Shown here one piece after another: positions 1 to 63,461 of a stretch of 63,461 nt of DNA. The translations under genes and the position numbers were made by a program. Each line of letters starts with the position of its first letter. Position 1 is the stretch's first letter. Under the pieces are notes generated by a model that saw nothing but the letters and a program-made list of their open reading frames with translations, ran no database searches and was not told where the DNA came from. The stretch is from an uncultured Verrucomicrobia subdivision 3 bacterium (GTDB taxonomy: Bacteria; Verrucomicrobiota; Verrucomicrobiia; Limisphaerales; UBA11358), in the NCBI GenBank assembly GCA_903875465.1, contig CAIQWB010000023.1, positions 1-63,461 of the forward strand, given 5' to 3'.

Positions 1-366
1 CTCTGGTCCGATGCCCTCCAAACCCATTTTACCGGCTTCACCCCCAACACCGCCCCAGACCACAACGCCCGAAAATGCGACCACCCACTCGAATCAGCCA
101 TCTTTTTAAGCGTGAAATAGTCTAACTGAGCCAAACTCCAGCGCACCCTGAAAGGGTGCTACATAGCCATTCCTCCGGTCGGCCTCGCTAATCCGCTAAA
201 TAGCCTAAAAACCGGCCTTTTCCGTCAAAAACGCCCATAAAATATCGCAAAAATGGGGGAAATCCATCGGCCGCCCCATACCCCGCCCGGCCGCCCCAAA
301 ATCTGCGAAAACCCCTGATTTTTATAATATTTAATGTTATTTAATGCTTTTCACTTTTGGCCGCCC
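1..366. other. left-edge region without an assignable gene
   Basis: The first roughly 110 bases are open in all three plus-strand frames (stops at 107-109, 118-120 and nearby), so a 3-prime end of a gene cut by the window edge is possible, but no frame can be preferred. From 121 to 366 I see no coding frame. It holds a small hairpin at 143-159 (GCACCCT, loop GAA, AGGGTGC) and an AT-rich stretch at about 319-350. The methyltransferase gene ends at 367 on the minus strand. Confidence 0.4.
143..159. repeat. short hairpin, possible dispersed palindromic unit
   Basis: Perfect 7-bp stem GCACCCT/AGGGTGC with a 3-base GAA loop, in noncoding DNA. Its layout resembles the CAATCCC-AAC-GGGATTG hairpin near the right edge of the window (from 63393). 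It has no U-tract, so it is not a convincing terminator. Confidence 0.35.
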
Positions 367-1023
367 TCACGCCTTGGTTTTCACACACAGAATGGCCGCC
401 GCGTGCTTCGGGGACCACCGGGTCCAGATAAAATGCCCCAGCAGGCTCACAAGGCCCCAGAATATTTTCGGCCGGCCTTTGAGGGAATGCAGTTCGCCCC
501 GCAGGGATTTGGGACCGAGCGCCCCCATGACTTGGTAGCCATAACCTTCCATCTCCGCCGGTTCCCAGCCGGACAGATGCTCTTGCAGGGCGTTGTCGTG
601 GTAGCTGGTTTGCGGGAGGAAGCCACTGGGGGTGAAAAAGATCACTTTGCGACGGGCGATTTTTTCCATGCTGCGCATCATCTTGAGCCCATCTTCCTTG
701 GGCAGATGCTCAATCACGTCCAGGGCCAGGACGGTGTCGAACTGGCCGGGTTTAAAGTGCTTTTCCAGGTCCTGCACGTTCCCGAGCACATAAGCGTCGT
801 GCAGGTTGTTTTGGCGGGCCTCGTCAAGGTAGGGGGCGTAGCCATCAAAGCCGGTGGAGTGTTTCACCCCGAGGCGGCGCATGTTCATGGTTTTGCCGCA
901 GCCCACATCCAGGACATCCGCGCAGCCGTCCATGGCCTGGCGCAGCGCGAGCAGGGTGACAATTTGTCCCGGCTCAAAGCCTTGTTTGAGGAGCAGGACA
1001 ATCATTTTAAAACGACTATGCAT
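367..1023 (-). CDS. class I SAM-dependent methyltransferase
   Basis: 218-residue soluble methyltransferase of the UbiE/Methyltransf_11 type. Seen: motif I VLDVGCGKTMN (residues 37-47), an acidic residue ending the second strand (FD at 59-60, expected to bind the SAM ribose) and LALDVIEHL (99-107), a classic motif III/post-III. The acceptor cannot be read from the sequence. It is the last gene of a same-strand glycan block, only 3 bases after the preceding glycosyltransferase, so methylation of a sugar or lipid-linked glycan (for example chain capping) is the natural inference. Start is the first ATG. Met7 is an alternative. Confidence 0.85.
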   Translation of the reverse strand: MHSRFKMIVLLLKQGFEPGQIVTLLALRQAMDGCADVLDVGCGKTMNMRRLGVKHSTGFDGYAPYLDEARQNNLHDAYVLGNVQDLEKHFKPGQFDTVLALDVIEHLPKEDGLKMMRSMEKIARRKVIFFTPSGFLPQTSYHDNALQEHLSGWEPAEMEGYGYQVMGALGPKSLRGELHSLKGRPKIFWGLVSLLGHFIWTRWSPKHAAAILCVKTKA

Positions 1024-1026
1024 AGA

Positions 1027-1875
1027 TTATTTGACCGGCAGATAGCGGTGGACGCAGCCCGCCCAATCCACCCGGGGCGCGATGTCTTTGGATTCCAAAT
1101 GGGTGGCCAGGGCGGGGCGGGGGACACATAATAACCGCCGCCGGCCAAACAGAATCTGCCGCCAGGCATGCCGCCAGGCGAGCGCGATCGAGGCCGGGAA
1201 AAACAGCCCGTCGGCCGCACTGCGCAGGGCGCACCAGGGATTGACCCGCCGTTGCGTGAGAGCCAGCCAGAGGCCCAGGTCGGAATTCTTGCGGGCATAA
1301 CTGGCAAACACCGCCCGCGTTTCCACCAAGGCGGCTTTGCGCGCCATGAACGTCAGGCAGGTCGAAGCCACGGTCCGCCAGTGGCGGGACCCTTCCTGGT
1401 ATTCCTCGCCGGTAAAGCGGTGAATGTATTTCGTATCAAAGTCCGCGTGGTCGGCCGGAGTGGTGAAATCCACCTCGGGATGCTGCTGCATGAAGCGGAC
1501 GGCTTCCGCGAGCCCGTCGGGCCAGTATAAATAATCGTCCTCGGCAAAATAAACCAGGTCTGCCGCCGCCTGGCCGCAGAGGATTTCCAACTGCCGCAAA
1601 AAGGTGCCCTCATTACCCGCTTTGGGATTCAATTCGATCAGTTCCAAGTCCGGTCCGCCGAACAGGCTTGTGACCAGCTCCCGGTAGGCCGGCGGGCATT
1701 GGTCGAGAATGACCCATAACCTGGCGCGCACTGGTCCCAGCGCAGCCTGGAAGCTCAGCAAATTCAGGCGCACCATGGTGAGTTTGTCAGTCAGGCCAAA
1801 CCCCGGCTGGCCGGAGAGCCCCGGATAAATCCGGTAACACACGGCTAGTTCGTGGGTGGGGCTGACGGGGTTCAT
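1027..1875 (-). CDS. glycosyltransferase-like protein (GT-A fold, DXD-like)
   Basis: 282 residues from the chosen ATG at 1875, which lies 10 bases after the stop of the upstream gene. A longer frame to 2028 would overlap that gene and has atypical composition. The motif VYFAEDDYLYWPDG (about 108-121) resembles the metal-binding acidic motif and following strand of GT-A glycosyltransferases. The N-terminal half (AVCYRIYPG, LWVILDQCP) fits the nucleotide-binding half of such enzymes. No signal peptide or transmembrane segment. Donor and acceptor are unknown. Its place in a glycosyltransferase-flippase block supports glycan assembly at the cytoplasmic face. Confidence 0.7.
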   Translation of the reverse strand: MNPVSPTHELAVCYRIYPGLSGQPGFGLTDKLTMVRLNLLSFQAALGPVRARLWVILDQCPPAYRELVTSLFGGPDLELIELNPKAGNEGTFLRQLEILCGQAAADLVYFAEDDYLYWPDGLAEAVRFMQQHPEVDFTTPADHADFDTKYIHRFTGEEYQEGSRHWRTVASTCLTFMARKAALVETRAVFASYARKNSDLGLWLALTQRRVNPWCALRSAADGLFFPASIALAWRHAWRQILFGRRRLLCVPRPALATHLESKDIAPRVDWAGCVHRYLPVK

Positions 1876-1885
1876 CGCGCGGCAA

Positions 1886-2959
1886 TTATTTGGCGTCCAC
1901 GCGGGGCATGCCCAGTTTGAAAATGCGCACGATTTCACCCCAACGGTTGAAGCGCAACCGGAAAAACCGGAGCATCCAGAAATCGGAGCGTTGGCGGAAG
2001 GCCGCCACGCGCCGGCGCCGGGCGGCAATCAGGTCGCGCCGCCGCCAGCAATCTTTCAAGGGTTCCCAAAAACTGGCCCGCACAAACGACCAGCGCTTGA
2101 GCAGCACGCTGCCCACCAGGGATTCGGCCAGCAGCAAAAAGACCAGCGGGATGAGTGCCAGCAACAGGAGGTGCTGGCAGTTGTACAGCAGCGTGAACAG
2201 GCTGTTGCGATTGGTGAGAAAGCGTTTGCGGTCGGTGGTGCGAAATTCGACCGTCTGGATGCCGCCAGAGGGGTTCACCCCCGCCGCGCCCCGGTGGTGC
2301 ACTTTGGCGGGGAAAACCCCTACGATGCGGTGGCCGGCGATCCACACGCGCCAGGACAAATCGGAATCATCGGAATAGATGAAGAATTCCGCGTCAAACT
2401 CGCCGACGGCGTTGAACACGTCTCGGCGGATCAGATAGGAGCAACCGCCCGGAATGAAAATTTCCCGGGTGGCGGTGGCCGGCATCGAGGAACTGGGCAG
2501 CCCGAACAGATCGAAACCGTAAAAGCCAAAGTCCTGAAAGGAATTGTCCGGATAATTCAGCACATAAGGGGTGGAGGCAACGGCCCCGGCCTTTTCGGTC
2601 TCGTTCAGCAAAATCTCGATGCAGTCCGGCTCCAGCCAGGTGTCATTGTTTAAGAACAGCAGAAAGCGCCCTTGCGCCACGCGCGCGCCGGTGTTGTTCC
2701 CTTCGCAAAAGCCCAGATTCGAGGAGTTTTTCACGACGCAAGCCATCGGGAAATCCGCCAGCAACTGGCGGGTCACGGCGAGCGAGTCGTCGGTGGAGCA
2801 GTTATCCACGAGGATGGTTTCGATCTGGTCCGCAATCGTCTGGTTTTTGATCGTGGTAAAACATTTGGGCAGCCAGCCGGACCCATTGTAATTGAGCACG
2901 ACAATGCTGACGCGGGGCTGGCCGGTAAGGCGGCCGAAGCGTTCGAGGTTACTGGCCAT
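1886..2959 (-). CDS. family 2 glycosyltransferase
   Basis: 357 residues. The GT2 domain begins at VSIVVLNYN (17-25), with DNCSTDDS (52-59) for nucleotide binding and FLNNDT (102-107) at the DXD position, an Asn-Asn-Asp variant common in rhamnosyltransferase-like GT2 enzymes. SDDSDLSWR (196-204) matches the ED/DDxDL catalytic region. A hydrophobic segment at about 260-285 probably anchors it to the inner membrane. The start overlaps the end of the upstream glycosyltransferase by 11 bases, indicating translational coupling. Rhamnosyl transfer is plausible but unproven. Confidence 0.88.
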   Translation of the reverse strand: MASNLERFGRLTGQPRVSIVVLNYNGSGWLPKCFTTIKNQTIADQIETILVDNCSTDDSLAVTRQLLADFPMACVVKNSSNLGFCEGNNTGARVAQGRFLLFLNNDTWLEPDCIEILLNETEKAGAVASTPYVLNYPDNSFQDFGFYGFDLFGLPSSSMPATATREIFIPGGCSYLIRRDVFNAVGEFDAEFFIYSDDSDLSWRVWIAGHRIVGVFPAKVHHRGAAGVNPSGGIQTVEFRTTDRKRFLTNRNSLFTLLYNCQHLLLLALIPLVFLLLAESLVGSVLLKRWSFVRASFWEPLKDCWRRRDLIAARRRRVAAFRQRSDFWMLRFFRLRFNRWGEIVRIFKLGMPRVDAK

Positions 2960-4004
2960 CGGTTTTGAGTAATTCCTGTTTGGGTTGCAAAATCGCGATC
3001 AAATTGCCGTTGCCTGTGCCCTTGTCGGTGCCATTGCGACGATGCTGGCGGTAGGTGAGCACCCCCCAGGCGCTGCCGAGCACGCTGCCCAGGCAGGCCG
3101 GTACATGCCAGAGCCAGCGCCCGTCGCCATCCCGCAGCAGCCCCCGCAGGGTATGCCAGACCGGGCCCACAAAGGTGACGCAATAAACCCCGGCGAGCCA
3201 GAGCGGCAGGGGCGGCTTTTCCTTCATCCAATTGACCGGCATTTCCTCCTGCACGCGGAGGAAATGGACGATGGCGCGCCGCCGTTTCTTCACGAAGCCG
3301 GGCAGGGTTTGCACATAATAATGGTGCACTCCCCGGCCGGTGATGCGCAGCCATTCCTTTTTGCCGTTCTTCAGGAGGAACATGGCCACGTGGGTGTCTT
3401 GAAATTTCTCATTGGCCGCCACGGATTCCAAGTCGGCGCGGCGGTAAACAAAGCCATTGGCTCCGAGCGGATAGGAATAGGTGCCGGGTGGCAGCGCCCA
3501 GTGCTCGACGTCCCCCTGGCGCGACTGCAACCGGGGATTGGAACTCATCAGCCAGCAGAGCGGGTCGCTGATGTGCAGGCGATTGGTGAGGTAGGCGCAG
3601 AAGGAACTCATTTTGGCAGAGGGCAAATAATAGCTCTCCACCCCCAGCGCCTGCGGGTTGGCCGCCAGCGCTTTCACAGCCAGTTCGATGTAATCCGGAT
3701 GGGTGATTTCGTTATCCGCGTCCACGAAGATAATGAATTCGCCGGTGGCCTGCCGGAGGGCGAGGCGTTTGCCTTCTTCCATGTTCCGGCCGTTGTCATC
3801 CAGGACGATGGCCCCGTACTTTTGGGCGATCTTCCGGGTGTCATCCGTGGAATGGGCGTCCGCGAGCAGGATTTCGTAACGGTCGCGCGGGTAAGTTTGC
3901 CGGAGAATGGAGGCCAGAATATTGTCCAACAAAGCCCCCGCATTCAGCGTGGGCATGATGAAACTCAGGCGCGGCCACTCATGGTTGTCCGGATTCGACG
4001 GCAT
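2949..4004 (-). CDS. family 2 glycosyltransferase with C-terminal membrane segment
   Basis: 351 residues from ATG 4004. In-frame ATGs at 4034 and 4091 would add residues that do not resemble the family. The domain starts LSFIMPTLNAGALLDN (13-28), followed by LLADAHSTDDT (46-56) and a clear DADNE metal motif (95-99). A hydrophobic segment near the C-terminus (around LWLAGVYCVTFVGPV) suggests membrane association. It is the second gene of the minus-strand block after the flippase and overlaps the next gene. The role is probably addition of a sugar to a polyprenyl-linked glycan. Substrate unknown. Confidence 0.85.
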   Translation of the reverse strand: MPSNPDNHEWPRLSFIMPTLNAGALLDNILASILRQTYPRDRYEILLADAHSTDDTRKIAQKYGAIVLDDNGRNMEEGKRLALRQATGEFIIFVDADNEITHPDYIELAVKALAANPQALGVESYYLPSAKMSSFCAYLTNRLHISDPLCWLMSSNPRLQSRQGDVEHWALPPGTYSYPLGANGFVYRRADLESVAANEKFQDTHVAMFLLKNGKKEWLRITGRGVHHYYVQTLPGFVKKRRRAIVHFLRVQEEMPVNWMKEKPPLPLWLAGVYCVTFVGPVWHTLRGLLRDGDGRWLWHVPACLGSVLGSAWGVLTYRQHRRNGTDKGTGNGNLIAILQPKQELLKTDGQ

Positions 4005-4129
4005 GGTGGGAGTGTAACGGGAAGGCGGCGGCATCGGAAAGTCCAAAGTCCGCTGGAAAGCGCCAAGGACCTCCCACCGTCGCATATCCAAAAATTAAAC
4101 CTCAAAATCCCATGCTCACGGATTAGCCA

Positions 4130-5386
4130 TCAGGCTTTGGCCGGTGAGCTGGGAGTGTGGCTGCCTTTGCGCATGGCCATGAGCCAGCCGGCAAATAAAA
4201 TGGCAAAGGCCACGCCAGCGGCGAGGGGCATGATGCGGAGCATGGCGGCTGGATTGGTGCCAAAGAATAACAGGGTCAGCCAGTAGGCGAGGCCCAGGCC
4301 ACCGTACAGCAGGGAGACTTTGAGCCAGCGACTGGCCAGGGCCCACATGCCGAGCGCTTGCATCAGGCCCACAAACACCATGGTCCAGGCGAGCGGGCCG
4401 ACCATGGCGGCGGCTTCGGGCGAGTATTTATGGAGCAATGCCAGCAGATAGGTCCGCAAGAGGAGCAGTCCAATGGCCCCCGCCGCCAGGCCGAGGCTGT
4501 AAAGGCCCAGCATTTTAAATTGTTCGGCCAGGTCATCCTTGCTGTGGGCATGGGCGGAAGAGCGATGGGTGAATAAAATAGTGAGGAGGGGGCCCACGGT
4601 CATGGTAAGGGCGCGGGCGAGGACTCCGGCGGCGCTGTAGGCATCCATGTCGCTTTTCACTAAAAAATATTTGTTGGCGACGAGTAAATCGCCCTGGGTG
4701 ATGCAGATGGTGCCCCCGGTGCAGGCGGCGGCCACGATGAAGAAGCGGATGAATTCGCGGTCCCAGGGGGAGACCGCCCCCTGGCTGGACCACGACAAAT
4801 CTTTTTTCCAAAACAGCAAAATGGCGAAGGACAGGGTGGAGACGCCAGTGGCCATGACGGCCCAATCGGCAGTGGGAAATTTCCAGACCACCAAGCCGCC
4901 CCAGGCGAGGCGCAGGAGGACGGTTAAAATACTGATTAACGCCAGGCGTTTAAACCAGGCCATGCCCTGGCAAAGAGCTGTGGCAAAGCCGCCCCAGAGC
5001 CCGGCGAGGACACAGACCAGGGCGATCACCACGAGGCGGGTGGGGAAATGGAAGAAATCACCGAGGGGCTTGACCAACAGCACCGCCAGCAGTGAGCCGA
5101 GAATGGTGAGGCGGAGCAGGAATTTATGACAGCCGGCGAGCAAGCCTTGCAAGCGCCGGTCATCGCCGGTGAAATTGAACCGGGCGACATAATGGGTGAC
5201 GGCCTGGGTGGCGATGGCCACGGGGAGGCCGAGCAGGTTGATGAAGACCAGGGTGCTGTTGACCAAGCCATACTGGCCCACGCTGGTGATGTGGTTGCCG
5301 ATAATGGTTTGAAAGGCAAAATTGCCAATGCCCACCAGAAAATTGGCGGCTGTAAAAATCAAGCCGCTGCGCCACATCTTTTTCAT
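4130..5386 (-). CDS. polysaccharide flippase (Wzx/MATE-like)
   Basis: 418-residue multi-pass membrane protein with roughly twelve hydrophobic helices from residue 8 to about 400, fitting the polysaccharide-transporter branch of the MATE/MOP superfamily. Seen: an N-terminal start like Wzx proteins (SGLIFTAANFLVGIGNFAFQ) and a VGQYGLVNSTLVFINLLGLPVAIATQ loop, typical of the family's first helices. It would move undecaprenyl-linked oligosaccharides across the inner membrane. It opens the block whose next genes are glycosyltransferases and a methyltransferase. No Wzy polymerase or Wzz regulator is visible in the window. Start is the first ATG. Confidence 0.83.
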   Translation of the reverse strand: MKKMWRSGLIFTAANFLVGIGNFAFQTIIGNHITSVGQYGLVNSTLVFINLLGLPVAIATQAVTHYVARFNFTGDDRRLQGLLAGCHKFLLRLTILGSLLAVLLVKPLGDFFHFPTRLVVIALVCVLAGLWGGFATALCQGMAWFKRLALISILTVLLRLAWGGLVVWKFPTADWAVMATGVSTLSFAILLFWKKDLSWSSQGAVSPWDREFIRFFIVAAACTGGTICITQGDLLVANKYFLVKSDMDAYSAAGVLARALTMTVGPLLTILFTHRSSAHAHSKDDLAEQFKMLGLYSLGLAAGAIGLLLLRTYLLALLHKYSPEAAAMVGPLAWTMVFVGLMQALGMWALASRWLKVSLLYGGLGLAYWLTLLFFGTNPAAMLRIMPLAAGVAFAILFAGWLMAMRKGSHTPSSPAKA

Positions 5387-5842
5387 ACGGGGCGCAAAGG
5401 TTCCCAGGGTTCGACCCCATCACCACCCTCCCGGACATGGGCAGCCATGAGCGTCACAGTCCGAACGACGGTGCGCATCGGCCGTTGCTCGGGGAGCACG
5501 GCAAGGAGTTTAATCCGGGGTCTCATTTTTGGCCGCCACCGCATGATTTGCCATAAGGTGAGCCATATTAATAACCGGTGGGGGCGGCGGGGGCAAACTT
5601 AGAAAGCAGGGGATGGCGAAAATCCCTTGCATAACGGAAGAAATAATAAAAAATGAGCTCAAACATCAAACATAATCACGTCCGGGAAGGCATCTGCCCC
5701 AACCTTGTGGTATCGTATGGCAGGGTGATTGGAGGCCGGCTACTGTGTGAGGTGCCTGGGGACAGTGACCGGCAATTTTTTAGCTGGTCTTGTCGGTCAA
5801 AAAACCGGCAGGCAGCGATGGTGTTGATACGTGGCAAATGAG
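5387..5842. promoter_or_regulatory. divergent intergenic region between flippase and S53 peptidase
   Basis: 456 bases with no convincing gene. It must contain the promoters for the minus-strand glycan block and the plus-strand peptidase. An AT-rich patch at about 5635-5655 (GAAATAATAAAAAATGAG) is the most promoter-like part, but no clean -35/-10 pair stands out. A 62-codon open frame at 5653-5841 runs into the peptidase start and has unconvincing composition. Confidence 0.35.
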
Positions 5843-8800
5843 ATGAACGAAGCGGCTTCCCCGATGAAACTGCTGGTCGCAGCTGGCCGGATGTTGGCGC
5901 TGTGGGCGGCCGGGTGGCTGCTGCTCGCGCCCTCACCGGCGCTGGCCCTGGGGCAGTCGTTGCCGGGCAACCTGCCCCTGGCCGTTCGGGCATTGCGCTC
6001 GGTGGGGGCATTGCCGGGAACCAACCGGCTGAACCTGGCGATCGGGCTGCCCTTGCGCGATCGGCCGGGTCTGAGCAATTTACTGGCTCAAATCTATCGG
6101 CCGGGGAGTAAGAATTATCATCAGTTTCTTACCGCACGAGCCTTTGGCGACCGCTTTGGTCCAACGCCGGCCGATTATCAGAGCTTGATCCGTTTTACCC
6201 AAGCCCACGGTTTGATGGTTACGGGCACCCATCCCAATCGGATGTTGCTGGATGTGGCCGGTTCGGTGAGTCAAGTCGAGCAGATGTGCCATGTGAACCT
6301 GCGACAATATCCGCATCCGCGGGATCGGCGAAACTTCTTTGCGCCGGACACCGTGCCTGCTTTGGATTTAGGCGTGCCGGTCCTGCATATTAGTGGTTTG
6401 GATAATTACCAAGTGCCCCGGCCGATGAATCTGGCCCGGCGCACCCCGGCACCGTTAACCCGTCCCTGGCTGGGTTCGGCCCCGGGCGGGGCGTATTGGG
6501 GCAATGATTTTCGCCGGGCTTATGTGCCGGGCACGGTCCTGACCGGTCTGGGGCAACAAGTGGGGCTATTGCAGTTGAGCTCCGGTTTTTTTGCCACTGA
6601 TATCGCCCGTTACGAAAACCTGGTGGGCATGCCCGCTGTGCCGGTGACGGCCGTTTTGGTGGATAATTACGATGGTGGTCCGGGCATGGCCAATGACGAA
6701 TGTTCCCTCGACATCGAAATGACGCTCGCCATGGCTCCGGGTTTGCAACGGGTGCTGGTCTATGAGGGGACGGTGCCCGATGACATTTTGAACCGGATGG
6801 CGACGGATGACACGGCGCAACAACTCAGTTCCTCCTGGGCTTTTCCGGTGGATCCTACCACCGAACAAATCTTTCAGCAGTTCGCTGCCCAGGGACAGTC
6901 GTTTTTCAACGCCTCGGGAGACGATGGGGCCTGGGGGGACAAGGTGACGCCCCCGAGCGATGATGCTAACATCACCATTGTGGGTGGGACGACCTTAAGC
7001 ACGGGTGCGGATGGGACTTGGGCGGCCGAAACGGTGTGGCACGAGGATGGGACAAACGGCAGCGGCGGGGGGATTAGCGCAGCCTACCCCATCCCGGCGT
7101 GGCAGCAGGGGGTGGATATGAGCCAAAATCAGGGGTCCCTTCTTCAACGTAACCTGCCCGACGTGGCCATGGTGGCGGACAATGTTTATGTCTGCTACGG
7201 CAACGGCACAAACGGCATTTTTGGCGGTACGAGTTGCGCCGCACCTTTGTGGGCGGGATTTACGGCGTTGCTCAACCAGCAGGGAGTGAATAATCAGTCG
7301 GCCCCTGCGGGATTTATCAATCCGGCGATATATGCCTTAGGCGAGGCGACGAATTATCCGAGCCTGTTTCATGACATTAGCAATGGAAACAATACCAGTG
7401 TGGACAGTCCCACCGCTTTTTATGCCGTACCTGGCTATGATCTCTGCACTGGTTGGGGAACCCCGGCCGGGCAAAGTTTGATCGATGCCTTGGTGGGCCC
7501 GGCACAGCCCACCCCGCCGTTCCTGATCACCCAGCCCCAAAGCCAGACTGTTGTGGACGGAATTACCCTGACCTTGCACGTGCTGGCCGCTGGCTCCCCA
7601 CCCTTGTATTACCAATGGACGGATAACGGTACGAATCTACCCGGGGCCACCAATGCCTGGCTGACTTTGGCGAAGGCTCGACTTGATCAAAGCGGGAATT
7701 ATCGGGTTCGCATTTCGAATGCCTTCGGCACAGTCAAAAGTTCCAACGCGGTGGTGCGGGTAATTTCGCCGGCTTCCTGTGATCCGACCCCGGCGGGTTT
7801 GGTGAGTTGGTGGTCGGCGGAAGGCAATGGCGTGGACCTTTTGGGCCAGAATAATGGCACTCCCATGGGGGACATCACATACACCAACGGCGAGGCGGGT
7901 CAGGCGTTTGGGTTTGATGGCAGCACCAGTGATATCGCGGTACCGGCCTCCCCCAGCCTGGATATCGGGGCGAACGGCACTGGGATCACGATTGAGTGCT
8001 GGATCCAACCCTCGGCGTTGAATGTGCATGGGCCGGGCGGCCCACTGATGGAATGGGATTCCCCCACCGCAAGTGGCTTGCAATTTTGGGCGGATGGAAC
8101 GCTATCTGGCGATATTGTGGACATAAATGGCAATCATCATCCGATTCAGGCGCTTGATGGCTTGCTGGAGACTAATCATTGGCAGCATGTGGCCCTCACC
8201 TATGAGCAGCACAGTGGCAATGCCTGCATTTGCCTGAACGGCAGCCTGGTAGCCATGCTTGATTTGGGTTCATTTGTCCCGCAAACCACCTATGCATTGA
8301 ATATTGGGCAGCGAACCGCGGCGATCGCCGGAGTGGGCGAGATGTACGTTGGATTAATGGATGAACTGGCTATTTACAACCGGGCGTTGACCACCAACGA
8401 AATTCAGGCGATCTACCTTGCGGGCGGTGGGGGGAAGTGTTTTGCGCCACCGCTGCTTGTCACGCAAGCCCCCAGTCAAACCACTCCGGTGGGTGCCACC
8501 GTTGATTTCGCCGTGAATGCCACCGGTTCCGGACCGCTGGCATATCAGTGGTTCTACCAAGGTGCCATGCTGCCCGGGGCCACGAATGATTTGCTCAGTC
8601 TCAACGGTGTGCAACCAAGTCAGGCTGGAGCCTACGCGGTGGTGGTGACGAATGCGTTTGGCATGGTGATGAGTTCCAATGCCCAGCTCACGATCATCCC
8701 TCCAACGGGTGGGGCCTCCGTGCCGCCGGGCATGGCCGGATGGTGGGCGGCGGAAGACAATACCATCGACACCCTTGGCCTCAACAGTGGCATCTCCCGT

Positions 8801-10918
8801 GGCGCGGTGGCTTACACCGCGGGGGAAGTAGGGGACGCGTTTGCTTTTGACGGTCGTACCAATTACCTGAGCGTGCCTGCCTCGCCCAGTCTGGATATTG
8901 GTGCCACGGGCACCGGCATTACGATCGAGGGCTGGGTTCAGCCCAGTTTGGCGGAGGTGAGCGGGCAGGGTGGTCCGATTGTGGAATGGGATGCCAGCAC
9001 CACGAATGGTTTGCAATTCTGGGCAGACGGCCGTTTGCATGCCAATTTGAAAGATACGCAGGGGAACGATCACTTGATCGAGTCGGCGATTGGATTGCTG
9101 GACGTGGATAATTGGCAGCATGTGGCCCTGACCTATGACAAGCCAGGCGGCGAGGCATTCCTTTATTTAAACGGCTTGGTGGTGGCCGCACAAAACCTCG
9201 GCAGCTTTATTCCCCAGACAACTTATGCCCTGAATATTGGCCGGAGTTCTGTTCCAAACGTCAACGGTGTCAGGTCTTATGGTGGTTCCATGGATGAGTT
9301 GGCCATTTACAACCGCGCCCTGGATGCAAACGAGATTCAAGCCATCCAACAGGCCGGAGTGAACGGCAAATGTTTTACCCCGCCAGTGTTTCTCACCCAA
9401 CCGGCCGGGCAGACCGTTCTGGCCGGCAGCACCGTGGCAGTGGCGGCCATCGCGGATGGCATGCCCAGCCAAAAATATCAATGGCTTTTTCAAGGCCTTC
9501 CTTTGGCGGGGGCCACCCATAGCTTATTGGTGCTGACGAATGCACAACTGACCCAGTCCGGAACTTACCAGTTGGCGGTGACCAATGCCCTGGGCGTTGG
9601 GTTCAGCAGCAATGCGGTCTTGGTGGTAAATGCCCCGCCGACAATTACCGGCCAGCCAACCAACCTCACCGTGCGTTTGGGCAGTCTGGCGGTGTTTGCG
9701 GCAAGTGCCACTGGGACGAGCCCGCTGGTTTATCAATGGAAGTTTCAAGGCACCAATATTAGCGGGGCAACCAACTCATCGCTGACCCTGGCGAATGTGC
9801 AATTCAATCAGGCCGGCAAGTACAGCGTGCAGGTCAGCAACAGCTTGGGTTCAGTGCTCAGCACCGATGCCCGGCTGACGGTATGGGGATTTCCGCCGGT
9901 CATCACCGTCCAACCGACTAACCAGGTGGTGTTACTGGGGAAATCTGCCAGTTTTTATGTGGCCGCCACTGGCACTGGCCCCTTGTTTTATCAATGGTTC
10001 TTTAAAGCCACCAATATCCTGGCGGATGCGACGAATGCCTCGGTCACTTTGGCCACCACCCAAACGGCGCAGGCGGGGAATTACTCCGTCTTTATCACCA
10101 ATACCTATGGGCAAACCAACAGCACCAATGCCACGCTAACTTTTCTATCCCCACCCCTAATTGTGGCGCAGCCACTCGGTGTTAACGTGAAAGCCGGCAC
10201 GACCACGACTTTTAAGGTGGCAGCTACCGGTGCGGCCCCCCTGGCGTTCCAATGGTATTTAAATTCGACCAACAACCCCATCACCAGGGCGACCTCGTGG
10301 AGTTACACCATTTTGAATACGCAACCCGCCAATGCAGGCAATTACCTGGTGGTCATCTCCAACTTGGCCGGGGTCGCGGTAAGTTCCAATGCGTCACTCA
10401 AGGTGCATTTTCAGGATCACTTCGCCTGGAGCCAGATCCCTTCGCCCCGCTTTGCGCGATTCCCGTTCTTGACGATTTTGCAGGCGCAAAACTCGACGAA
10501 TGGGCTGGTCACTAATTTTAATGGCACGGTAAGTTTGAGTTGCACCGCCGGGATGCCCATCCAGCCCGCAATGTCGGGGGCCTTTATCAACGGAAGTTGG
10601 ACTGGCCTGGTGACGGTGGTTCAAGCGGGCTCCAACCTGGTATTACAGGCGGATGATGGTTTGGGGGATGTCGGGCAGGCCAACACCATCAATGTCATCA
10701 ATGCCCCGGCCTTGATGGGATCGCGCGCCGGCAGCCAATTGCATCTGTTTTGGCCAACCAATCCTGGCGGGTTTGTAATGCAAACCGCCAGCCGGCTCAA
10801 CGCTACGAATTGGATGCCGGTGACAAACTTGCCGTCTTTGGTGGGAAGCCAGTATCTCGATATTTTCCCCATCCAGAAATCGAACAGTTTTTACCGCTTG
10901 TTTTACAATCAGCCTTAA
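5843..10918 (+). CDS. secreted S53 (sedolisin/kumamolisin) peptidase with LamG and Ig-like modules
   Basis: About 1691 residues from ATG 5843. GTG 5831 and ATG 5864 are alternatives. Order: signal peptide ending near LAPSPALA, pro-kumamolisin activation domain to about 190, S53 catalytic domain to about 555, Ig-like, LamG, Ig-like, LamG, four Ig-like, C-terminal module. Catalytic residues match the sedolisin triad: E286 and D290 (NDECSLD), oxyanion D360 (ASGDDG), S464 (GGTSCAAP). The C-terminal calcium site is present (FHDIS, GYDLCTGWGTP). The family are acid-active endopeptidases. The appended modules suggest carbohydrate or surface binding. The two LamG copies are a clear internal duplication. 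The last 70 or so residues end in FYRLFYNQP, like three other proteins here. Confidence 0.93.
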   Translation: MNEAASPMKLLVAAGRMLALWAAGWLLLAPSPALALGQSLPGNLPLAVRALRSVGALPGTNRLNLAIGLPLRDRPGLSNLLAQIYRPGSKNYHQFLTARAFGDRFGPTPADYQSLIRFTQAHGLMVTGTHPNRMLLDVAGSVSQVEQMCHVNLRQYPHPRDRRNFFAPDTVPALDLGVPVLHISGLDNYQVPRPMNLARRTPAPLTRPWLGSAPGGAYWGNDFRRAYVPGTVLTGLGQQVGLLQLSSGFFATDIARYENLVGMPAVPVTAVLVDNYDGGPGMANDECSLDIEMTLAMAPGLQRVLVYEGTVPDDILNRMATDDTAQQLSSSWAFPVDPTTEQIFQQFAAQGQSFFNASGDDGAWGDKVTPPSDDANITIVGGTTLSTGADGTWAAETVWHEDGTNGSGGGISAAYPIPAWQQGVDMSQNQGSLLQRNLPDVAMVADNVYVCYGNGTNGIFGGTSCAAPLWAGFTALLNQQGVNNQSAPAGFINPAIYALGEATNYPSLFHDISNGNNTSVDSPTAFYAVPGYDLCTGWGTPAGQSLIDALVGPAQPTPPFLITQPQSQTVVDGITLTLHVLAAGSPPLYYQWTDNGTNLPGATNAWLTLAKARLDQSGNYRVRISNAFGTVKSSNAVVRVISPASCDPTPAGLVSWWSAEGNGVDLLGQNNGTPMGDITYTNGEAGQAFGFDGSTSDIAVPASPSLDIGANGTGITIECWIQPSALNVHGPGGPLMEWDSPTASGLQFWADGTLSGDIVDINGNHHPIQALDGLLETNHWQHVALTYEQHSGNACICLNGSLVAMLDLGSFVPQTTYALNIGQRTAAIAGVGEMYVGLMDELAIYNRALTTNEIQAIYLAGGGGKCFAPPLLVTQAPSQTTPVGATVDFAVNATGSGPLAYQWFYQGAMLPGATNDLLSLNGVQPSQAGAYAVVVTNAFGMVMSSNAQLTIIPPTGGASVPPGMAGWWAAEDNTIDTLGLNSGISRGAVAYTAGEVGDAFAFDGRTNYLSVPASPSLDIGATGTGITIEGWVQPSLAEVSGQGGPIVEWDASTTNGLQFWADGRLHANLKDTQGNDHLIESAIGLLDVDNWQHVALTYDKPGGEAFLYLNGLVVAAQNLGSFIPQTTYALNIGRSSVPNVNGVRSYGGSMDELAIYNRALDANEIQAIQQAGVNGKCFTPPVFLTQPAGQTVLAGSTVAVAAIADGMPSQKYQWLFQGLPLAGATHSLLVLTNAQLTQSGTYQLAVTNALGVGFSSNAVLVVNAPPTITGQPTNLTVRLGSLAVFAASATGTSPLVYQWKFQGTNISGATNSSLTLANVQFNQAGKYSVQVSNSLGSVLSTDARLTVWGFPPVITVQPTNQVVLLGKSASFYVAATGTGPLFYQWFFKATNILADATNASVTLATTQTAQAGNYSVFITNTYGQTNSTNATLTFLSPPLIVAQPLGVNVKAGTTTTFKVAATGAAPLAFQWYLNSTNNPITRATSWSYTILNTQPANAGNYLVVISNLAGVAVSSNASLKVHFQDHFAWSQIPSPRFARFPFLTILQAQNSTNGLVTNFNGTVSLSCTAGMPIQPAMSGAFINGSWTGLVTVVQAGSNLVLQADDGLGDVGQANTINVINAPALMGSRAGSQLHLFWPTNPGGFVMQTASRLNATNWMPVTNLPSLVGSQYLDIFPIQKSNSFYRLFYNQP

Positions 10919-11141
10919 GTGGGATGGGGAGCTGGCCGGCCATTTGCTCTTGGTGCACCTTCTGCAAGGCCCTTCGGGATGGTCCCCCCATCAAGCCAAG
11001 AGTTTGAAGTTTCCAACGGTAAGTCGGAGGGGTTGCTGGTGGCCGCCAGCCTGGGCGGTTGCCGGCAGACCAATAAAAAATGACGGAACGGATCTTGGAT
11101 TTAAGCTCGTCAAAAATTTTGCTCAGCGTTAGATTGCCGGC

Positions 11142-12155
11142 ATGAATTCTCAGGTATTGGTCACGGGTGCGGCAGGCTTCATCGGTTCGCATGTGTGCCG
11201 CCATTTATTGTTGCAAGGTTACCAGGTGGTGGGGTTGGATGATCTCAGTGGTGGTTTTCTGGATCATGTGCCGGCCGGGGTGCAGTTTGTGGAGGGCTCC
11301 ATCACGGATGTCAAACTGGTCAATGACTTGTTCGCCCGCCATCAATTTGAATATGTGTTTCACCTGGCGGCCTATGCGGCGGAGGGATTGAGCCATTTTA
11401 TTAAGCATTTCAATTACACCAATAATTTGCTGGGCAGTGTCAATTTGATCAATGCTTCGGTGAATCACCAGGTGAAATGTTTTGTCTTCACCTCTTCGAT
11501 TGCGGTTTATGGGCGCAATCAATTGCCCATGATCGAGGAGGCGGTGCCGCAGCCGGAAGATCCGTATGGGATTGCCAAGTACGCCGTGGAAATGGATCTG
11601 CGCGAAGCGCACGAGATGTTTGGGTTGAACCATGTCATTTTCCGTCCCCATAATGTTTACGGCGAAAACCAAAATTTGGGCGACCGCTACCGCAACGTGA
11701 TCGGAATTTTCATGAACCAGATCATGCAGGGCCAGCCGATGACGATTTTTGGCGACGGCCAGCAAACGCGGGCCTTCAGCTATATTGATGATGTGGCACC
11801 GGTGCTTGCCGCGAGCATCACCCGGCCGGACGCGTATAATCAGGTTTTCAATGTGGGGGCCGACAAGGCCTACACGGTGGCGGAACTGGCCACGGTCGTC
11901 TCCCGGGCCATGGGCGTGGCGCCCCAGATCAAGCATCTGGAGGCGCGCAATGAAGTGGTCCACGCCTATTCGGCGCACGCCAAGGTGCAAAAGTATTTTG
12001 GCGATCTCATCAAAAATGTCAGCCTGACCGACGGCGTGGCAAAGATGGCGGTTTGGGCGCAAAAAACGGGTGCGCGCCAGGGGAAACCGTTTGAGGGCAT
12101 TGAGGTGCGGAAAAATCTACCCAAATCCTGGGCGGCACTCGAAAAGACCGCCTGA
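11142..12155 (+). CDS. NAD-dependent epimerase/dehydratase (UDP-glucose 4-epimerase-like)
   Basis: 337-residue extended SDR. Seen: Rossmann motif TGAAGFIG (8-15), acidic residues at the end of strand 2 (LDDLSGG), HLAAYAA (74-80), FTSSIAVYG (116-124) and the catalytic Tyr-Lys pair YGIAK (Y142, K146). It probably interconverts or dehydrates a nucleotide sugar, with UDP-glucose/UDP-galactose the usual substrate. HLAAYAAEGLSH differs from textbook GalE, so specificity is open. It stands 223 bases after the peptidase gene and just ahead of a GNAT gene. It may supply sugars to the surface-glycan block upstream. Confidence 0.85.
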   Translation: MNSQVLVTGAAGFIGSHVCRHLLLQGYQVVGLDDLSGGFLDHVPAGVQFVEGSITDVKLVNDLFARHQFEYVFHLAAYAAEGLSHFIKHFNYTNNLLGSVNLINASVNHQVKCFVFTSSIAVYGRNQLPMIEEAVPQPEDPYGIAKYAVEMDLREAHEMFGLNHVIFRPHNVYGENQNLGDRYRNVIGIFMNQIMQGQPMTIFGDGQQTRAFSYIDDVAPVLAASITRPDAYNQVFNVGADKAYTVAELATVVSRAMGVAPQIKHLEARNEVVHAYSAHAKVQKYFGDLIKNVSLTDGVAKMAVWAQKTGARQGKPFEGIEVRKNLPKSWAALEKTA

Positions 12156-12198
12156 ACCGGCGGGAGGGACGGCGGAAACAAGATTGCGCCATAACTCT

Positions 12199-12717
12199 AT
12201 GGACCCAGCAGCCGTGAGTATCCAGGTGGTTAATACCGGGCAGCAACTCAGCGACATTGCGGAATTGGCTGGCCAGATTTGGCGTGCGCATTATCCCGGT
12301 ATCATTTCCCGGGAACAAATTGATTACATGCTGGCCCGGATGTATGCTCCGGCAAGCTTGCATGCGGAAGTTCACCAGGAAAACATTCGCTTTTACCAAC
12401 TGCTGCTCCATGGCCATTTGACCGGCTTCGCCGCGGTCGGGCCGACCAACCACGCCGGAATATTTAAGCTGCATAAACTTTACCTCCGGCCAGAAAGGCA
12501 TGGCTGCGGCTTGGGTAAACAATTATTGCACCATTGTGAAATGGAAGCGGCGCGGCTTGGTGCGCACAGTCTGCGGCTCGCGGTTAACAAAAGAAATTTG
12601 CGGGCCCTGGTGTTTTACGAACGCCAGGGTTATGCGGTCACCGAATCCGTGGTCGCCGACATTGGTGGTGGTTTTGTGATGGATGATTACCTTATGGGCA
12701 AGCCCCTGGTCCAGTGA
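12199..12717 (+). CDS. GNAT family N-acetyltransferase
   Basis: 172 residues from ATG 12199. An in-frame upstream start would overlap the epimerase. The acetyl-CoA signature is RHGCGLGKQLL (100-110), preceded by the strand KLHKLYLRPE and followed by ALVFYERQGYAV (136-147), the standard motif B region. Acceptor unknown. It lies 43 bases after the epimerase in the same direction, so co-transcription is likely. Confidence 0.82.
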   Translation: MDPAAVSIQVVNTGQQLSDIAELAGQIWRAHYPGIISREQIDYMLARMYAPASLHAEVHQENIRFYQLLLHGHLTGFAAVGPTNHAGIFKLHKLYLRPERHGCGLGKQLLHHCEMEAARLGAHSLRLAVNKRNLRALVFYERQGYAVTESVVADIGGGFVMDDYLMGKPLVQ

Positions 12718-12797
12718 CAGAGCCTTGCAGAAAACCATTCCCGAAACCGCTTGCCTTTGGAATTTTCCCGGGCATAATTGTACTTGTTAACGATGTT

Positions 12798-12825
12798 CCT
12801 GACCTAACGGCTCGGGGGCTATACT
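12798..12825 (+). promoter_or_regulatory. putative promoter of tRNA-Leu
   Basis: A -10-like TATACT (12820-12825) lies 16 bases downstream of CCTGAC (12798-12803), a weak -35. Transcription would start near 12833, leaving about a 35-base leader before the tRNA. The TTGACA at 12857-12862 is too close to the tRNA 5-prime end to serve as its -35. Confidence 0.35.
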
Positions 12826-12867
12826 CGTCAGCAGTGACGTTGCTATCATCTGATCGTTGACAGGCAA

Positions 12868-12952
12868 GCCCACGTGGCGGAATTGGCAGACGCGCTAGAT
12901 TCAGGTTCTAGTGAGTAACATCGTACAGGTTCAAGTCCTGTCGTGGGCACCA
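12868..12952 (+). tRNA. tRNA-Leu (CAG anticodon)
   Basis: 85-nt class II tRNA. Acceptor arms GCCCACG and CGTGGGC pair perfectly. The anticodon stem CTAGA/TCTAG encloses loop TTCAGGT, giving anticodon CAG at 12902-12904 (reads CUG). The variable arm is long, as expected for leucine. The T arm ACAGG-TTCAAGT-CCTGT is canonical. Discriminator A and an encoded CCA end are present. CUG is the main leucine codon in the leuA leader peptide of this window. Confidence 0.97.
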
Positions 12953-12957
12953 CTTTT

Positions 12958-12996
12958 AAAACCCTTTATTATATTAATACAATAAAGGGTTTTTTG
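12958..12996 (+). terminator. intrinsic terminator after tRNA-Leu
   Basis: Perfect 13-bp stem, AAAACCCTTTATT (12958-12970) with AATAAAGGGTTTT (12981-12993), a 10-base AT-rich loop and a run of Ts. It starts 5 bases after the tRNA CCA end. The stem's A-rich start could also end transcription coming from the minus-strand side. Confidence 0.85.
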
Positions 12997-13027
12997 CTTT
13001 TTTCCCCTTCGCAGGCTGGCCATTCAT

Positions 13028-16000
13028 TCATGGACGACTGGTCAAAATGGTCACTGGCCCCAGCAAGCCCGAGGGCAGCAGCGGTGAATCGGCATGGTAA
13101 GGATTCAAGGTGGTTGTGGTGAAACGTTGGTTTTCCGGCAAGGCTTGGTCGCCGATCAGGCGGTTCGGCCAGAGATTGGCGACTTCGATCTGCAGATCAT
13201 TCGCCCCGGGCTGGAGCGCCGCACTGATTTCCACCCGCCAGGGGGCGCACCAGAGGACGCCCAAATCGCGGCCGTTCAGACGGACGTGGGCGAGATTTTT
13301 CACCACCCCCAAGTCGAGGTAATATTTTTGGCCTTGCATAGGCCGTCCGGTTGGCAACATCAGGGATTTTCGATAAGTCGCCGTGCCTGAGTAATATTTA
13401 ATGCCGGGCTCCGCACGCTGGCTCCAATCCGCCAATGACTCGAAAGTGACTTTGTGCGGCCCGCCCCATTTAGCATCAAAATCCACCTCCCAAGGCCCGG
13501 CAACCGGCCAGCCGGCGCTGAGCGACAGCCAGCCGTGTTCGGGAACCACGGTGGTGTTGGCCGTCCCGGCCGTGACATATTCCACCCGTAACTGTTTGAG
13601 GCGATTGTTCGCGGGATCGGCGCCGAAGGTTTCGTTGGCCACGCCCAAGCTGAGTCGTCCGTCATGGACGGCGGCGGTGACGGGAGCGGTCGCATCGTGC
13701 TGGCCGGCTCCATCCACGGCGGCGTAGGTGGCTTTGATAATTTGCAGTGACGGCCGGCTGGTGGGGGTGGATCCCAAGGGTTGAAGGCTGGCCATATTTT
13801 TCGCACCCGTCTGGGGCGGTTGAGCGGGCTGGCGAAAGATGACAAACCAAGATTCCAAGGGTTCGAAACGCAGGGGGATAGTCGTGATGCCCGCTTGGGT
13901 GGTATATTGCGGCAAGGGGCGGGATTCACCGGTTTGCGGATTCCAGAGTTCCGGCTGGCGGCCGGTCACACGAAACTGGCACTGGGCATCCACCCAGTGC
14001 TCCTGGCTGTTCGCCACAAAGTAAATTTCCGTGTCGTGGTCGTTGCGATGGGTAAAACGAATGGGCCCATCGGAGCTGAAATCGGGCGGCAGTCCGTCAC
14101 TTCCCAGGACATTGGTGATGGCGCCATACTCACCATATTGATTCATCGGTGGGTGGCTGGTGGACCGCCACAGCACCCGGCCATGACCGTAGGGGTGGGC
14201 AAAAACCGTTTGGCCATTGCAATCGCCCCATAATTCTGCAGCGATCTTTTGCACCCGGGCGTCGCACTGCGGATAGTTTTGGAGACTGGGTGATTTTACG
14301 GGTGGCGGACCAAATACAGTGGCGCCGGCGTGCACCAGGCTGGCAATTTTCTCCAACAAATCGGGGGTCATGGTGGTCACTTCTGGGAGCACCAGTATTT
14401 GATAGGTGGTTCCACCCGGGAACACCAGCTTGCCGGCCTTGACCGTGGCACGTTCACGGAGGGTTTCGGGCGCGCAGCCATCAAAATTATAGCCCGTATG
14501 ATCCGGGTAGGTTCCGGTGGCGGCGGACAGTGGCGGACGGAAAACGTGGGGCGCCCCCTCGGCGGCCAGGAAGCAGACATCGGCTACGGTGACGCCGCGT
14601 TGGAGCATGTACTGACAGCGGGCCAAATATTCATGGTAGGCGGGCACCATGTCCCACCAGGTTTGGGTGCGGTCCCAATGAACGCCATAGGGTCCCATGG
14701 TCATGCCCGGCCACTGGTTGGTGGTGGGCTGGTGCTGCATCCGGTGAAAGTCCAGCCGGTTCACGCCGGTGCAAAAAGCCCAGTCGCCCTGGGCCTTGAG
14801 CGAAGCCGGATCGGCCTGCCAGTTTTCACCCGGCTCGCTGGTAAAGGCCTCGGCGGCCACGATTGGCCGGCCGCAGGTGTGGGCTATGGAAGCCGCTTCA
14901 AACACGCTGTAGGTGGAATCAAAACCCAAATGCCAAAACTCACACTGCGGCACATCGGCAACCCGGCCCAAGGTCAAATCGCCGGCGGGATTCAGGTCGT
15001 ATGGTTCACAGGAAAGGGTCAGCCCATGCTGGTGTGCGAGGGTCGCCAGGTGGCCTAGATGGTTTTCCACCACCAATTCCGACGCGGTGTGGCGCAGATC
15101 CCACAAAAAGCGCTCGGAGATTTCCGGGCGGTTGACGACCCGCCCCAGCAGCGCCGGTAAATAGGGCAGGGGATCGTAGCCGCGCCGCTGGCGGAATTCC
15201 GCGCGAAAGGCCGGCGACCAGTTTTGCGCGCCCATTTCCCAACTGTCGAAATGCAGCATAGTGATGCCGCCGTAATGGTTGGTATGCGGGCCGGCCTGAT
15301 CCAAGATTTTTTGGGTGAAGGCCGCAAAGTGCGCATCCAGGGCGGCTGCGGCAAATTTATCCGATTCCAACCCCAGGCCGGGTCGCGGGGCGGGGCGGGT
15401 GGTCTGGCCGGTGGTGGTCCGGCCCAGACGCAGAATTGTCCAGTTTCCCGGGGGCACGGTCCAGGTCAACCGGCCGTCCGGTGCTAAATGGCTGGTCAGA
15501 TTAATGAGCCGGCTGGCATCCAGGCATTGACCGGCGGGCAGGTCGGGGAATTCCGCCGGGGCGGGCAGAAACGGGGCCACGCCGACTTTCGAAGAAAAGG
15601 GATCCCGGTAATAGATGGCCTTGGCATCGGCATCGGCCAGCCGGCTCTGGCCTGGCGGAGTGGGAAAGGCCAGCACGGCTTCATCGACATAATATTCCTG
15701 CCAGACCTTTTTGAGTTCGGGCGTGAGGGTGCCCTCGCCGAAATAAGGCTCCCGCGGCAGCGGGCGCGGCAGCACGCCGGACCAGTCCAGGGGGCCGGTC
15801 ACCTTGGTTTCGCTGCCGACGAGGTGTTGCATGGAGAGTTCGGGGGTGACCCACGGTCCTCCGGTGCCGCACCAACCAGGGCCCGTGCCCAAGGCCAATT
15901 GAATTCCCAGACGATCGGCCTCCTTTGCCGCATAACCCACGAGTTTCAACCATTCCGGGCTCATCATGTCCACCGGGCCGCGCGGAATGCCGATGTTGAC

Positions 16001-16228
16001 CTCCAGAAAAATGGCGCCGCCAATGCCAGCCTGTTTCATGGCCTCCAAATCGGCCGTCATGCCGCTGCGGGACATGTTGCCATCCATGAAATACCAATAT
16101 ACCCAGGGCCGCGCCGAGGCTGGGGGCGAGGCAAACCCCGCCGCCAAAGGTTCAGCCGCCGTGGCGACGTTCAGGCTCAAGGAAAGCCACATCCCAGCGG
16201 CCATCAGGTGGATGGAGTTTTTTTTCAT
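13028..16228 (-). CDS. GH106-like alpha-L-rhamnosidase, secreted
   Basis: 1066 residues from ATG 16228, the start that gives a standard signal peptide (MKKNSIHLMAAGMWLSLS...ATAAEP). The N-terminal catalytic region carries the hallmark GH106 pattern: WVYWYFMDGNMSRSGMTADL, then EAMKQAGIGGAIFLEV. The C-terminal third is a galactose-binding-like beta-sandwich (WRVEISAALQPGANDLQIEVANLW). The family releases alpha-L-rhamnose, typically from rhamnogalacturonans. The GH97 gene upstream on the same strand points to joint use. With PL4 and GH35 elsewhere in the window, pectin side chains are the likely target. Catalytic residues were not assigned. Confidence 0.85.
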   Translation of the reverse strand: MKKNSIHLMAAGMWLSLSLNVATAAEPLAAGFASPPASARPWVYWYFMDGNMSRSGMTADLEAMKQAGIGGAIFLEVNIGIPRGPVDMMSPEWLKLVGYAAKEADRLGIQLALGTGPGWCGTGGPWVTPELSMQHLVGSETKVTGPLDWSGVLPRPLPREPYFGEGTLTPELKKVWQEYYVDEAVLAFPTPPGQSRLADADAKAIYYRDPFSSKVGVAPFLPAPAEFPDLPAGQCLDASRLINLTSHLAPDGRLTWTVPPGNWTILRLGRTTTGQTTRPAPRPGLGLESDKFAAAALDAHFAAFTQKILDQAGPHTNHYGGITMLHFDSWEMGAQNWSPAFRAEFRQRRGYDPLPYLPALLGRVVNRPEISERFLWDLRHTASELVVENHLGHLATLAHQHGLTLSCEPYDLNPAGDLTLGRVADVPQCEFWHLGFDSTYSVFEAASIAHTCGRPIVAAEAFTSEPGENWQADPASLKAQGDWAFCTGVNRLDFHRMQHQPTTNQWPGMTMGPYGVHWDRTQTWWDMVPAYHEYLARCQYMLQRGVTVADVCFLAAEGAPHVFRPPLSAATGTYPDHTGYNFDGCAPETLRERATVKAGKLVFPGGTTYQILVLPEVTTMTPDLLEKIASLVHAGATVFGPPPVKSPSLQNYPQCDARVQKIAAELWGDCNGQTVFAHPYGHGRVLWRSTSHPPMNQYGEYGAITNVLGSDGLPPDFSSDGPIRFTHRNDHDTEIYFVANSQEHWVDAQCQFRVTGRQPELWNPQTGESRPLPQYTTQAGITTIPLRFEPLESWFVIFRQPAQPPQTGAKNMASLQPLGSTPTSRPSLQIIKATYAAVDGAGQHDATAPVTAAVHDGRLSLGVANETFGADPANNRLKQLRVEYVTAGTANTTVVPEHGWLSLSAGWPVAGPWEVDFDAKWGGPHKVTFESLADWSQRAEPGIKYYSGTATYRKSLMLPTGRPMQGQKYYLDLGVVKNLAHVRLNGRDLGVLWCAPWRVEISAALQPGANDLQIEVANLWPNRLIGDQALPENQRFTTTTLNPYHADSPLLPSGLLGPVTILTSRP

Positions 16229-16267
16229 TTTTAAATCATTCACCACCAAACCGGGTGGGGTACCGTG

Positions 16268-18247
16268 TCAAGGGCGGTGGCCGGCTGGACTCAATACGGC
16301 GGCAAAGCCACCAGCGGGCAGGAGACTCAGGGGCAATAAGGTGTGGCGGTTCACGGTTTCCCGGGTCTGCAAGATGGCCTGATAATCATGGCCGTCAGCC
16401 TGGTCGGCAAAACGATGCAGGGTCCAATCACCCCGCCCCAAAAAAGTCAGCGGCACCTGGAGGGTGGTCGCGTCATCCCCGTTCATGGCGGCTAAATACC
16501 AGCGATCTCCCGCACGGCGGGCAATGACCATGGACCGGCCGACCTCGGCCACCGGCACCACGGTGTCATCCCACACCGTGGGCAGACCCCGGAAAAATTC
16601 AATCCCAGGTTGACCGCGATAATTGGCGGGGCTGTCGCACAAGACGAGCAACGGGCTTTGGTAGATCACCGTCATGGCGAGTTGCCGCGCACGGGAGCCC
16701 ATGACCTCGGCGGGATAGGTCACGTGGAAATCATCGGGGGCGCGGTTCAGAAAACCACCGGGGGTGAAATCCATGGGCCCCAACAAACCCCGCGTAAACG
16801 GCAGGGTGATGGTGTGCAGCGGGGTACATTGGCCGCCGGGGAGTTTGTTATACTCATTGCCCAGCACCCCTTCCTGCGTGATAAAATTCGGGTAGGTGCG
16901 GGCGAGACCGGTGGGTTTGTAAGCCCCATGAAAATCCACCATCAAATGATATTGTGCGGCGGCGGCGAGGGCGGCGGCATACCATTGCACCGTCTCCTGG
17001 CTGTCGCTGTTCATGAAATCCACCTTTACCCCGACGGCTCCCCAGGCTGCCACGGTGGCAAAGACTTTTTCAAAACCAACGTGGTGCAGATCCTGTGAAT
17101 GCATCCAGACAAACTCTTGCACGTGCTTTTCCCGGGCGTGGGCCAGCACAGCCGGGATGTTCACCAACGGCAAGGGCTGCGTCGGATCGTGCTCATACCA
17201 ATGCCAGTCCACCAATTGATAGGGCCAGCCCATCTCGGCCGCAAAATCAATATACTCCTCATGCGAGCGCGTATCGCCGCGCGCGGCCACGCCGGTGTAC
17301 TGCGGCAGGCTGGGATTTACCCCCGTCCACCAGGCATCCCAGGCGCTGATACCGGGCTTCACCCAGGAACTGTCGGCCAGTTGGCTGGGCGTCGCGAGAT
17401 TGGCAATCAGATCCGAGTTGATGAGGTCCGCCGGGTGCCGGCCGATCATTAAAACGCGCCACGGACTGACCCGGGGCACCGTGGATGCCACCAAGCCCTG
17501 GTGATCCTGGCGCCCGGCGAGGGTGGTTTGCACGGCGGGCGACCCGGTGCCGGAAACAAACATGCCCGCCCAGTCCAGCAGGTCGGACTCGGCGATGGCC
17601 ACGTAGGCAGTGGGCGTGGTCACCAGCAGCGGCAACACGCTTTCATACCGGTGACCAGCCGCATTGGTGGCGGGTATCGCGGCCAGCGTAGTGGCGGGAT
17701 AGTGGTTTTCCGCGCAACTGGATTCCTCCCCAGCCCAGCACGGGTAATTATCGCTAAACCGAAACTCGGTCAGTTCGTGGGTGAGTACAAAATGGTCCAG
17801 CCCGGAAGCCACCGGTAAATCATAGCGGAAAGCCACCCCATCATCATAGGCCCTTACGATCAGGCCAAATTGCCGGGCCGGGATTTGGTTGGTTTCCTCC
17901 AGGGTGAGACGTAATTCGCGCCAGTGATCCCGCACGGTGCGGCGTTTGCCAAAACGATTTTCCCAAGTGCCATTGTGCCTGGCCTTCAGAGTCCCCGTGA
18001 TCGCCGCCGCCGGACCCAGCCGGGTGCCATCGCGGAATTCCAGGCCGAGTACTGACGGGGCCAGCAGCGTTTGGTGATCACAACGGACTTCATAATGAAG
18101 TCCGGACACATCTGAAACGGTTATGGTCAAGTGACCATCGGGTGATTGCAGCTCATATTCGGCACCCCGGGCGGTGCCCATCATGGCCCCCGCCAGCAAT
18201 GGTGCCAGAGCGAGCAGGGCAGGGATGATTCGCACGGCGTTTTTCAT
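16268..18247 (-). CDS. GH97 glycoside hydrolase, probable retaining alpha-galactosidase type
   Basis: 659 residues from ATG 18247, with signal peptide ending near GTARGAE. ATGs at 18253 and 18256 are alternatives. Seen: N-terminal GH97 beta-sandwich (SPDGHLTITVSD), then the barrel with ISAWDAWWTG, YQLVDWHWYE, GVKVDFMNSDSQETVQWY and ITQEGVLGNEYN. In retaining GH97 members the nucleophile is an Asp at the KVDF position, where inverting SusB-type enzymes lack it. D410 is therefore the candidate nucleophile and the Glu in TQEG or GNEY a catalytic partner. It starts 20 bases after the glycosyltransferase stop and ends 39 bases before the GH106 start. Confidence 0.85.
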   Translation of the reverse strand: MKNAVRIIPALLALAPLLAGAMMGTARGAEYELQSPDGHLTITVSDVSGLHYEVRCDHQTLLAPSVLGLEFRDGTRLGPAAAITGTLKARHNGTWENRFGKRRTVRDHWRELRLTLEETNQIPARQFGLIVRAYDDGVAFRYDLPVASGLDHFVLTHELTEFRFSDNYPCWAGEESSCAENHYPATTLAAIPATNAAGHRYESVLPLLVTTPTAYVAIAESDLLDWAGMFVSGTGSPAVQTTLAGRQDHQGLVASTVPRVSPWRVLMIGRHPADLINSDLIANLATPSQLADSSWVKPGISAWDAWWTGVNPSLPQYTGVAARGDTRSHEEYIDFAAEMGWPYQLVDWHWYEHDPTQPLPLVNIPAVLAHAREKHVQEFVWMHSQDLHHVGFEKVFATVAAWGAVGVKVDFMNSDSQETVQWYAAALAAAAQYHLMVDFHGAYKPTGLARTYPNFITQEGVLGNEYNKLPGGQCTPLHTITLPFTRGLLGPMDFTPGGFLNRAPDDFHVTYPAEVMGSRARQLAMTVIYQSPLLVLCDSPANYRGQPGIEFFRGLPTVWDDTVVPVAEVGRSMVIARRAGDRWYLAAMNGDDATTLQVPLTFLGRGDWTLHRFADQADGHDYQAILQTRETVNRHTLLPLSLLPAGGFAAVLSPAGHRP

Positions 18248-18267
18248 TGGCATCATCCCGCAGGGAC

Positions 18268-19452
18268 TTATAACCCGGGGGGTTTGCGGGAGACGGTTTT
18301 CAGGCCCAACACACTCAGGAAAAAGCTGGAGAATATATTCTGGATGCCCAGTACCACGAGCGTGACCGCAGGAATCAACCGCCGCAAATTTTCGGTGGGG
18401 GTCAGTTGACCAAAACCAGTTTGCTGCCAGATCCACACCGCATGTCCCAGCAGGATCAAACCCGCCAAAAGGACCAACAGGCCAACCATCAGGCCTTTTT
18501 CCAAGGTCATGGTTTTAAACCAGCCATTCAGTTTGGGATCCTCCGGCAGCAGCTTTTCGGCGATGGCAAACACCTTGGTGAAAAAAGCAAAGGCCACCAG
18601 TTGAAATCCCACGATCACCGTCATGCACGCGACCGCCAATGCGCCCACATCCAAAACCACCCCGCCCAGTTTGAGGTTCCCGAACGAGAGAACGCTGGCG
18701 AGGGCCGTTCCGGCGAGCAGCAGCAGCGCCCCGGGGATCAGGAACAGCCAGCGGGGCGAGTACAGCAACATGAACCGCAAGTGCCGCCAGCCATCCCGCC
18801 AGGGTTTCAAATGGGGTGGACGCGAGCGCCCGTCCTTGTGCAGGGTGATCGGCACTTCCGAAATTTTCAAGCCTTTCAGGGTGCCTTTTATGGCCATTTC
18901 GGAGGCAAATTCCATGCCGGTGGTTTGCAACTCCATTTTGTAATAGGCCGTGCGGGTAAAACCACGCAGGCCAGAATGAAAATCATGGGCGGGACATTTG
19001 AAAAACACGCGACCAATGGTGGTTAGCACCGGATTGCCGATCCACCGGTTTTTCCACGGCATGGCCCCGGGCATGATCCGTCCTCCCCCGGAGGGCAGCC
19101 GGCAGCCCATCACCAACTCATCGCCCGCTTGAAACCGTTTTACAAAGCGGTCCACTTCCGCAAAATCGTAACTATCATCGGCGTCACCCATGACAATCCA
19201 TTCGCCCCGGGCCGCCTCAATGCCGCCCCGCAGGGCATTGCCGTAGCCCTTGGCCGCGACGGCCACCAAGCGGGCTCCCAATTTTTCCGCAATGGCCTGG
19301 GAACCATCCGTGCTCCCATTATCGGCAATGAGAATTTCGCCCGGCACACCCGCCCGGGCCAGGCCGGTTTTGGCTTTTTCAATACAGCGGGCCAGCGTTT
19401 CCGCCTCATTGAGACAGGGCATCAAAATGGTTAATTCAATGGTTCCGTTCAT
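18268..19452 (-). CDS. polyprenyl-phosphate-type family 2 glycosyltransferase
   Basis: 394 residues. The N-terminal GT2 domain (ELTILMPCLNEAETL; LIADNGSTDGS at 41-51; metal motif MGDADDSYDF at 88-97) matches the dolichol/undecaprenyl-phosphate sugar transferase group. It is followed by four predicted membrane helices from about residue 235 on. It would form a lipid-linked sugar donor at the inner membrane for periplasmic glycosyl transfer. Oddly, it heads a minus-strand run whose next genes are secreted glycoside hydrolases. Start is the first ATG. Confidence 0.85.
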   Translation of the reverse strand: MNGTIELTILMPCLNEAETLARCIEKAKTGLARAGVPGEILIADNGSTDGSQAIAEKLGARLVAVAAKGYGNALRGGIEAARGEWIVMGDADDSYDFAEVDRFVKRFQAGDELVMGCRLPSGGGRIMPGAMPWKNRWIGNPVLTTIGRVFFKCPAHDFHSGLRGFTRTAYYKMELQTTGMEFASEMAIKGTLKGLKISEVPITLHKDGRSRPPHLKPWRDGWRHLRFMLLYSPRWLFLIPGALLLLAGTALASVLSFGNLKLGGVVLDVGALAVACMTVIVGFQLVAFAFFTKVFAIAEKLLPEDPKLNGWFKTMTLEKGLMVGLLVLLAGLILLGHAVWIWQQTGFGQLTPTENLRRLIPAVTLVVLGIQNIFSSFFLSVLGLKTVSRKPPGL

Positions 19453-19501
19453 GAGGAATTAAGTCTAAGGGGGAAACTGGTCCATGTCGAGGGTGGGGTC
19501 G

Positions 19502-19673
19502 TTTAACCCGAACTCCGAAATTAAAATGGCTGGGATGCGTTAAGATGTTGGCGCAGAAACACTTTGGAAAAATCGCCGGCATACCCGCAGTGGTCTGGTG
19601 AGATTTTTCCAAAGCGTTTATGCCCAAGAGATTGATGCCGACCGGCCGTTTTAATTTCGGAGTTCGGGTTAAA
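19502..19673. mobile_element. MITE-like inverted-repeat element, copy A (complete)
   Basis: 172 bp bounded by perfect 25-bp inverted repeats (19502-19526 and 19649-19673; the outer arm begins TTTAACCCGAACTCCGAAAT). An inner perfect 13-bp inverted repeat, CTTTGGAAAAATC (19562-19574) and its complement (19602-19614), sits in the same register. The sequence between outer and inner arms is also imperfectly complementary, so the whole unit folds as one long hairpin with a 27-base tip. It encodes no protein. A second copy of the left arm is at 63251-63323. Confidence 0.75.
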
Positions 19674-19809
19674 TTGGGACCGTGAAGGGTTTCCACGTCT
19701 TCTGCCTGATGAACTGGAGGCGGTTCGCCTGCCAGACCACCCCGCCTCCAGCAAAATCAATGGCCTCGGCCTGCCCCACCCCTTTGAAAAGCCTGAACAG
19801 CGGTTCAAG

Positions 19810-20208
19810 TTAGGATTTATCGGCCTGCCTTTTGACATCCTCCAAAATCTTCTCCGGGTCCGTCCATTTGAGCTGCGCGCGGATCCTAGGCCAAGCCTTC
19901 ACCCACTTCGACCGCGTCCATGGGGTTGCGTGCAATCAATTCCTCCTCCGAAGCCAGGTCAAAGGCTGAGACCTGCCAGCCCACCCTATCGGCTGCGTCC
20001 CCTTACCCGGCGTAATTGGCTTGGAAAGCTGAATCGCACCTAATCGTGCCCGATCGTAACTTTGCCAGGTTTTGACCTTGGACCATAGACTTCGGACGCT
20101 TGCGGTCTGGCGGCGATGTTTCTCGCACCTAGGGCAGTCCAAGCCGGCGGCTAAAAAATTTGCCACTCCATCCGGGATATGGCACTCTATTGGCATCGTA
20201 AACAGCAA
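19810..20208 (-). pseudogene. broken reading frame of unknown identity
   Basis: On the minus strand a frame from 20208 stops at LRRRN. Protein-like segments then continue in shifted frames: DLASEEELIARNPMDAVEVG, then KAWPRIRAQLKWTDPEKIL running to a TAA at 19810-19812. The segments read like one small charged protein split by at least one frameshift. I do not recognise the family. The segments could also be chance open frames. Confidence 0.3.
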
Positions 20209-20220
20209 TTTTTACACATT

Positions 20221-20562
20221 ATGAGCAAACCTAAAATTATCGCCTATTTAAAACCTTCCTGCGGGTGGAGCCAGGGCGTGCGCGCGGTGTTGCGCAAATA
20301 CGACCTGCCGTTTGAAGATCGCGACATCATCAATAATCCCTTACAACGCCAGGAAATGATTGAAAAAACCGGCCAAATGCTGAGCCCTTGCGTGGAAATC
20401 AACGGCCACATGCTGCCGGATATTAGCGGCGAAGAAGTGGAAGCCTGGATGCTGGCCAACCAGGTGGTCACCCCCAATGACCGGGTGCCGGACGCGCCGA
20501 TCAACCAGCCCTGTGCGCATGAAATGCCGCAGAGTTCCCCGCTGAATTTTCTGCGCCGGTAA
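20221..20562 (+). CDS. glutaredoxin-like protein with CGWS active site
   Basis: 113 residues from ATG 20221, chosen because it gives the normal glutaredoxin start MSKPKIIAYLKPSCGWS. The active site is C14-G-W-S17, a single-cysteine motif related to the CGFS of monothiol glutaredoxins but with Trp. SPCVEINGHMLPDISGEEVEAWM (from about residue 56) supplies the cis-Pro and glutathione-binding region. Monothiol members usually bind [2Fe-2S] clusters rather than reduce disulfides. The C-terminal tail adds another cysteine (QPCAHEM). panC follows 99 bases later. Confidence 0.8.
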   Translation: MSKPKIIAYLKPSCGWSQGVRAVLRKYDLPFEDRDIINNPLQRQEMIEKTGQMLSPCVEINGHMLPDISGEEVEAWMLANQVVTPNDRVPDAPINQPCAHEMPQSSPLNFLRR

Positions 20563-20661
20563 TTCCCACCGCTAGCCGCCCATCAACGCCGCCGCGTGGT
20601 CATCGCCACCTGGCGGCTTTTTGTTTGGTTTGCCGCCCTTTCACGGGTAACTTGGCCCGTG

Positions 20662-21522
20662 ATGAAAATTGTATCTTCCGTGGCGGCCATGCAACGCCTG
20701 GCATTGAAATGGCGCCGGGCGGGCACCCGGGTGGCGCTGGTACCCACCATGGGTTACCTGCATGACGGGCATTTAAGTCTGGTCAAGCGCGCCCGCCAGG
20801 CGGTCGGCCAGGCGGGACTGGTGGTTGCCAGCATCTATATAAACCCCACCCAATTTGGTCCTAAAGAGGATCTCGCCAAATACCCGCGTGACTTGCCACG
20901 CGACACCCAACTTTGTCAGACCGCCGGGGTGGATGTCCTGTTCACCCCGGATAATGCCGAGATGTATCCGGGCAAGGCCGAGGGGGCTTACAGCACTTTT
21001 GTGGTGGAAGAAAGCCTGGCCCAGGGCATGGAAGGAGCCTCGCGCCCCACCCATTTTTGTGGTGTGACCACCGTGGTGGCCAAGTTGTTCAACCTCGTGC
21101 TCCCGGAAGTTGCCGTATTTGGCCAGAAAGATTACCAGCAAGCAGCCGTCCTGCAGCGCATGACGGAGGATCTGAATTTCCCCATCAAACTGATCATCGC
21201 CCCCACCTTGCGCGCCGACGACGGGCTGGCCCTGAGTTCGCGCAATCAATATCTCAATGCGGAGGAACGCGCCCAGGCCACCATCTTGTTTCATGCCTTG
21301 GAAGCGTCGAAACTGGCCGTGAAAAGCAAACCGGTGGCCGCCGCGCGTTTAAAAGCGGACCTCCAGGAATTCCTCACCGCCGCACCGCTGGCCCGCTTGG
21401 ATTATCTGGAGTTTTTTGATCCCCTCACCCTGCAGCCGGTCAGCAAGGTGCAACGCGGCCACCAGATGGCCCTCGCGGTCTTTTTTGGCAAAACCCGGTT
21501 GATTGACAATGCGCGGCTCTAA
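20662..21522 (+). CDS. panC: pantothenate synthetase (pantoate--beta-alanine ligase)
   Basis: 286 residues from ATG 20662, a typical PanC length. It condenses pantoate and beta-alanine with ATP to pantothenate in coenzyme A synthesis. Seen: VPTMGYLHDGHLSLV with the HxGH nucleotidylation motif (H34, H37), INPTQFGPKEDLAKYPR for pantoate binding, FGQKDYQQAAVLQRM and DGLALSSRNQYL (the KMSKS-equivalent loop). nadB follows 68 bases downstream in the same direction, so this is a cofactor run. panB and panD are not in the window. Confidence 0.96.
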   Translation: MKIVSSVAAMQRLALKWRRAGTRVALVPTMGYLHDGHLSLVKRARQAVGQAGLVVASIYINPTQFGPKEDLAKYPRDLPRDTQLCQTAGVDVLFTPDNAEMYPGKAEGAYSTFVVEESLAQGMEGASRPTHFCGVTTVVAKLFNLVLPEVAVFGQKDYQQAAVLQRMTEDLNFPIKLIIAPTLRADDGLALSSRNQYLNAEERAQATILFHALEASKLAVKSKPVAAARLKADLQEFLTAAPLARLDYLEFFDPLTLQPVSKVQRGHQMALAVFFGKTRLIDNARL

Positions 21523-21590
21523 TTTTTAGCCGGCCCAAATATTAGGTTTTTTTGATTTTTCGGGCCACCTGTGGGATGCTAACAGGCAAG

Positions 21591-23192
21591 ATGAAACAGT
21601 TTGATTATCTCGTGCTGGGCAGTGGCATTGCAGGCCTGACCTTTGCGCTCAAGGTTGCCCAGCGCGGACGGGTGGCCATCGTCACCAAAAAAGACCGCGC
21701 GGAATCGAATACCAATTACGCCCAAGGCGGTATTGCCTCCGTCACCAGCCGGGAAGACTCCTTCGAGCTGCATGTGCGCGACACACTGGTGGCCGGCGCG
21801 GGTTTGTGCCACGAAAGTGTCGTGCGCACCATCGTGGAGGAGGGCCCGGCCCGGATTGAGCAATTGATCGAACTGGGCATGCGGTTCACCGAGCGGGAAA
21901 TCCCCAGTGCGCCGGGCGACTGGGAACTGGACCTGGGCCGCGAGGGCGGCCATTCCAAGCGCCGCATCCTCCACGCCAAGGACGTCACCGGCCGGGAAAT
22001 CGAGCACGCCCTGCTGGCGGCCGTGGCCGCCCAGCCGAACATTCGCATTTTCGAGGACCATGTGGCCATTGACCTCGTCACCAGCCAGAAGCTGGGTTAC
22101 GTCGGGGAAAACCGTTGCCTGGGCGCGCATGTGCTGGACAAGCGAAAAAACCGCGTGGAAACCTTCACCGCGCCAGTGACGCTCCTGGCCACGGGCGGTT
22201 GCGGCAAAGTTTACCTCTACACCACCAATCCCGACATTGCCACGGGCGACGGCGTGGCCATGGCCTACCGCGCGGGCGCGGCGGTGGCCAACATGGAGTT
22301 TGTCCAGTTTCACCCAACCTGCCTGTATCATCCCAAGGCCAAATCTTTTCTGATTAGCGAGGCGGTCCGGGGCGAAGGCGGCGTGCTCAAGACCCTGGAC
22401 GGCCGGGCATTCATGGACGACCAGCATCCGCTAAAATCTCTCGCTCCGCGGGATATCGTGGCGCGGGCGATTGACAGTGAGATGAAAAAAAGCGGGGTTG
22501 ATCATGTGCTCCTGGACATCACGCATAAACCTGCACGCTTCATCATCGATCATTTTCCGAATATTTATAAAACCTGTCTGCAATACGGGATTGACATTAC
22601 CAAGGAAGCCATACCGGTAGTACCCGCCGCGCATTATCAATGCGGGGGGGTGGTCACCAACGTGGACGGCGAAACGGAAATTGCCGGCCTCTACGCCGTG
22701 GGCGAGGCCGCCTGCACGGGGTTGCACGGCGCCAACCGCCTGGCCAGCAATTCCCTGCTGGAAGCCCTGGTCTGTGCCCACCGCGCCGCCCAAAAAGTCC
22801 TGGCCCAACCCCAGCTTGCGGTCGACTACCCCATCCCCCTGTGGCAGGCAGGCAGCGCCACCGATGCGGACGAACTGGTCGTCGTGTCGCACAACTGGGA
22901 TGAAATTCGCCGGCTCATGTGGGATTATGTGGGCATTGTGCGCACGAATAAACGCCTGCTGCGCGCCCAATCTCGCCTGTTGAACCTCCAGCAAGAAATC
23001 CATGAATACTACTGGAATTTCAAGGTTACCAGCGATCTCCTGGAATTGCGCAACATCGCCACGGTCGCGGAGTTGATCGTTCGTTGCGCCCTGATGCGGC
23101 CCGAGAGCCGCGGTTTGAATTACAACCTGGATTTTCCGAATCCCAACCCCGACTGGGCGCAACGGGATTCGGTACTGCGCAACAGTCTTTAA
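21591..23192 (+). CDS. nadB: L-aspartate oxidase
   Basis: 533 residues from ATG 21591, the start that gives the standard NadB N-terminus [15 protein letters not shown] with the FAD dinucleotide motif (10-15). [16 protein letters not shown] and [20 protein letters not shown] with [16 protein letters not shown] are NadB/SdhA-family signatures. It oxidises aspartate to iminoaspartate, the first step of de novo NAD synthesis with NadA. Length and motifs are complete. nadA and nadC are not in view. Confidence 0.96.
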
Positions 23193-23210
23193 AAAATTGA
23201 CCTGGGCAAG

Positions 23211-23252
23211 CGCCGCCGGGCTGTGAAATTTTCTCGCCCGGCAGGCGGTTTC
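23211..23252 (+). terminator. possible terminator between nadB and purM
   Basis: Stem CGCC-GCCGGGC (23211-23221) pairs with GCCCGGC-A-GGCG (23236-23247) across a 14-base loop, with one bulged A. The following T-rich stretch is interrupted (GTTTCGCGTTTT), so efficiency is doubtful. Confidence 0.35.
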
Positions 23253-23271
23253 GCGTTTTAATAGCTGCCGA

Positions 23272-24327
23272 ATGAAACAAAAAGCCTACGCCGCCGCCGG
23301 CGTCGATATTGATTTGGGTAACAAGGTCAAAGCCACGTTACCGCAATTACTCGCCTCCACCCACCGCCGTGAGGTGCTTGGCAAGGTCGGTGGCTTCGGG
23401 GGCTTGTTTGCGCTCGATGTCAAAAAATACCACCAGCCCATCCTCGTTTCCTCGGTGGACGGCGTGGGCACCAAACTCAAGATTGCCTTCACCCTGGACC
23501 GCCACGACACCATTGGCGCGGATCTCGTGAATCATTGCGTCAATGACATCGCGGTGCTGGGCGCGGAACCACTGTTCTTCCTTGATTACCTGGGTACCGG
23601 CAAACTCGAACCGCATGTTTTTACGGACATCATCAAAGGTTTTGCCCGCGCCTGTGCCGCGAATGGTTGCGCCCTGATCGGCGGCGAAACGGCCCAAATG
23701 CCCGGCTTTTACCAGCCCGGGGAATATGATGTGAGCGGCACCATTGTCGGCGTCGTGGAAAAGCGCAAGATGCTCAATGGCCAGAAGACCGTGAAGCGCG
23801 GGGATGTCGTCATTGGCATCGCCTCCAGCGGCCTGCATACGAATGGCTATTCGCTCGGACGCAAAATTTTCTTTGAACAGTTGGGGCTCAAACCCACCAG
23901 TCGCGTGCCCGGTTTGAAAGGCACTATTGGCCAGGAATTACTGAAAGAGCACATCAGCTACGGCCCCGTGGTCCAAAAACTCCTTAAGAAATTCAACCGC
24001 ACGGGCAGCCCGGATCAGGTGAAGGCCTTCGCCCATATCACGGGTGGCGGGTTTGTGGACAATATCCCGCGCGTGCTGCCGGCCAAGCTGGACGTGGTCA
24101 TCCATAAGGGTTCTTGGTCCATGCTGCCGATTTTCCAGATCATCGCGGAACAAAGCGGGGTGCCGGACGAGGAATTGTACCAGGTTTTCAACATGGGCAT
24201 CGGCATGGTGGCCATTGTCACGGCAGCCCAGGCACCGGCGGCCCTGAAATTTATTCAGGCGCAGAAACATGACGCTTGGATCATCGGCGAAGTCGTCAAG
24301 GGCCGGGGCGAGGCCCGCGTGGTGTAA
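23272..24327 (+). CDS. purM: phosphoribosylformylglycinamidine cyclo-ligase (AIR synthetase)
   Basis: 351 residues, the family's normal length. It closes the imidazole ring of 5-aminoimidazole ribotide with ATP in purine synthesis. Seen: YAAAGVDID at the N-terminus, VSSVDGVGTKLKIA (59-72), GADLVNHCVNDIAVLGAEPLFFLDY with the conserved NDI, GGETAQMPG for ATP, GIASSGLHTNGYSL and GGGFVDNIPRVLP. It is followed by two glycan-degrading enzyme genes and then purD, all on the same strand. Confidence 0.97.
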   Translation: MKQKAYAAAGVDIDLGNKVKATLPQLLASTHRREVLGKVGGFGGLFALDVKKYHQPILVSSVDGVGTKLKIAFTLDRHDTIGADLVNHCVNDIAVLGAEPLFFLDYLGTGKLEPHVFTDIIKGFARACAANGCALIGGETAQMPGFYQPGEYDVSGTIVGVVEKRKMLNGQKTVKRGDVVIGIASSGLHTNGYSLGRKIFFEQLGLKPTSRVPGLKGTIGQELLKEHISYGPVVQKLLKKFNRTGSPDQVKAFAHITGGGFVDNIPRVLPAKLDVVIHKGSWSMLPIFQIIAEQSGVPDEELYQVFNMGIGMVAIVTAAQAPAALKFIQAQKHDAWIIGEVVKGRGEARVV

Positions 24328-24384
24328 GGCGCGCCCTTTTTAATTTCCAATTGATCCCGGATCGGTAACTTGGACGTCATATAC

Positions 24385-26619
24385 ATGACGCCCGCTCAAT
24401 TCCTTTCGCCCCTCAGTCTGGCTCTAACCCTGCCAGTCGCCAGCTTGGCCGCGCCACTCACTGCCACGATCGCCACACCATCGCCGGCCACCACGGGCTA
24501 TTTCAAGCTCGGCTCGACTCGCAACCCCGCCGGGGATGAAATTGGGGTAAACAGTCGCAGCCTGCTTATCAATGGGCAGCCGGTGTTTCCGGTGATGGGC
24601 GAATTTCATTACTCCCGTTGTCCCGCCACCGAGTGGCGGGAGGAACTGATCAAAATGAAGGACGGCGGGGTGGACATCGTGGCCACCTACGTTTTCTGGA
24701 TTCATCACGAAGAGTTAGCCGGACAGTTCGACTGGACCGGCCAGCGCAATTTGCATGAGTTTCTCCAGACGTGCGGGGAACTCGGTTTGCAGGTGGTAGT
24801 CCGGTGTGGACCGTGGTGCCACGGCGAGGTGCGCAATGGTGGACTGCCCGATTGGGTGCAGGCGCACAATGACTGGAAACTGCGCTCCACCGACACCAAT
24901 TTTCTGACCGCCGTGCGCGCGCTTTACGGCCAGATCGGCCAGCAACTCGCGGGGGAACTCTGGAAGGAAGGCGGGCCCGTCATCGGCGTGCAAGTGGACA
25001 ATGAATTTGGCGGCGCGCCGGAGTACTTGCTGGCGTTAAAAAAACTGGCGGTGGACTCCGGGATTGACGTGCCGCTGTATATCAAAACCGGCTGGCCCGC
25101 CATGCGCCGGCCCGTGCCATTGGGAGAATTATTGCCCTTATTTGGCGCCTACGCGGATGGATTTTGGGAGAATAGTCTTCAGCCCATGGCCAAAGGCAAC
25201 TGGGAAAACTTCACCTTCAAATTCACCCGCACCGACACCGGCATTGGCAGTGACTCCTTAAAACCAAATGTGGCAGGCGACACGGCCGGAACCGAAAAAT
25301 ATCCGCACCTCACCTGTGAAGTGGGCGGCGGCATGCCCGCCTCCTATCACCGCCGCATGAATTACGATCCGCGCGATGTGGAGGCCGTGGTCCTGACCCA
25401 ACTGGGCGGCGGCAGCAGTCTATTGGGGTATTACATGTACCATGGCGGGCAGAACCCGGCGGGCAAATTATCCACCCTCCAGGAATCCCGGGCCACGGGT
25501 TACCCCAACGATTTGCCCGTGAAAAGCTACGACTTCAACGCTCCCATTGGCGAGTTCGGCCAGCTGAACCCCCAATATTTCTGGCTGCGCCGCCTGCATT
25601 TCTTCCTGCACGACTTTGGCGCTGCGCTCGCTCCGATGCCCCCTGCCCTGCCCGATGCGCGCCCGGCAGACAAAAATGATCTCAGCACGCTGCGCTGGGA
25701 TGCACGCTCCAACGGGACCAACGGATTTGTCTTCGTGAATAATTACCAGCGCCTTCAGTCTCTGCCCGCCAAACCTGGAGTGCAGTTCCAACTACATCTC
25801 CCCGGTGGCGATCTGATTTTCCCGAATGAGCCGCTAACGATCCCCGCGGACTCATTTTTCTTCTGGCCCTTTAACCTTGAGCTCGCAGGAGCCAGGTTGA
25901 TTTACGCCACTGCCCAACCCGTTTGCCAGGTTTCCAATGCCGCCGGGCTTACGGTTTATTTTGCCGCCGTCCCGGGGATTGCAGCCGAGTTCCAGTTTGA
26001 TCCTGCCAGTCTGGCCCGGGCCGCCTCCCCGGTCGCTGTTTTTCAGAAAGTGAAACCGAGTCGAAACATCGCGGTTACGGTCCAAACCCGGACGGGGGCC
26101 GAACTGCGCCTCGTGGTGTTAAGTGAGGCGGATTCCCTGGCCCTGCGGAAAAACCCGGATGGCGGCGGAGTTAATTTTGAATCGCCGCCCCAGCCATCGG
26201 TTCTGGCGGTGAAATTAATCCCTCTCCAACCCGCCGGCCTCGCGCGCGACTTTGCCCCCGACATCCGCAAACCAGTCGCCCCAGCGGACACGGATTTTAC
26301 CAACGCCGCCACCTGGGGCCTCACCTTGCCCGCCGGACTTGACCTCCACCAAAACCCCCTCCTGCGCCTGCATTACACTGGCGATGTGGCCCGCCTGACG
26401 CTAAATGGCCGTTTGATCGCGGACAATTTTTACAGCGGCCGCACCTTTGATTTGGGTCTGAAACGTTACGCTCCGGAAATTTTAACGGGCGATTTACAAC
26501 TGCAAATACTGCCGTTGCGTCGGGACGCGCCCATCTACCTGACAGATGAGGCCCGGACCGCCCTTGGAACTGCCCCCTCGGTGGCCGCCCTTCAAAGGGC
26601 GGAAATTGTGCAACCCTAG
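24385..26619 (+). CDS. GH35 beta-galactosidase-like hydrolase, secreted
   Basis: 744 residues from ATG 24385. A TTG at 24370 is an alternative. Signal peptide to about ASLAAP. The GH35 barrel starts LINGQPVFPVMGEFHYSRCP, then VVVRCGPWCHGEVRNGGLPDW, where Glu of the HGE triplet is at the family acid/base position, and VIGVQVDNEFGG. LTCEVGGGMP occupies the region of the usual nucleophile Glu. C-terminal beta domains include a jelly-roll end (LDLHQNPLLRLHYTGDVARL). Galactan or galactoside hydrolysis outside the cytoplasm is expected. It sits between purM and PL4, 57 bases after purM. Confidence 0.85.
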   Translation: MTPAQFLSPLSLALTLPVASLAAPLTATIATPSPATTGYFKLGSTRNPAGDEIGVNSRSLLINGQPVFPVMGEFHYSRCPATEWREELIKMKDGGVDIVATYVFWIHHEELAGQFDWTGQRNLHEFLQTCGELGLQVVVRCGPWCHGEVRNGGLPDWVQAHNDWKLRSTDTNFLTAVRALYGQIGQQLAGELWKEGGPVIGVQVDNEFGGAPEYLLALKKLAVDSGIDVPLYIKTGWPAMRRPVPLGELLPLFGAYADGFWENSLQPMAKGNWENFTFKFTRTDTGIGSDSLKPNVAGDTAGTEKYPHLTCEVGGGMPASYHRRMNYDPRDVEAVVLTQLGGGSSLLGYYMYHGGQNPAGKLSTLQESRATGYPNDLPVKSYDFNAPIGEFGQLNPQYFWLRRLHFFLHDFGAALAPMPPALPDARPADKNDLSTLRWDARSNGTNGFVFVNNYQRLQSLPAKPGVQFQLHLPGGDLIFPNEPLTIPADSFFFWPFNLELAGARLIYATAQPVCQVSNAAGLTVYFAAVPGIAAEFQFDPASLARAASPVAVFQKVKPSRNIAVTVQTRTGAELRLVVLSEADSLALRKNPDGGGVNFESPPQPSVLAVKLIPLQPAGLARDFAPDIRKPVAPADTDFTNAATWGLTLPAGLDLHQNPLLRLHYTGDVARLTLNGRLIADNFYSGRTFDLGLKRYAPEILTGDLQLQILPLRRDAPIYLTDEARTALGTAPSVAALQRAEIVQP

Positions 26620-26803
26620 GCCGCCGGCAAGGCGTTCAAGTGCGTTTATTTCAAGGCCAAATGCACAAATACAACGGTGACAACCGGAAAAGCTGGTTTA
26701 AGGTTGTCCTAACCAGAGTTGTGAATTCGAGCGGCTCCAGCTTTGTCCCAATGCCCACGTCACTGCCCGCCAGATGGGAAGTGCCCAAATCCAATACCAT
26801 TGC

Positions 26804-29800
26804 ATGAATTTCCTGCTCGGCCGGGCTCTCTTGATTGGCCTCCCCTTGCTTTGCCTGACCGCGAATCCCACCGCCGCCAACGTTCCCGGCGGGGTCATCA
26901 GCACCACCACTCCTGTCACCGTGACCGATGGCGGCAGTACCGTGACCATGGCCAATGGAATATTATCCATTCTCTGCACCAAAGCGGGTGCGACCATTAA
27001 CCAAATCAATTATACCTTCAACAACGGCGGCGGCAGCCAAACCCAGCAGGTTCTCAGTGGCGGCTACAATGGCGGACAGCTCTATTGGGAGAGCGGCGGC
27101 TTCGGCACCGGTTCGTTCACCTATTCGCTGGTGGCGAATACGGGCAACTATGCAGAGATTGACCTGGTCAGCACTTCGGCCACCAACGGGGTTCTGGACA
27201 TTCATTTTTCCATGCTCAAGGGTTCCCCGGGCTTTTATGTCACACCCATTTGGATCCATCGGGCGATGGATGGCACTATGGGAATGGGTGAAACCCGGGA
27301 CAATATCTACGCGGGTTCCACCTTCAATTGGATGTGCGTGGATGACACTCGCAACCGGCTTATGGAAGTTTCCGGCGGCCTGGCCATCGGCGTGCTGAAT
27401 GCCCCGGTGGAAGTGTCCCTTTGGACGAACGGCATCTATCAGGGCCAGTATGAGGACAAGTACAAATACAGCGCTGATCTGGGAGTACAACGGGCCTGGG
27501 GATGGTGCAGTGTGGGTCCAGGCGGTAAAAACATTGGTCTGTGGAACATCTCCGCCACGTCGGAATATTACAATGGCGGCCCCCTGAAGCGCGAACTCAT
27601 GGAACATATTGGCACCACCATTCTCAACATGCTAAACGGGGGACATTACGGCGGCGGCCATGACGGTTCCTGGAATGCCGGGGAAATATGGACCAAAGTT
27701 TACGGCCCCTATTTCATCTACTGCAACAATGTCACCAATGCCCTCACGGGCATGACCCCGGCCGCCAGCGCCCTCCGTGCCGACGCCCTGGCCCAAGCCG
27801 CCGCCGAACAGACCGCCTGGCCCTACAGCTGGTTCACCAATGCAAATTATACCCCGGCTGCCGGCCGCGGAACCATCACCGGCCAGATGAAAATTGCCGA
27901 CACCGGGAATCCCAACGCCTCCTCAGCCAATCTCTACGTGGGGGCGATCATCCAACCCTTGACCACGGATGCCAATTATGATTTTCAGGAATGGGTTAAG
28001 CCCTATCAGTACTGGGTTAAGAGCGACAGCAACGGCAATTTTACCATCCCCAAGGTCATCGCCGGCGGCAATTATACCCTCTACGCGTTCGGCCCCGGCG
28101 CCGCCGGAACTTTCCAATCCCAAAATCAAACGGGCGGCAATGCACCTAACTCATTGGACATTCCCGCCTTCCCCTTCAGCGTCACCGTCACCGCTGGTGC
28201 AACCAACAACCTGGGAACGGTCACCTGGACCCCAGCCCGCGTGGGACCTACCGTGTTTGAAATCGGCTATCCAGACCGGACGGGTGGTAAATTTCGTCAC
28301 GGGGACGATTATTGGGTCAGTGATATTGGCCCAACCGCAACCGCGCCGAGCCCCATCTGGAGCAAACATCTGGAATATCCCTTCGATTTTCCAACTGAAC
28401 CGAATTACGTCGTTGGGCAAAGCCGCTGGACAACTGATTGGAATTACGTCCAGCCCGTATTGGTGGATGGGGCGGGAAATTTTGATGGCACCACCTCCAC
28501 CATTAATTTCACCCTCGCCACCGCTCCAACTGTCGGGGCCCAGGCATCTTTCTATATTGCCCTGTGCTCAGATTATCAAGGACCGCTGGAGATCGCCGTT
28601 AATGGCACACAAATCGCCGGGAGCACGGGTTATTTTCCCACCTACAGCAACTCGGGCAGTGGTAGCGACACCACCATCCGCCAGGGCTTGCACGGCATTT
28701 TCTCCGATAACCGCCTCAATTTCGCCGGCAGCCTGCTCAAAGCCGGGCCCAACACCATCACCATCAACATGCGCAAGGGCGGCTATTTTGCCAACCACGC
28801 GATGTATGATTACCTGCGTCTGGAATTAACCGGCTATGTGCCCCCCGCCCCCGCCAGCATCACTGCCTACCCCGGCAACCACTGTAATCTGGTCACTTGG
28901 CCCGTCACCCCGGGGGCTACCAGTTACAACCTCTACCGCTCCACCGCCGGTGCCGGCCTGACCAGCCTCACCAATGGTGTGCCGGGTCCCGTTTGTGGAT
29001 CGGGCACCAATAACGCCACCTGGCTCGACGTCACCGCCCAGAATGGCACGGCCTATTACTATGCCGTGCAGGCGGTTAATGCCAACGGGGCCAGCGCCAA
29101 TTCCCCGGCGGGCAACCAGACCACCCCCTCCGTCACCCTCAGCAGCCAGGCTGCCCCCGCCCCCACAGGTTTGACGGCCACGCCCTCCGGCTCTCTGGCC
29201 AGCCCCGGGCTGGGCCAGGTCACCTTGAACTGGACGGCCTCGCCCGGGGCAAATTTCTATTCCATTCAGCGCTCCACGGTGGTCAATAACGGCGATGGCA
29301 CGAATGTCGTCCTGGGTACCATTCTGTTGAACAATACCAATACTACCACCAGTTATGTGGACGCGACCCCAACCTGCGGGAGCATGTACCTTTACGCTGT
29401 CAGTGCGACCAGTGCCGGAGGCACCAGTGCCCTGTCCGGAGCTGTGCTCGCCAAGCCCATACCCCCAGCACCCACCACGTCTCCGGGTGGACTCATGGCC
29501 AGCTTTGTCGCCATCACCAATATTTATTTAACGTGGGCACCCGTAACCGGAAGCATCGGCTATTTGGTCCAACGCTCCACCTCCAGCACCAATTCATATG
29601 TGCTGTTAGCCAGCATCACCGAGACCAACTATACCGACTATGGCCTGGGTACGAACACCACCTATTATTACAAAATCACCCCGGTCAACGCTGGCGGCAC
29701 CGCCACTGGAGCGGTGACCAGTCTGAATGGCCCACCCCCCGCCCCCGCAGGCCTCACCGCCGTGGCCGGCTACCAGCAAGTTCTCCTGACCTGGCCGGTC

Positions 29801-30238
29801 GTCATTGGGGCCACCAGTTACACCCTGAAACGCGGCACCACCAGCGGTAACGAACTCACCACCGTGGTCACCGCGTACACCGGCAATAGTTATACCAACA
29901 CCAGCTTGTTCAATGGCACTACCTATTACTTTGTCGTCACCGCGACCAACAGTCACGGCACCAGCCCCAATTCTCTGGAGGCCAGCGCCACCCCTTTCAA
30001 CAGCGCCAATCCCCATTTCGTTTTTGCGGGCCCTGCCAGTGGCAATTGGTTGGTCAGCGGCACCGGTGGCCTGGCCAATGTGAATTACTACCTCTTGACC
30101 ACCACCAACCTCACCCAGCCCACCAGCAACTGGATTCGCCAGGTTACCAATGTCTTCGACAGCCGCGGGGCCTTCAATTTTGCCAATCCTATTAATCCGG
30201 CCGAGGGACAGCGCTTCTATCGCCTCGAAGTGCCCTGA
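26804..30238 (+). CDS. PL4 rhamnogalacturonan lyase with FN3 modules, secreted
   Basis: 1144 residues from ATG 26804 with a clear signal peptide. The catalytic domain (to about 340) holds DKYKYSADLG (Lys near 219-221) and GGPLKRELMEHIG...MLNGGHYGGG, where H281 is at the PL4 catalytic His position. Then come an FnIII-like middle domain (TITGQMKIADTG) and a C-terminal jelly roll (FEIGYPDRTGGKFRHGDDYW), the usual three-part PL4 plan. About four fibronectin III repeats (about 665-1065) and the window's recurring C-terminal module ending FYRLEVP follow. It cleaves rhamnogalacturonan I backbones by beta-elimination. Confidence 0.87.
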   Translation: MNFLLGRALLIGLPLLCLTANPTAANVPGGVISTTTPVTVTDGGSTVTMANGILSILCTKAGATINQINYTFNNGGGSQTQQVLSGGYNGGQLYWESGGFGTGSFTYSLVANTGNYAEIDLVSTSATNGVLDIHFSMLKGSPGFYVTPIWIHRAMDGTMGMGETRDNIYAGSTFNWMCVDDTRNRLMEVSGGLAIGVLNAPVEVSLWTNGIYQGQYEDKYKYSADLGVQRAWGWCSVGPGGKNIGLWNISATSEYYNGGPLKRELMEHIGTTILNMLNGGHYGGGHDGSWNAGEIWTKVYGPYFIYCNNVTNALTGMTPAASALRADALAQAAAEQTAWPYSWFTNANYTPAAGRGTITGQMKIADTGNPNASSANLYVGAIIQPLTTDANYDFQEWVKPYQYWVKSDSNGNFTIPKVIAGGNYTLYAFGPGAAGTFQSQNQTGGNAPNSLDIPAFPFSVTVTAGATNNLGTVTWTPARVGPTVFEIGYPDRTGGKFRHGDDYWVSDIGPTATAPSPIWSKHLEYPFDFPTEPNYVVGQSRWTTDWNYVQPVLVDGAGNFDGTTSTINFTLATAPTVGAQASFYIALCSDYQGPLEIAVNGTQIAGSTGYFPTYSNSGSGSDTTIRQGLHGIFSDNRLNFAGSLLKAGPNTITINMRKGGYFANHAMYDYLRLELTGYVPPAPASITAYPGNHCNLVTWPVTPGATSYNLYRSTAGAGLTSLTNGVPGPVCGSGTNNATWLDVTAQNGTAYYYAVQAVNANGASANSPAGNQTTPSVTLSSQAAPAPTGLTATPSGSLASPGLGQVTLNWTASPGANFYSIQRSTVVNNGDGTNVVLGTILLNNTNTTTSYVDATPTCGSMYLYAVSATSAGGTSALSGAVLAKPIPPAPTTSPGGLMASFVAITNIYLTWAPVTGSIGYLVQRSTSSTNSYVLLASITETNYTDYGLGTNTTYYYKITPVNAGGTATGAVTSLNGPPPAPAGLTAVAGYQQVLLTWPVVIGATSYTLKRGTTSGNELTTVVTAYTGNSYTNTSLFNGTTYYFVVTATNSHGTSPNSLEASATPFNSANPHFVFAGPASGNWLVSGTGGLANVNYYLLTTTNLTQPTSNWIRQVTNVFDSRGAFNFANPINPAEGQRFYRLEVP

Positions 30239-30313
30239 ATCCACGCGCCGATTTCGTCGGAATAATTTATTTTTAAAGTGCCCGGTTCCGCGTAAGCTTC
30301 GGCCACCTTTTGC

Positions 30314-31612
30314 ATGAACATACTTGTCATCGGTTCGGGTGGACGCGAACACGCCCTGGTCTGGAAGCTGGCCCAATCGCCCCACGCCCTGAGAATGTGG
30401 TGTGCCCCTGGCAACGCCGGCATCGCCGGTGAACGCCTCGCGGCCAACGGCTCAGCCGTGGAATGCCTCCCGCTCGGAGCCGAAAATTTGCCCGGCCTGC
30501 TCGCCTTTGCCCAATCCCAAGCCATCGACCTCACCGTCGTGGGCCCGGATAATCCGCTGGCCCTGGGTATCGTGGACCAGTTTCAAGCCGCAGGCCTGCG
30601 CATTTGGGGCGTAAACCAAAATGCCGCCCAGTTCGAATCGTCCAAGGTCTTCTCCCAGAAGTTCATGGAAAAATACGGCATCCCCACGGCTGCTGCCGGC
30701 ACCTTTGCGGACCCAGCGGCCGCCAAACGCTTCGCCGCCAGCTTGGACGGTCGTTGCGTGGTCAAAGCCGATGGCCTGGCGCTCGGCAAAGGTGTTTTGA
30801 TGTGCACCAACCTGGCCGAGGCCGAGCGTGCTGTCGATGAAATCATGGTGGGCAAAGCCTTTGGCGCAGCGGGCGCGCAGACCGTCATTCAAGAATATTT
30901 GGAGGGTATGGAAGTGTCCCTGCACGCCCTCTGCGACGGTCATACCGCCAAACTCTTTCCCACCTCCCAAGATCACAAACGTGCCCTGGATGGCGACCAC
31001 GGTCTGAACACCGGTGGCATGGGCACCTATTCCCCAACCCCCTTTCTAAGCGATGCCGAGCTTGCTTCGGTCTCCCAAAAAATATTGGAACCCTTCATGC
31101 ATGGCTGCCGTGCCGAGGGCATTGATTATCGCGGGATATTATATCCCGGCGTGATGCTGACAAAAACGGGCCCCAAGGTGCTGGAATTCAATGCCCGTTT
31201 CGGCGATCCCGAAACCCAGGTTTATCTCACCCGGCTGGAAAACGACCTTGTGGAATTGCTGGATGCCAGCGTGAGCGGCACGTTGGATAAAGTTAAATTA
31301 ACTTGGAATCCCCGTGCGGCCGTGTGTGTCGTCATGGCCAGCGGGGGGTACCCCGGCAATTATCCCAAAGGTCAGGCTATCTCCGGTCTCGCCGCCGCCA
31401 ATTCCCTCCCGGAAATCAAAGTATTCCATGCCGGCACCGCCCTGAAAAACGGCCAGATCGTTACCAACGGCGGCCGGGTGCTGGGGGTAACCGCCGTGGG
31501 CGCGGATTTGAAAACCGCCCAAATTGCCGCCTACACAGCCGTTGGAAAAATTCACTTTGAAGGCGCACACTTCCGCCGGGACATTGCGGCGAAGGCATTA
31601 AACCCAGCTTAG
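30314..31612 (+). CDS. purD: phosphoribosylamine--glycine ligase (GARS)
   Basis: 432 residues, complete. It joins glycine to phosphoribosylamine with ATP in purine synthesis. Seen: MNILVIGSGGREHALVWKL, VVGPDNPLALGIVD, the ATP-grasp stretch FMEKYGIPTAAAGTF...VVKADGLALGKGV, SQDHKRALDGDHGLNTGGMGTYSP and LEFNARFGDPETQV. Its stop overlaps the end of a tiny minus-strand ORF. purM lies about 6 kb upstream with two polysaccharide-degrading genes between. Confidence 0.97.
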   Translation: MNILVIGSGGREHALVWKLAQSPHALRMWCAPGNAGIAGERLAANGSAVECLPLGAENLPGLLAFAQSQAIDLTVVGPDNPLALGIVDQFQAAGLRIWGVNQNAAQFESSKVFSQKFMEKYGIPTAAAGTFADPAAAKRFAASLDGRCVVKADGLALGKGVLMCTNLAEAERAVDEIMVGKAFGAAGAQTVIQEYLEGMEVSLHALCDGHTAKLFPTSQDHKRALDGDHGLNTGGMGTYSPTPFLSDAELASVSQKILEPFMHGCRAEGIDYRGILYPGVMLTKTGPKVLEFNARFGDPETQVYLTRLENDLVELLDASVSGTLDKVKLTWNPRAAVCVVMASGGYPGNYPKGQAISGLAAANSLPEIKVFHAGTALKNGQIVTNGGRVLGVTAVGADLKTAQIAAYTAVGKIHFEGAHFRRDIAAKALNPA

Positions 31613-31764
31613 GCAGCCAATTGAGACGCTTTCTTCCTGGACAATCGGACCGGGTAAAACAGCTTCATGGCGACCTTTAAAACCTCGCCCGGGGCTTTCC
31701 ACATCACCGCTGCAAGGCTGCTCATCCATAAATTAATCAACCACCATGGTGCCTTGGGCGGCAT
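31609..31764 (-). CDS. small ORF downstream of glgC (51 codons), unknown
   Basis: A 51-residue basic, hydrophobic peptide starting MPPKAPWWLINLW and ending KKASQLAA. It lies 36 bases after the glgC stop, in the same frame as glgC. The frame between them (FAREGFQPGPHA) is also open, so the sequence runs on past the single TAG. Its stop overlaps the purD stop from the other strand. It has three Trp and a helix-like centre (SSLAAVMWKAPGEVLKVAM). No family recognised. It could be a small protein gene, a former C-terminal extension of GlgC, or chance. Confidence 0.35.
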   Translation of the reverse strand: MPPKAPWWLINLWMSSLAAVMWKAPGEVLKVAMKLFYPVRLSRKKASQLAA

Positions 31765-31800
31765 GGCATGGGGTCCGGGTTGGAAGCCTTCGCGGGCAAA

Positions 31801-33108
31801 CTAAATCACCGTGCCATGCAGGATAATTCCGTTCTTGGGAATAATGACAATCCCATCCCGAATAAAATACAGCGCATGATCCACATTCTCCGACTTGCCC
31901 GCCGGTGAAATGGTCACGTTATTGCCAATACGCGCGTTCTTATCAATAATGGCGTTCTCAATTTTACAGTGCGCGCCAATCCCAATCCGCGGCAACCCAT
32001 CGCGCTCATGCTGGGCCACTGACTCCGCCGACTCATAGTAATCGCCTCCCAGAATAATGCAGCGATTCAGCTCCGTACCCTGGCCCACTGTTGTGCGCAG
32101 CCCCACGATGGTATTGCTGATCCGCGCATAATTAATGATACAACCGTCAGTCACCAGCGCGTGATCGATCTGGGCCCCATTAATCTTGGAACCGGGGAGA
32201 AACCGGGGACGGCTGAACACCGGTGCCTCCATGTCAAAGAAATTGAACCGCGGCAGTTCGGAAACCAGGTCCAGATTGGCCTCAAAAAAGGAACGGATTG
32301 TCCCAATGTCCTCCCAATAGCCTTGGAAAATGTGCGAATAGACCCGGTGCGATTTGATCGCATGGGGAATGATGTCCTTGCCAAAGTCGGAGAGCGGATT
32401 ATCGAGCATTTCGCTCACCAGTTTGCGGTTGAAGACATAAATGCCCATGGAGGCCAGATAGGATTCCCCCTCCGGCGCCATGCCCAGGCTGGCTTGCAAG
32501 GCCGCTGGAATGCGCAACGGCTGCAGCACACTCTCATCCTTGGGTTTTTCCACGAAGTTGGTAATGCGCTGGTCAGCGGCGATTTGCATCAGTCCCAGAG
32601 AACTCGCCTCTTTCCGCCCCACGGGCAGGGTGGCAATGGTAATGTCCGCCTGGTTTTCAATATGTTCCGTGATCACTTTACGGAAATCCATCCGGTACAA
32701 CTGGTCACCACTCAAAATCAGCAAATAATCAAAGTCATGATTGAGAAAATGCACCAGGTTTTTGCGGACGGCATCCGCCGTCCCCTCGTACCAGGAAGTG
32801 TTGGTGAACGTCTGCTGCGCCGCCAGGATCTCCACAAACCCGCTCGAAAACTGGTCAAACTTGTACGTGCGCGAAATATGCCCGTGCAGTGAGGTCGAGT
32901 TGAACTGCGTGAGCACATAAATGCGGCGGAAACCGGAGTTGATGCAATTGGAGATCGGAATATCCACCAGCCGGTATTTGCCCGCCAGCGGCACGGCCGG
33001 CTTGGCCCGCTCCTTGGTCAGCGGAAACAGCCGCGTCCCTTGCCCGCCACCCATGATGACGCAGAGGACTTTGCTGATATTGATGGATTGACGTCCGGTT
33101 TGTGACAT
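31801..33108 (-). CDS. glgC: glucose-1-phosphate adenylyltransferase (ADP-glucose pyrophosphorylase)
   Basis: 435 residues. It makes ADP-glucose for glycogen synthesis. Seen: the nucleotide-binding signature GGGQGTRLFPLTKERAKPAVP (20-40), LVDIPISNCINSG, GTADAVRKNL, ILSGDQLYRMDF and, in the C-terminal left-handed helix domain, GAHCKIENAIIDKNARIGNN. Length and end (GTVI) are like plant and cyanobacterial AGPases. It lies 77 bases after hflX on the same strand. glgA is not in the window. Confidence 0.95.
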   Translation of the reverse strand: MSQTGRQSINISKVLCVIMGGGQGTRLFPLTKERAKPAVPLAGKYRLVDIPISNCINSGFRRIYVLTQFNSTSLHGHISRTYKFDQFSSGFVEILAAQQTFTNTSWYEGTADAVRKNLVHFLNHDFDYLLILSGDQLYRMDFRKVITEHIENQADITIATLPVGRKEASSLGLMQIAADQRITNFVEKPKDESVLQPLRIPAALQASLGMAPEGESYLASMGIYVFNRKLVSEMLDNPLSDFGKDIIPHAIKSHRVYSHIFQGYWEDIGTIRSFFEANLDLVSELPRFNFFDMEAPVFSRPRFLPGSKINGAQIDHALVTDGCIINYARISNTIVGLRTTVGQGTELNRCIILGGDYYESAESVAQHERDGLPRIGIGAHCKIENAIIDKNARIGNNVTISPAGKSENVDHALYFIRDGIVIIPKNGIILHGTVI

Positions 33109-33185
33109 AAAAATTTATGGTTGAATGACGGGGCAACCTTAACGCTGTTGCCCAAGTGGAATCAAGTCACAGATTGGAAAAATTT

Positions 33186-34469
33186 CTAGGCCGGTTCGAC
33201 CTCAAACGCCGCAAATTCCTCGCGCAGGTGGGGCGGGATGCGCACTTTGAACCGCGCGGTTTTACTCCCATAACGGCTCGCCACCACCTGACCCACCGCA
33301 TGAATGCGCGCAATCACCGCCGCCTGCTCTTGCGGCACCTTTAAATCCAGCACCTCACGAATCGGCCGGAGTTGCGTGCCAATCTCCGCCAGTAACTGCG
33401 GCACCCCGTCCCCCGTCCGGGCCGAGATTGCCACCGCCGCGGGAAAATGGTCCCGCAACGCCGCCGGCACCCCCTCGGATAACCGGTCCACTTTGTTGAA
33501 CACCATCAGGGTTGGCTTGCCCACCGCCCCGATTTCGGTGAGGACGGCGTTCACCGCCAGAATTTGCTCCTCCGCCAGTGGATGACTCACATCCACCACG
33601 TGCAGCAGCAGGTCCGCCTGCACCACTTCCTCCAGCGTGGCCTTGAAGGCCTCCACCAGACCGTGCGGCAGTTTCTTGATGAATCCAACCGTATCCGTTA
33701 GCAATACATTTTGATTCGTCGGCAGGCGCAGCCGCCGGGTGGTGGGATCCAGGGTGGCAAACAATTTGTCCATGGCCAGCACTTCCGCGCCGGTAAGGTG
33801 GTTCAGCAGCGTGGATTTGCCCGCGTTCGTATAGCCCACAATCGAGGCCAGCGGCCAGTTGCTCCGCTGCCGCCCCACCCGCTGGGTCTCCCGCTGGCGC
33901 CGCACCGAATCCAGATCCCGCTCAATCCGGTCAATCCGCTCGGACACCTTCCGGCGGTCCGCCTCCAACTGCGATTCCCCCTCGCCCCCGCGCATCCCGA
34001 TCCCGCCGGATTGACGCGACAAATGGCCCCAGAACCGGGTCAGTCGCGGCAGCAAATGCTGGAGTTGCGCCAGCTCGATTTGCAACTTGCCCTCCCGCGT
34101 GCGCGCCCGCTGGGCGAAGATGTCCAGAATTAGCGCCGTCCGGTCCAGAATCTTGCACTCAAAAATTTTCTCCAGGTTGCGGCTCTGCGCCGGCGACAGT
34201 TCATCATCGAAAATAACCGTGTCCACATTGTTCTGCTTGCAGAACCCCGCATACTCACCCGCCTTGCCCTTGCCAATGTAGGTGGCCGGGGAGGGCGAAT
34301 CCATCTTTTGCGTGCCATGGCTGATAATTTCCGCGCCTGCCGTGGTCGCCAGCTCCCCCAGTTCTTCCAGCGATTCCCGGACTTCCGTGGCATCGCTGGC
34401 CTTGAGTTCCACGCCCACAAGGAAAACCCGTTCCGAGCGGCTGTTTCTGGTTTCGATCAGTGCTTTCAA
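33186..34469 (-). CDS. hflX: ribosome-associated GTPase HflX
   Basis: 427 residues. HflX rescues or splits stalled ribosomes under stress. Seen: N-terminal HflX domain with SPATYIGKGKAGE and ELSPAQSRNLE, the Gly-rich linker GGIGMRGGEGESQLEADRR (156-173), Walker A GYTNAGKSTLLN (212-223), DTVGFIKKLPHGLVEAF and NKVD. All GTPase motifs are intact. It lies between the VF530-type gene and glgC. Start is the first ATG. Confidence 0.96.
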   Translation of the reverse strand: MKALIETRNSRSERVFLVGVELKASDATEVRESLEELGELATTAGAEIISHGTQKMDSPSPATYIGKGKAGEYAGFCKQNNVDTVIFDDELSPAQSRNLEKIFECKILDRTALILDIFAQRARTREGKLQIELAQLQHLLPRLTRFWGHLSRQSGGIGMRGGEGESQLEADRRKVSERIDRIERDLDSVRRQRETQRVGRQRSNWPLASIVGYTNAGKSTLLNHLTGAEVLAMDKLFATLDPTTRRLRLPTNQNVLLTDTVGFIKKLPHGLVEAFKATLEEVVQADLLLHVVDVSHPLAEEQILAVNAVLTEIGAVGKPTLMVFNKVDRLSEGVPAALRDHFPAAVAISARTGDGVPQLLAEIGTQLRPIREVLDLKVPQEQAAVIARIHAVGQVVASRYGSKTARFKVRIPPHLREEFAAFEVEPA

Positions 34470-34570
34470 ATGTTGTTGCCACTCATCTTACCACAACTCC
34501 CCCCTGGAAATCCAACAGCTTCCCACAATCATGACCCGGCGTGGAATATGGTGGCTTTGAGTTTCCCTGA

Positions 34571-34858
34571 TTATTGAAGTTTGGATTTTGCAGATTCCAT
34601 GATCTTCACGGCTTGGGTTTTTGGCATTTCCACATACGGCAATTCCGCTATAAACCAACCCTCTACTTTCTCCCGCGCCCAAGGGTTCTTGCGCAAAAAG
34701 GTCAGGCTGGATTTGATCGTGGGATTGAACATGAAGCAGCGAATCTGGATGCGATGCGCCATTTCTTTCCACCCATGCTTCTGCACCAGGTGATTCAAAA
34801 TAGCCTCCAGCGTGATGCCATGCAGCGGATCCCGGGGATGGGCAATGGGTGTGGTCAT
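34571..34858 (-). CDS. VF530/DUF2132 family small DNA-binding-like protein
   Basis: 95 residues, the usual length of this conserved family of uncertain function. A Vibrio member has a solved structure and was proposed to bind DNA. Seen: PLHGITLEAILNHLVQKHGW (11-30), IRCFMFNPTIKSSLTFLRKNPWAREKVE (39-66), which is the family hallmark. It precedes hflX by about 100 bases on the same strand. Confidence 0.9.
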   Translation of the reverse strand: MTTPIAHPRDPLHGITLEAILNHLVQKHGWKEMAHRIQIRCFMFNPTIKSSLTFLRKNPWAREKVEGWFIAELPYVEMPKTQAVKIMESAKSKLQ

Positions 34859-35159
34859 AATCGTGTTTCAAGTCCATCATCCGCCATGACCACGCACAAT
34901 TCCAGCCCTATTCGGCCCCAGCTTTGGATTTTCACCTTAAAAATCCCCGCCCCACCTTCTCTGCCGCTCCAAATTCACAAGTGCAAAACCCATCTGGGGC
35001 GGAAACTGGCACGACACCAACTCAATAAACGACCGACCCTGTCAATTATCGATCGTTTAATTTCTATCCTTGTTCCAAAATTGGCCCGGGGAGCATTTTC
35101 CGTCCCTCCCTCCTGATTTCTTGCCGCCCCGGGTCGTTTTTGGCAAACTGCCCTGACTG
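34859..35159. promoter_or_regulatory. divergent intergenic region, VF530-hflX and lpxK
   Basis: 301 bases without a gene. It should carry promoters in both directions. I see no clean promoter pair, operator or riboswitch fold. Confidence 0.3.
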
Positions 35160-36332
35160 ATGCGTGAAAAATTCCGGGTCTGGGCCGAAAGTCTTGAAAC
35201 CTTCTTCCTCGAAGTCATTTTCGGGGACCGGCATGACTATAAAGCCCGCCTGACGCGCGCCGCCCTGTTTGGTGGCTCCAAAATCTTCCAAGTAGCCATA
35301 AAAATCCGGCGCTGGCTCTATGACGTCCGGATTCTCCGGGACAAAACCCTGGGGGTGCAGGTAATTGCCATTGGCAATCTCACCGTCGGCGGCACCGGCA
35401 AAACCCCGGTGGTGGAAAAATTCGCCCGCGAATTGCGCGACGCCGGGCGGAATGTCGCAATCCTCTCCCGCGGCTACCGCTCCAAACCCCGGCCGGTCCA
35501 CCAAATGTTGCTCAACAAGCTCCTCTTCCGCGAGGACCAGACCCCGCCCCGCGTCGTCTCGGATGGCAAATCCCTGCTCTTGGACTCGGACATGGCGGGC
35601 GACGAACCCTACATGCTCGCTTCCAACCTCAAGGATGTCGTGGTACTCGTGGACAAAGATCGCGTGAAAAGCGGGCGCTACGCCATCGAAAAATTTGGGT
35701 GCGACACCCTGCTCCTCGACGACGGCTTCCAATATTGGAACCTCCGCGGCCGCCGGCATGACGTGGTGCTGATCGACCGGCAGCAACCCTTCGGCAATGA
35801 GTATATGCTGCCGCGCGGCACCCTCCGTGAACCCCCCTCCCACCTGGCTCGCGCCCATACCATCTTCATCACCAAAAGTGACGGTAACACCGCCGAACTT
35901 CGCCAGCGCATCGCCCGGCTGAACAGCACGGCCGCCGTGATTGAATGCGTGCACAGCCCGCTCTATCTGGAGGATGTCTTCACCGGTGAGCGCAAGAACC
36001 TCGATTTCCTCCGCGGTCATAAAGTCGCCTCGCTCAGCGGCATCGCCCAGCCGGAGAGTTTTGAACAAAGCCTCGTAAAACTCGGCGCGGAACTGGTCTA
36101 CGCCAAACGGTTTGCCGACCACCACCGGTTCACCCAGCAGGAAATTTTGAACACCATCAACCGCAGCAAGAAGCGCCAGGCGGACACCATCATCACCACC
36201 CAAAAGGATGCCGTGCGGTTCCCCAAAATCGACCGGCGCGACCTGCCCTTTTATTTTATGCGCGTGGAAATCCGCATCGTGAGCGGCGCGAATGATTTTC
36301 AGGACTGCGTTCGTAAAATCTGTTTTCGCTGA
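35160..36332 (+). CDS. lpxK: tetraacyldisaccharide 4-prime-kinase
   Basis: 390 residues. It phosphorylates the 4-prime position of the lipid A disaccharide at the inner membrane. Seen: N-terminal membrane-facing helices, [13 protein letters not shown] (71-83, Walker A), [41 protein letters not shown] and TTQKDAVRF at the C-terminus. It shows that this bacterium makes lipid A. The acyltransferase gene starts 2 bases after its stop. Confidence 0.96.
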
Positions 36333-36334
36333 GC

Positions 36335-37255
36335 ATGAACAACTTGATTTACTGGCTCGGCAAAGCTTTCGTCACCTTCATTTCCTGGCTGCCGCTCACC
36401 ATCGTCGCCTGGGTGGGCCGCCAGGTGGGCGCCCTCATTTATTTCACCGACCGACGCCACCGCCAGGTGGCGCTGGACAACCTGACCATGTGCTTTGGCC
36501 ATGAGAAATCAGCGGCGGAAATTGAGGCCATTGCCCGGGAAAACTTCCGCCGTCTCGGCGAAAATTATGCCTGCACCATCAAGACCTACATGATGCCGTG
36601 GGCTCAATTGCAAAAGCGCATCGAATTGGTCGGCATGGATTTGGTGGTCCCCCGCGAAACGGGTCCCCAAGCTCAGAGTCGCATCCTGGCCCTTGGCCAC
36701 TTTGGGTTGTTTGAGCTCTGCTCCCATTACACCCATTTCGTGCCTTCCTTCAAACTGGCTTCCACCTACCGCGCCCTGCGCCAGCCGGGCTTGAACCGCC
36801 TCATGGTGGAACTCCGCAACCGCTCCGGCTGCAATTTCTATGAACGGCGCTTTGGCGGGGCCGAACTCCTCTCCATGATGACCCGCACCGGTTCCATGCT
36901 GGGTTTGCTGTGCGATCAACATGCCGGCAGCAAAGGTCTGCGCCTGCCCTTTTTGGGCCATGAGTGCTCCGTTTCCACCGCGCCGGCCATCTTCGCCCTG
37001 CGCTACCGCTGCCCTATGCATGTGGCCATTTGCTACCGTGTGGGACTCGGCCAGTGGCGGATTGAAAACAGCCCCCCGATTCTCACCGTGGTCAACGGCC
37101 GCCGCCGGCCAATCGAGGACGTCACCCGCGAGGTAAATCTGGCCTTTGAGGCGGCGGTGCGCCGTGATCCGGCCAACTGGTTCTGGGTGCATAAACGTTG
37201 GAAACCTGCTGAGGCCAAGGCCCCGGCCGAACCTGCAGGGGAAACCGGTGTCTGA
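36335..37255 (+). CDS. lpxL: LpxL/HtrB-type lipid A acyltransferase
   Basis: 306 residues with an N-terminal membrane segment (about 5-38). The LPLAT catalytic motif HFGLFE (H122, E127, the HX4E pair) is present, as are FRRLGENYA and GLLCDQHAGSKGLRLPFLG, matching the family's substrate-binding GxxxDQ/FFG region. It adds a secondary acyl chain to Kdo-lipid A. The specific chain is not readable. It is tightly packed between lpxK and the heptosyltransferase. Confidence 0.88.
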   Translation: MNNLIYWLGKAFVTFISWLPLTIVAWVGRQVGALIYFTDRRHRQVALDNLTMCFGHEKSAAEIEAIARENFRRLGENYACTIKTYMMPWAQLQKRIELVGMDLVVPRETGPQAQSRILALGHFGLFELCSHYTHFVPSFKLASTYRALRQPGLNRLMVELRNRSGCNFYERRFGGAELLSMMTRTGSMLGLLCDQHAGSKGLRLPFLGHECSVSTAPAIFALRYRCPMHVAICYRVGLGQWRIENSPPILTVVNGRRRPIEDVTREVNLAFEAAVRRDPANWFWVHKRWKPAEAKAPAEPAGETGV

Positions 37256-38375
37256 CCTCGCCCACGGACGGATCTTGGTGCGCGGTGTCAACTGGCTTGG
37301 TGACGCCGTCATGACCACGCCCGCGCTCCTGCGCCTGCGTGAGGCTTGCCCCGCCGCCCACATCACCCTGCTTACCCCGGCAAAACTCGCCGGCCTCTGG
37401 GCCAGCCATCCGGCCGTGGATGACGTGATGACCATCCCTGCCCGGTCCTCGGTCTTGACCGTCAGCCGGCGGTTGCGGGAACGGCAGTTTACGCACGCCT
37501 TGGTGCTGCCCAATTCCCCCCGCTCTGCGCTGGAAGTTTTTCTGGCGGGCGTGCCCGAACGCCTCGGTTACGCCCGCCCCTGGCGTAACTGGTTGCTCAC
37601 CCAGGCCCTGCCCGCCCGGGCGGAAGCTGTCCCCATGCATAAGCGGACGGTCGCGGAAATCCAGCAACTCATCGCCCAACCGGCCACCGCGTTGCCGACC
37701 GGCCCATACCTCCCCGCCCGGGCGCATCAAATTCACGAATACCTGCATCTGGTGGCCGCCTGGGGTGCGAGCCCCCGCCCGTTATCGCCCACTCTGTCCG
37801 CCGTGCCCTTTGCCGATACCGGTTTGGCCCGGCATTTCCCGCCGGATAGCCAGCGCGCCAGTTGCCTGATCGGTCTGAATCCTGGTGCCGAATACGGTCC
37901 AGCCAAGCGCTGGCCCATCGAATCATTCGCCGCCACCGCCAACGAACTCTACCGGCAACTTGACTGTGAATTTCTGATCTTCGGCGGCCTCGGTGACGTG
38001 GCTCTGGCTGAGAATTTACGCGCCCGGCTCACGGCTCCCCTCGCCCACGGCCACGTCACCTCGCTGGCCGGCAAAACCCGCCTGGGCGAACTGATGTCCG
38101 CCCTGAAACACTGCCAGGTGCTGTTGACCAATGACACCGGCCCCATGCACGTCGCCGCCGCCCTCGGCACTCCGGTGGTCGTCCCCTTCGGCAGCACTTC
38201 ACCCGAGCTCACCGGCCCGGGCCTGCCGGGCGACCGCCGCCACCGCCTGCTCAAATCCGCCGTCCCCTGCGCCCCCTGCTTCCTGCGCCAATGCCCCATC
38301 GACTTCCGCTGCCTCAACGGCATCAGCGTGCAATCGGTCACGGCTGCTGTTCTGGCCAGCCTCCACCCCGCCTGA
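37248..38375 (+). CDS. waaF: LPS heptosyltransferase, GT9 (WaaF-like)
   Basis: 375 residues from GTG 37248, chosen because AGGGG (37237-37241) sits at good spacing and the family start ILVRGVNWLGDAVMTTPAL follows at once. It overlaps the end of the acyltransferase gene by 8 bases. Seen: the GT9 nucleotide site LIGLNPGAEYGPAKRWP, LAGKTRLGELM and LLTNDTGPMHVAAALGTPVV. It transfers ADP-heptose to the lipid A-Kdo core. The C-terminal CAPCFLRQCPIDFRC cluster is typical of heptosyltransferase II. Confidence 0.92.
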   Translation: MSDLAHGRILVRGVNWLGDAVMTTPALLRLREACPAAHITLLTPAKLAGLWASHPAVDDVMTIPARSSVLTVSRRLRERQFTHALVLPNSPRSALEVFLAGVPERLGYARPWRNWLLTQALPARAEAVPMHKRTVAEIQQLIAQPATALPTGPYLPARAHQIHEYLHLVAAWGASPRPLSPTLSAVPFADTGLARHFPPDSQRASCLIGLNPGAEYGPAKRWPIESFAATANELYRQLDCEFLIFGGLGDVALAENLRARLTAPLAHGHVTSLAGKTRLGELMSALKHCQVLLTNDTGPMHVAAALGTPVVVPFGSTSPELTGPGLPGDRRHRLLKSAVPCAPCFLRQCPIDFRCLNGISVQSVTAAVLASLHPA

Positions 38376-38406
38376 TAGGTTGCCACCCAGGGTAGATTCC
38401 CCCTGC

Positions 38407-41400
38407 TCAAGGCTGTCGCAACACCCGGTAATAGCGCTGCGAATAATTGGTCGCCTGTGGATCCAGCCAGTTGAAATAATTCGTCAGGGCCTGGTTGGTG
38501 CTGATCGCCGTCCACGTGGCCAGATTGGTGGAGGCTTGCAGCACATAGTTACTGCCTTGAACGCCTGCGAAACCAAGTTGGAACCCATTCTTGGCAAAAC
38601 CCTGCGTGGTGAAACGCAGCGGCTCGATCAAAAACACCGCCTTCGCCGACACACTGTTAACATAGCCCGTGCCATAAACACTGGCCAGCACAGTGGCGCT
38701 GGTCAGCAGGTTAAAAGGTCCGGTGTACAAAACGGAATTGGTCGTGGGCAGCGAACCATCCAGGGTATAATAAATCAACCCATTGGTGGTGGCCGGCAAC
38801 GCAACCACGCCAGCCTGGCCGACAAAACTGCCCCCCGCCGGCAACAACGTGGGTGGTGGGAGGGCCGGGGTTCCGGGCAAACTGTTGATCCAATCGGTCA
38901 ATACCTGCACCGCATTGGTGTCTATCAGGTTGCGGGCCAGCGGCGGCATTTTGTACGTGCCGTTGGTCGTGTTCATCCGCTGATAATTCATTGAGCGCCA
39001 GATGTCCCCGGGCTTGATAATGCAGGCATTATCATAACCCAAATTGAAAGCTGCGGGGTAATTGGTGATTTTGGCGCTGGCCAGGGGCGTCTCGTAGCGC
39101 GCGTCAAAGGTGATACCGCTGCCGCCCGGCAAATGGCATTCGGCGCAATTGGCATCCAGATAGGACCGGACTCGTTCCTGCAGTGAAACGTTCAAATTGG
39201 TGAGTGCGGAAAGTTTCTCGAAATTAGTGATGCCCGCCTCGTCAAATGCCGGATTAAACAGCCCGAGCTGGTTCAACGTGCGCAACTGATTGTCCGTCAC
39301 GCCGGTCGCCGGGTATGTCTGGCTGCCATTCAACTGCCGGGTGTTGAGCCCCAGCACATAGTTTGCCTGGGCCGTATGGCACGCCAGACAATCCGCCGGA
39401 CTGGGATAGGTCCACACCTGCGTCCGGATTCCGGTGGCATTGGTGATCAGGATGTTTTCGGTGAGGCGGCTTGCCAGCAAGTCGGCATCGCTCCCATCGG
39501 ACCGCCATTTGTAAGTGACACCATAGACCTGGCCATTAATGTCACGAACCAGCAGGCGGGTTTCCAGCCGGCGCGGCGGGACACTGGCATTGGTCTCATT
39601 GACCACCAGGTCGAAATTTTTTACAAACACACTGCCCGCCGGAAACGTCCAGAAGTTCGTCGGACAAAAACCAATCTGCTGGCCGGGCGTGATGCCGCCC
39701 CCCTGGTTGGGCACTGCAAAATAACGGCTTTTCAAAGCACCATCGGACCATAACGGCGAGTTGGGCACATACGCAATCAAACCGTTGCCGGGCACACGGT
39801 TGGGCGTGTCACTAAAGGCGCCCGTGCCCGACAGCAGGGACGGCAGCAGGCCAATGGACGTCGTCGGCATGTTCAAAAATGCCGGCACGGCCGCCCGGCT
39901 GGTCAACCCGTATGGCTGACCGGTCCCGGCAACCACCACGATGGCCACGGGCGCGGAGGTCGCGCTCAAACCGCTCCCATCCGTCGCCACCGCCGTCAGA
40001 CTGTAACCCCCCGCCGGCCACCCGGTGGTGGTAAGGGTGTAGGGGGCGTTGCTCACGCTGCCGAGATACGTGTTGCCGGCGTAGAAAGCCACCTGGCTGA
40101 GCGGATTGTATTGGGCATCGGCGTTGGCCGCGAGCGTCACACTGGCCGGGGCGGTAAAACGCGTGGCACTGCCGGCCGGAGCGGTGAGAACCACCGCCGG
40201 CGGCGGATTCGTTTGGGGATAGAGCTGCGTCTGCGGGATGATCGCCAGCGGCGTGGAAGGACTGCTCCAGGCCAGGGCAACACCGGCATTGTTCGTCCGC
40301 TGATAATAATCCAACTCCACATTATAATACTCCTGGGCCGCCAGCCGGACGCTATTGCTCACGGTCGTGGCGCTGGTTTTATCCACCCAGTTGTCAATGA
40401 CCAACTGCCCGTTCACGTACAACCGCACGCCATCATCCGCCGTGATCGCGAACGTGTATAATTCGGAATATTGTGGCTGGCAGGTGCCCCGCCACCGCAC
40501 GCAGAAATTGGTCGTACCCACAAGCGGGGCTGGTCCGGTAGTGCCCCAGTTAAAATTAATGGTGGCATCCGTGCGCGTGAGGGTGGGTGGACCGTTAAAG
40601 GCCAGATTCGTAAAGACCGCGCTGGTGGTTTTGGCCCAATACTGGCCGGCCAGCCCGGTCCCCGTGCCGATGGCCGAGCTATTCACGAAACTCGCGCTCA
40701 CCACACCGCTGCTGGCCGCCCCCGCTTCGCCAGCGATGACGCTCAGGCTGGTGTTGTGCTGGAGCAGGATGGGTCCCGTGTAAATTAATGAGTTGGTCGT
40801 CGGCACGGTGCCGTCCAGGGTGTAATAAATAGTGGCGTTGGGCGTGCTGTCACTGAGGGTCACCCATTGTGAATTTGTAAACTGGCCGCCCGGCGGGGAA
40901 ATTACCGGCGTGGCCAGAAACAAACTGTTGCCATAGATTGATAATGCATACTGTCCGCCCACAAATACTTTCCCATTGGCCACCGTCGGAGTGGTCATGG
41001 TAATCGCCGCGGCGGCTTTGTCCCGCGCCGGGTTCTGGTTGCTGTTGTAGAGTTCCACCGCCAGGTTCGTGGCATTGTAGGCGTGCAGCACAGCGGAACC
41101 GCCGCTGCCGGCCGCGTCGGACTGAATCGTCCAGACAATCCCATTGTTGGTGCCATTGGCCGAAATGGAGGGCGTCCCGCCCAACGCGCCAAAGTTGACC
41201 GTGGCCTGCGACGTGGGCGTGGGCACAATGACTCCGTTGGTGATCAGGAACGCCTTCATCACGTCACCGGATCCTTGATAATAGATATGTTGGTTAAAAA
41301 AGGCCGGGGTGCTCCAGGCACCCGTGATGGCCCCGGGCACTTCCTGCACGATTTGATTATCGTTGGCCGCATTGAAATGCCCCATCTGGTCGCGATCCAC

Positions 41401-44400
41401 CAGGCGGAGGATGCCATCCTTGCCACAGCCCACGATGAGGTGCGGATGCGCCGCGCTGCCCGCGGAATCCGGCAATAAAAGGTCACCGCCTGACCCCAGG
41501 TCCGTGTCGTTCGCCGACAAGTCCGCCTGGTTGTAAGGCGTGAAATAATCCGCCACCGCAAGGCCGTTGGTGGTGGCCAGTTTGACGAAGCTATCGCCGT
41601 AATCCCCGCCCCCGGTGTTCGCCGTGAAACTGCCATTCGCCGTGAGAAAATAGAGATTATTGCTCCCATCCGCACACAAGCCATTCCCCCCCATCCACAG
41701 GGCCCCCTCCGCCGCGTTGGGCCCAAAGGCCGCAATCGTGGCGTTCGGCGTGGTGCACATCGCATTCCGGGCGGAAGTCTGCAAATTGGTGGCGTTGAAC
41801 CCAATCACCCAACCATGGTAGGGATCGGTGTCCGCATAACTGCCATAGCCCACATAGAGCATGCCACCCGCCAGCGTCAGCCCGGGACGCTGGTTCTCCG
41901 TGACCGGATTGAAAGCCACGATCCCATTCGTGCTATCCCGGCCCGTTCCTGGCACGGAGTTCGTGACCGCCACCGGGCTGTAGGGCTGCTCATTGCCATT
42001 CGTGATGTTCAGGGCGTGGATGCGATGGTAATAATTTGTCGTCGCCCCCACTTCGCGGGTGTGCACATTCACGTAAAGCGTGCCGGAAACCGGGTCAATG
42101 GCCGGCGTGCCGGTGATGCCCACCACCGGGGTGATATCCCCGTAATAATTGCCCTGGTAGCGATTGCCAAATTCATTATTAAAACTTGAGACCGCGATGC
42201 CCAGATTGGCATGCCAGAGCACCCCGCCATTCGTCCCCGCATTGCTATCCGCATCGAAGGCATAAACGCTGTCGTTCTCCGTCGCCACAAAAACCACGTT
42301 ATGCATGCCCTGCCCGGGAATGGCCAGGCCCGCCACATACAATGGTTGGGCGATGATCAGGCCATCCGTGGAATACGTTATCAAACGCCCAAACGTGGTC
42401 GCATTTACATTCGCCGGCGTCAGCCGCACCTCATTCGTGTAGGCTCCGCATCGGGTATTGTCATTGTGATAGGTCGTCACATTCAAGGCCGCCGGGTTGG
42501 GCGCGGGCAAAACCGTCAAAATCACCGGCGCACTGTTGGTGACGCCATATTGATTAGAAGCTACGAGCGTGTAAGTGCCCGCCGCTGCCGGCGGCAGGTT
42601 GGCCAGCGTCAGGCTGCTGGCCGTCGCATTGAAAATATTGGTGCCATTATGCTGCCATTGGCAGGCAATGGGCTGGGTGCCGCTGACCGCCGCGGCCAGG
42701 GTCATCAAACTGCCCGCGTAATTGGTGGCCATGCCGGGCCCGGGTTGCAGCGTGAAAAACGGCGCGCTCGGCGGCTTGACCGTCAGCGCGAGCACCGCAC
42801 TCGCGTTGGTGCCCGCGGCATTGCCCACCAGCACATCGTAATTGCCGGCATCGGCCGCCAGAATATTGGACAAAACCAGCGCGGCGGAAGTCGCCCCGGG
42901 CAGGTTCGTACCGCTTTTTTGCCATTGATATTGCAGCGGCGGCAGGCCAACCACCGGCACCGTGAGGGTAACCACCGTCCCCCCATAAACCGAGTTGGCC
43001 GGCGACGCCACGGGCATCCCCGGTTGCGGGGCGGCGGCATAGGAATTCTTCAGGGCCGCCATTTGCTGGGCGGTAAACTCGGTGTTGTACAACTTAACTT
43101 CGTCGATCGTGCCATTCAGAAATCCCCCACCCACCCCGGTCTGGATGCTGCCGATGCGCAGGCTGGGCGGCGCCGTCCGGCCCCCGGTGGGTCCGGCGCC
43201 ACTGCCGCTTAAAATCCCGTCCACATACACATTCATCGCCCCGCTATTCAAGTTCCAAGTGCCTGCCACGTGATGCCAGTTGCCGTCATTGATGGCATTG
43301 GTGGAAGTCACCGTGGTGTCCGGCTGGCCCACCCCCAGTGCAAAATTGCCCCCCACCAGCGCCGTGCCGAAATCAGTCGTCACCCCGCCCACCTCCCCAT
43401 CCACCAACCCCTCGCCCGCATACCAGTTCGGCCCGCCCCCCGTGTCCGTCGTCTTGACCCACATGGCAATCGTAAAGCCCGTGCCTGTCAGACCAATGGA
43501 CTTCGGGATGGTCACATAACTACTCCCGTTAAAACCCGCCGCCGCCGTGCTCACATAAGCCGGGGAGGCAAACGTGACTCCGGTGTTCACGCCATCGTTA
43601 CCATTGCCACTGTGGTCCAGCACATCAACGTCCAGCGGATAGTAAGCTGTCGGCGCGGGCAAAGGCGACACCGTCAAGTTGGCGCTCGTCCCGGTGATCC
43701 CATGCACCGTGGCACTCACCGCGGCACTTCCCGCGTTAACCGCCGTAATCAATCCGCTGCCGTTCACCGCAAGCACCGCCGGGTTGCTGCTGAGCCAATT
43801 CGTGGCGCTCGACGTTGCCGGATAATTGGCCACTTGCACCAGGTTTGCCGTCACTGTGGCTTGCTGGGTTTGACCTGCCTGCATAGTGCTATTAGTCACC
43901 AGGACGTTCACCGCCAACGGAATCGCGTTCGTGATCGGCGTCACCCGCACCGCCAGCACTGGACTGGTATTGGTGCCGTAAGGATTCACCAACACCACGT
44001 CATAGTTACCCGCATCCGCTGCCTGCACGTTGGTCAACCCCAGCGTCGCCGCTGTGGCCAGGAAAATATTCGTGCCGTTCTTCTGCCATTGATACTGAAG
44101 TGGCGCTGCCCCGGTCGCAGTTACCGCCAGTGTCAAAGTCATCCCGGAAAAAACCGCATTACTCGGCGAGGCCGTCGGTGCCTGTGCCACTGGCGGCGCG
44201 GTGGACAACCAGCTTCCGGCTTGGTAAATGCCCACCTCCGCCGGTGTCAGCGCCGCATTGGCAATCAATAAATCCTCCAGCCAGCCCTTGAATTGATTAT
44301 TATCCCCGACGGTCTGTCCCACTAGGAAAGCTACCCCCTGCACACTCGGCGGTGTGGGGATCCGCGATCCCACATTGACCCCGTCCACATAGAGGATCTG

Positions 44401-45966
44401 GTTGGTGCCATCCCAAGTGGCCACCACCGCATGCCAGTTGCCGTCCCCAGGATTGACCGCCAGGTTGTCGATGAAAAAATCGTTGGCCCACCAGTAATTA
44501 TCCGCGCTGTCTGGATTATTATAGGCGTCACTCAGCCGCAGCGCATTGCAATTGCCCGCCGCCGCAGTGCCCCAGCTCACAAAACCACCATTGACCGGAT
44601 TGCCCGTGTCCGCCTTCTCCCACACAGCAATCGTGTAAGGACTTGCTCCTACCGGCACGCCTGCCGGAAACGTTCCGCCCAGCGTCGTCAGCGTGCTGGC
44701 CCCATCCAGGTAAAGCGCCCCCCCAAACTTTCCTGCGTTGCTATAAACCGGCACCCCCGTTGCGGTGGCTAAAGTATTGCCCAACCGGCTGCTGTCGAGC
44801 CCCAGGTTGGTGGCATTGTTAAACTGCCAGTACGCCACGGTGATCCCCGCCGCCCGGTTCGTCACGCTCACCGTAATGACTCCGCTGGTCCCCGTCACCC
44901 CGTTGAGGGTCGCACTGACAGTCGCCGCGCCACTGCCCACCGCCGTGAGCAAACCTTTGCCATCCACCGCCAGCACCCCGGGATTGCTGGACTGCCAGTT
45001 GGTGGCAAACCCCGTAACCGCCACATTCGAGACCTGCAAAAAGTTGGCACTCACCACCGCCATCAAGCTCTGTCCGGCCAGCAAATTCGAACTACCCACC
45101 CCCACATTCACCACCAGCGGCTGCAGATTGGTCACCACCGTGTTCGGACCGGCCGCCGCACTGGCCGTAATATAAAGCGGCGAGGCCGCGGCACTCCAAA
45201 TGCGCAATTCGTCCAGGCTCCCGGCAAACATGGGATCGCCGCCAAACTCATCCCGCCCCAGCCAGTTGTTGAATGTCACCCCGTAGTTGGCTGGGGCCAG
45301 ATTCGTGGGAACACTGGCCGTGGCCACTTGCGCACCATTAAGATAGAGGCGGGCTGTGGTACTCGCCGCATCATAAGTCACCACCGCATATTGCTCCACA
45401 TTCAACGGCATGGGCCCGGCGGAACTCACCGCATCAATCTCATCGCCCCCGGTCAAATTGAAGGCCGCGCGGAAATCACCGTACCCGCTGTGGGGAATCA
45501 GCGAGATGTAAGCCGTGCCATAGCTCGGCGGCTGCCCGGGACCCGCCGCACTGTTCCCAAAACACCAGGCCTCCGCCCACACCAGCCCGGCCACATCCGT
45601 CAACCAACATTCCACCGTGATCGAGGCATTGTTGGAAACGATCCCATTCGGCAGCGTGACATACCCCAGCGGATTCGCCGCATTGCCCCCGCCCGGCAGC
45701 ACCAAGGCACCGTTGGTAATCGCCGAATTGCCGTTCAAGGTCCCATTGGCCCCCCCCACCGAGTCCACCGCATTGCCACTAAAACTGTATCGATGCTGCA
45801 GGGTTTGCGCCCGGAGCACACCGCCGCCCAAGACCATCAGGACTGCCAGAATGAAACCCACCTGACCTAATAGTTCGCGGCACCCGGCCAATCGCCCCCT
45901 CCCCGCTCCGGTCTGCGGTTGGTTACCTTGAACTGCCAACCACGGGCGCTCATTGACACCACTCAT
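38407..45966 (-). CDS. giant secreted multidomain protein with beta-propeller and diheme cytochrome c
   Basis: About 2519 residues from ATG 45966. ATGs at 45987 and 46104 are alternatives. Order: long signal peptide to about 55, LamG, BIG2-like, LamG, Ig-like, BIG2-like, LamG, two Ig-like, a PQQ-type beta-propeller (about 1160-1680, with VVFVATENDSVYAFDADSN), chitobiase C-terminal-like repeat, PA14 (about 1770-1918), Ig-like, an SO_2930-type diheme cytochrome (about 2020-2365) with CLACH and CAECH, a second chitobiase-like repeat and the C-terminal YYR module. Role inferred: extracellular electron transfer or oxidation of a sugar or alcohol at the surface. Three oddities are the extreme fusion, roughly 7.6 kb of monocistronic coding DNA, and heme attachment on a surface-like protein. 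Confidence 0.88.
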   Translation of the reverse strand: MSGVNERPWLAVQGNQPQTGAGRGRLAGCRELLGQVGFILAVLMVLGGGVLRAQTLQHRYSFSGNAVDSVGGANGTLNGNSAITNGALVLPGGGNAANPLGYVTLPNGIVSNNASITVECWLTDVAGLVWAEAWCFGNSAAGPGQPPSYGTAYISLIPHSGYGDFRAAFNLTGGDEIDAVSSAGPMPLNVEQYAVVTYDAASTTARLYLNGAQVATASVPTNLAPANYGVTFNNWLGRDEFGGDPMFAGSLDELRIWSAAASPLYITASAAAGPNTVVTNLQPLVVNVGVGSSNLLAGQSLMAVVSANFLQVSNVAVTGFATNWQSSNPGVLAVDGKGLLTAVGSGAATVSATLNGVTGTSGVITVSVTNRAAGITVAYWQFNNATNLGLDSSRLGNTLATATGVPVYSNAGKFGGALYLDGASTLTTLGGTFPAGVPVGASPYTIAVWEKADTGNPVNGGFVSWGTAAAGNCNALRLSDAYNNPDSADNYWWANDFFIDNLAVNPGDGNWHAVVATWDGTNQILYVDGVNVGSRIPTPPSVQGVAFLVGQTVGDNNQFKGWLEDLLIANAALTPAEVGIYQAGSWLSTAPPVAQAPTASPSNAVFSGMTLTLAVTATGAAPLQYQWQKNGTNIFLATAATLGLTNVQAADAGNYDVVLVNPYGTNTSPVLAVRVTPITNAIPLAVNVLVTNSTMQAGQTQQATVTANLVQVANYPATSSATNWLSSNPAVLAVNGSGLITAVNAGSAAVSATVHGITGTSANLTVSPLPAPTAYYPLDVDVLDHSGNGNDGVNTGVTFASPAYVSTAAAGFNGSSYVTIPKSIGLTGTGFTIAMWVKTTDTGGGPNWYAGEGLVDGEVGGVTTDFGTALVGGNFALGVGQPDTTVTSTNAINDGNWHHVAGTWNLNSGAMNVYVDGILSGSGAGPTGGRTAPPSLRIGSIQTGVGGGFLNGTIDEVKLYNTEFTAQQMAALKNSYAAAPQPGMPVASPANSVYGGTVVTLTVPVVGLPPLQYQWQKSGTNLPGATSAALVLSNILAADAGNYDVLVGNAAGTNASAVLALTVKPPSAPFFTLQPGPGMATNYAGSLMTLAAAVSGTQPIACQWQHNGTNIFNATASSLTLANLPPAAAGTYTLVASNQYGVTNSAPVILTVLPAPNPAALNVTTYHNDNTRCGAYTNEVRLTPANVNATTFGRLITYSTDGLIIAQPLYVAGLAIPGQGMHNVVFVATENDSVYAFDADSNAGTNGGVLWHANLGIAVSSFNNEFGNRYQGNYYGDITPVVGITGTPAIDPVSGTLYVNVHTREVGATTNYYHRIHALNITNGNEQPYSPVAVTNSVPGTGRDSTNGIVAFNPVTENQRPGLTLAGGMLYVGYGSYADTDPYHGWVIGFNATNLQTSARNAMCTTPNATIAAFGPNAAEGALWMGGNGLCADGSNNLYFLTANGSFTANTGGGDYGDSFVKLATTNGLAVADYFTPYNQADLSANDTDLGSGGDLLLPDSAGSAAHPHLIVGCGKDGILRLVDRDQMGHFNAANDNQIVQEVPGAITGAWSTPAFFNQHIYYQGSGDVMKAFLITNGVIVPTPTSQATVNFGALGGTPSISANGTNNGIVWTIQSDAAGSGGSAVLHAYNATNLAVELYNSNQNPARDKAAAAITMTTPTVANGKVFVGGQYALSIYGNSLFLATPVISPPGGQFTNSQWVTLSDSTPNATIYYTLDGTVPTTNSLIYTGPILLQHNTSLSVIAGEAGAASSGVVSASFVNSSAIGTGTGLAGQYWAKTTSAVFTNLAFNGPPTLTRTDATINFNWGTTGPAPLVGTTNFCVRWRGTCQPQYSELYTFAITADDGVRLYVNGQLVIDNWVDKTSATTVSNSVRLAAQEYYNVELDYYQRTNNAGVALAWSSPSTPLAIIPQTQLYPQTNPPPAVVLTAPAGSATRFTAPASVTLAANADAQYNPLSQVAFYAGNTYLGSVSNAPYTLTTTGWPAGGYSLTAVATDGSGLSATSAPVAIVVVAGTGQPYGLTSRAAVPAFLNMPTTSIGLLPSLLSGTGAFSDTPNRVPGNGLIAYVPNSPLWSDGALKSRYFAVPNQGGGITPGQQIGFCPTNFWTFPAGSVFVKNFDLVVNETNASVPPRRLETRLLVRDINGQVYGVTYKWRSDGSDADLLASRLTENILITNATGIRTQVWTYPSPADCLACHTAQANYVLGLNTRQLNGSQTYPATGVTDNQLRTLNQLGLFNPAFDEAGITNFEKLSALTNLNVSLQERVRSYLDANCAECHLPGGSGITFDARYETPLASAKITNYPAAFNLGYDNACIIKPGDIWRSMNYQRMNTTNGTYKMPPLARNLIDTNAVQVLTDWINSLPGTPALPPPTLLPAGGSFVGQAGVVALPATTNGLIYYTLDGSLPTTNSVLYTGPFNLLTSATVLASVYGTGYVNSVSAKAVFLIEPLRFTTQGFAKNGFQLGFAGVQGSNYVLQASTNLATWTAISTNQALTNYFNWLDPQATNYSQRYYRVLRQP

Positions 45967-46433
45967 AATGTTAAACGACAACCACATTTTGGATTCACCC
46001 GCCAAATTTAGCGCCTCGCGAACCAAACCACAAATGTTGAAGCCAAATAATCTATAACCGGCAAGCCCGCCCCCTTGGCCTTGGTTATGCCGGCTTACTG
46101 GCATCCCGCTTACGGCGGCGTCTCACCGTCATCGAACTTAAACCCCAGCCGTTTTCCAGTAACTCGCGTGGGTGGGTCCATCCGCGACTCTACTATAAAC
46201 CACTCGCCCGGCCAGGTGGCATAAAGTGGCCACAATTGGTTTGGCATTCCCCCCATCGAGCGCCACACTGACCGCCGTCCGATAAAACCCATGAGATTTT
46301 GTGCCCAACCCGGATGCCAGCTGGCTGTGGTTACTGGCAGCCCGACGGCTCTCCGACCTGTCCCCCCCGGCCTAACCGGTCGGATGGTCACTAGCTCTCC
46401 CAATTCCCCAACCCGCTCCCCCTGGGAGGAATT
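45967..46433. promoter_or_regulatory. divergent region upstream of giant cytochrome fusion and chaA
   Basis: 467 bases. A 97-codon minus-strand open frame (46110-46403) is present but has no recognisable domain, an unconvincing composition and no clear ribosome site, so I leave it unassigned. A GGAGGA at 46425-46430 serves the antiporter GTG start. No other motif stands out. Confidence 0.3.
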
Positions 46434-47558
46434 GTGCTAACCCCACCGCGCTCCTCAGTGCCATCGCCCTGGCGGCAGGAATGGCCGCTCGCCCTCGCCG
46501 TGGTCACCCTCACGCTCGCCCTGTTCGGCCAAGACTGGATCGCCAGCGCCCTGGAACAACCGGTCCTCCTGGTCCTCTTGCTCGGGGTGATTTGCAGCGT
46601 CATCCTCACCGCCGCCATGGCCATCGTGCGGCATGCGGATGAACTGGCCCACCGCCTCGGCGAACCCGCGGGCACCTTGCTGCTCACCCTGGCGGTGACC
46701 GGCCTGGAAGTCGCAATGGTGGCGTTCGTCATGTCCACCGGCGCCGCCAAGCCCATGCTCGCCCGCGACACCATGTTCGCCGTGGTCATGCTCGTGCTCA
46801 ATGGCTTCATGGGCCTCGCCTTGTTGCTGGGCGGCCTCCGCCACCGGGAACAGCCCTACAATCTGCAAAGCGCCAATGCCTTTTTACTCCTGATCGTGCC
46901 GCTCACTGTGCTCGGCCTCGTGCTCCCAAACTTCACCCGCGCCACTGCGGGCCCGACCCTCTCGACCTTTCAAATGGTCTTTCTCTCCGTCATGTCCGTC
47001 GGCATTTATTCTGTCTTCTTGCTCGTGCAAAACCGCCGGCATCGCGGCTTTTTCACCATGCCCGAAACCCTGGATGACGAATCGCACACGGCCATCCATT
47101 CCCCCCGCCCCACCCTCTATCACACCGTAATGCTGAGCCTTTACGGCTTGCCCCTCGTGCTGCTGGCCAAGCAATTGGCCGCACCGCTCGACGCCCTCGT
47201 GCTGAAACTGCATGCGCCTCTGGCCATCAGCGGCTTCATCATGGCGTTGCTCGTGCTTGCCCCGGAATCCATTGCCGCCATCCGCGCCGCCCTGGCCAAC
47301 CGTCTCCAACGCTCCGTCAATGTTTTGCTGGGCTCCGTGCTCGCCTCCATCGGCCTGACCATTCCCCTCGTCATCGTGGTTTCCCTCGCCACTGGCCGGC
47401 CGCTGGTGCTCGGCTTGGAGGCCACCGACACCGTCATGCTCCTGCTCACCCTGGTCACCAGCCTGCTCACCTTCTCCCTCCCCCGCACCAACGTGCTGCC
47501 CGGCTGCGTCCACCTGCTGCTGTTCGGGGCCTACCTCATGCTGCTCTTTGACCGTTGA
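46434..47558 (+). CDS. chaA: calcium/proton antiporter (ChaA-like, CaCA superfamily)
   Basis: 374 residues from GTG 46434, with GGAGGA (46425-46430) immediately upstream. About eleven membrane helices. The two inverted alpha-repeat signatures of CaCA exchangers are visible: GEPAGTLLLTLAVTGLEV (about 76-93) and LAPESIAAIRAALANRLQRS (about 277-296) followed by NVLLGSVLASIGLTIP. These fit ChaA-type Ca2+(Na+,K+)/H+ antiporters of the inner membrane. It stands alone, convergent with an SDR gene. Confidence 0.9.
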   Translation: MLTPPRSSVPSPWRQEWPLALAVVTLTLALFGQDWIASALEQPVLLVLLLGVICSVILTAAMAIVRHADELAHRLGEPAGTLLLTLAVTGLEVAMVAFVMSTGAAKPMLARDTMFAVVMLVLNGFMGLALLLGGLRHREQPYNLQSANAFLLLIVPLTVLGLVLPNFTRATAGPTLSTFQMVFLSVMSVGIYSVFLLVQNRRHRGFFTMPETLDDESHTAIHSPRPTLYHTVMLSLYGLPLVLLAKQLAAPLDALVLKLHAPLAISGFIMALLVLAPESIAAIRAALANRLQRSVNVLLGSVLASIGLTIPLVIVVSLATGRPLVLGLEATDTVMLLLTLVTSLLTFSLPRTNVLPGCVHLLLFGAYLMLLFDR

Positions 47559-47669
47559 AACGACCTCCCGGCCTCAACCAAATTCCGTGGCAGTGTCTCC
47601 ACCGCGCCAGTGACTCCCCCCCTTCGCCGCCGCATCCCGTCCCTGTTACCGCTTTATCACACCCCGCCC

Positions 47670-48512
47670 TCATTTTGGAGCAAGTTCGCCGAACCAATAA
47701 GCCGCCGTGACCCCACCATCCATCAGGAAATCGCTGCCGGTGATAAACGACCCCTGCGGCCCCATGAGCAGTGCTCCAACCTCTCCCACCTCATCCGGTG
47801 TGCCCGCCCGTCCAGCCGGGCATAACTCAATCATCCGCCGATAACCCGCGCCTCGCGGCCCGTTCAATTCATCGTTGGCCAGCGGGGTGATGATAATCCC
47901 CGGGCTGATGGTGTTGACCCGCGCCCCGCGCTTTCCCCAACGCACCGCCTCCGCCATCACCCGCAAGGAATTTCCCCGCTTTGAAAGCTGATAAGCATGC
48001 AGTGAATCCTTCACTCGATCGGGCTGCAGCATCGGCAGCTTGAGCAATTCCTCAACCGGCGTCATCGCCAACGCCGCGTTCTGCTCCGTAGTCAATGGTG
48101 CCAGGCGATGCCCGGACTGTGAGGCAATCACGACCCCCGACCCACCGGGCGCAATCACCTTGCCAAATTCTTCCAGCACCAGCGCGGTGCCGTAGAGATC
48201 AACTTTAAGAATGGTTTCCGGCGTCGCTTGCGAAGGCGAAACCCCGGCGGCGTGAATGACGCCCGCAACCTCGCCCAGCCGCCCGGCCTGCTCGACCAGA
48301 GCTTGCACCGAATCCCGCGCGGCCACATCCACCTTCATCGTGCTGACCTTGAAGCCCGCATCGCTTAATGTTTTTGCCGCCATATCGGCGTTTTCCTCAC
48401 GCAAATCAGCGAGCAGGATCTGCTTCCCCGCGCTCACCCGCCGGGCGATTGCCTGGCCTATGGAACCCCCTCCAATCAATACAATAACGTTGGTCCCTGT
48501 CTGTATTTTCAT
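47670..48512 (-). CDS. short-chain dehydrogenase/reductase
   Basis: 280 residues from ATG 48512. A longer open frame upstream has non-protein-like composition. Seen: VIVLIGGGSIGQAIARR with the Gly-rich cofactor loop, ADLREE (acidic, NAD preference likely), DVAARDS, HAAGVS, IASQSGHRLAP and catalytic YQLSKRGNSL (Tyr-x-x-x-Lys). The C-terminus GSDFLMDGGVTAAY is standard for the family. Substrate unknown. It follows GH120 on the same strand by 130 bases, so sugar metabolism is possible but not shown. Confidence 0.88.
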   Translation of the reverse strand: MKIQTGTNVIVLIGGGSIGQAIARRVSAGKQILLADLREENADMAAKTLSDAGFKVSTMKVDVAARDSVQALVEQAGRLGEVAGVIHAAGVSPSQATPETILKVDLYGTALVLEEFGKVIAPGGSGVVIASQSGHRLAPLTTEQNAALAMTPVEELLKLPMLQPDRVKDSLHAYQLSKRGNSLRVMAEAVRWGKRGARVNTISPGIIITPLANDELNGPRGAGYRRMIELCPAGRAGTPDEVGEVGALLMGPQGSFITGSDFLMDGGVTAAYWFGELAPK

Positions 48513-48642
48513 ATTTATGTCCTGATTCGGCACCCCCAACCACTCATCCGCGGTTGAAGAACTTAGGTTGAATGACTGCTTGGTTACGGATGAGATAGCG
48601 GCGGATGCTTGGAGCTTTCCCCTTTCATCTGTGCCTGAAGCG

Positions 48643-50502
48643 TCACTTCCGCGGCCACACCTTAAACATCTGCACGCCCGTGGCAAAGCTTTCAAATGGA
48701 CCCGGACCAACATTGGTTTCATTCCGTTCGCGACCAAAATAATCCGTGTTGATCCGCACGGGCGTGCCATCACCATTCTCATAAGCGCCACCCGACACGC
48801 GCGCCCGGCCAAGCAATGCCGACGTTACCAGCGGGCGCCCCGCCTCCCTGCGCCAGGCCTGGTCCTCGGTCAGCGTAAGGTACCAGCCGTCTGACTTTCG
48901 CTCCAATTTCATGCCGGCTGCAAAGTCCGGCTTCCCGGGCACTTCCTTGTCAAATTTCCCCGCCGGCGCGCCCCCGGCCAGCACATTGCCGGCCGCGAAG
49001 CACGGCCAGGCCGAATGGTTCATTGCTTGTAAACCGCCCGGGTCCAGCAAAATATTATTGTAAAACCGGTCGTCGCCACTGTCATTGGTAGGGGCATCCG
49101 CCAGCAACCCGGCAATTTCCGTGGCATGGGGCCGCTGAAACGGCGTCGTGCGCCGGTCGCCGCGCATGTTCTCCACGCCGCCAACGATTAAATTGTGGGC
49201 GAACGCCATGCCCTGGGCATTCAGCTTGCCAGCTCGTTTGGATAGCAAAAGATTATTGGCCAGCAGCAGCGGTCCATGCTGCATCTCGCAAAACACATCC
49301 CCCACCCCGCCATTGTTGTCATGCAGCAAATTGCCGGTGACCTGTGCGCCCTGCGCCATCCAGTCCAGCCAGATGCCCGCCACCGGCCCGCAGCGGTAAA
49401 TATGGTTGCCGCTAATGACGGCGTCAATCGCCCCGTGAAACTTGATGCCCGCCATTTCCGCCCCTCCAAACGACTGGCCGAGATGAATATCGTAAATCTC
49501 ATTGCCAGTCACGGTGCTGAAGGCACAACCCAGACTGCCCACGATTCCCGTCTGTCCGCAATGATGAATCCGGTTGTTGCGCACGAGATGACTGCCCACC
49601 GTCTGCTGGTCCCAGCCATGTTTCAGCGCACGCCGCACACAGTCAGTGTACGGGTCCGCCGCCCCCTTGCCGTTGGAATTGTCAAACTCATCACTGTACT
49701 TCCCCAGCGCAATTCCGCAGCAACGCGCGTATGCCACCTCATTGTCCTCAATGATCCAGCCCTTGCACCAATAGGCGGAGATAATTCCGAATTGTCCCGC
49801 CGAAGGCGGCGCCCAGGGTGTCGCGGCATTGCGCAGGTCAAACCCGCGTACCGTCAGGTAATTGATGCCCGTTGTTTCGGGGGTGAACACCGTCTGCCGG
49901 ACATTGATTTCCACCGCTTCCGCATTCGGATTCACCCCCTTGAATTGCGCCCAAATCGTGGTCGCCGGCTCCCCGACCTGCCCAAACCAGCCGGGGCTGG
50001 GACCGGCCGGAGCTAGGGTGGCTTCCAGTGTCGCGGCTTCGCTCAGCCATTCGCCATTGAGATAGACCGCTCCCGCGTGATGCTGCCGGCCTTGCGGATC
50101 AAACCAATCCCCATGAATCAGTTCCGCATAAGGATTAAATGTGCCAAAGACCGCCTTTGGCACTGTGGCTCGCCAAGTGTCATTCGTGACCCACACCCAA
50201 TGATGCAAAACCTCCGACCCCGTAATCACCACCTTCTCCCCCGGCGCTGCTTGATACGTAATGCGCTGCTGATCCGAGGTTCCCCCTCGTGGCGGATGCA
50301 CGCGCTCGCGATAAACGCCCGCGTGCACCGTGATGACATCGCCCGGCTCCGCCCGTTCCGCCGCCCGCTGAATGGTGCGCCATGGGGCCTCGCTGGTCCC
50401 GGCATTCGCATCGTTACCCGCCGTGGCCACATGGAATTCCGTGGCCCCGGCAGCCGCCGTCAATAACATTAAACTGATCGTGAGCCAAAGCGTCATTTTC
50501 AT
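48643..50502 (-). CDS. GH120-like beta-xylosidase (beta-helix), secreted
   Basis: 619 residues with signal peptide MKMTLWLTIS...AAAGA. Starts EFHVATAGNDANAGTSEAPW, then a right-handed beta-helix. From memory of the GH120 XylC family, whole stretches match: FGTFNPYAELIHGDW, TVRGFDLRNAATPWAPP, KGWIIEDNEV, AGIKFHGAID. The family's nucleophile Asp and acid/base Glu correspond to D380 (GIWLDWMAQG) and E406 (DVFCEMQHG), both present. It would release xylose from xylo-oligosaccharides outside the cytoplasm. It stands alone on the minus strand with 491 noncoding bases upstream. Confidence 0.85.
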   Translation of the reverse strand: MKMTLWLTISLMLLTAAAGATEFHVATAGNDANAGTSEAPWRTIQRAAERAEPGDVITVHAGVYRERVHPPRGGTSDQQRITYQAAPGEKVVITGSEVLHHWVWVTNDTWRATVPKAVFGTFNPYAELIHGDWFDPQGRQHHAGAVYLNGEWLSEAATLEATLAPAGPSPGWFGQVGEPATTIWAQFKGVNPNAEAVEINVRQTVFTPETTGINYLTVRGFDLRNAATPWAPPSAGQFGIISAYWCKGWIIEDNEVAYARCCGIALGKYSDEFDNSNGKGAADPYTDCVRRALKHGWDQQTVGSHLVRNNRIHHCGQTGIVGSLGCAFSTVTGNEIYDIHLGQSFGGAEMAGIKFHGAIDAVISGNHIYRCGPVAGIWLDWMAQGAQVTGNLLHDNNGGVGDVFCEMQHGPLLLANNLLLSKRAGKLNAQGMAFAHNLIVGGVENMRGDRRTTPFQRPHATEIAGLLADAPTNDSGDDRFYNNILLDPGGLQAMNHSAWPCFAAGNVLAGGAPAGKFDKEVPGKPDFAAGMKLERKSDGWYLTLTEDQAWRREAGRPLVTSALLGRARVSGGAYENGDGTPVRINTDYFGRERNETNVGPGPFESFATGVQMFKVWPRK

Positions 50503-50993
50503 ATTGTAAAGGTGCCATGGCGGAGTCCACGCCTGCCGGGTTGAGCCACCGGGGTTTTCTCACCCACTCGCCGCAAGGCGGCGGCCTTGTCTTCCCGCTG
50601 CCGCCCATGGTCTGGCGTCCCAGGGTCATCCCCAATGATTCCAGCACCGGCTCTGGCAAAGCAAATTCAGCCGATATCGTGTGCAGGCCAAGGAAGTTCC
50701 GGCAATATAATTCCGCCGGCCCGGGAAAACAATCTCGAAGCTTCCCCCTCCCTGCTACCGTGGTTAAACAACCAGTTGCAAGTTTTGGGAGGTTGTCTTT
50801 GAATTTTGCCGTTCGCACCAAAGCGCTAGGCGACCACGCTTGCCGGGCGCTTGCCTCAGCTCCCCGGTCCACGGTTCACCTTTTTGGCCAAAACTGCCAG
50901 GCAATACCGACCCGGGGCCGGCTTTGGCCCTTGCTTGGCGGTGAGCGCCCCCCGAGCCGGTAGGACTGGGAAGTGGTGCCCGGATCAGGTCGC
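50503..50993. other. 491-bp intergenic region between serine hydrolase and GH120
   Basis: No gene or repeat recognised. A plus-strand open frame (50517-50963) has the composition of noncoding GC-rich DNA. It must hold the GH120 promoter near 50503-50600, but I cannot place it. Confidence 0.3.
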
Positions 50994-52160
50994 TTACCGC
51001 GGAGCCCCTTTGGCGGGGAGCTCACACGCGGCGGCAATCAGGTCGGCGATCAGGCCGGAGCCCTCGTACACGCTGCCCAGCTTCTCGCCCGCCCGGTTTG
51101 AAAAAGCCGCAGCGGCCACCCCTCGTTCGGGCAGAAACGAAACCTGGAGAGTATAGCCATTCACTGCCCCTGGCCGCTCAAATATCAGTTCATCACCGGG
51201 GAGCGACTGCTGCTTGTGAATAAAGCTGGTCCGGCTGGCATAACCACCAAAACCCTGGAATCCGCCAAACTGGCTTCCGCTCAGGAGTAGCGCCCGGCCG
51301 GAAGGCTGGCGGGGCAAAAACTGCAGCCACTTGAGCAGGTCCTCGGGCGTCGATATTACCCCTGCGGCCCCGCCATAGATTGCCAGATTGAACCGCTCCA
51401 ACCCCGACTCCTTGCTGCCCTGCATGGTGTAGCAATCGACCAGCGTTGGTTTGGTGGAACGCCAGCGGGCCAGCATCGACCGCCGCATTCCGGCCGGCCT
51501 GAAGATCCTGGCTTGCAACAATTGCTCAAAGGTCTGACCGGAGACTTGCTCCACCGCCGCCTGGAGCACCAGAAAGTCAGCGTTGTTATAGTCGTACTTC
51601 GTCCCGGCGGGGGCGGCGGCCTGCTGCCCGATAATCCCTAGGATTCTGGCGGGCAGGGGCCGCCAGGATTCATCGAAGGTCAGGTAGATCCGGCTGGTCC
51701 CGTTGGTGTCGTCCCCAAGTGCCAGGTCCATGTTGCGGAGGCCGCTCGTATGGGTGAGCAACTGCCGGAGGGTAATGCCCTGGGCAAAGCGGGGCATCCA
51801 GGGGAGATAATCTTTCAAGGTGCCGTCGAGGGCCAGCCGGCCCTCCTCAATCAGCTCAAATACAATCTCCGCCGTCATGGCTTTGGTAACGCTGCACACC
51901 GGCAGCAGCGTATCCTTTTTCAGGATAAACTGTTTTGACTTCGCGAAGTTGTGCACTTCAAAGAGCAGGGTGTTCGTGCCCGCGACCACCATTGCACCGC
52001 CCGAAAACCCTTTGGCGACCGCCGCCTGCCAGGCCGTTTGCACGGGAGATAATGCGCCCTGGGCGGCCAGGCCAATTCCCGTGCCGCGCAGGCACAAGCA
52101 ACTGTAAAAAAAAGCAACGCCGGCAAATCGCCGAAAAAGTTCTTTTGCGCTGGTCATCAT
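50994..52160 (-). CDS. beta-lactamase-fold serine hydrolase, exported
   Basis: 388 residues from ATG 52160. ATG 52178 and 52157 are alternatives. N-terminal hydrophobic export segment ending about LAAQG. Seen: the nucleophile motif SVTK (VCSVTKAMTAE), the tyrosine motif YNN (KYDYNNADF), LRQLLTHTSGL and GGAAGVISTPEDLLKWLQFLP, all normal for class C-like/esterase EstB proteins. The third motif, usually KTG or HTG, reads RPG (FERPGAVNGYT), so ordinary beta-lactam hydrolysis is doubtful. More likely a D-Ala peptidase- or esterase-like enzyme in the periplasm. Confidence 0.87.
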   Translation of the reverse strand: MMTSAKELFRRFAGVAFFYSCLCLRGTGIGLAAQGALSPVQTAWQAAVAKGFSGGAMVVAGTNTLLFEVHNFAKSKQFILKKDTLLPVCSVTKAMTAEIVFELIEEGRLALDGTLKDYLPWMPRFAQGITLRQLLTHTSGLRNMDLALGDDTNGTSRIYLTFDESWRPLPARILGIIGQQAAAPAGTKYDYNNADFLVLQAAVEQVSGQTFEQLLQARIFRPAGMRRSMLARWRSTKPTLVDCYTMQGSKESGLERFNLAIYGGAAGVISTPEDLLKWLQFLPRQPSGRALLLSGSQFGGFQGFGGYASRTSFIHKQQSLPGDELIFERPGAVNGYTLQVSFLPERGVAAAAFSNRAGEKLGSVYEGSGLIADLIAAACELPAKGAPR

Positions 52161-52439
52161 TCCACTTCGCCCCAGCATAATTTATTTTGGGCGTCAACAC
52201 AACCGGCCGTTATGCCTGAGCATAATTACGAATCAGTCCGCCTCGGTTCAATTTTTAATTACTCGCCTCGCGTGCCAGGGTCCTTTTACTTTACTCATGA
52301 GCTAGCCAACCGTGGGAACATTTCTTGGACGCGCCAGACGGCGTGATGCTTGTACCAGGCACTTGACACACAACACCACTGGGTGCCCCGGCAGCGAATT
52401 AGACTTTGTCCCCAACCTTTTCTGTGCTAAATCCTTACT

Positions 52440-53354
52440 GTGGAAACTGTCACCCAGCTGACCAACCAACTTGTTGCCTCCTACGCCCAATTGGGCGGGA
52501 TCAATCATTTGGATGGCAAAAACCTGCCCTCCAAACGGGCCATCACGGCCATCACCCAGGACCTGCTGCGCCTCCTTTTCCCCGGCTTTTTTGACGAAAA
52601 ACTCATCCATTCCTCCGAAATCAAAGTCGAAACCGCCGCCCTGCTGGACCAGGTCCTCGGCAGTTTCGAGGATGAAATCCGCAAAAGCCTGGAATACCAT
52701 TCCCCACCCCACCTGGCCAAAAACCAAATCCCCCAAGCCGCCCACGACCTGACATTGGAATTCCTCGGCCGCCTGCCCGCCATCCGGGAAGTCCTCCAAA
52801 CCGATGTCCAGGCCGCCTTCGATGGCGACCCCGCCGCCCTGAGCAAGGAGGAAGTGCTCGTTTCCTATCCCTTTGTGGAATCCATCGCCGTCCAGCGGCT
52901 CGCCCATGCGCTTTATCTGAAGGAGATTCCCCTCATTCCCCGCATCATGGCCGAATGGGCCCATTCCCGTTCCGGCATGGAAATTCATCCGGGTGCCAAA
53001 ATTGGCACCCATTTCTTCGTGGATCATTGCACCGGCACCGTCATTGGCGAAACCGCCGTCATTGGCAATCACGTCAAGATGTATCACGGCGTGACCCTCG
53101 GTGCCAAATCCACCGCCGGCGGCCAGCAATTGCGCGGCAAAAAGCGCCACCCCACCATCGAAGACCACGTCACCATCTACCCCGGGGCCACCATCCTGGG
53201 CGGCGACACCGTCATCGGGGCCGGCAGCACCATCGGCGGCAACGTCTTTATCATGGACAGCGTAAACCCCAATTCCCTGGTCATTTATGACGGCTTGGAT
53301 ATGCGGGTGCTGAACAAAGCCGCCAAGTATGCCGCCTTGGATTTTCAAATCTAA
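52440..53354 (+). CDS. cysE: serine O-acetyltransferase
   Basis: 304 residues from GTG 52440. It acetylates L-serine with acetyl-CoA for cysteine synthesis. The N-terminal helical domain (about 1-170) is longer than in enterobacterial CysE and fits the EpsC/plant-like group. The left-handed beta-helix follows: GMEIHPGAKIGTHFFVDHCTG, VIGETAVIGNHVKMYHGVTLG, KRHPTIEDHVTIYPGATILGG, with the catalytic-region His-Gly-Val-Thr-Leu-Gly intact. cysK is not nearby. A GNAT gene follows after 14 bases. Confidence 0.93.
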   Translation: METVTQLTNQLVASYAQLGGINHLDGKNLPSKRAITAITQDLLRLLFPGFFDEKLIHSSEIKVETAALLDQVLGSFEDEIRKSLEYHSPPHLAKNQIPQAAHDLTLEFLGRLPAIREVLQTDVQAAFDGDPAALSKEEVLVSYPFVESIAVQRLAHALYLKEIPLIPRIMAEWAHSRSGMEIHPGAKIGTHFFVDHCTGTVIGETAVIGNHVKMYHGVTLGAKSTAGGQQLRGKKRHPTIEDHVTIYPGATILGGDTVIGAGSTIGGNVFIMDSVNPNSLVIYDGLDMRVLNKAAKYAALDFQI

Positions 53355-53368
53355 GCCCCCGCTCCCCC

Positions 53369-53851
53369 ATGCCCGAAATCTCCCCCGCCACCCTGGCCGA
53401 CGTCCCCCAACTCGTCGGTTTGCTCACCATCCTCTTCACGCATGAAGTCGAACTCGCCCCCGACCCCGCCAAACAGGAACGCGCCCTCCGCCTCCTTCTC
53501 ACCCAACCGGAGCAGGGCCGGATCTTTTGTGCCCGGGAGGGCAACCAGGTATTGGGCATGGTCAGCTTGCTCTTCACCATCAGCACCGCCGAGGGCGGTC
53601 GCTCCGCCTGGCTGGAGGACATGGTCGTCCATCCGGGTCACCGCCAGCAGGGTCACGGCCAGCAACTCATCCAGCACGCCCTGCATGCCGCCCAAACCCT
53701 CGGCTGCACCCGGGTGACCTTGCTGACCGACGGCATCAACACCGCTGCCATGCGCTTTTACGAACGCGCCGGCTTCACCCGCTCCGCCATGGTCCCCTTC
53801 CGCCTGCACCTGCCACCGGCTGGCCCATCCGGATCGCCTTGTGAAATTTGA
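53369..53851 (+). CDS. GNAT family N-acetyltransferase
   Basis: 160 residues. The GNAT fold is clear: N-terminal PEISPATLADVPQLVGLL, the strand AWLEDMVVHPGHRQQGHGQQLI with the acetyl-CoA loop QxxGxG (about 94-99), and MRFYERAGF near the end. It lies 14 bases after cysE, so it is probably co-transcribed. Acceptor unknown. Confidence 0.85.
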   Translation: MPEISPATLADVPQLVGLLTILFTHEVELAPDPAKQERALRLLLTQPEQGRIFCAREGNQVLGMVSLLFTISTAEGGRSAWLEDMVVHPGHRQQGHGQQLIQHALHAAQTLGCTRVTLLTDGINTAAMRFYERAGFTRSAMVPFRLHLPPAGPSGSPCEI

Positions 53852-53875
53852 AGTTCCGCCCGTTCGCAAAACCAG

Positions 53876-53904
53876 TTGACGTCGGCAGCGTCCGTGGTTA
53901 GTTT
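53876..53904 (+). promoter_or_regulatory. putative promoter of the leu attenuator-leuA unit
   Basis: TTGACG (53876-53881), 17-base spacer, TAGTTT (53899-53904). Transcription would begin near 53910, at or just before the leader ATG (53911), so the leader peptide might be read from a leaderless transcript. The -35 is strong. The -10 matches the consensus at four of six positions. Confidence 0.5.
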
Positions 53905-53910
53905 GTCAGG

Positions 53911-53976
53911 ATGAATCGCAACCTGAACCTGCTGCTTACGAACGCGCTGCTGAACGGCGCGGCAGTTGGGTTTTAA
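53911..53976 (+). CDS. leuL: leucine leader peptide of leuA attenuator
   Basis: 21 residues: M N R N L N L L L T N A L L N G A A V G F. Six of 21 are leucine (five CTG, one CTT), all within the first 14 positions. Five Asn are also present. The stop is followed after 19 bases by a strong terminator hairpin and then leuA. This is the standard arrangement of ribosome-mediated attenuation, in which leucyl-tRNA shortage stalls the ribosome and favours an antiterminator. Translation signal: CAGG lies just ahead of the ATG. Confidence 0.85.
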   Translation: MNRNLNLLLTNALLNGAAVGF

Positions 53977-54028
53977 TTTGGTTGTCAAATTTACTAACCC
54001 CACTGCCCAACCGGCGGTGGGGTTTTTT
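53961..54028 (+). promoter_or_regulatory. leucine attenuator: antiterminator segment and terminator
   Basis: The terminator arm AACCCCACTGCC (53996-54007) pairs fully with 54013-54024, with one G-T wobble. The segment GGCAGTTGGGTT (53961-53972), inside the end of the leader ORF, can instead pair with that same 5-prime arm at 11 of 12 positions, forming an antiterminator. The two pairings exclude each other. A ribosome that finishes the leader would cover 53961-53972 and allow termination. One stalled at the Leu codons (53923-53952) would leave it free. Confidence 0.8.
53996..54028 (+). terminator. rho-independent terminator of the leu attenuator
   Basis: 12-bp stem (53996-54007 with 54013-54024), 5-base loop CAACC, followed by six Ts (54023-54028). 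It lies 48 bases upstream of the leuA ATG, so its strength sets leuA transcription. Confidence 0.9.
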
Positions 54029-54075
54029 ATTGATTAATCTCAGCAAAAGCGCCACCGCCATAACCAACGAAAGCC

Positions 54076-55731
54076 ATGCTCAAAGATACTGTGCACAAAT
54101 ATCGTCCGTTCCCCCCGGTGGCGCTGCCCGACCGCCAGTGGCCCAACCGTGTCCTCGCCCGCGCCCCGCGCTGGTGCAGTGTGGACTTGCGCGATGGCAA
54201 CCAGGCGCTCGCCGTCCCCATGAACGTCAGCCAGAAGCTCGAATTGTTCCAGGCCCTGGTCAAAACCGGCTTCAAGGAAATCGAAGTCGGCTTCCCGTCC
54301 GCCTCCAACACTGAGTTCACCTTCAACCGCCGGTTGATCGAGGAAAAGCGCGCCCCGGACGATGTCTGGTTGCAGGTGCTCGTCCAGGCCCGGGAGGATT
54401 TGATCGAACGCACCGTGGAATCCCTCATCGGTGCCAAACGGGTGATCATCCATATGTATAACTCCACCTCGCCCGCCCAGCGGCGCGTGGTGTTCGGCAA
54501 ATCCAAGGAGGAAATCAAGGCCATCGCGGTCAAGGGCGCCCGCATGATTTATGAGCGCCTGCACCGTTTGCAAGGCACCGAAATCGCCCTCCAATATTCG
54601 CCCGAAAGTTTTAGCGGCACCGAGGTGGAATTTGCCCGGGAAATTTCCGAGGCCGTCATGGATGTCTGGCAGCCCACGCCCGAGCGCAAGATGATCCTAA
54701 ATCTCCCCGACACGGTCGAAGTGGCCATGCCCAATGTCTATGCCGACCAAATCGAATGGATGTGCCGCCACCTCAAAAACCGGGAATCCCTGGTCATCAG
54801 CCTCCACACCCACAACGACCGCTACACCGGCGTGGCCGCCACCGAACTGGGCTTGCTCGCCGGTGCCGACCGCGTCGAAGGCACCCTCTTTGGCAATGGC
54901 GAACGCACCGGCAATCTGGACATCGTCACCGTGGCCCTGAATCTCTACATGCACGGCATTGATCCGCAGCTTGATTTTTCCAACCTGGGCGAATTGGTGC
55001 GCGTTTACGAGCGCTGCACCGGCATGACCGTGCCCCCACGCCAGCCTTATGCCGGCGAACTGGTCTTTACCGCCTTCAGCGGTTCCCACCAGGACGCCAT
55101 CAAAAAAGGCCTGGCGGAATGGGAAGGTGGCGGCCGCACGCATTGGGACGTGCCCTATTTGACCATTGATCCCAACGACATTGGCCGCGAATACCGCGAG
55201 GTGATCCGTGTTAACTCCCAGTCCGGCAAGGGCGGCGTGGCCTACCTGCTCGAAAGCGAATTTGGCATCGAATTGCCCAAGGATTTGCAACGTGAATTCG
55301 GCCCCATCGCGAACGACGCCGTGGACCGCCTGGGCCGCGAAGTCAGTGGCGCCGAACTCAAAGGCATGTTCTGGCAGGAATACATCGAACGCACCACCCC
55401 TTGGGAAATCGCGTCATTTGCCACCGAAAGCCAGAACGGCTCCGTCCGTTGCCGGGCCACCTTGTTGCATCACGGCACCCCCGTGACCATGGCTGGCGAA
55501 GGCAATGGTCCGCTGGCCGCCCTCGTCAATGCCTTTATCAGTCAGGGCCAGCCCCGCTTCGAAATCGCGAACTATAGCGAGCACGCTTTGAGTGCCGGCG
55601 AGGCCGCGAGTGCCATTGCCTACATTCAGATTAAACATGGCAGCGGCAAAACCATCTGGGGCGCCGGGGTGGACACCAACATCGAATTGGCCTCGGTCCG
55701 GGCGGTGTTGAGCGCCTTGAACCGGTCTTGA
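54076..55731 (+). CDS. leuA: 2-isopropylmalate synthase
   Basis: 551 residues, the longer yeast/actinobacterial-type LeuA. It condenses 2-oxoisovalerate and acetyl-CoA, the committed step of leucine synthesis. Seen: KYRPFPPVALPDRQWPNR, WCSVDLRDGNQAL (33-45, metal and substrate site), KEIEVGFPSAS, HTHNDRYTGVAATELGLLAGADRVEGTLFGNGERTGN (metal ligands and acyl-binding region) and a C-terminal LeuA regulatory domain (about 420-551) for leucine feedback. Transcription is governed by the attenuator just upstream. leuB, leuC and leuD do not follow. Confidence 0.96.
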   Translation: MLKDTVHKYRPFPPVALPDRQWPNRVLARAPRWCSVDLRDGNQALAVPMNVSQKLELFQALVKTGFKEIEVGFPSASNTEFTFNRRLIEEKRAPDDVWLQVLVQAREDLIERTVESLIGAKRVIIHMYNSTSPAQRRVVFGKSKEEIKAIAVKGARMIYERLHRLQGTEIALQYSPESFSGTEVEFAREISEAVMDVWQPTPERKMILNLPDTVEVAMPNVYADQIEWMCRHLKNRESLVISLHTHNDRYTGVAATELGLLAGADRVEGTLFGNGERTGNLDIVTVALNLYMHGIDPQLDFSNLGELVRVYERCTGMTVPPRQPYAGELVFTAFSGSHQDAIKKGLAEWEGGGRTHWDVPYLTIDPNDIGREYREVIRVNSQSGKGGVAYLLESEFGIELPKDLQREFGPIANDAVDRLGREVSGAELKGMFWQEYIERTTPWEIASFATESQNGSVRCRATLLHHGTPVTMAGEGNGPLAALVNAFISQGQPRFEIANYSEHALSAGEAASAIAYIQIKHGSGKTIWGAGVDTNIELASVRAVLSALNRS

Positions 55732-55791
55732 CGAAGCCCCAGCCATCCCGCATGCTCTTCAGGTTATTTTATATCGCCAAATCTTGAAGCA

Positions 55792-56646
55792 ATGTCTAGC
55801 GTGAACCAGGTTATGAAATTGATCCGTAAACTCCTGTTGGCTAACGTACTGGCGCTGTTAACCGTTCTTGGCCTGACGTCCGCGCTGGCCCAGCCCGCAC
55901 CGCCGGTGGTGGCCAGCCAGCCCGCTGCCGTGCCGCCCCCGCCCGTCAATGGCCCCCTGCCGGCCACCGTGCTGGCTTGGGACTCGGAATTAAAGTCCAT
56001 TGACGCCAACGAGGGCGATGAAGCCGGCCACCTGTTCTTTAGTTTCACCAATGTTTCCACCTCCGACGTGGTAATCCAGAACGTCCATCCCGGCTGCGGT
56101 TGCACCACCGCCCAAGTGCCGGCCAACTGGGTGATCCCGCCCGGGACGAATGGCACCATTCCCGTGACGATCAATCTCCACGGCAAAACCGGCACCTTGT
56201 TCAAAAACCTCACCGTGACCACCGACAAGGGCGTCAAAATGCTTAATTTCCGGGTCAATGTGCTGCCCGTCCCCATGCCGGTAATGACCGCTGCCGATCG
56301 TACCAACAACCTCAAAATCGCCATGACCGACCGGCAGGCGGTTTTTCACGGCGATTGTGCCACCTGCCATCTCAAACAAGGTGAAGGCAAATATGGCAAG
56401 GCCCTTTACGACGCCGATTGCGGCATCTGCCACGAAGGCGAACACCGCGCCTCCATGGTTCCCGATTTGCACAATTTGAAAGTTCCCACCAGCCCCGAAT
56501 TCTGGCATACTTGGATTACCCACGGCAAACCCCTCAGCCTCATGCCGGCCTTTTGCGGTGCGGACGGCGGGCCGCTTTCCGACATGCAAATTTCTTCCCT
56601 CATCGTCTACTTGAACTTCGCCATTCCGCCCAAGCCCACCCCCTGA
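55792..56646 (+). CDS. DUF1573 domain fused to c-type cytochrome, secreted
   Basis: 284 residues. ATG 55813 is an alternative start. Signal peptide to about ALAQ. The DUF1573 beta domain (about 60-160) has FSFTNVSTSDVVIQNVHPGCGCTTAQVP with the typical GCGCT cysteines. The second half holds two heme-binding motifs, CATCH (189-193) and CGICH (210-214), and a cytochrome c-like end (GKPLSLMPAFCG...LSDMQISSLIVYL), where the Met could be an axial ligand. DUF1573 is common in Bacteroidetes and planctomycete-like secreted proteins. Pairing with a cytochrome suggests a periplasmic redox role. It follows leuA by 60 bases. Confidence 0.85.
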   Translation: MSSVNQVMKLIRKLLLANVLALLTVLGLTSALAQPAPPVVASQPAAVPPPPVNGPLPATVLAWDSELKSIDANEGDEAGHLFFSFTNVSTSDVVIQNVHPGCGCTTAQVPANWVIPPGTNGTIPVTINLHGKTGTLFKNLTVTTDKGVKMLNFRVNVLPVPMPVMTAADRTNNLKIAMTDRQAVFHGDCATCHLKQGEGKYGKALYDADCGICHEGEHRASMVPDLHNLKVPTSPEFWHTWITHGKPLSLMPAFCGADGGPLSDMQISSLIVYLNFAIPPKPTP

Positions 56647-56841
56647 TTACCCGAGGTGGGAAACCTTGCCCCCCGGGCGCCGGTTAATTCAAGCCCCTAA
56701 ATGGCCGCCGCCCAGGCCGGCACTAATTTTTTGCCCAATGGAATCGCCAGCCGCGAACGTTGCAAAAAATTAACCCGGCAAGTCTTGACCTTATTCGTGG
56801 ATATGGCAAGATGTGCGACTATTTTAGATAATCTAGATACC

Positions 56842-58677
56842 ATGCTGCACATAAGAAACATCGCGATCATCGCTCACGTTGACCATGGCAAAACCACGCT
56901 CGTGGACTGTCTGCTCAAGCAATCCGGCACTTTCCGTGCCAACCAGCACGAAACCTCAGTCGAACGCCTGATGGATTCGATGGATCTGGAGCGCGAGAAG
57001 GGCATTACCATCCGCGCCAAAAATGCCGCCTTCAAGTATAAAAATTTCCACATTAACATTGTGGACACCCCCGGACACGCAGATTTCGGCGGCGAGGTCG
57101 AACGCATCATGAACATGATCGACGGCGTGCTGCTCGTCGTTGATTCCGCCGAAGGCCCCCAGGCGCAAACCCGCTTTGTGCTGCGCAAGGCCCTCGAAGC
57201 CGGCGCCAAGCCGATCGTGGTCATCAACAAAATCGACCGCGAAAACGCCAATCCCAAGAAGGTGCTCGACCAGGTGTTCGAACTCTTCATGTCGCTCAAC
57301 GCCACCGATGAGCAACTGGATTTCCCCTTCATTTATTGCTCCGCCAAACAGGGCTACGCCAAAACCGAGCTGGAACATGTCACCGGCACGATGGAACCCT
57401 TGTTTGATGCCATTGTGAAGCACATTCCCCCCCCGCGCGCGAAAGCGGGCGAGGGCTTCCAATTGCTGGTCGCCAATCTGGATTATAGCGAATACTTGGG
57501 CCGTATCGCGTTCGGCAAGATTCACGAAGGCAAGGTCAAACTGGGCGATGCCGCCATTTGCCGCCATGGCCATGGAAAAATTTCCAAAGGCAAAATCACC
57601 GCGATTTATCACTTCGAAGGCATGAAGCGCATCGAAGTCCAGGAAGCCCACGCCGGCGACATCGTCGGCCTCTGCGGCTTCGAGGAAGTCTTCATCGGCG
57701 AAAGCATTTGCGATTCCGAATTGCGCGAATCCCTGCCCTACATCCCCATTGATCCGCCCACCATTCAGATGGAATTTGCCGTGAATGACAGCCCCCTGGC
57801 CGGCCAGGACGGCAAGCTCGTCACCGCCCGCCACATTTGGGACCGCTTGGTGAAGGAAACTCGTACCAACGTCGCCCTGCGCGTTGCCCAGACATCCGAC
57901 CCCAAAATCTTCGCGGTCAGCGGCCGTGGCGAAATGCAAATTGCCATCCTCGTCGAGCAAATGCGTCGCGAAGGCCACGAGGTGCTCGTTTCCCGTCCCG
58001 AAGTGCTCTGGAAAAAAGATGAGAGCGGCAACCCGCTCGAACCCATCGAGAAGCTGTTTGTGGAAGTTCCGAGCGAAAACCTCGGTACCATCATGGAAAA
58101 CCTCTCGGGCCGCAAAGCCCAGATCACCAACATGAACCATGTGGGCAACCAGGTTTCCGTGGAAGCCCTCGTCCCCATGCGCGGCCTCATCGGCTTTGAA
58201 ACCGACCTGGTCAACTCCACCAAGGGCATGGGCGTCATGAGCCATTTGTTTCATGAATACGGCGAGGACCGCGGTGAAATCGCCGCCCGCAAAAATGGTT
58301 CCCTGGTCTCCATGGATAACGGCGAGGCCACCTCGTACGCCTTGAATATGGTGCAGGAACGCGGCCGCTTGATGATTGAACCCGGCGACCAGGTTTATAT
58401 CGGCATGATCGTGGGCGAAAATTCCCGCGAAAACGACATCCCGGTCAATCCCGTGAAGGAAAAACGCCTCACCAACATGCGCTCCCAAGGCGACGGCAAG
58501 GGCATTCAATTGAACGCCCCCCTCAAGCTGAGCCTCGAACGCGCGCTGGAATACATCGACACGGACGAATACGTGGAAGCCACGCCCAAGAGCCTGCGCC
58601 TGCGCAAGAAAGTGTTGGACGAGAACCAGCGCAAACGGTCCGAGAAGTCCCGCAGCATCAAGTATGTGACGGAATAA
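56842..58677 (+). CDS. typA: translational GTPase TypA/BipA
   Basis: 611 residues from ATG 56842, the family's usual length. An upstream in-frame start would add 47 atypical residues. Seen: IIAHVDHGKTTLVD (G1), ERGITI-equivalent EREKGITIRAKN (G2), VDTPGHADFGGEVER (G3), NKID (G4), SAKQGY (G5) and the BipA C-terminal domain. It binds the 70S ribosome and aids assembly and stress responses. It ends in a strong terminator at 58704. Confidence 0.97.
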   Translation: MLHIRNIAIIAHVDHGKTTLVDCLLKQSGTFRANQHETSVERLMDSMDLEREKGITIRAKNAAFKYKNFHINIVDTPGHADFGGEVERIMNMIDGVLLVVDSAEGPQAQTRFVLRKALEAGAKPIVVINKIDRENANPKKVLDQVFELFMSLNATDEQLDFPFIYCSAKQGYAKTELEHVTGTMEPLFDAIVKHIPPPRAKAGEGFQLLVANLDYSEYLGRIAFGKIHEGKVKLGDAAICRHGHGKISKGKITAIYHFEGMKRIEVQEAHAGDIVGLCGFEEVFIGESICDSELRESLPYIPIDPPTIQMEFAVNDSPLAGQDGKLVTARHIWDRLVKETRTNVALRVAQTSDPKIFAVSGRGEMQIAILVEQMRREGHEVLVSRPEVLWKKDESGNPLEPIEKLFVEVPSENLGTIMENLSGRKAQITNMNHVGNQVSVEALVPMRGLIGFETDLVNSTKGMGVMSHLFHEYGEDRGEIAARKNGSLVSMDNGEATSYALNMVQERGRLMIEPGDQVYIGMIVGENSRENDIPVNPVKEKRLTNMRSQGDGKGIQLNAPLKLSLERALEYIDTDEYVEATPKSLRLRKKVLDENQRKRSEKSRSIKYVTE

Positions 58678-58703
58678 CTCTTTGCTTCCGCAAGGAACAC
58701 CTG

Positions 58704-58732
58704 GCCCGTGAACACCCGTTCACGGGCTTTTT
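58704..58732 (+). terminator. intrinsic terminator after typA
   Basis: Perfect 10-bp stem GCCCGTGAAC (58704-58713) with GTTCACGGGC (58718-58727), 4-base loop ACCC, then five Ts. It lies 27 bases after the typA stop. Confidence 0.92.
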
Positions 58733-58762
58733 CGCTTTTTACGTCGTTTTCCCAAACGAGTA

Positions 58763-58891
58763 TTATTCGGTCAAATCCATCAGCCTGGCGGTAATCTCAG
58801 AAGCTAAACTCGCCAGGCCATTCATCAACCTGCCGATTGCTCCTAAAACCATCAACCCGCTGGCTTTGGCGTCGCCCCCACCAGTTGCCAT
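58763..58891 (-). CDS. 42-codon ORF coupled to the SpoIIE phosphatase gene
   Basis: Starts one base after the phosphatase stop (TAA-A-ATG on the minus strand) and ends at TAA 58763-58765. The peptide begins MATGGGDAKASGLMVLGAIG and ends EITARLMDLTE. After a Gly-rich start it has a long amphipathic helix pattern with leucines and small residues. Composition is protein-like, with few rare or basic residues of the kind seen in chance GC-rich frames. I know no family. Termination-reinitiation coupling suggests a partner or regulator of the phosphatase. Too short for routine gene calling. Confidence 0.5.
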   Translation of the reverse strand: MATGGGDAKASGLMVLGAIGRLMNGLASLASEITARLMDLTE

Positions 58892-58892
58892 T

Positions 58893-60530
58893 TTAGCACT
58901 TAAACCGCATCGTCTTCCGAACGTATTCTACCCCCACCAGGCACACATCGTCATCAAAGCCTTGGTCCAAAGAGAAGTTGCGGATGCGGTCCACCAATTC
59001 ATCAAACATCTGCCCGGCGGGCAGCGCCATGAGCGATTTTACGTCCAGCAACAGGCGTTGCTGCGAGTACAATTCCTCATTCTGGCCCTGCACTTCATAA
59101 AGCCCGTCCGTGAAGAGCATGAGAAAATCCCCGGGCACAATGATGGTTTCACTCGTCTGGTAGGGCGGATCATCAAACAGCCCCAGCGCCGGCTGGCTGT
59201 GCCCGCAATCATTCACCAATGGTTGCACCCGGTTGCTGATGGGGTTTACCAGCAGTGGCTTGGGATGCCCCGCATTGGAATAGCGCAGGGTTCCCGTCTG
59301 GCAGTTGGCCACCAGGTAAAAGGCCGTGGTCAGCATCGGGGACCCGGTCGTCTTCAAAATATTGCACAGATCCGAGTTTAATTTCCGGAGGAAGGCGCCC
59401 GGATCCCGCGCCAGCGGTTTGAGTTCCTCCGCCAGGGCGCGGATCATGGCCGTGACCAGCGCCGCCCGCACGCCGTGCCCGGTCACATCACAAATAAACA
59501 CCCCCACCTCCTCATCGGAGAGCGCCGAGATGCTGAAGAAATCGCCGCTGACCGCCTCCGCCGGCTGGTAGCGGTGCACAAATTGGAAGGCGCTGTCCGC
59601 CGGCGGGACACTCGCCGGAAAATTGGGGTAAGTTTGGGGCAGCATCGCGAGCTGGATCTCGCGGGCCGTGCGCAGATTTTCCTCCATCAACTGGTTTTTG
59701 GCGCGCAATTCCTCCCGGCTGCGGGACAGTTCGCTGGTGGCCCGGCGGATCTGTTCCTCCGACCGCTTGCGCTCGCTGATATCCTCCACCGTGCCCTCGT
59801 AATACAACAACCGCCCCTTGGCATCCCGCACCGCCCGGCAATTTTCCGCAATCCAGATGATCGTGCCGTCCTTGCGATAAATGCGGGATTCAAAACCGCT
59901 CAACGTGTCATGCAACTGCATCAGCCGCACAAATTCCTCCCGGCGGCCCGTCTCCACATAAAGCCGGTTGGCAATATCCTTGATGCTGGCCATGAGTTCC
60001 AGGGGCGTTTCATAGCCATAAATCCGGGCCAGGGCCACATTCGCCAGCAGGTAATGGCCATCGGGCGTCGTGCGAAAAATCCCCTCGATCAAATGATCGA
60101 ACACGCTGTAGTAATTCTCCCGCTCGTCAATCAAGGCAATGCGCTCCTCCTGGCGCTCAATCGCGCATTGCACCGCATGTTCCAGCGAAAACAGCGTCAA
60201 ATCCTCCTTCACCAGATAATCTTGGGCGCCATTCCGCACCACTTCGGAGGAAAACACCTTGTCATTGGCCGGGCCCAAAACAATCACCGGCACCCGCAGC
60301 GCCCGGGTGACCAGCGAGGTCAGTTGAAACAACCAGGCCAGGCTCACCGCCGGTACTTCGAACAGGATCACGTGGAACTGGCTTTCCCCCAGCTTGCCCA
60401 GTCCGGCATCCATCGTTGGGACGATCTCCAGCACGCTCCCCGTGGTCGTGACCCGCAACCACTCCGCCACGGCGAACGCGCAGCGCTCGTCATTGCCGAT
60501 CAACAACACTTTCAATGATTCTGATTCCAT
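58893..60530 (-). CDS. pseudoreceiver-PAS-SpoIIE protein phosphatase
   Basis: 545 residues from ATG 60530. Order: receiver-like domain (1-120), PAS (about 135-255, ending YYEGTVEDISERKR), coiled linker (255-295, with TAREIQLAMLPQ) and PP2C/SpoIIE phosphatase (296-545) with metal Asp residues in VSGDFF (D330) and CDVTGHGV (D348). In the receiver the phospho-acceptor position reads ILFEVP, with Glu58 in place of Asp, while the acidic pair (NDE) and Lys108 (YLVKED) remain. It is likely a cytosolic serine phosphatase of a partner-switching pathway that senses input through PAS. The anti-sigma partners are not in the window. Confidence 0.9.
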   Translation of the reverse strand: MESESLKVLLIGNDERCAFAVAEWLRVTTTGSVLEIVPTMDAGLGKLGESQFHVILFEVPAVSLAWLFQLTSLVTRALRVPVIVLGPANDKVFSSEVVRNGAQDYLVKEDLTLFSLEHAVQCAIERQEERIALIDERENYYSVFDHLIEGIFRTTPDGHYLLANVALARIYGYETPLELMASIKDIANRLYVETGRREEFVRLMQLHDTLSGFESRIYRKDGTIIWIAENCRAVRDAKGRLLYYEGTVEDISERKRSEEQIRRATSELSRSREELRAKNQLMEENLRTAREIQLAMLPQTYPNFPASVPPADSAFQFVHRYQPAEAVSGDFFSISALSDEEVGVFICDVTGHGVRAALVTAMIRALAEELKPLARDPGAFLRKLNSDLCNILKTTGSPMLTTAFYLVANCQTGTLRYSNAGHPKPLLVNPISNRVQPLVNDCGHSQPALGLFDDPPYQTSETIIVPGDFLMLFTDGLYEVQGQNEELYSQQRLLLDVKSLMALPAGQMFDELVDRIRNFSLDQGFDDDVCLVGVEYVRKTMRFKC

Positions 60531-60799
60531 AGTGCAAACCGGCCCCGGGATCGGGCACCCGTCCCTCAAGTCCCCTAAACATACTAGGTTGGCCCGCCGC
60601 CGCAATACACGAGTTGCCGGCGCTGGCGGCAAAACTGCCAATGCCAAAAAACCGGATTCCCTGAAAATTCCCCATGGCCGGGTTGCCCTTGGGGACTTTT
60701 TTCTTTGAATATTGAAATTTGATTTTTGATTTTTGAGGCCCCCCCTTCATTCAGCTTCCCAAAATGCCGCCGCCAACTTATCATGGTTATTGCATCGTC

Positions 60800-62152
60800 A
60801 TGCCCAGCGTTTACATCAAAACTTACGGTTGTCAAATGAACGAGCGCGACAGCGAAGCCGTCGCCGCCCAACTCGTCAACAAAGGCTACACCCTGGCCCC
60901 GTCCGAAACCATGGCGGATGTCATCCTGCTGAACACCTGCAGTGTGCGCGACTTTGCCGAGCAGAAGGCGATCGGCAAAATGCAAAATATTGCCGCCGAA
61001 ACCCGCCGCGCCCGCCCCGGCGTGGTCCTGGGGTTCATGGGCTGCATGGCCCAGAGCCGCGGTCGTGAATTGATCGACCAGCTCCCCGATGTGGACCTCG
61101 TGCTGGGCACCCAAAAATTTCATCGCGCCGGCGATTACCTGGATGAAATCCTCGCCGGCCGCCGCAAGCAGATCGTCGACGTGGCCGAGGAGTCCGGCAG
61201 CGAAGCCACCATTCGCGAACACCTGCTCAACGGCAGCGCCAAAAAATCGGTCAGCGCCTTTGTCAGTATCATGCAGGGCTGCAACCAGTACTGCACCTTT
61301 TGCATTGTCCCCTACACCCGCGGCGAGGAACGCAGCCGGACCATTCCCGACATCGTCGCGGAATGCCGGCAACTGGTCGCCGAGGGGGTCCGGGAAATCA
61401 CTCTGCTCGGCCAGATCGTCAATAGCTTCGCCAAACGCGAAATCCCCGTGCGCGACGGCCTTTCCGCCTTTGTCCAACTGCTCGAAGCCGTGCATGCCAT
61501 TGATGGCCTGGAGCGCATTCGGTTCACCTCGCCCCATCCCAAAGGTTACGGCGATGACCTCATTGCCGCCTATGCCCGCCTGCCCAAGCTCTGCGAAAGC
61601 GCCCACCTCCCCCTCCAGAGCGGCAGCGACCGCATTTTAAAACTGATGCACCGTGGCTACACCCGCGAACGGTTTGCCACCATCATCCAGAAATTGCGCG
61701 CCGCCCGGCCCAATATGGGCATCACCACCGACATCATCGTCGGTTTTCCCGGCGAGACCGATGAGGATTTTGCGCAAACCCTCGATCTTTGCCGCGAAGT
61801 GCGCTTCGACAACGCCTACATCTTCAAGTATTCCGAGCGCCGGGATACTCCGGCTGCCGCCATGCCCGACCAGGTGCCCCAAGCAGTCCGTGAGCACCGG
61901 AATGCCGCCCTGTTGGAACTCATCAACGGTATTGGCCGCGAAAAATACGACACCTATATCGGCCAAACCGTGCAAATCCTCGTCGAAGGCCCCAGCAAAA
62001 AGAACGCCGCCCGCCTGACCGGCCGCACCCGCTGCAATAAAATTGTTTTGTTCGAGGGTGCTGACCGCCATTTGGGCCAGCTCATGGATTTGAAGATTAC
62101 CCGCACCGGATCCTTCACCCTCTACGGCGATCCCGCGATCGTTAATCTCTAA
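60800..62152 (+). CDS. miaB: tRNA 2-methylthio-N6-isopentenyladenosine synthase
   Basis: 450 residues from ATG 60800, the start that gives the standard MPSVYIKTYGCQMN. It is a radical-SAM enzyme that methylthiolates i6A37 of tRNA. First [4Fe-4S] cluster cysteines: C11, C47, C82. Radical-SAM motif: C161-NQY-C165-TF-C168. GEERSRTIPDIVAE and SAHLPLQSGSDRILKLMHRGYT follow, and a TRAM domain ends the protein (LVEGPSKKNAARLTGRTRCNKIVLF). All expected elements are present. Confidence 0.96.
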   Translation: MPSVYIKTYGCQMNERDSEAVAAQLVNKGYTLAPSETMADVILLNTCSVRDFAEQKAIGKMQNIAAETRRARPGVVLGFMGCMAQSRGRELIDQLPDVDLVLGTQKFHRAGDYLDEILAGRRKQIVDVAEESGSEATIREHLLNGSAKKSVSAFVSIMQGCNQYCTFCIVPYTRGEERSRTIPDIVAECRQLVAEGVREITLLGQIVNSFAKREIPVRDGLSAFVQLLEAVHAIDGLERIRFTSPHPKGYGDDLIAAYARLPKLCESAHLPLQSGSDRILKLMHRGYTRERFATIIQKLRAARPNMGITTDIIVGFPGETDEDFAQTLDLCREVRFDNAYIFKYSERRDTPAAAMPDQVPQAVREHRNAALLELINGIGREKYDTYIGQTVQILVEGPSKKNAARLTGRTRCNKIVLFEGADRHLGQLMDLKITRTGSFTLYGDPAIVNL

Positions 62153-62157
62153 ACGTT

Positions 62158-62197
62158 AAAAAGGGCACCGCCCGGCTCTTCGACCGAAGCAGTGCCC
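62158..62197 (-). terminator. terminator between convergent miaB and secreted-protein gene
   Basis: Hairpin closed by GGGCAC (62163-62168) and GTGCCC (62192-62197) with an inner CTTC/GAAG stem. On the minus strand it is followed by five Ts (As at 62158-62162), so it best serves the minus-strand gene. On the plus strand the trailing AATTTAAT is weaker. Confidence 0.6.
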
Positions 62198-62266
62198 AAT
62201 TTAATCCCCCGTCCCACCCCAAAGTTGTTTGCCCGCACCTCGAAATATTTCGGATTTCGGGGTTAG

Positions 62267-62941
62267 TCAGGGCATTTGCTTGACCCGGTAAAATTTACGG
62301 GGAAAAGCTGCCGTGGCGTTCGTATCTGCCGTGATAACCGTGGTTCCCGTTGCCACCACCACCGGCCCCAAATCCACCCAATTCGTGGTGGCCAGATTAG
62401 TATTGAACTGCAATTGGTAGGCTTGATTGGCGGTGGCACTCCAGCTCAGGTTCAAAGTGTCACCAGACTTCACCACGGTTTGAAACACCGGCGGCAGCAC
62501 CACCGCTCCGGGCGTGGAGCGCACATAAGCATAGCCGCCTCCCACAAACCATTCCGTGAAGGTAATATCAATGTAAATATCATCCGTAATCAAATGCAGC
62601 ACTGCGTTTACCCCCACCGTGCCTGGCGGACCGCCATTAATGTTTTTCGACCACGTATTCCAATCCGTGTAAGCCAGGGTCGCGTAATCCGCCGTCGTCC
62701 CGGTGGCCCATTCGGTATCAGCCGGGCTGAAAAAATGAGCGAATCCCGACTCCATTTTACTATTGTAAAGCCCTTGTCGGCTGTCCCGTGCCAGCCAGAA
62801 GCGGGCCGTGATTTTATCCGGCTGGACAGCCGAACTCACTGCCAGTCCTGGCCCAGTCCAAACCGTGGCGGCCAGGGAGAACCCGGGCCATGCCACCAAC
62901 ACCAGCCCAACTCCCAATAATAGTTTATGGACTTTTTTCAT
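62267..62941 (-). CDS. small secreted protein with recurring C-terminal FYR module
   Basis: 224 residues with signal peptide MKKVHKLLLGVGLVLV...SLAA. The N-terminal part (about 25-150) is beta-rich with no family I recognise (AVSSAVQPDKITARFWLARD; LHLITDDIYIDITFTEWFVG). The last 75 residues form the window's shared module: AYQLQFNTNLATTNW and end KFYRVKQMP. Function unknown. The module suggests the same surface fate as the S53, PL4 and cytochrome-fusion proteins. A small ORF may precede it on the same strand. Confidence 0.8.
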   Translation of the reverse strand: MKKVHKLLLGVGLVLVAWPGFSLAATVWTGPGLAVSSAVQPDKITARFWLARDSRQGLYNSKMESGFAHFFSPADTEWATGTTADYATLAYTDWNTWSKNINGGPPGTVGVNAVLHLITDDIYIDITFTEWFVGGGYAYVRSTPGAVVLPPVFQTVVKSGDTLNLSWSATANQAYQLQFNTNLATTNWVDLGPVVVATGTTVITADTNATAAFPRKFYRVKQMP

Positions 62942-62989
62942 GAGTTATTTTCAATTTCTCTATCGGGGAGGTTTACCCCTCAGAAACTT

Positions 62990-63160
62990 TCAAGCGCCGG
63001 GCCGGGGAAAATTAATGGGCCCAATCTGGGCACTGGCCCGGACTGCCGGTCCCTCCAAATGCAGGATGGGAACCTCCCCCCCTAACTGCACGGGCACCTC
63101 AAATTCGTGTAACTCATAGTGGCTCAAATAAATACGAGTTTCCGATTGTTCGGCTTTCAT
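62990..63160 (-). CDS. possible small protein (56 codons), unknown
   Basis: From ATG 63160 (GTG 63193 in frame). The peptide begins MKAEQSETRIYLSHYELHEF and ends INFPRPGA. Its mixed, balanced composition looks more protein-like than most chance frames here. It lies 48 bases upstream of the secreted-protein gene on the same strand. No family recognised. It may be a remnant. Confidence 0.3.
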   Translation of the reverse strand: MKAEQSETRIYLSHYELHEFEVPVQLGGEVPILHLEGPAVRASAQIGPINFPRPGA

Positions 63161-63250
63161 TTTAACGAGCTTGTCAGATTTTGCTTTCACCACTTGTAAG
63201 AGACCGCACCTTCAATTTGGTTCCCACAATTTTACATGCCGGGAATTGTT

Positions 63251-63323
63251 TTTAGCCCGAACTCCGAAAGTAAAATGGCTGGGATGCGTCAAGATGTTGG
63301 AGCCGAAACACTTTGGAAAAATC
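63251..63323. mobile_element. MITE-like element, copy B (left arm only)
   Basis: 73 bases that match 19502-19574 at 68 positions without gaps, including CCCGAACTCCGAAA and CTTTGGAAAAATC. The inverted right arm found in copy A is not present within the following 138 bases, so this is a solo arm or a truncated copy. Confidence 0.7.
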
Positions 63324-63392
63324 TTAGGGTTCCTCGCTGTTTTCGGTGGCCTGCCAATCGCGCTGACCATTTGAGTGGTTGGGGAATTGCTG

Positions 63393-63461
63393 CCTCAATC
63401 CCAACGGGATTGCGCCCGCCAGCCCAAGGTTGCGCGGCACGAGCTACCTTGGGTATTCCCC
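63393..63461. repeat. double-hairpin intergenic repeat, cut by window edge
   Basis: First hairpin CAATCCC-AAC-GGGATTG, perfect 7-bp stem. About 11 bases later CCCAAGG pairs with CCTTGGG across a 17-base loop. This two-palindrome plan is like intergenic repeats I recall from planctomycete and verrucomicrobial genomes. The end of the unit lies beyond the window. Confidence 0.5.

Follow-up and report, generated by a model that had tools for sequence, protein, structure and literature searches.

The leuA gene of an uncultured Verrucomicrobia subdivision 3 bacterium is preceded by a short leucine-rich leader that is very probably a ribosome-mediated transcription attenuator, which would couple leuA transcription to leucyl-tRNA supply. 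The sequence analysed, called the window here, is the whole stretch of 63,461 nucleotides of contig CAIQWB010000023.1, and all features of the leuA locus given below lie on its forward strand. The ORF, its Leu codons, the pairings, the terminator and the promoter geometry, together with their conservation, are taken directly from the sequence and from comparison. An earlier reading of the same DNA (the sequence-only reading) had proposed a leucine attenuator at this place, and it is supported by the retention of the Leu codons and by compensatory changes in the stems; the leaderless geometry, a pairing reason for the Asn codons and an attenuator before ilvB are additions beyond it.

Results

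Anatomy of the leuA leader

The leader ORF (MNRNLNLLLTNALLNGAAVGF, 53911-53976) runs from ATG to TAA and encodes 21 residues, and is probably leaderless. Codons 5, 7, 8, 9, 13 and 14 are Leu codons, and five of the 21 residues are Asn. Codons 5, 7, 8 and 9 (CTG AAC CTG CTG CTT, 53923-53937) are the presumed control codons, as suggested by positional conservation and by a ribosome-position scan. Region 1 (GAACCTGCTGC, 53925-53935) is the predicted partner of 53962-53965 and 53967-53973 according to the fold and to synonymous recoding. Region 2 (GGCAGTTGGGTT, 53961-53972), identified by alignment, covariation and recoding, is the 5′ arm of the antiterminator and at the same time encodes the AAVGF tail of the leader. 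Region 3 (AACCCCACTGCC, 53996-54007) serves both as the terminator 5′ arm and as the antiterminator 3′ arm, and region 4 (54013-54028) consists of the terminator 3′ arm (54013-54024) and the U-run; both regions rest on a terminator scan and covariation. Within the leader ORF, an accessory hairpin was predicted by the fold at codons 11-17 (53943-53961), and its GCGCTG..GCGCGG sequence is mostly kept across the alignment of related elements (A1, see below).

The terminator stem (53996-54024) has 12 base pairs, eight of them GC, and is followed by TTTT. Regions 2 and 3 pair at 11 of 12 positions with a single T.C mismatch, and the predicted energies are −22.4 kcal/mol for the terminator and −19.9 kcal/mol for the 2:3 pairing. 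The gene for 2-isopropylmalate synthase, leuA (54076-55731), was identified by the NCBIfam models NF002991 (814.7 bits, cut-off 455) and TIGR00970 (729.5 bits, cut-off 697.4), and 47 bases separate 54028 from its start. When the sequence was re-read, the positions previously assigned to the leader, region 2, the terminator and leuA all proved correct, and the same was true of the six Leu codons, the Asn richness and the 11/12 pairing. Upstream on the same strand are a gene for a serine O-acetyltransferase of the EpsC/CysE type (52440-53354) and, directly before the leader, one for a GNAT-like acetyltransferase (53369-53851) that scores below every family cut-off.

The predicted fold of 53876-54075, a stretch that includes 35 bases 5′ of the presumed transcription start, beats 200 of 200 shuffles (z −4.99). 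Given that no shuffle folds as well and that 99 of the 124 distinct leuA upstream regions share the arrangement, we conclude that it is not due to chance.

Conservation of the element in the order

This type of leuA is present in 147 of 293 genomes of the order, and the upstreams of 110 of these 147 were read (30 loci and 80 stretches). An N terminus was present in 134 leuA loci, whose upstream sequences comprised 124 distinct regions; L025 and L027, which have no N terminus, were set aside. Elements were searched for as a segment 2 pairing with a segment 3, segment 3 pairing with a segment 4, and then a T-rich tail, plus a leader ORF. The triple-segment match was obtained in 112 regions, 12 of which were dropped by eye as spurious or without a convincing leader (L015, L017, L020, L022, L028, L102, L166, L175, L178, L179, L183 and L188). 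Of these, L020 resembles a genuine variant whose terminator is mismatched, and stems are present in L188. Three more regions (L009, L112 and L132), in which the stems are present and the leader is cut off by the sequence slice, were not counted, and L004 and L129 were added by hand. Segment search and inspection together thus gave 99 elements with leader, antiterminator and terminator; several of the 25 regions not counted as complete come from other orders. Alignment A1 contains 87 non-redundant elements, the 12 others having been omitted by choice (L100, L176 and L191) or because they were over 93% alike (nine elements).

Leaders of the 99 elements mostly end in AAVGF or a similar sequence, start with GTG (76), ATG (22) or TTG (1), and in 98 cases have 17-27 nt between the stop codon and the core of region 3. 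Sequences of leuA near this group were also found under the titles Klebsiella pneumoniae (L011) and Akkermansia muciniphila (L015 and L022), which are probably mislabelled metagenome bins.

The Leu codons are conserved in relatives and not lost: Leu makes up 542 of 1855 leader residues (29%). Position 9 is Leu in 69 of the 87 leaders and position 5 in 60, via six different codons, and leader Leu is kept despite C/T changes of the first base. The codons used are CTG (335), CTT (98), TTG (55), CTA (32), CTC (12) and TTA (10); by comparison, five genes of the window have CTC 63 times and CTG 64 times among 188 Leu codons. Asn is found at positions 2, 4 and 6 in 52, 45 and 59 of the 87 leaders, respectively. 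In the predicted fold, AACC from the Asn-Leu codons is base-paired to GGGTT, the sequence encoding the Gly-Phe end of the leader, and this pairing would explain part of the Asn richness.

Alternative pairings of the leader RNA

The sequence-only reading had put forward mutually exclusive pairings. Compensatory changes are strong for the terminator; those for the antiterminator are also positive but less clean. In A1 (n = 87), 96.5% of the terminator cells are paired, and 43 cells show double changes; shuffles give 11.4 (none of 500 reaching 43), and no slid version exceeds 9. The antiterminator is paired in 89.4% of its cells, and slid versions reach at most 58.5%. Six of its pairs change on both sides (3.3 when shuffled, at most 4 when slid), and its covariation score of 0.162 exceeds those of the shuffled (0.127) and slid versions (0.085 or less). 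Cells with double changes numbered 16, more than in shuffles (6.3; 1 of 500 as high) but fewer than in four of the six slid versions (26, 22, 22 and 18), so this count gives the antiterminator no support.

Compared with synonymous recodings that keep the peptide, the native 2:3 duplex was stronger (mean z −0.80, 93% negative, n = 87), and so was the native 1:2 duplex (mean z −1.19, 89% negative, n = 87), suggesting that RNA pairing is favoured beyond the needs of the peptide.

The ribosome-position scan was made with an RNA ending after region 3, and a downstream protection of 10 nt was assumed. With the A site on codons 5-13, the probability of the 2:3 pairing was 0.97-0.99 before region 4 exists; it was 0.80 on codon 14, 0.33 on codons 15-16 and 0.0 on codons 17-22. 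A ribosome stalled on Leu codons 13-14 would partly cover region 2. In the ribosome-free RNA ending after region 3, the 2:3 pairing thermodynamically beats 1:2, and in the full-length RNA the 3:4 terminator wins at equilibrium at every ribosome position; therefore, the decision of the switch must be kinetic. Classical attenuators likewise switch kinetically.

Promoter and start of the leader

A −35 box, TTGACG (53876-53881), whose TTGAC is conserved in relatives, is followed after a 17-nt spacer by a −10 box, TAGTTT (53899-53904), which ends 6 nt before the leader ATG. This spacing (TTGACG-17-TAGTTT-6-ATG, offset 35) is the commonest among the leaders. Promoter tests were made on 95 of the 99 leaders, those with 45 nt of upstream sequence. 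Of the 95, 72 have an exact TTGAC at a distance of 33-38 nt upstream of the leader start, compared with 10 of 1900 shuffles, and 75 have a TTGAC-like box (at least 4/5) 34-37 nt upstream of the start codon. A full promoter, in which the −10 box has to end 5-9 nt ahead of the start codon, was found in 58 leaders, the window's included, and missed in the other 37; the controls gave 30 of 1900 shuffles (1.6%) and 6 of 563 other start codons. The gap between the −10 box and the start codon is exactly 6 nt in 39 of these 58. A stricter generic sigma-70 scan returned no promoter site before the window's leader. Shine-Dalgarno-like 4-mers showed no excess, being present in 2 of 95 leaders vs 5.2 expected. 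Judging from this geometry, the window's leader is probably leaderless, with transcription starting at or adjoining the A of its ATG.

Proposed mechanism and alternatives

The features by which an attenuator is recognised can be read in the window: a short ORF rich in Leu codons stands before leuA, a predicted intrinsic terminator lies between them, and an antiterminator exclusive of the terminator takes its 5′ arm from the last part of the leader ORF, with one covariation measure unsupportive. In the model, whose inferred parts are the point of transcription start, leader translation, ribosome stalling and the leucine response, transcription would begin at the start codon of the leader and a ribosome would load at the RNA 5′ end without a Shine-Dalgarno site. 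When leucine is short, the ribosome would halt on Leu codons 5-9 and mask region 1, so that region 2 could pair with region 3 before region 4 has been transcribed. With 2:3 paired, the terminator would not form and leuA would be transcribed.

The position of the ribosome might instead act mainly via translation coupling or a Rho-dependent step and not via the intrinsic terminator. Such a route is suggested by the leaders of family f66, which mostly precede a strong hairpin without a U-run, and by Actinobacteria, which have leaders without obvious terminators according to the available text of two reports (PMC1262725, PMC8079986). In the window, however, a U-run follows the stem, which is in competition with the antiterminator, and leuA starts 47 bases past the U-run, a distance that is too far to make direct stop-start coupling likely. 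We regard this explanation as improbable. It is even harder to believe that the hairpin is a plain terminator, either of the upstream gene or constitutive, and that the Leu-rich ORF arose by chance in GC-rich DNA. Although CTG-rich DNA easily yields short Leu-rich frames and the GNAT-like gene ends at 53851, just upstream, the position and length of the leader, its Leu positions and the stop-to-terminator distance are kept in 99 of 124 regions, the leader 3′ end is complementary to the terminator arm in 89.4% of cells, and a dedicated promoter precedes the leader. Least probable of all, to the point of being negligible, is control of the hairpin by a trans-acting factor or a ligand-binding RNA (T-box or riboswitch) with the ORF incidental, for which no supporting point was found and against which stand the lack of any Rfam family at the gathering score, the lack of any T-box or riboswitch in the region even at E ≤ 10, and the fact that what is conserved is a Leu-codon reading frame.

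A valine counterpart before ilvB

The putative leucine attenuator of leuA has a counterpart: in this genome and in relatives, ilvB has a predicted valine-rich attenuator that matches it. The ilvB gene was present in all 20 genomes searched, the window's included (19 over the cut-off), and a Val-rich leader precedes it in 19 of 19 genomes with a sufficiently complete upstream, again including the window's own. These leaders have at least five Val in 18 cases and three in one, a composition biased upwards because the frame with the most V, I and L was chosen as the leader in each case, with a promoter bonus; a typical one ends in LVVVVVSDAVGAC. The terminator arm reads ACCCACGGC in 17 of the 19 genomes, and in 16 the leader start is preceded by a TTGAC-like box at a distance of 36-39 nt; the remaining three were either unscored or had none there within the slice. 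In the window's genome, the ilvB leader (MFNTVSLVAILVVAVVGDADGSC) and its terminator lie on the reverse strand at G000:C122:64073-64195 (loci L204 and L290), and this element is the second-best match of the leuA model (E 1.7e-6). Upstreams of trpE and hisG (19 loci each) had no consistent Trp- or His-rich leader.

A look-alike in another class

The leuA covariance model, R1, was run against 387 genomes of the phylum with strict filters and eight candidates scored per genome. It gave matches at E ≤ 0.001 in 42 genomes, the top two being the window's genome and one of its genus. Of 28 loci inspected by eye from the remaining 40 genomes, 27 looked like ordinary terminators or coding stretches, so R1 says little on the spread of this kind of attenuator. 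A real look-alike is L286 (family f86, another class; L286:1439-1640; R1 E 2.7e-4), in which TTGACA lies 38 nt before the ATG of a Leu-rich leader (MNSIATRVTLRGLLLRLLGLAPFTVGPVEGA) and the predicted energies are −16.1 kcal/mol for the 2:3 duplex and −20.4 kcal/mol for a U-tailed terminator. The leuA that follows matches TIGR00973 (657.1 bits, cut-off 598.7), the model for the other bacterial type. By its predicted elements, L286 is the same design before a different leuA type, a single case in another class.

A CGA-Leu dicodon in the wider class

The class-wide search covered 137 leuA genomes, 108 of them outside the order, and 65 of these 108 were read. An in-frame CGA-CTT in a short ORF was found in 33 of the 65 leuA upstreams of other families, compared with 0.56 in mononucleotide shuffles, and was lacking in 32. 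Leaders with CGA-CTT occur in 8 of 19 families and in all 15 loci of f66 (L352-L358, L360-L362, L365, L370, L372, L375 and L376). Examples of f66 leaders are MRNIIQALRLS and MRILGQALRLTSAHDL, each ending at a stop codon, and after most of them comes a hairpin of the kind ACGCACGATC..GATCGTGCGT that lacks a U-run. Further leuA leader types were seen in L328, L332, L336, L367, L371 and L381, together with L368, L384 and L389 (other families), with tails such as LLLGLAAH before the stop codon (with GGGTTGGCCGCCC-like DNA) and a GCGCTTCTCCCCTGAGGGGGAG type.

In the 87 leaders of the order, Arg directly before Leu within codons 2-11 is encoded by CGA 25 times and by CGG 4 times, whereas CGA accounts for 5 of 90 other Arg codons in the same range (Fisher p 8e-17, a value that ignores kinship and in which the comparison Arg codons are partly bound by pairing). 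Within the leuA coding sequences themselves, for the same set, CGA makes up 43 of 1463 Arg codons and 9 of the 138 that stand before Leu. On these counts, many leuA leaders of the class fix a rare CGA codon before a Leu codon. The window's own leader is without CGA, and the equivalent place in its branch is CTG-CTT inside the Leu run. CGA-CTT was also considered as an RNA pairing partner and tentatively set aside: no conserved complement was visible by eye, and six f66 folds share no partner. An RNA polymerase pause at CGA-CTT was considered too, on the basis of the pause consensus.

We tentatively suggest that across the class leuA leaders may be leaderless or nearly so and that leucine may be sensed by a CGA-Leu dicodon, mostly CGA-CTT, at about codons 8-10. 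A slowly read CGA would hold the ribosome at the point where the outcome of RNA folding depends on the next Leu codon; the available text of one report describes slow reading of CGA in the Salmonella his leader (PMC4046918). If so, the sensor would be tuned by the speed of a codon pair and not by the number of Leu codons alone.

Discussion

The leucine attenuator and its valine counterpart at ilvB would carry this kind of control into a large, poorly cultivated phylum, and they offer a gene-level clue to how branched-chain amino acid synthesis may be controlled in Verrucomicrobiota. The CGA-Leu dicodon would be a natural test case for codon pairs tuning attenuators. A leaderless start removes Shine-Dalgarno-dependent loading, so the synchrony of ribosome and RNA polymerase would have to arise differently. 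The tryptophan leader peTrpL of Sinorhizobium meliloti reportedly starts leaderless.

No such leader in Verrucomicrobiota was known to the sequence-only reading, and our search of the open-licence PMC literature likewise found no Verrucomicrobiota attenuator or leader-peptide case among the papers listed. A broader survey of attenuation is said to have been made by Lopatovskaya and colleagues, and the priority of the present case is uncertain because that survey may bear on it. The available main text of Naville and Gautheret (2010) leaves Verrucomicrobia, Opitutus and Akkermansia unmentioned, and places the peptide-leader systems of that time in Proteobacteria and Actinobacteria, with Firmicutes as a new case. 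Two papers joining Verrucomicrobia, leader peptide and attenuation dealt, in their available parts, with erm(B) induction in one case and with E. coli his-leader reporters in the other.

The leucine leader of Rfam, RF00512 (Leu_leader), scored 13.7 bits against a gathering score of 50 and is not a match. Rfam searches of the whole window, and of the element at a relaxed threshold, gave no attenuator family at threshold; the best matches of the element were sub-threshold sRNA and miRNA families, and the T-box family was not among its matches. When 20 further loci upstream of leuA in the class were compared with Rfam, only a tRNA came up.

The enterobacterial leuL has a short Leu-codon ORF and regions 1-4 before a biosynthetic gene. 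The window's element resembles it (RF00512) in all of these features and in having an antiterminator and a terminator that exclude each other. It differs in that its leader is probably leaderless and uses mainly CTG and CTT and not CUA, and in that region 2 is formed by the last coding stretch of the leader itself. CUA codons have a role in the Salmonella leu leader, according to the available text of PMC1183508.

Outside the enterobacteria, LeuL1 and LeuL2 of Streptomyces lividans, which precede leuA and leuS, respectively, are described in the available part of PMC8079986 as leaderless Leu-codon leaders and would be similar in this respect. However, LeuL1 is described there as lacking a typical intrinsic terminator, whereas the window has a classical antiterminator/terminator pair. 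The actinobacterial LEU element forms a pseudoknot, with a base stem in which Leu codons pair with the Shine-Dalgarno sequence of leuA, unlike the window's U-run terminator, and mutations of a similar-looking leuA leader in Streptomyces coelicolor had effects inconsistent with classical attenuation (both from the available text of PMC1262725). The peTrpL peptide is also an attenuator leader peptide, but it serves tryptophan and belongs to Alphaproteobacteria (PMC7298713, available text). Attenuators of this kind are known; the novelty lies in the phylum, in an apparently leaderless start combined with a complete terminator, and in the CGA-Leu dicodon of the class.
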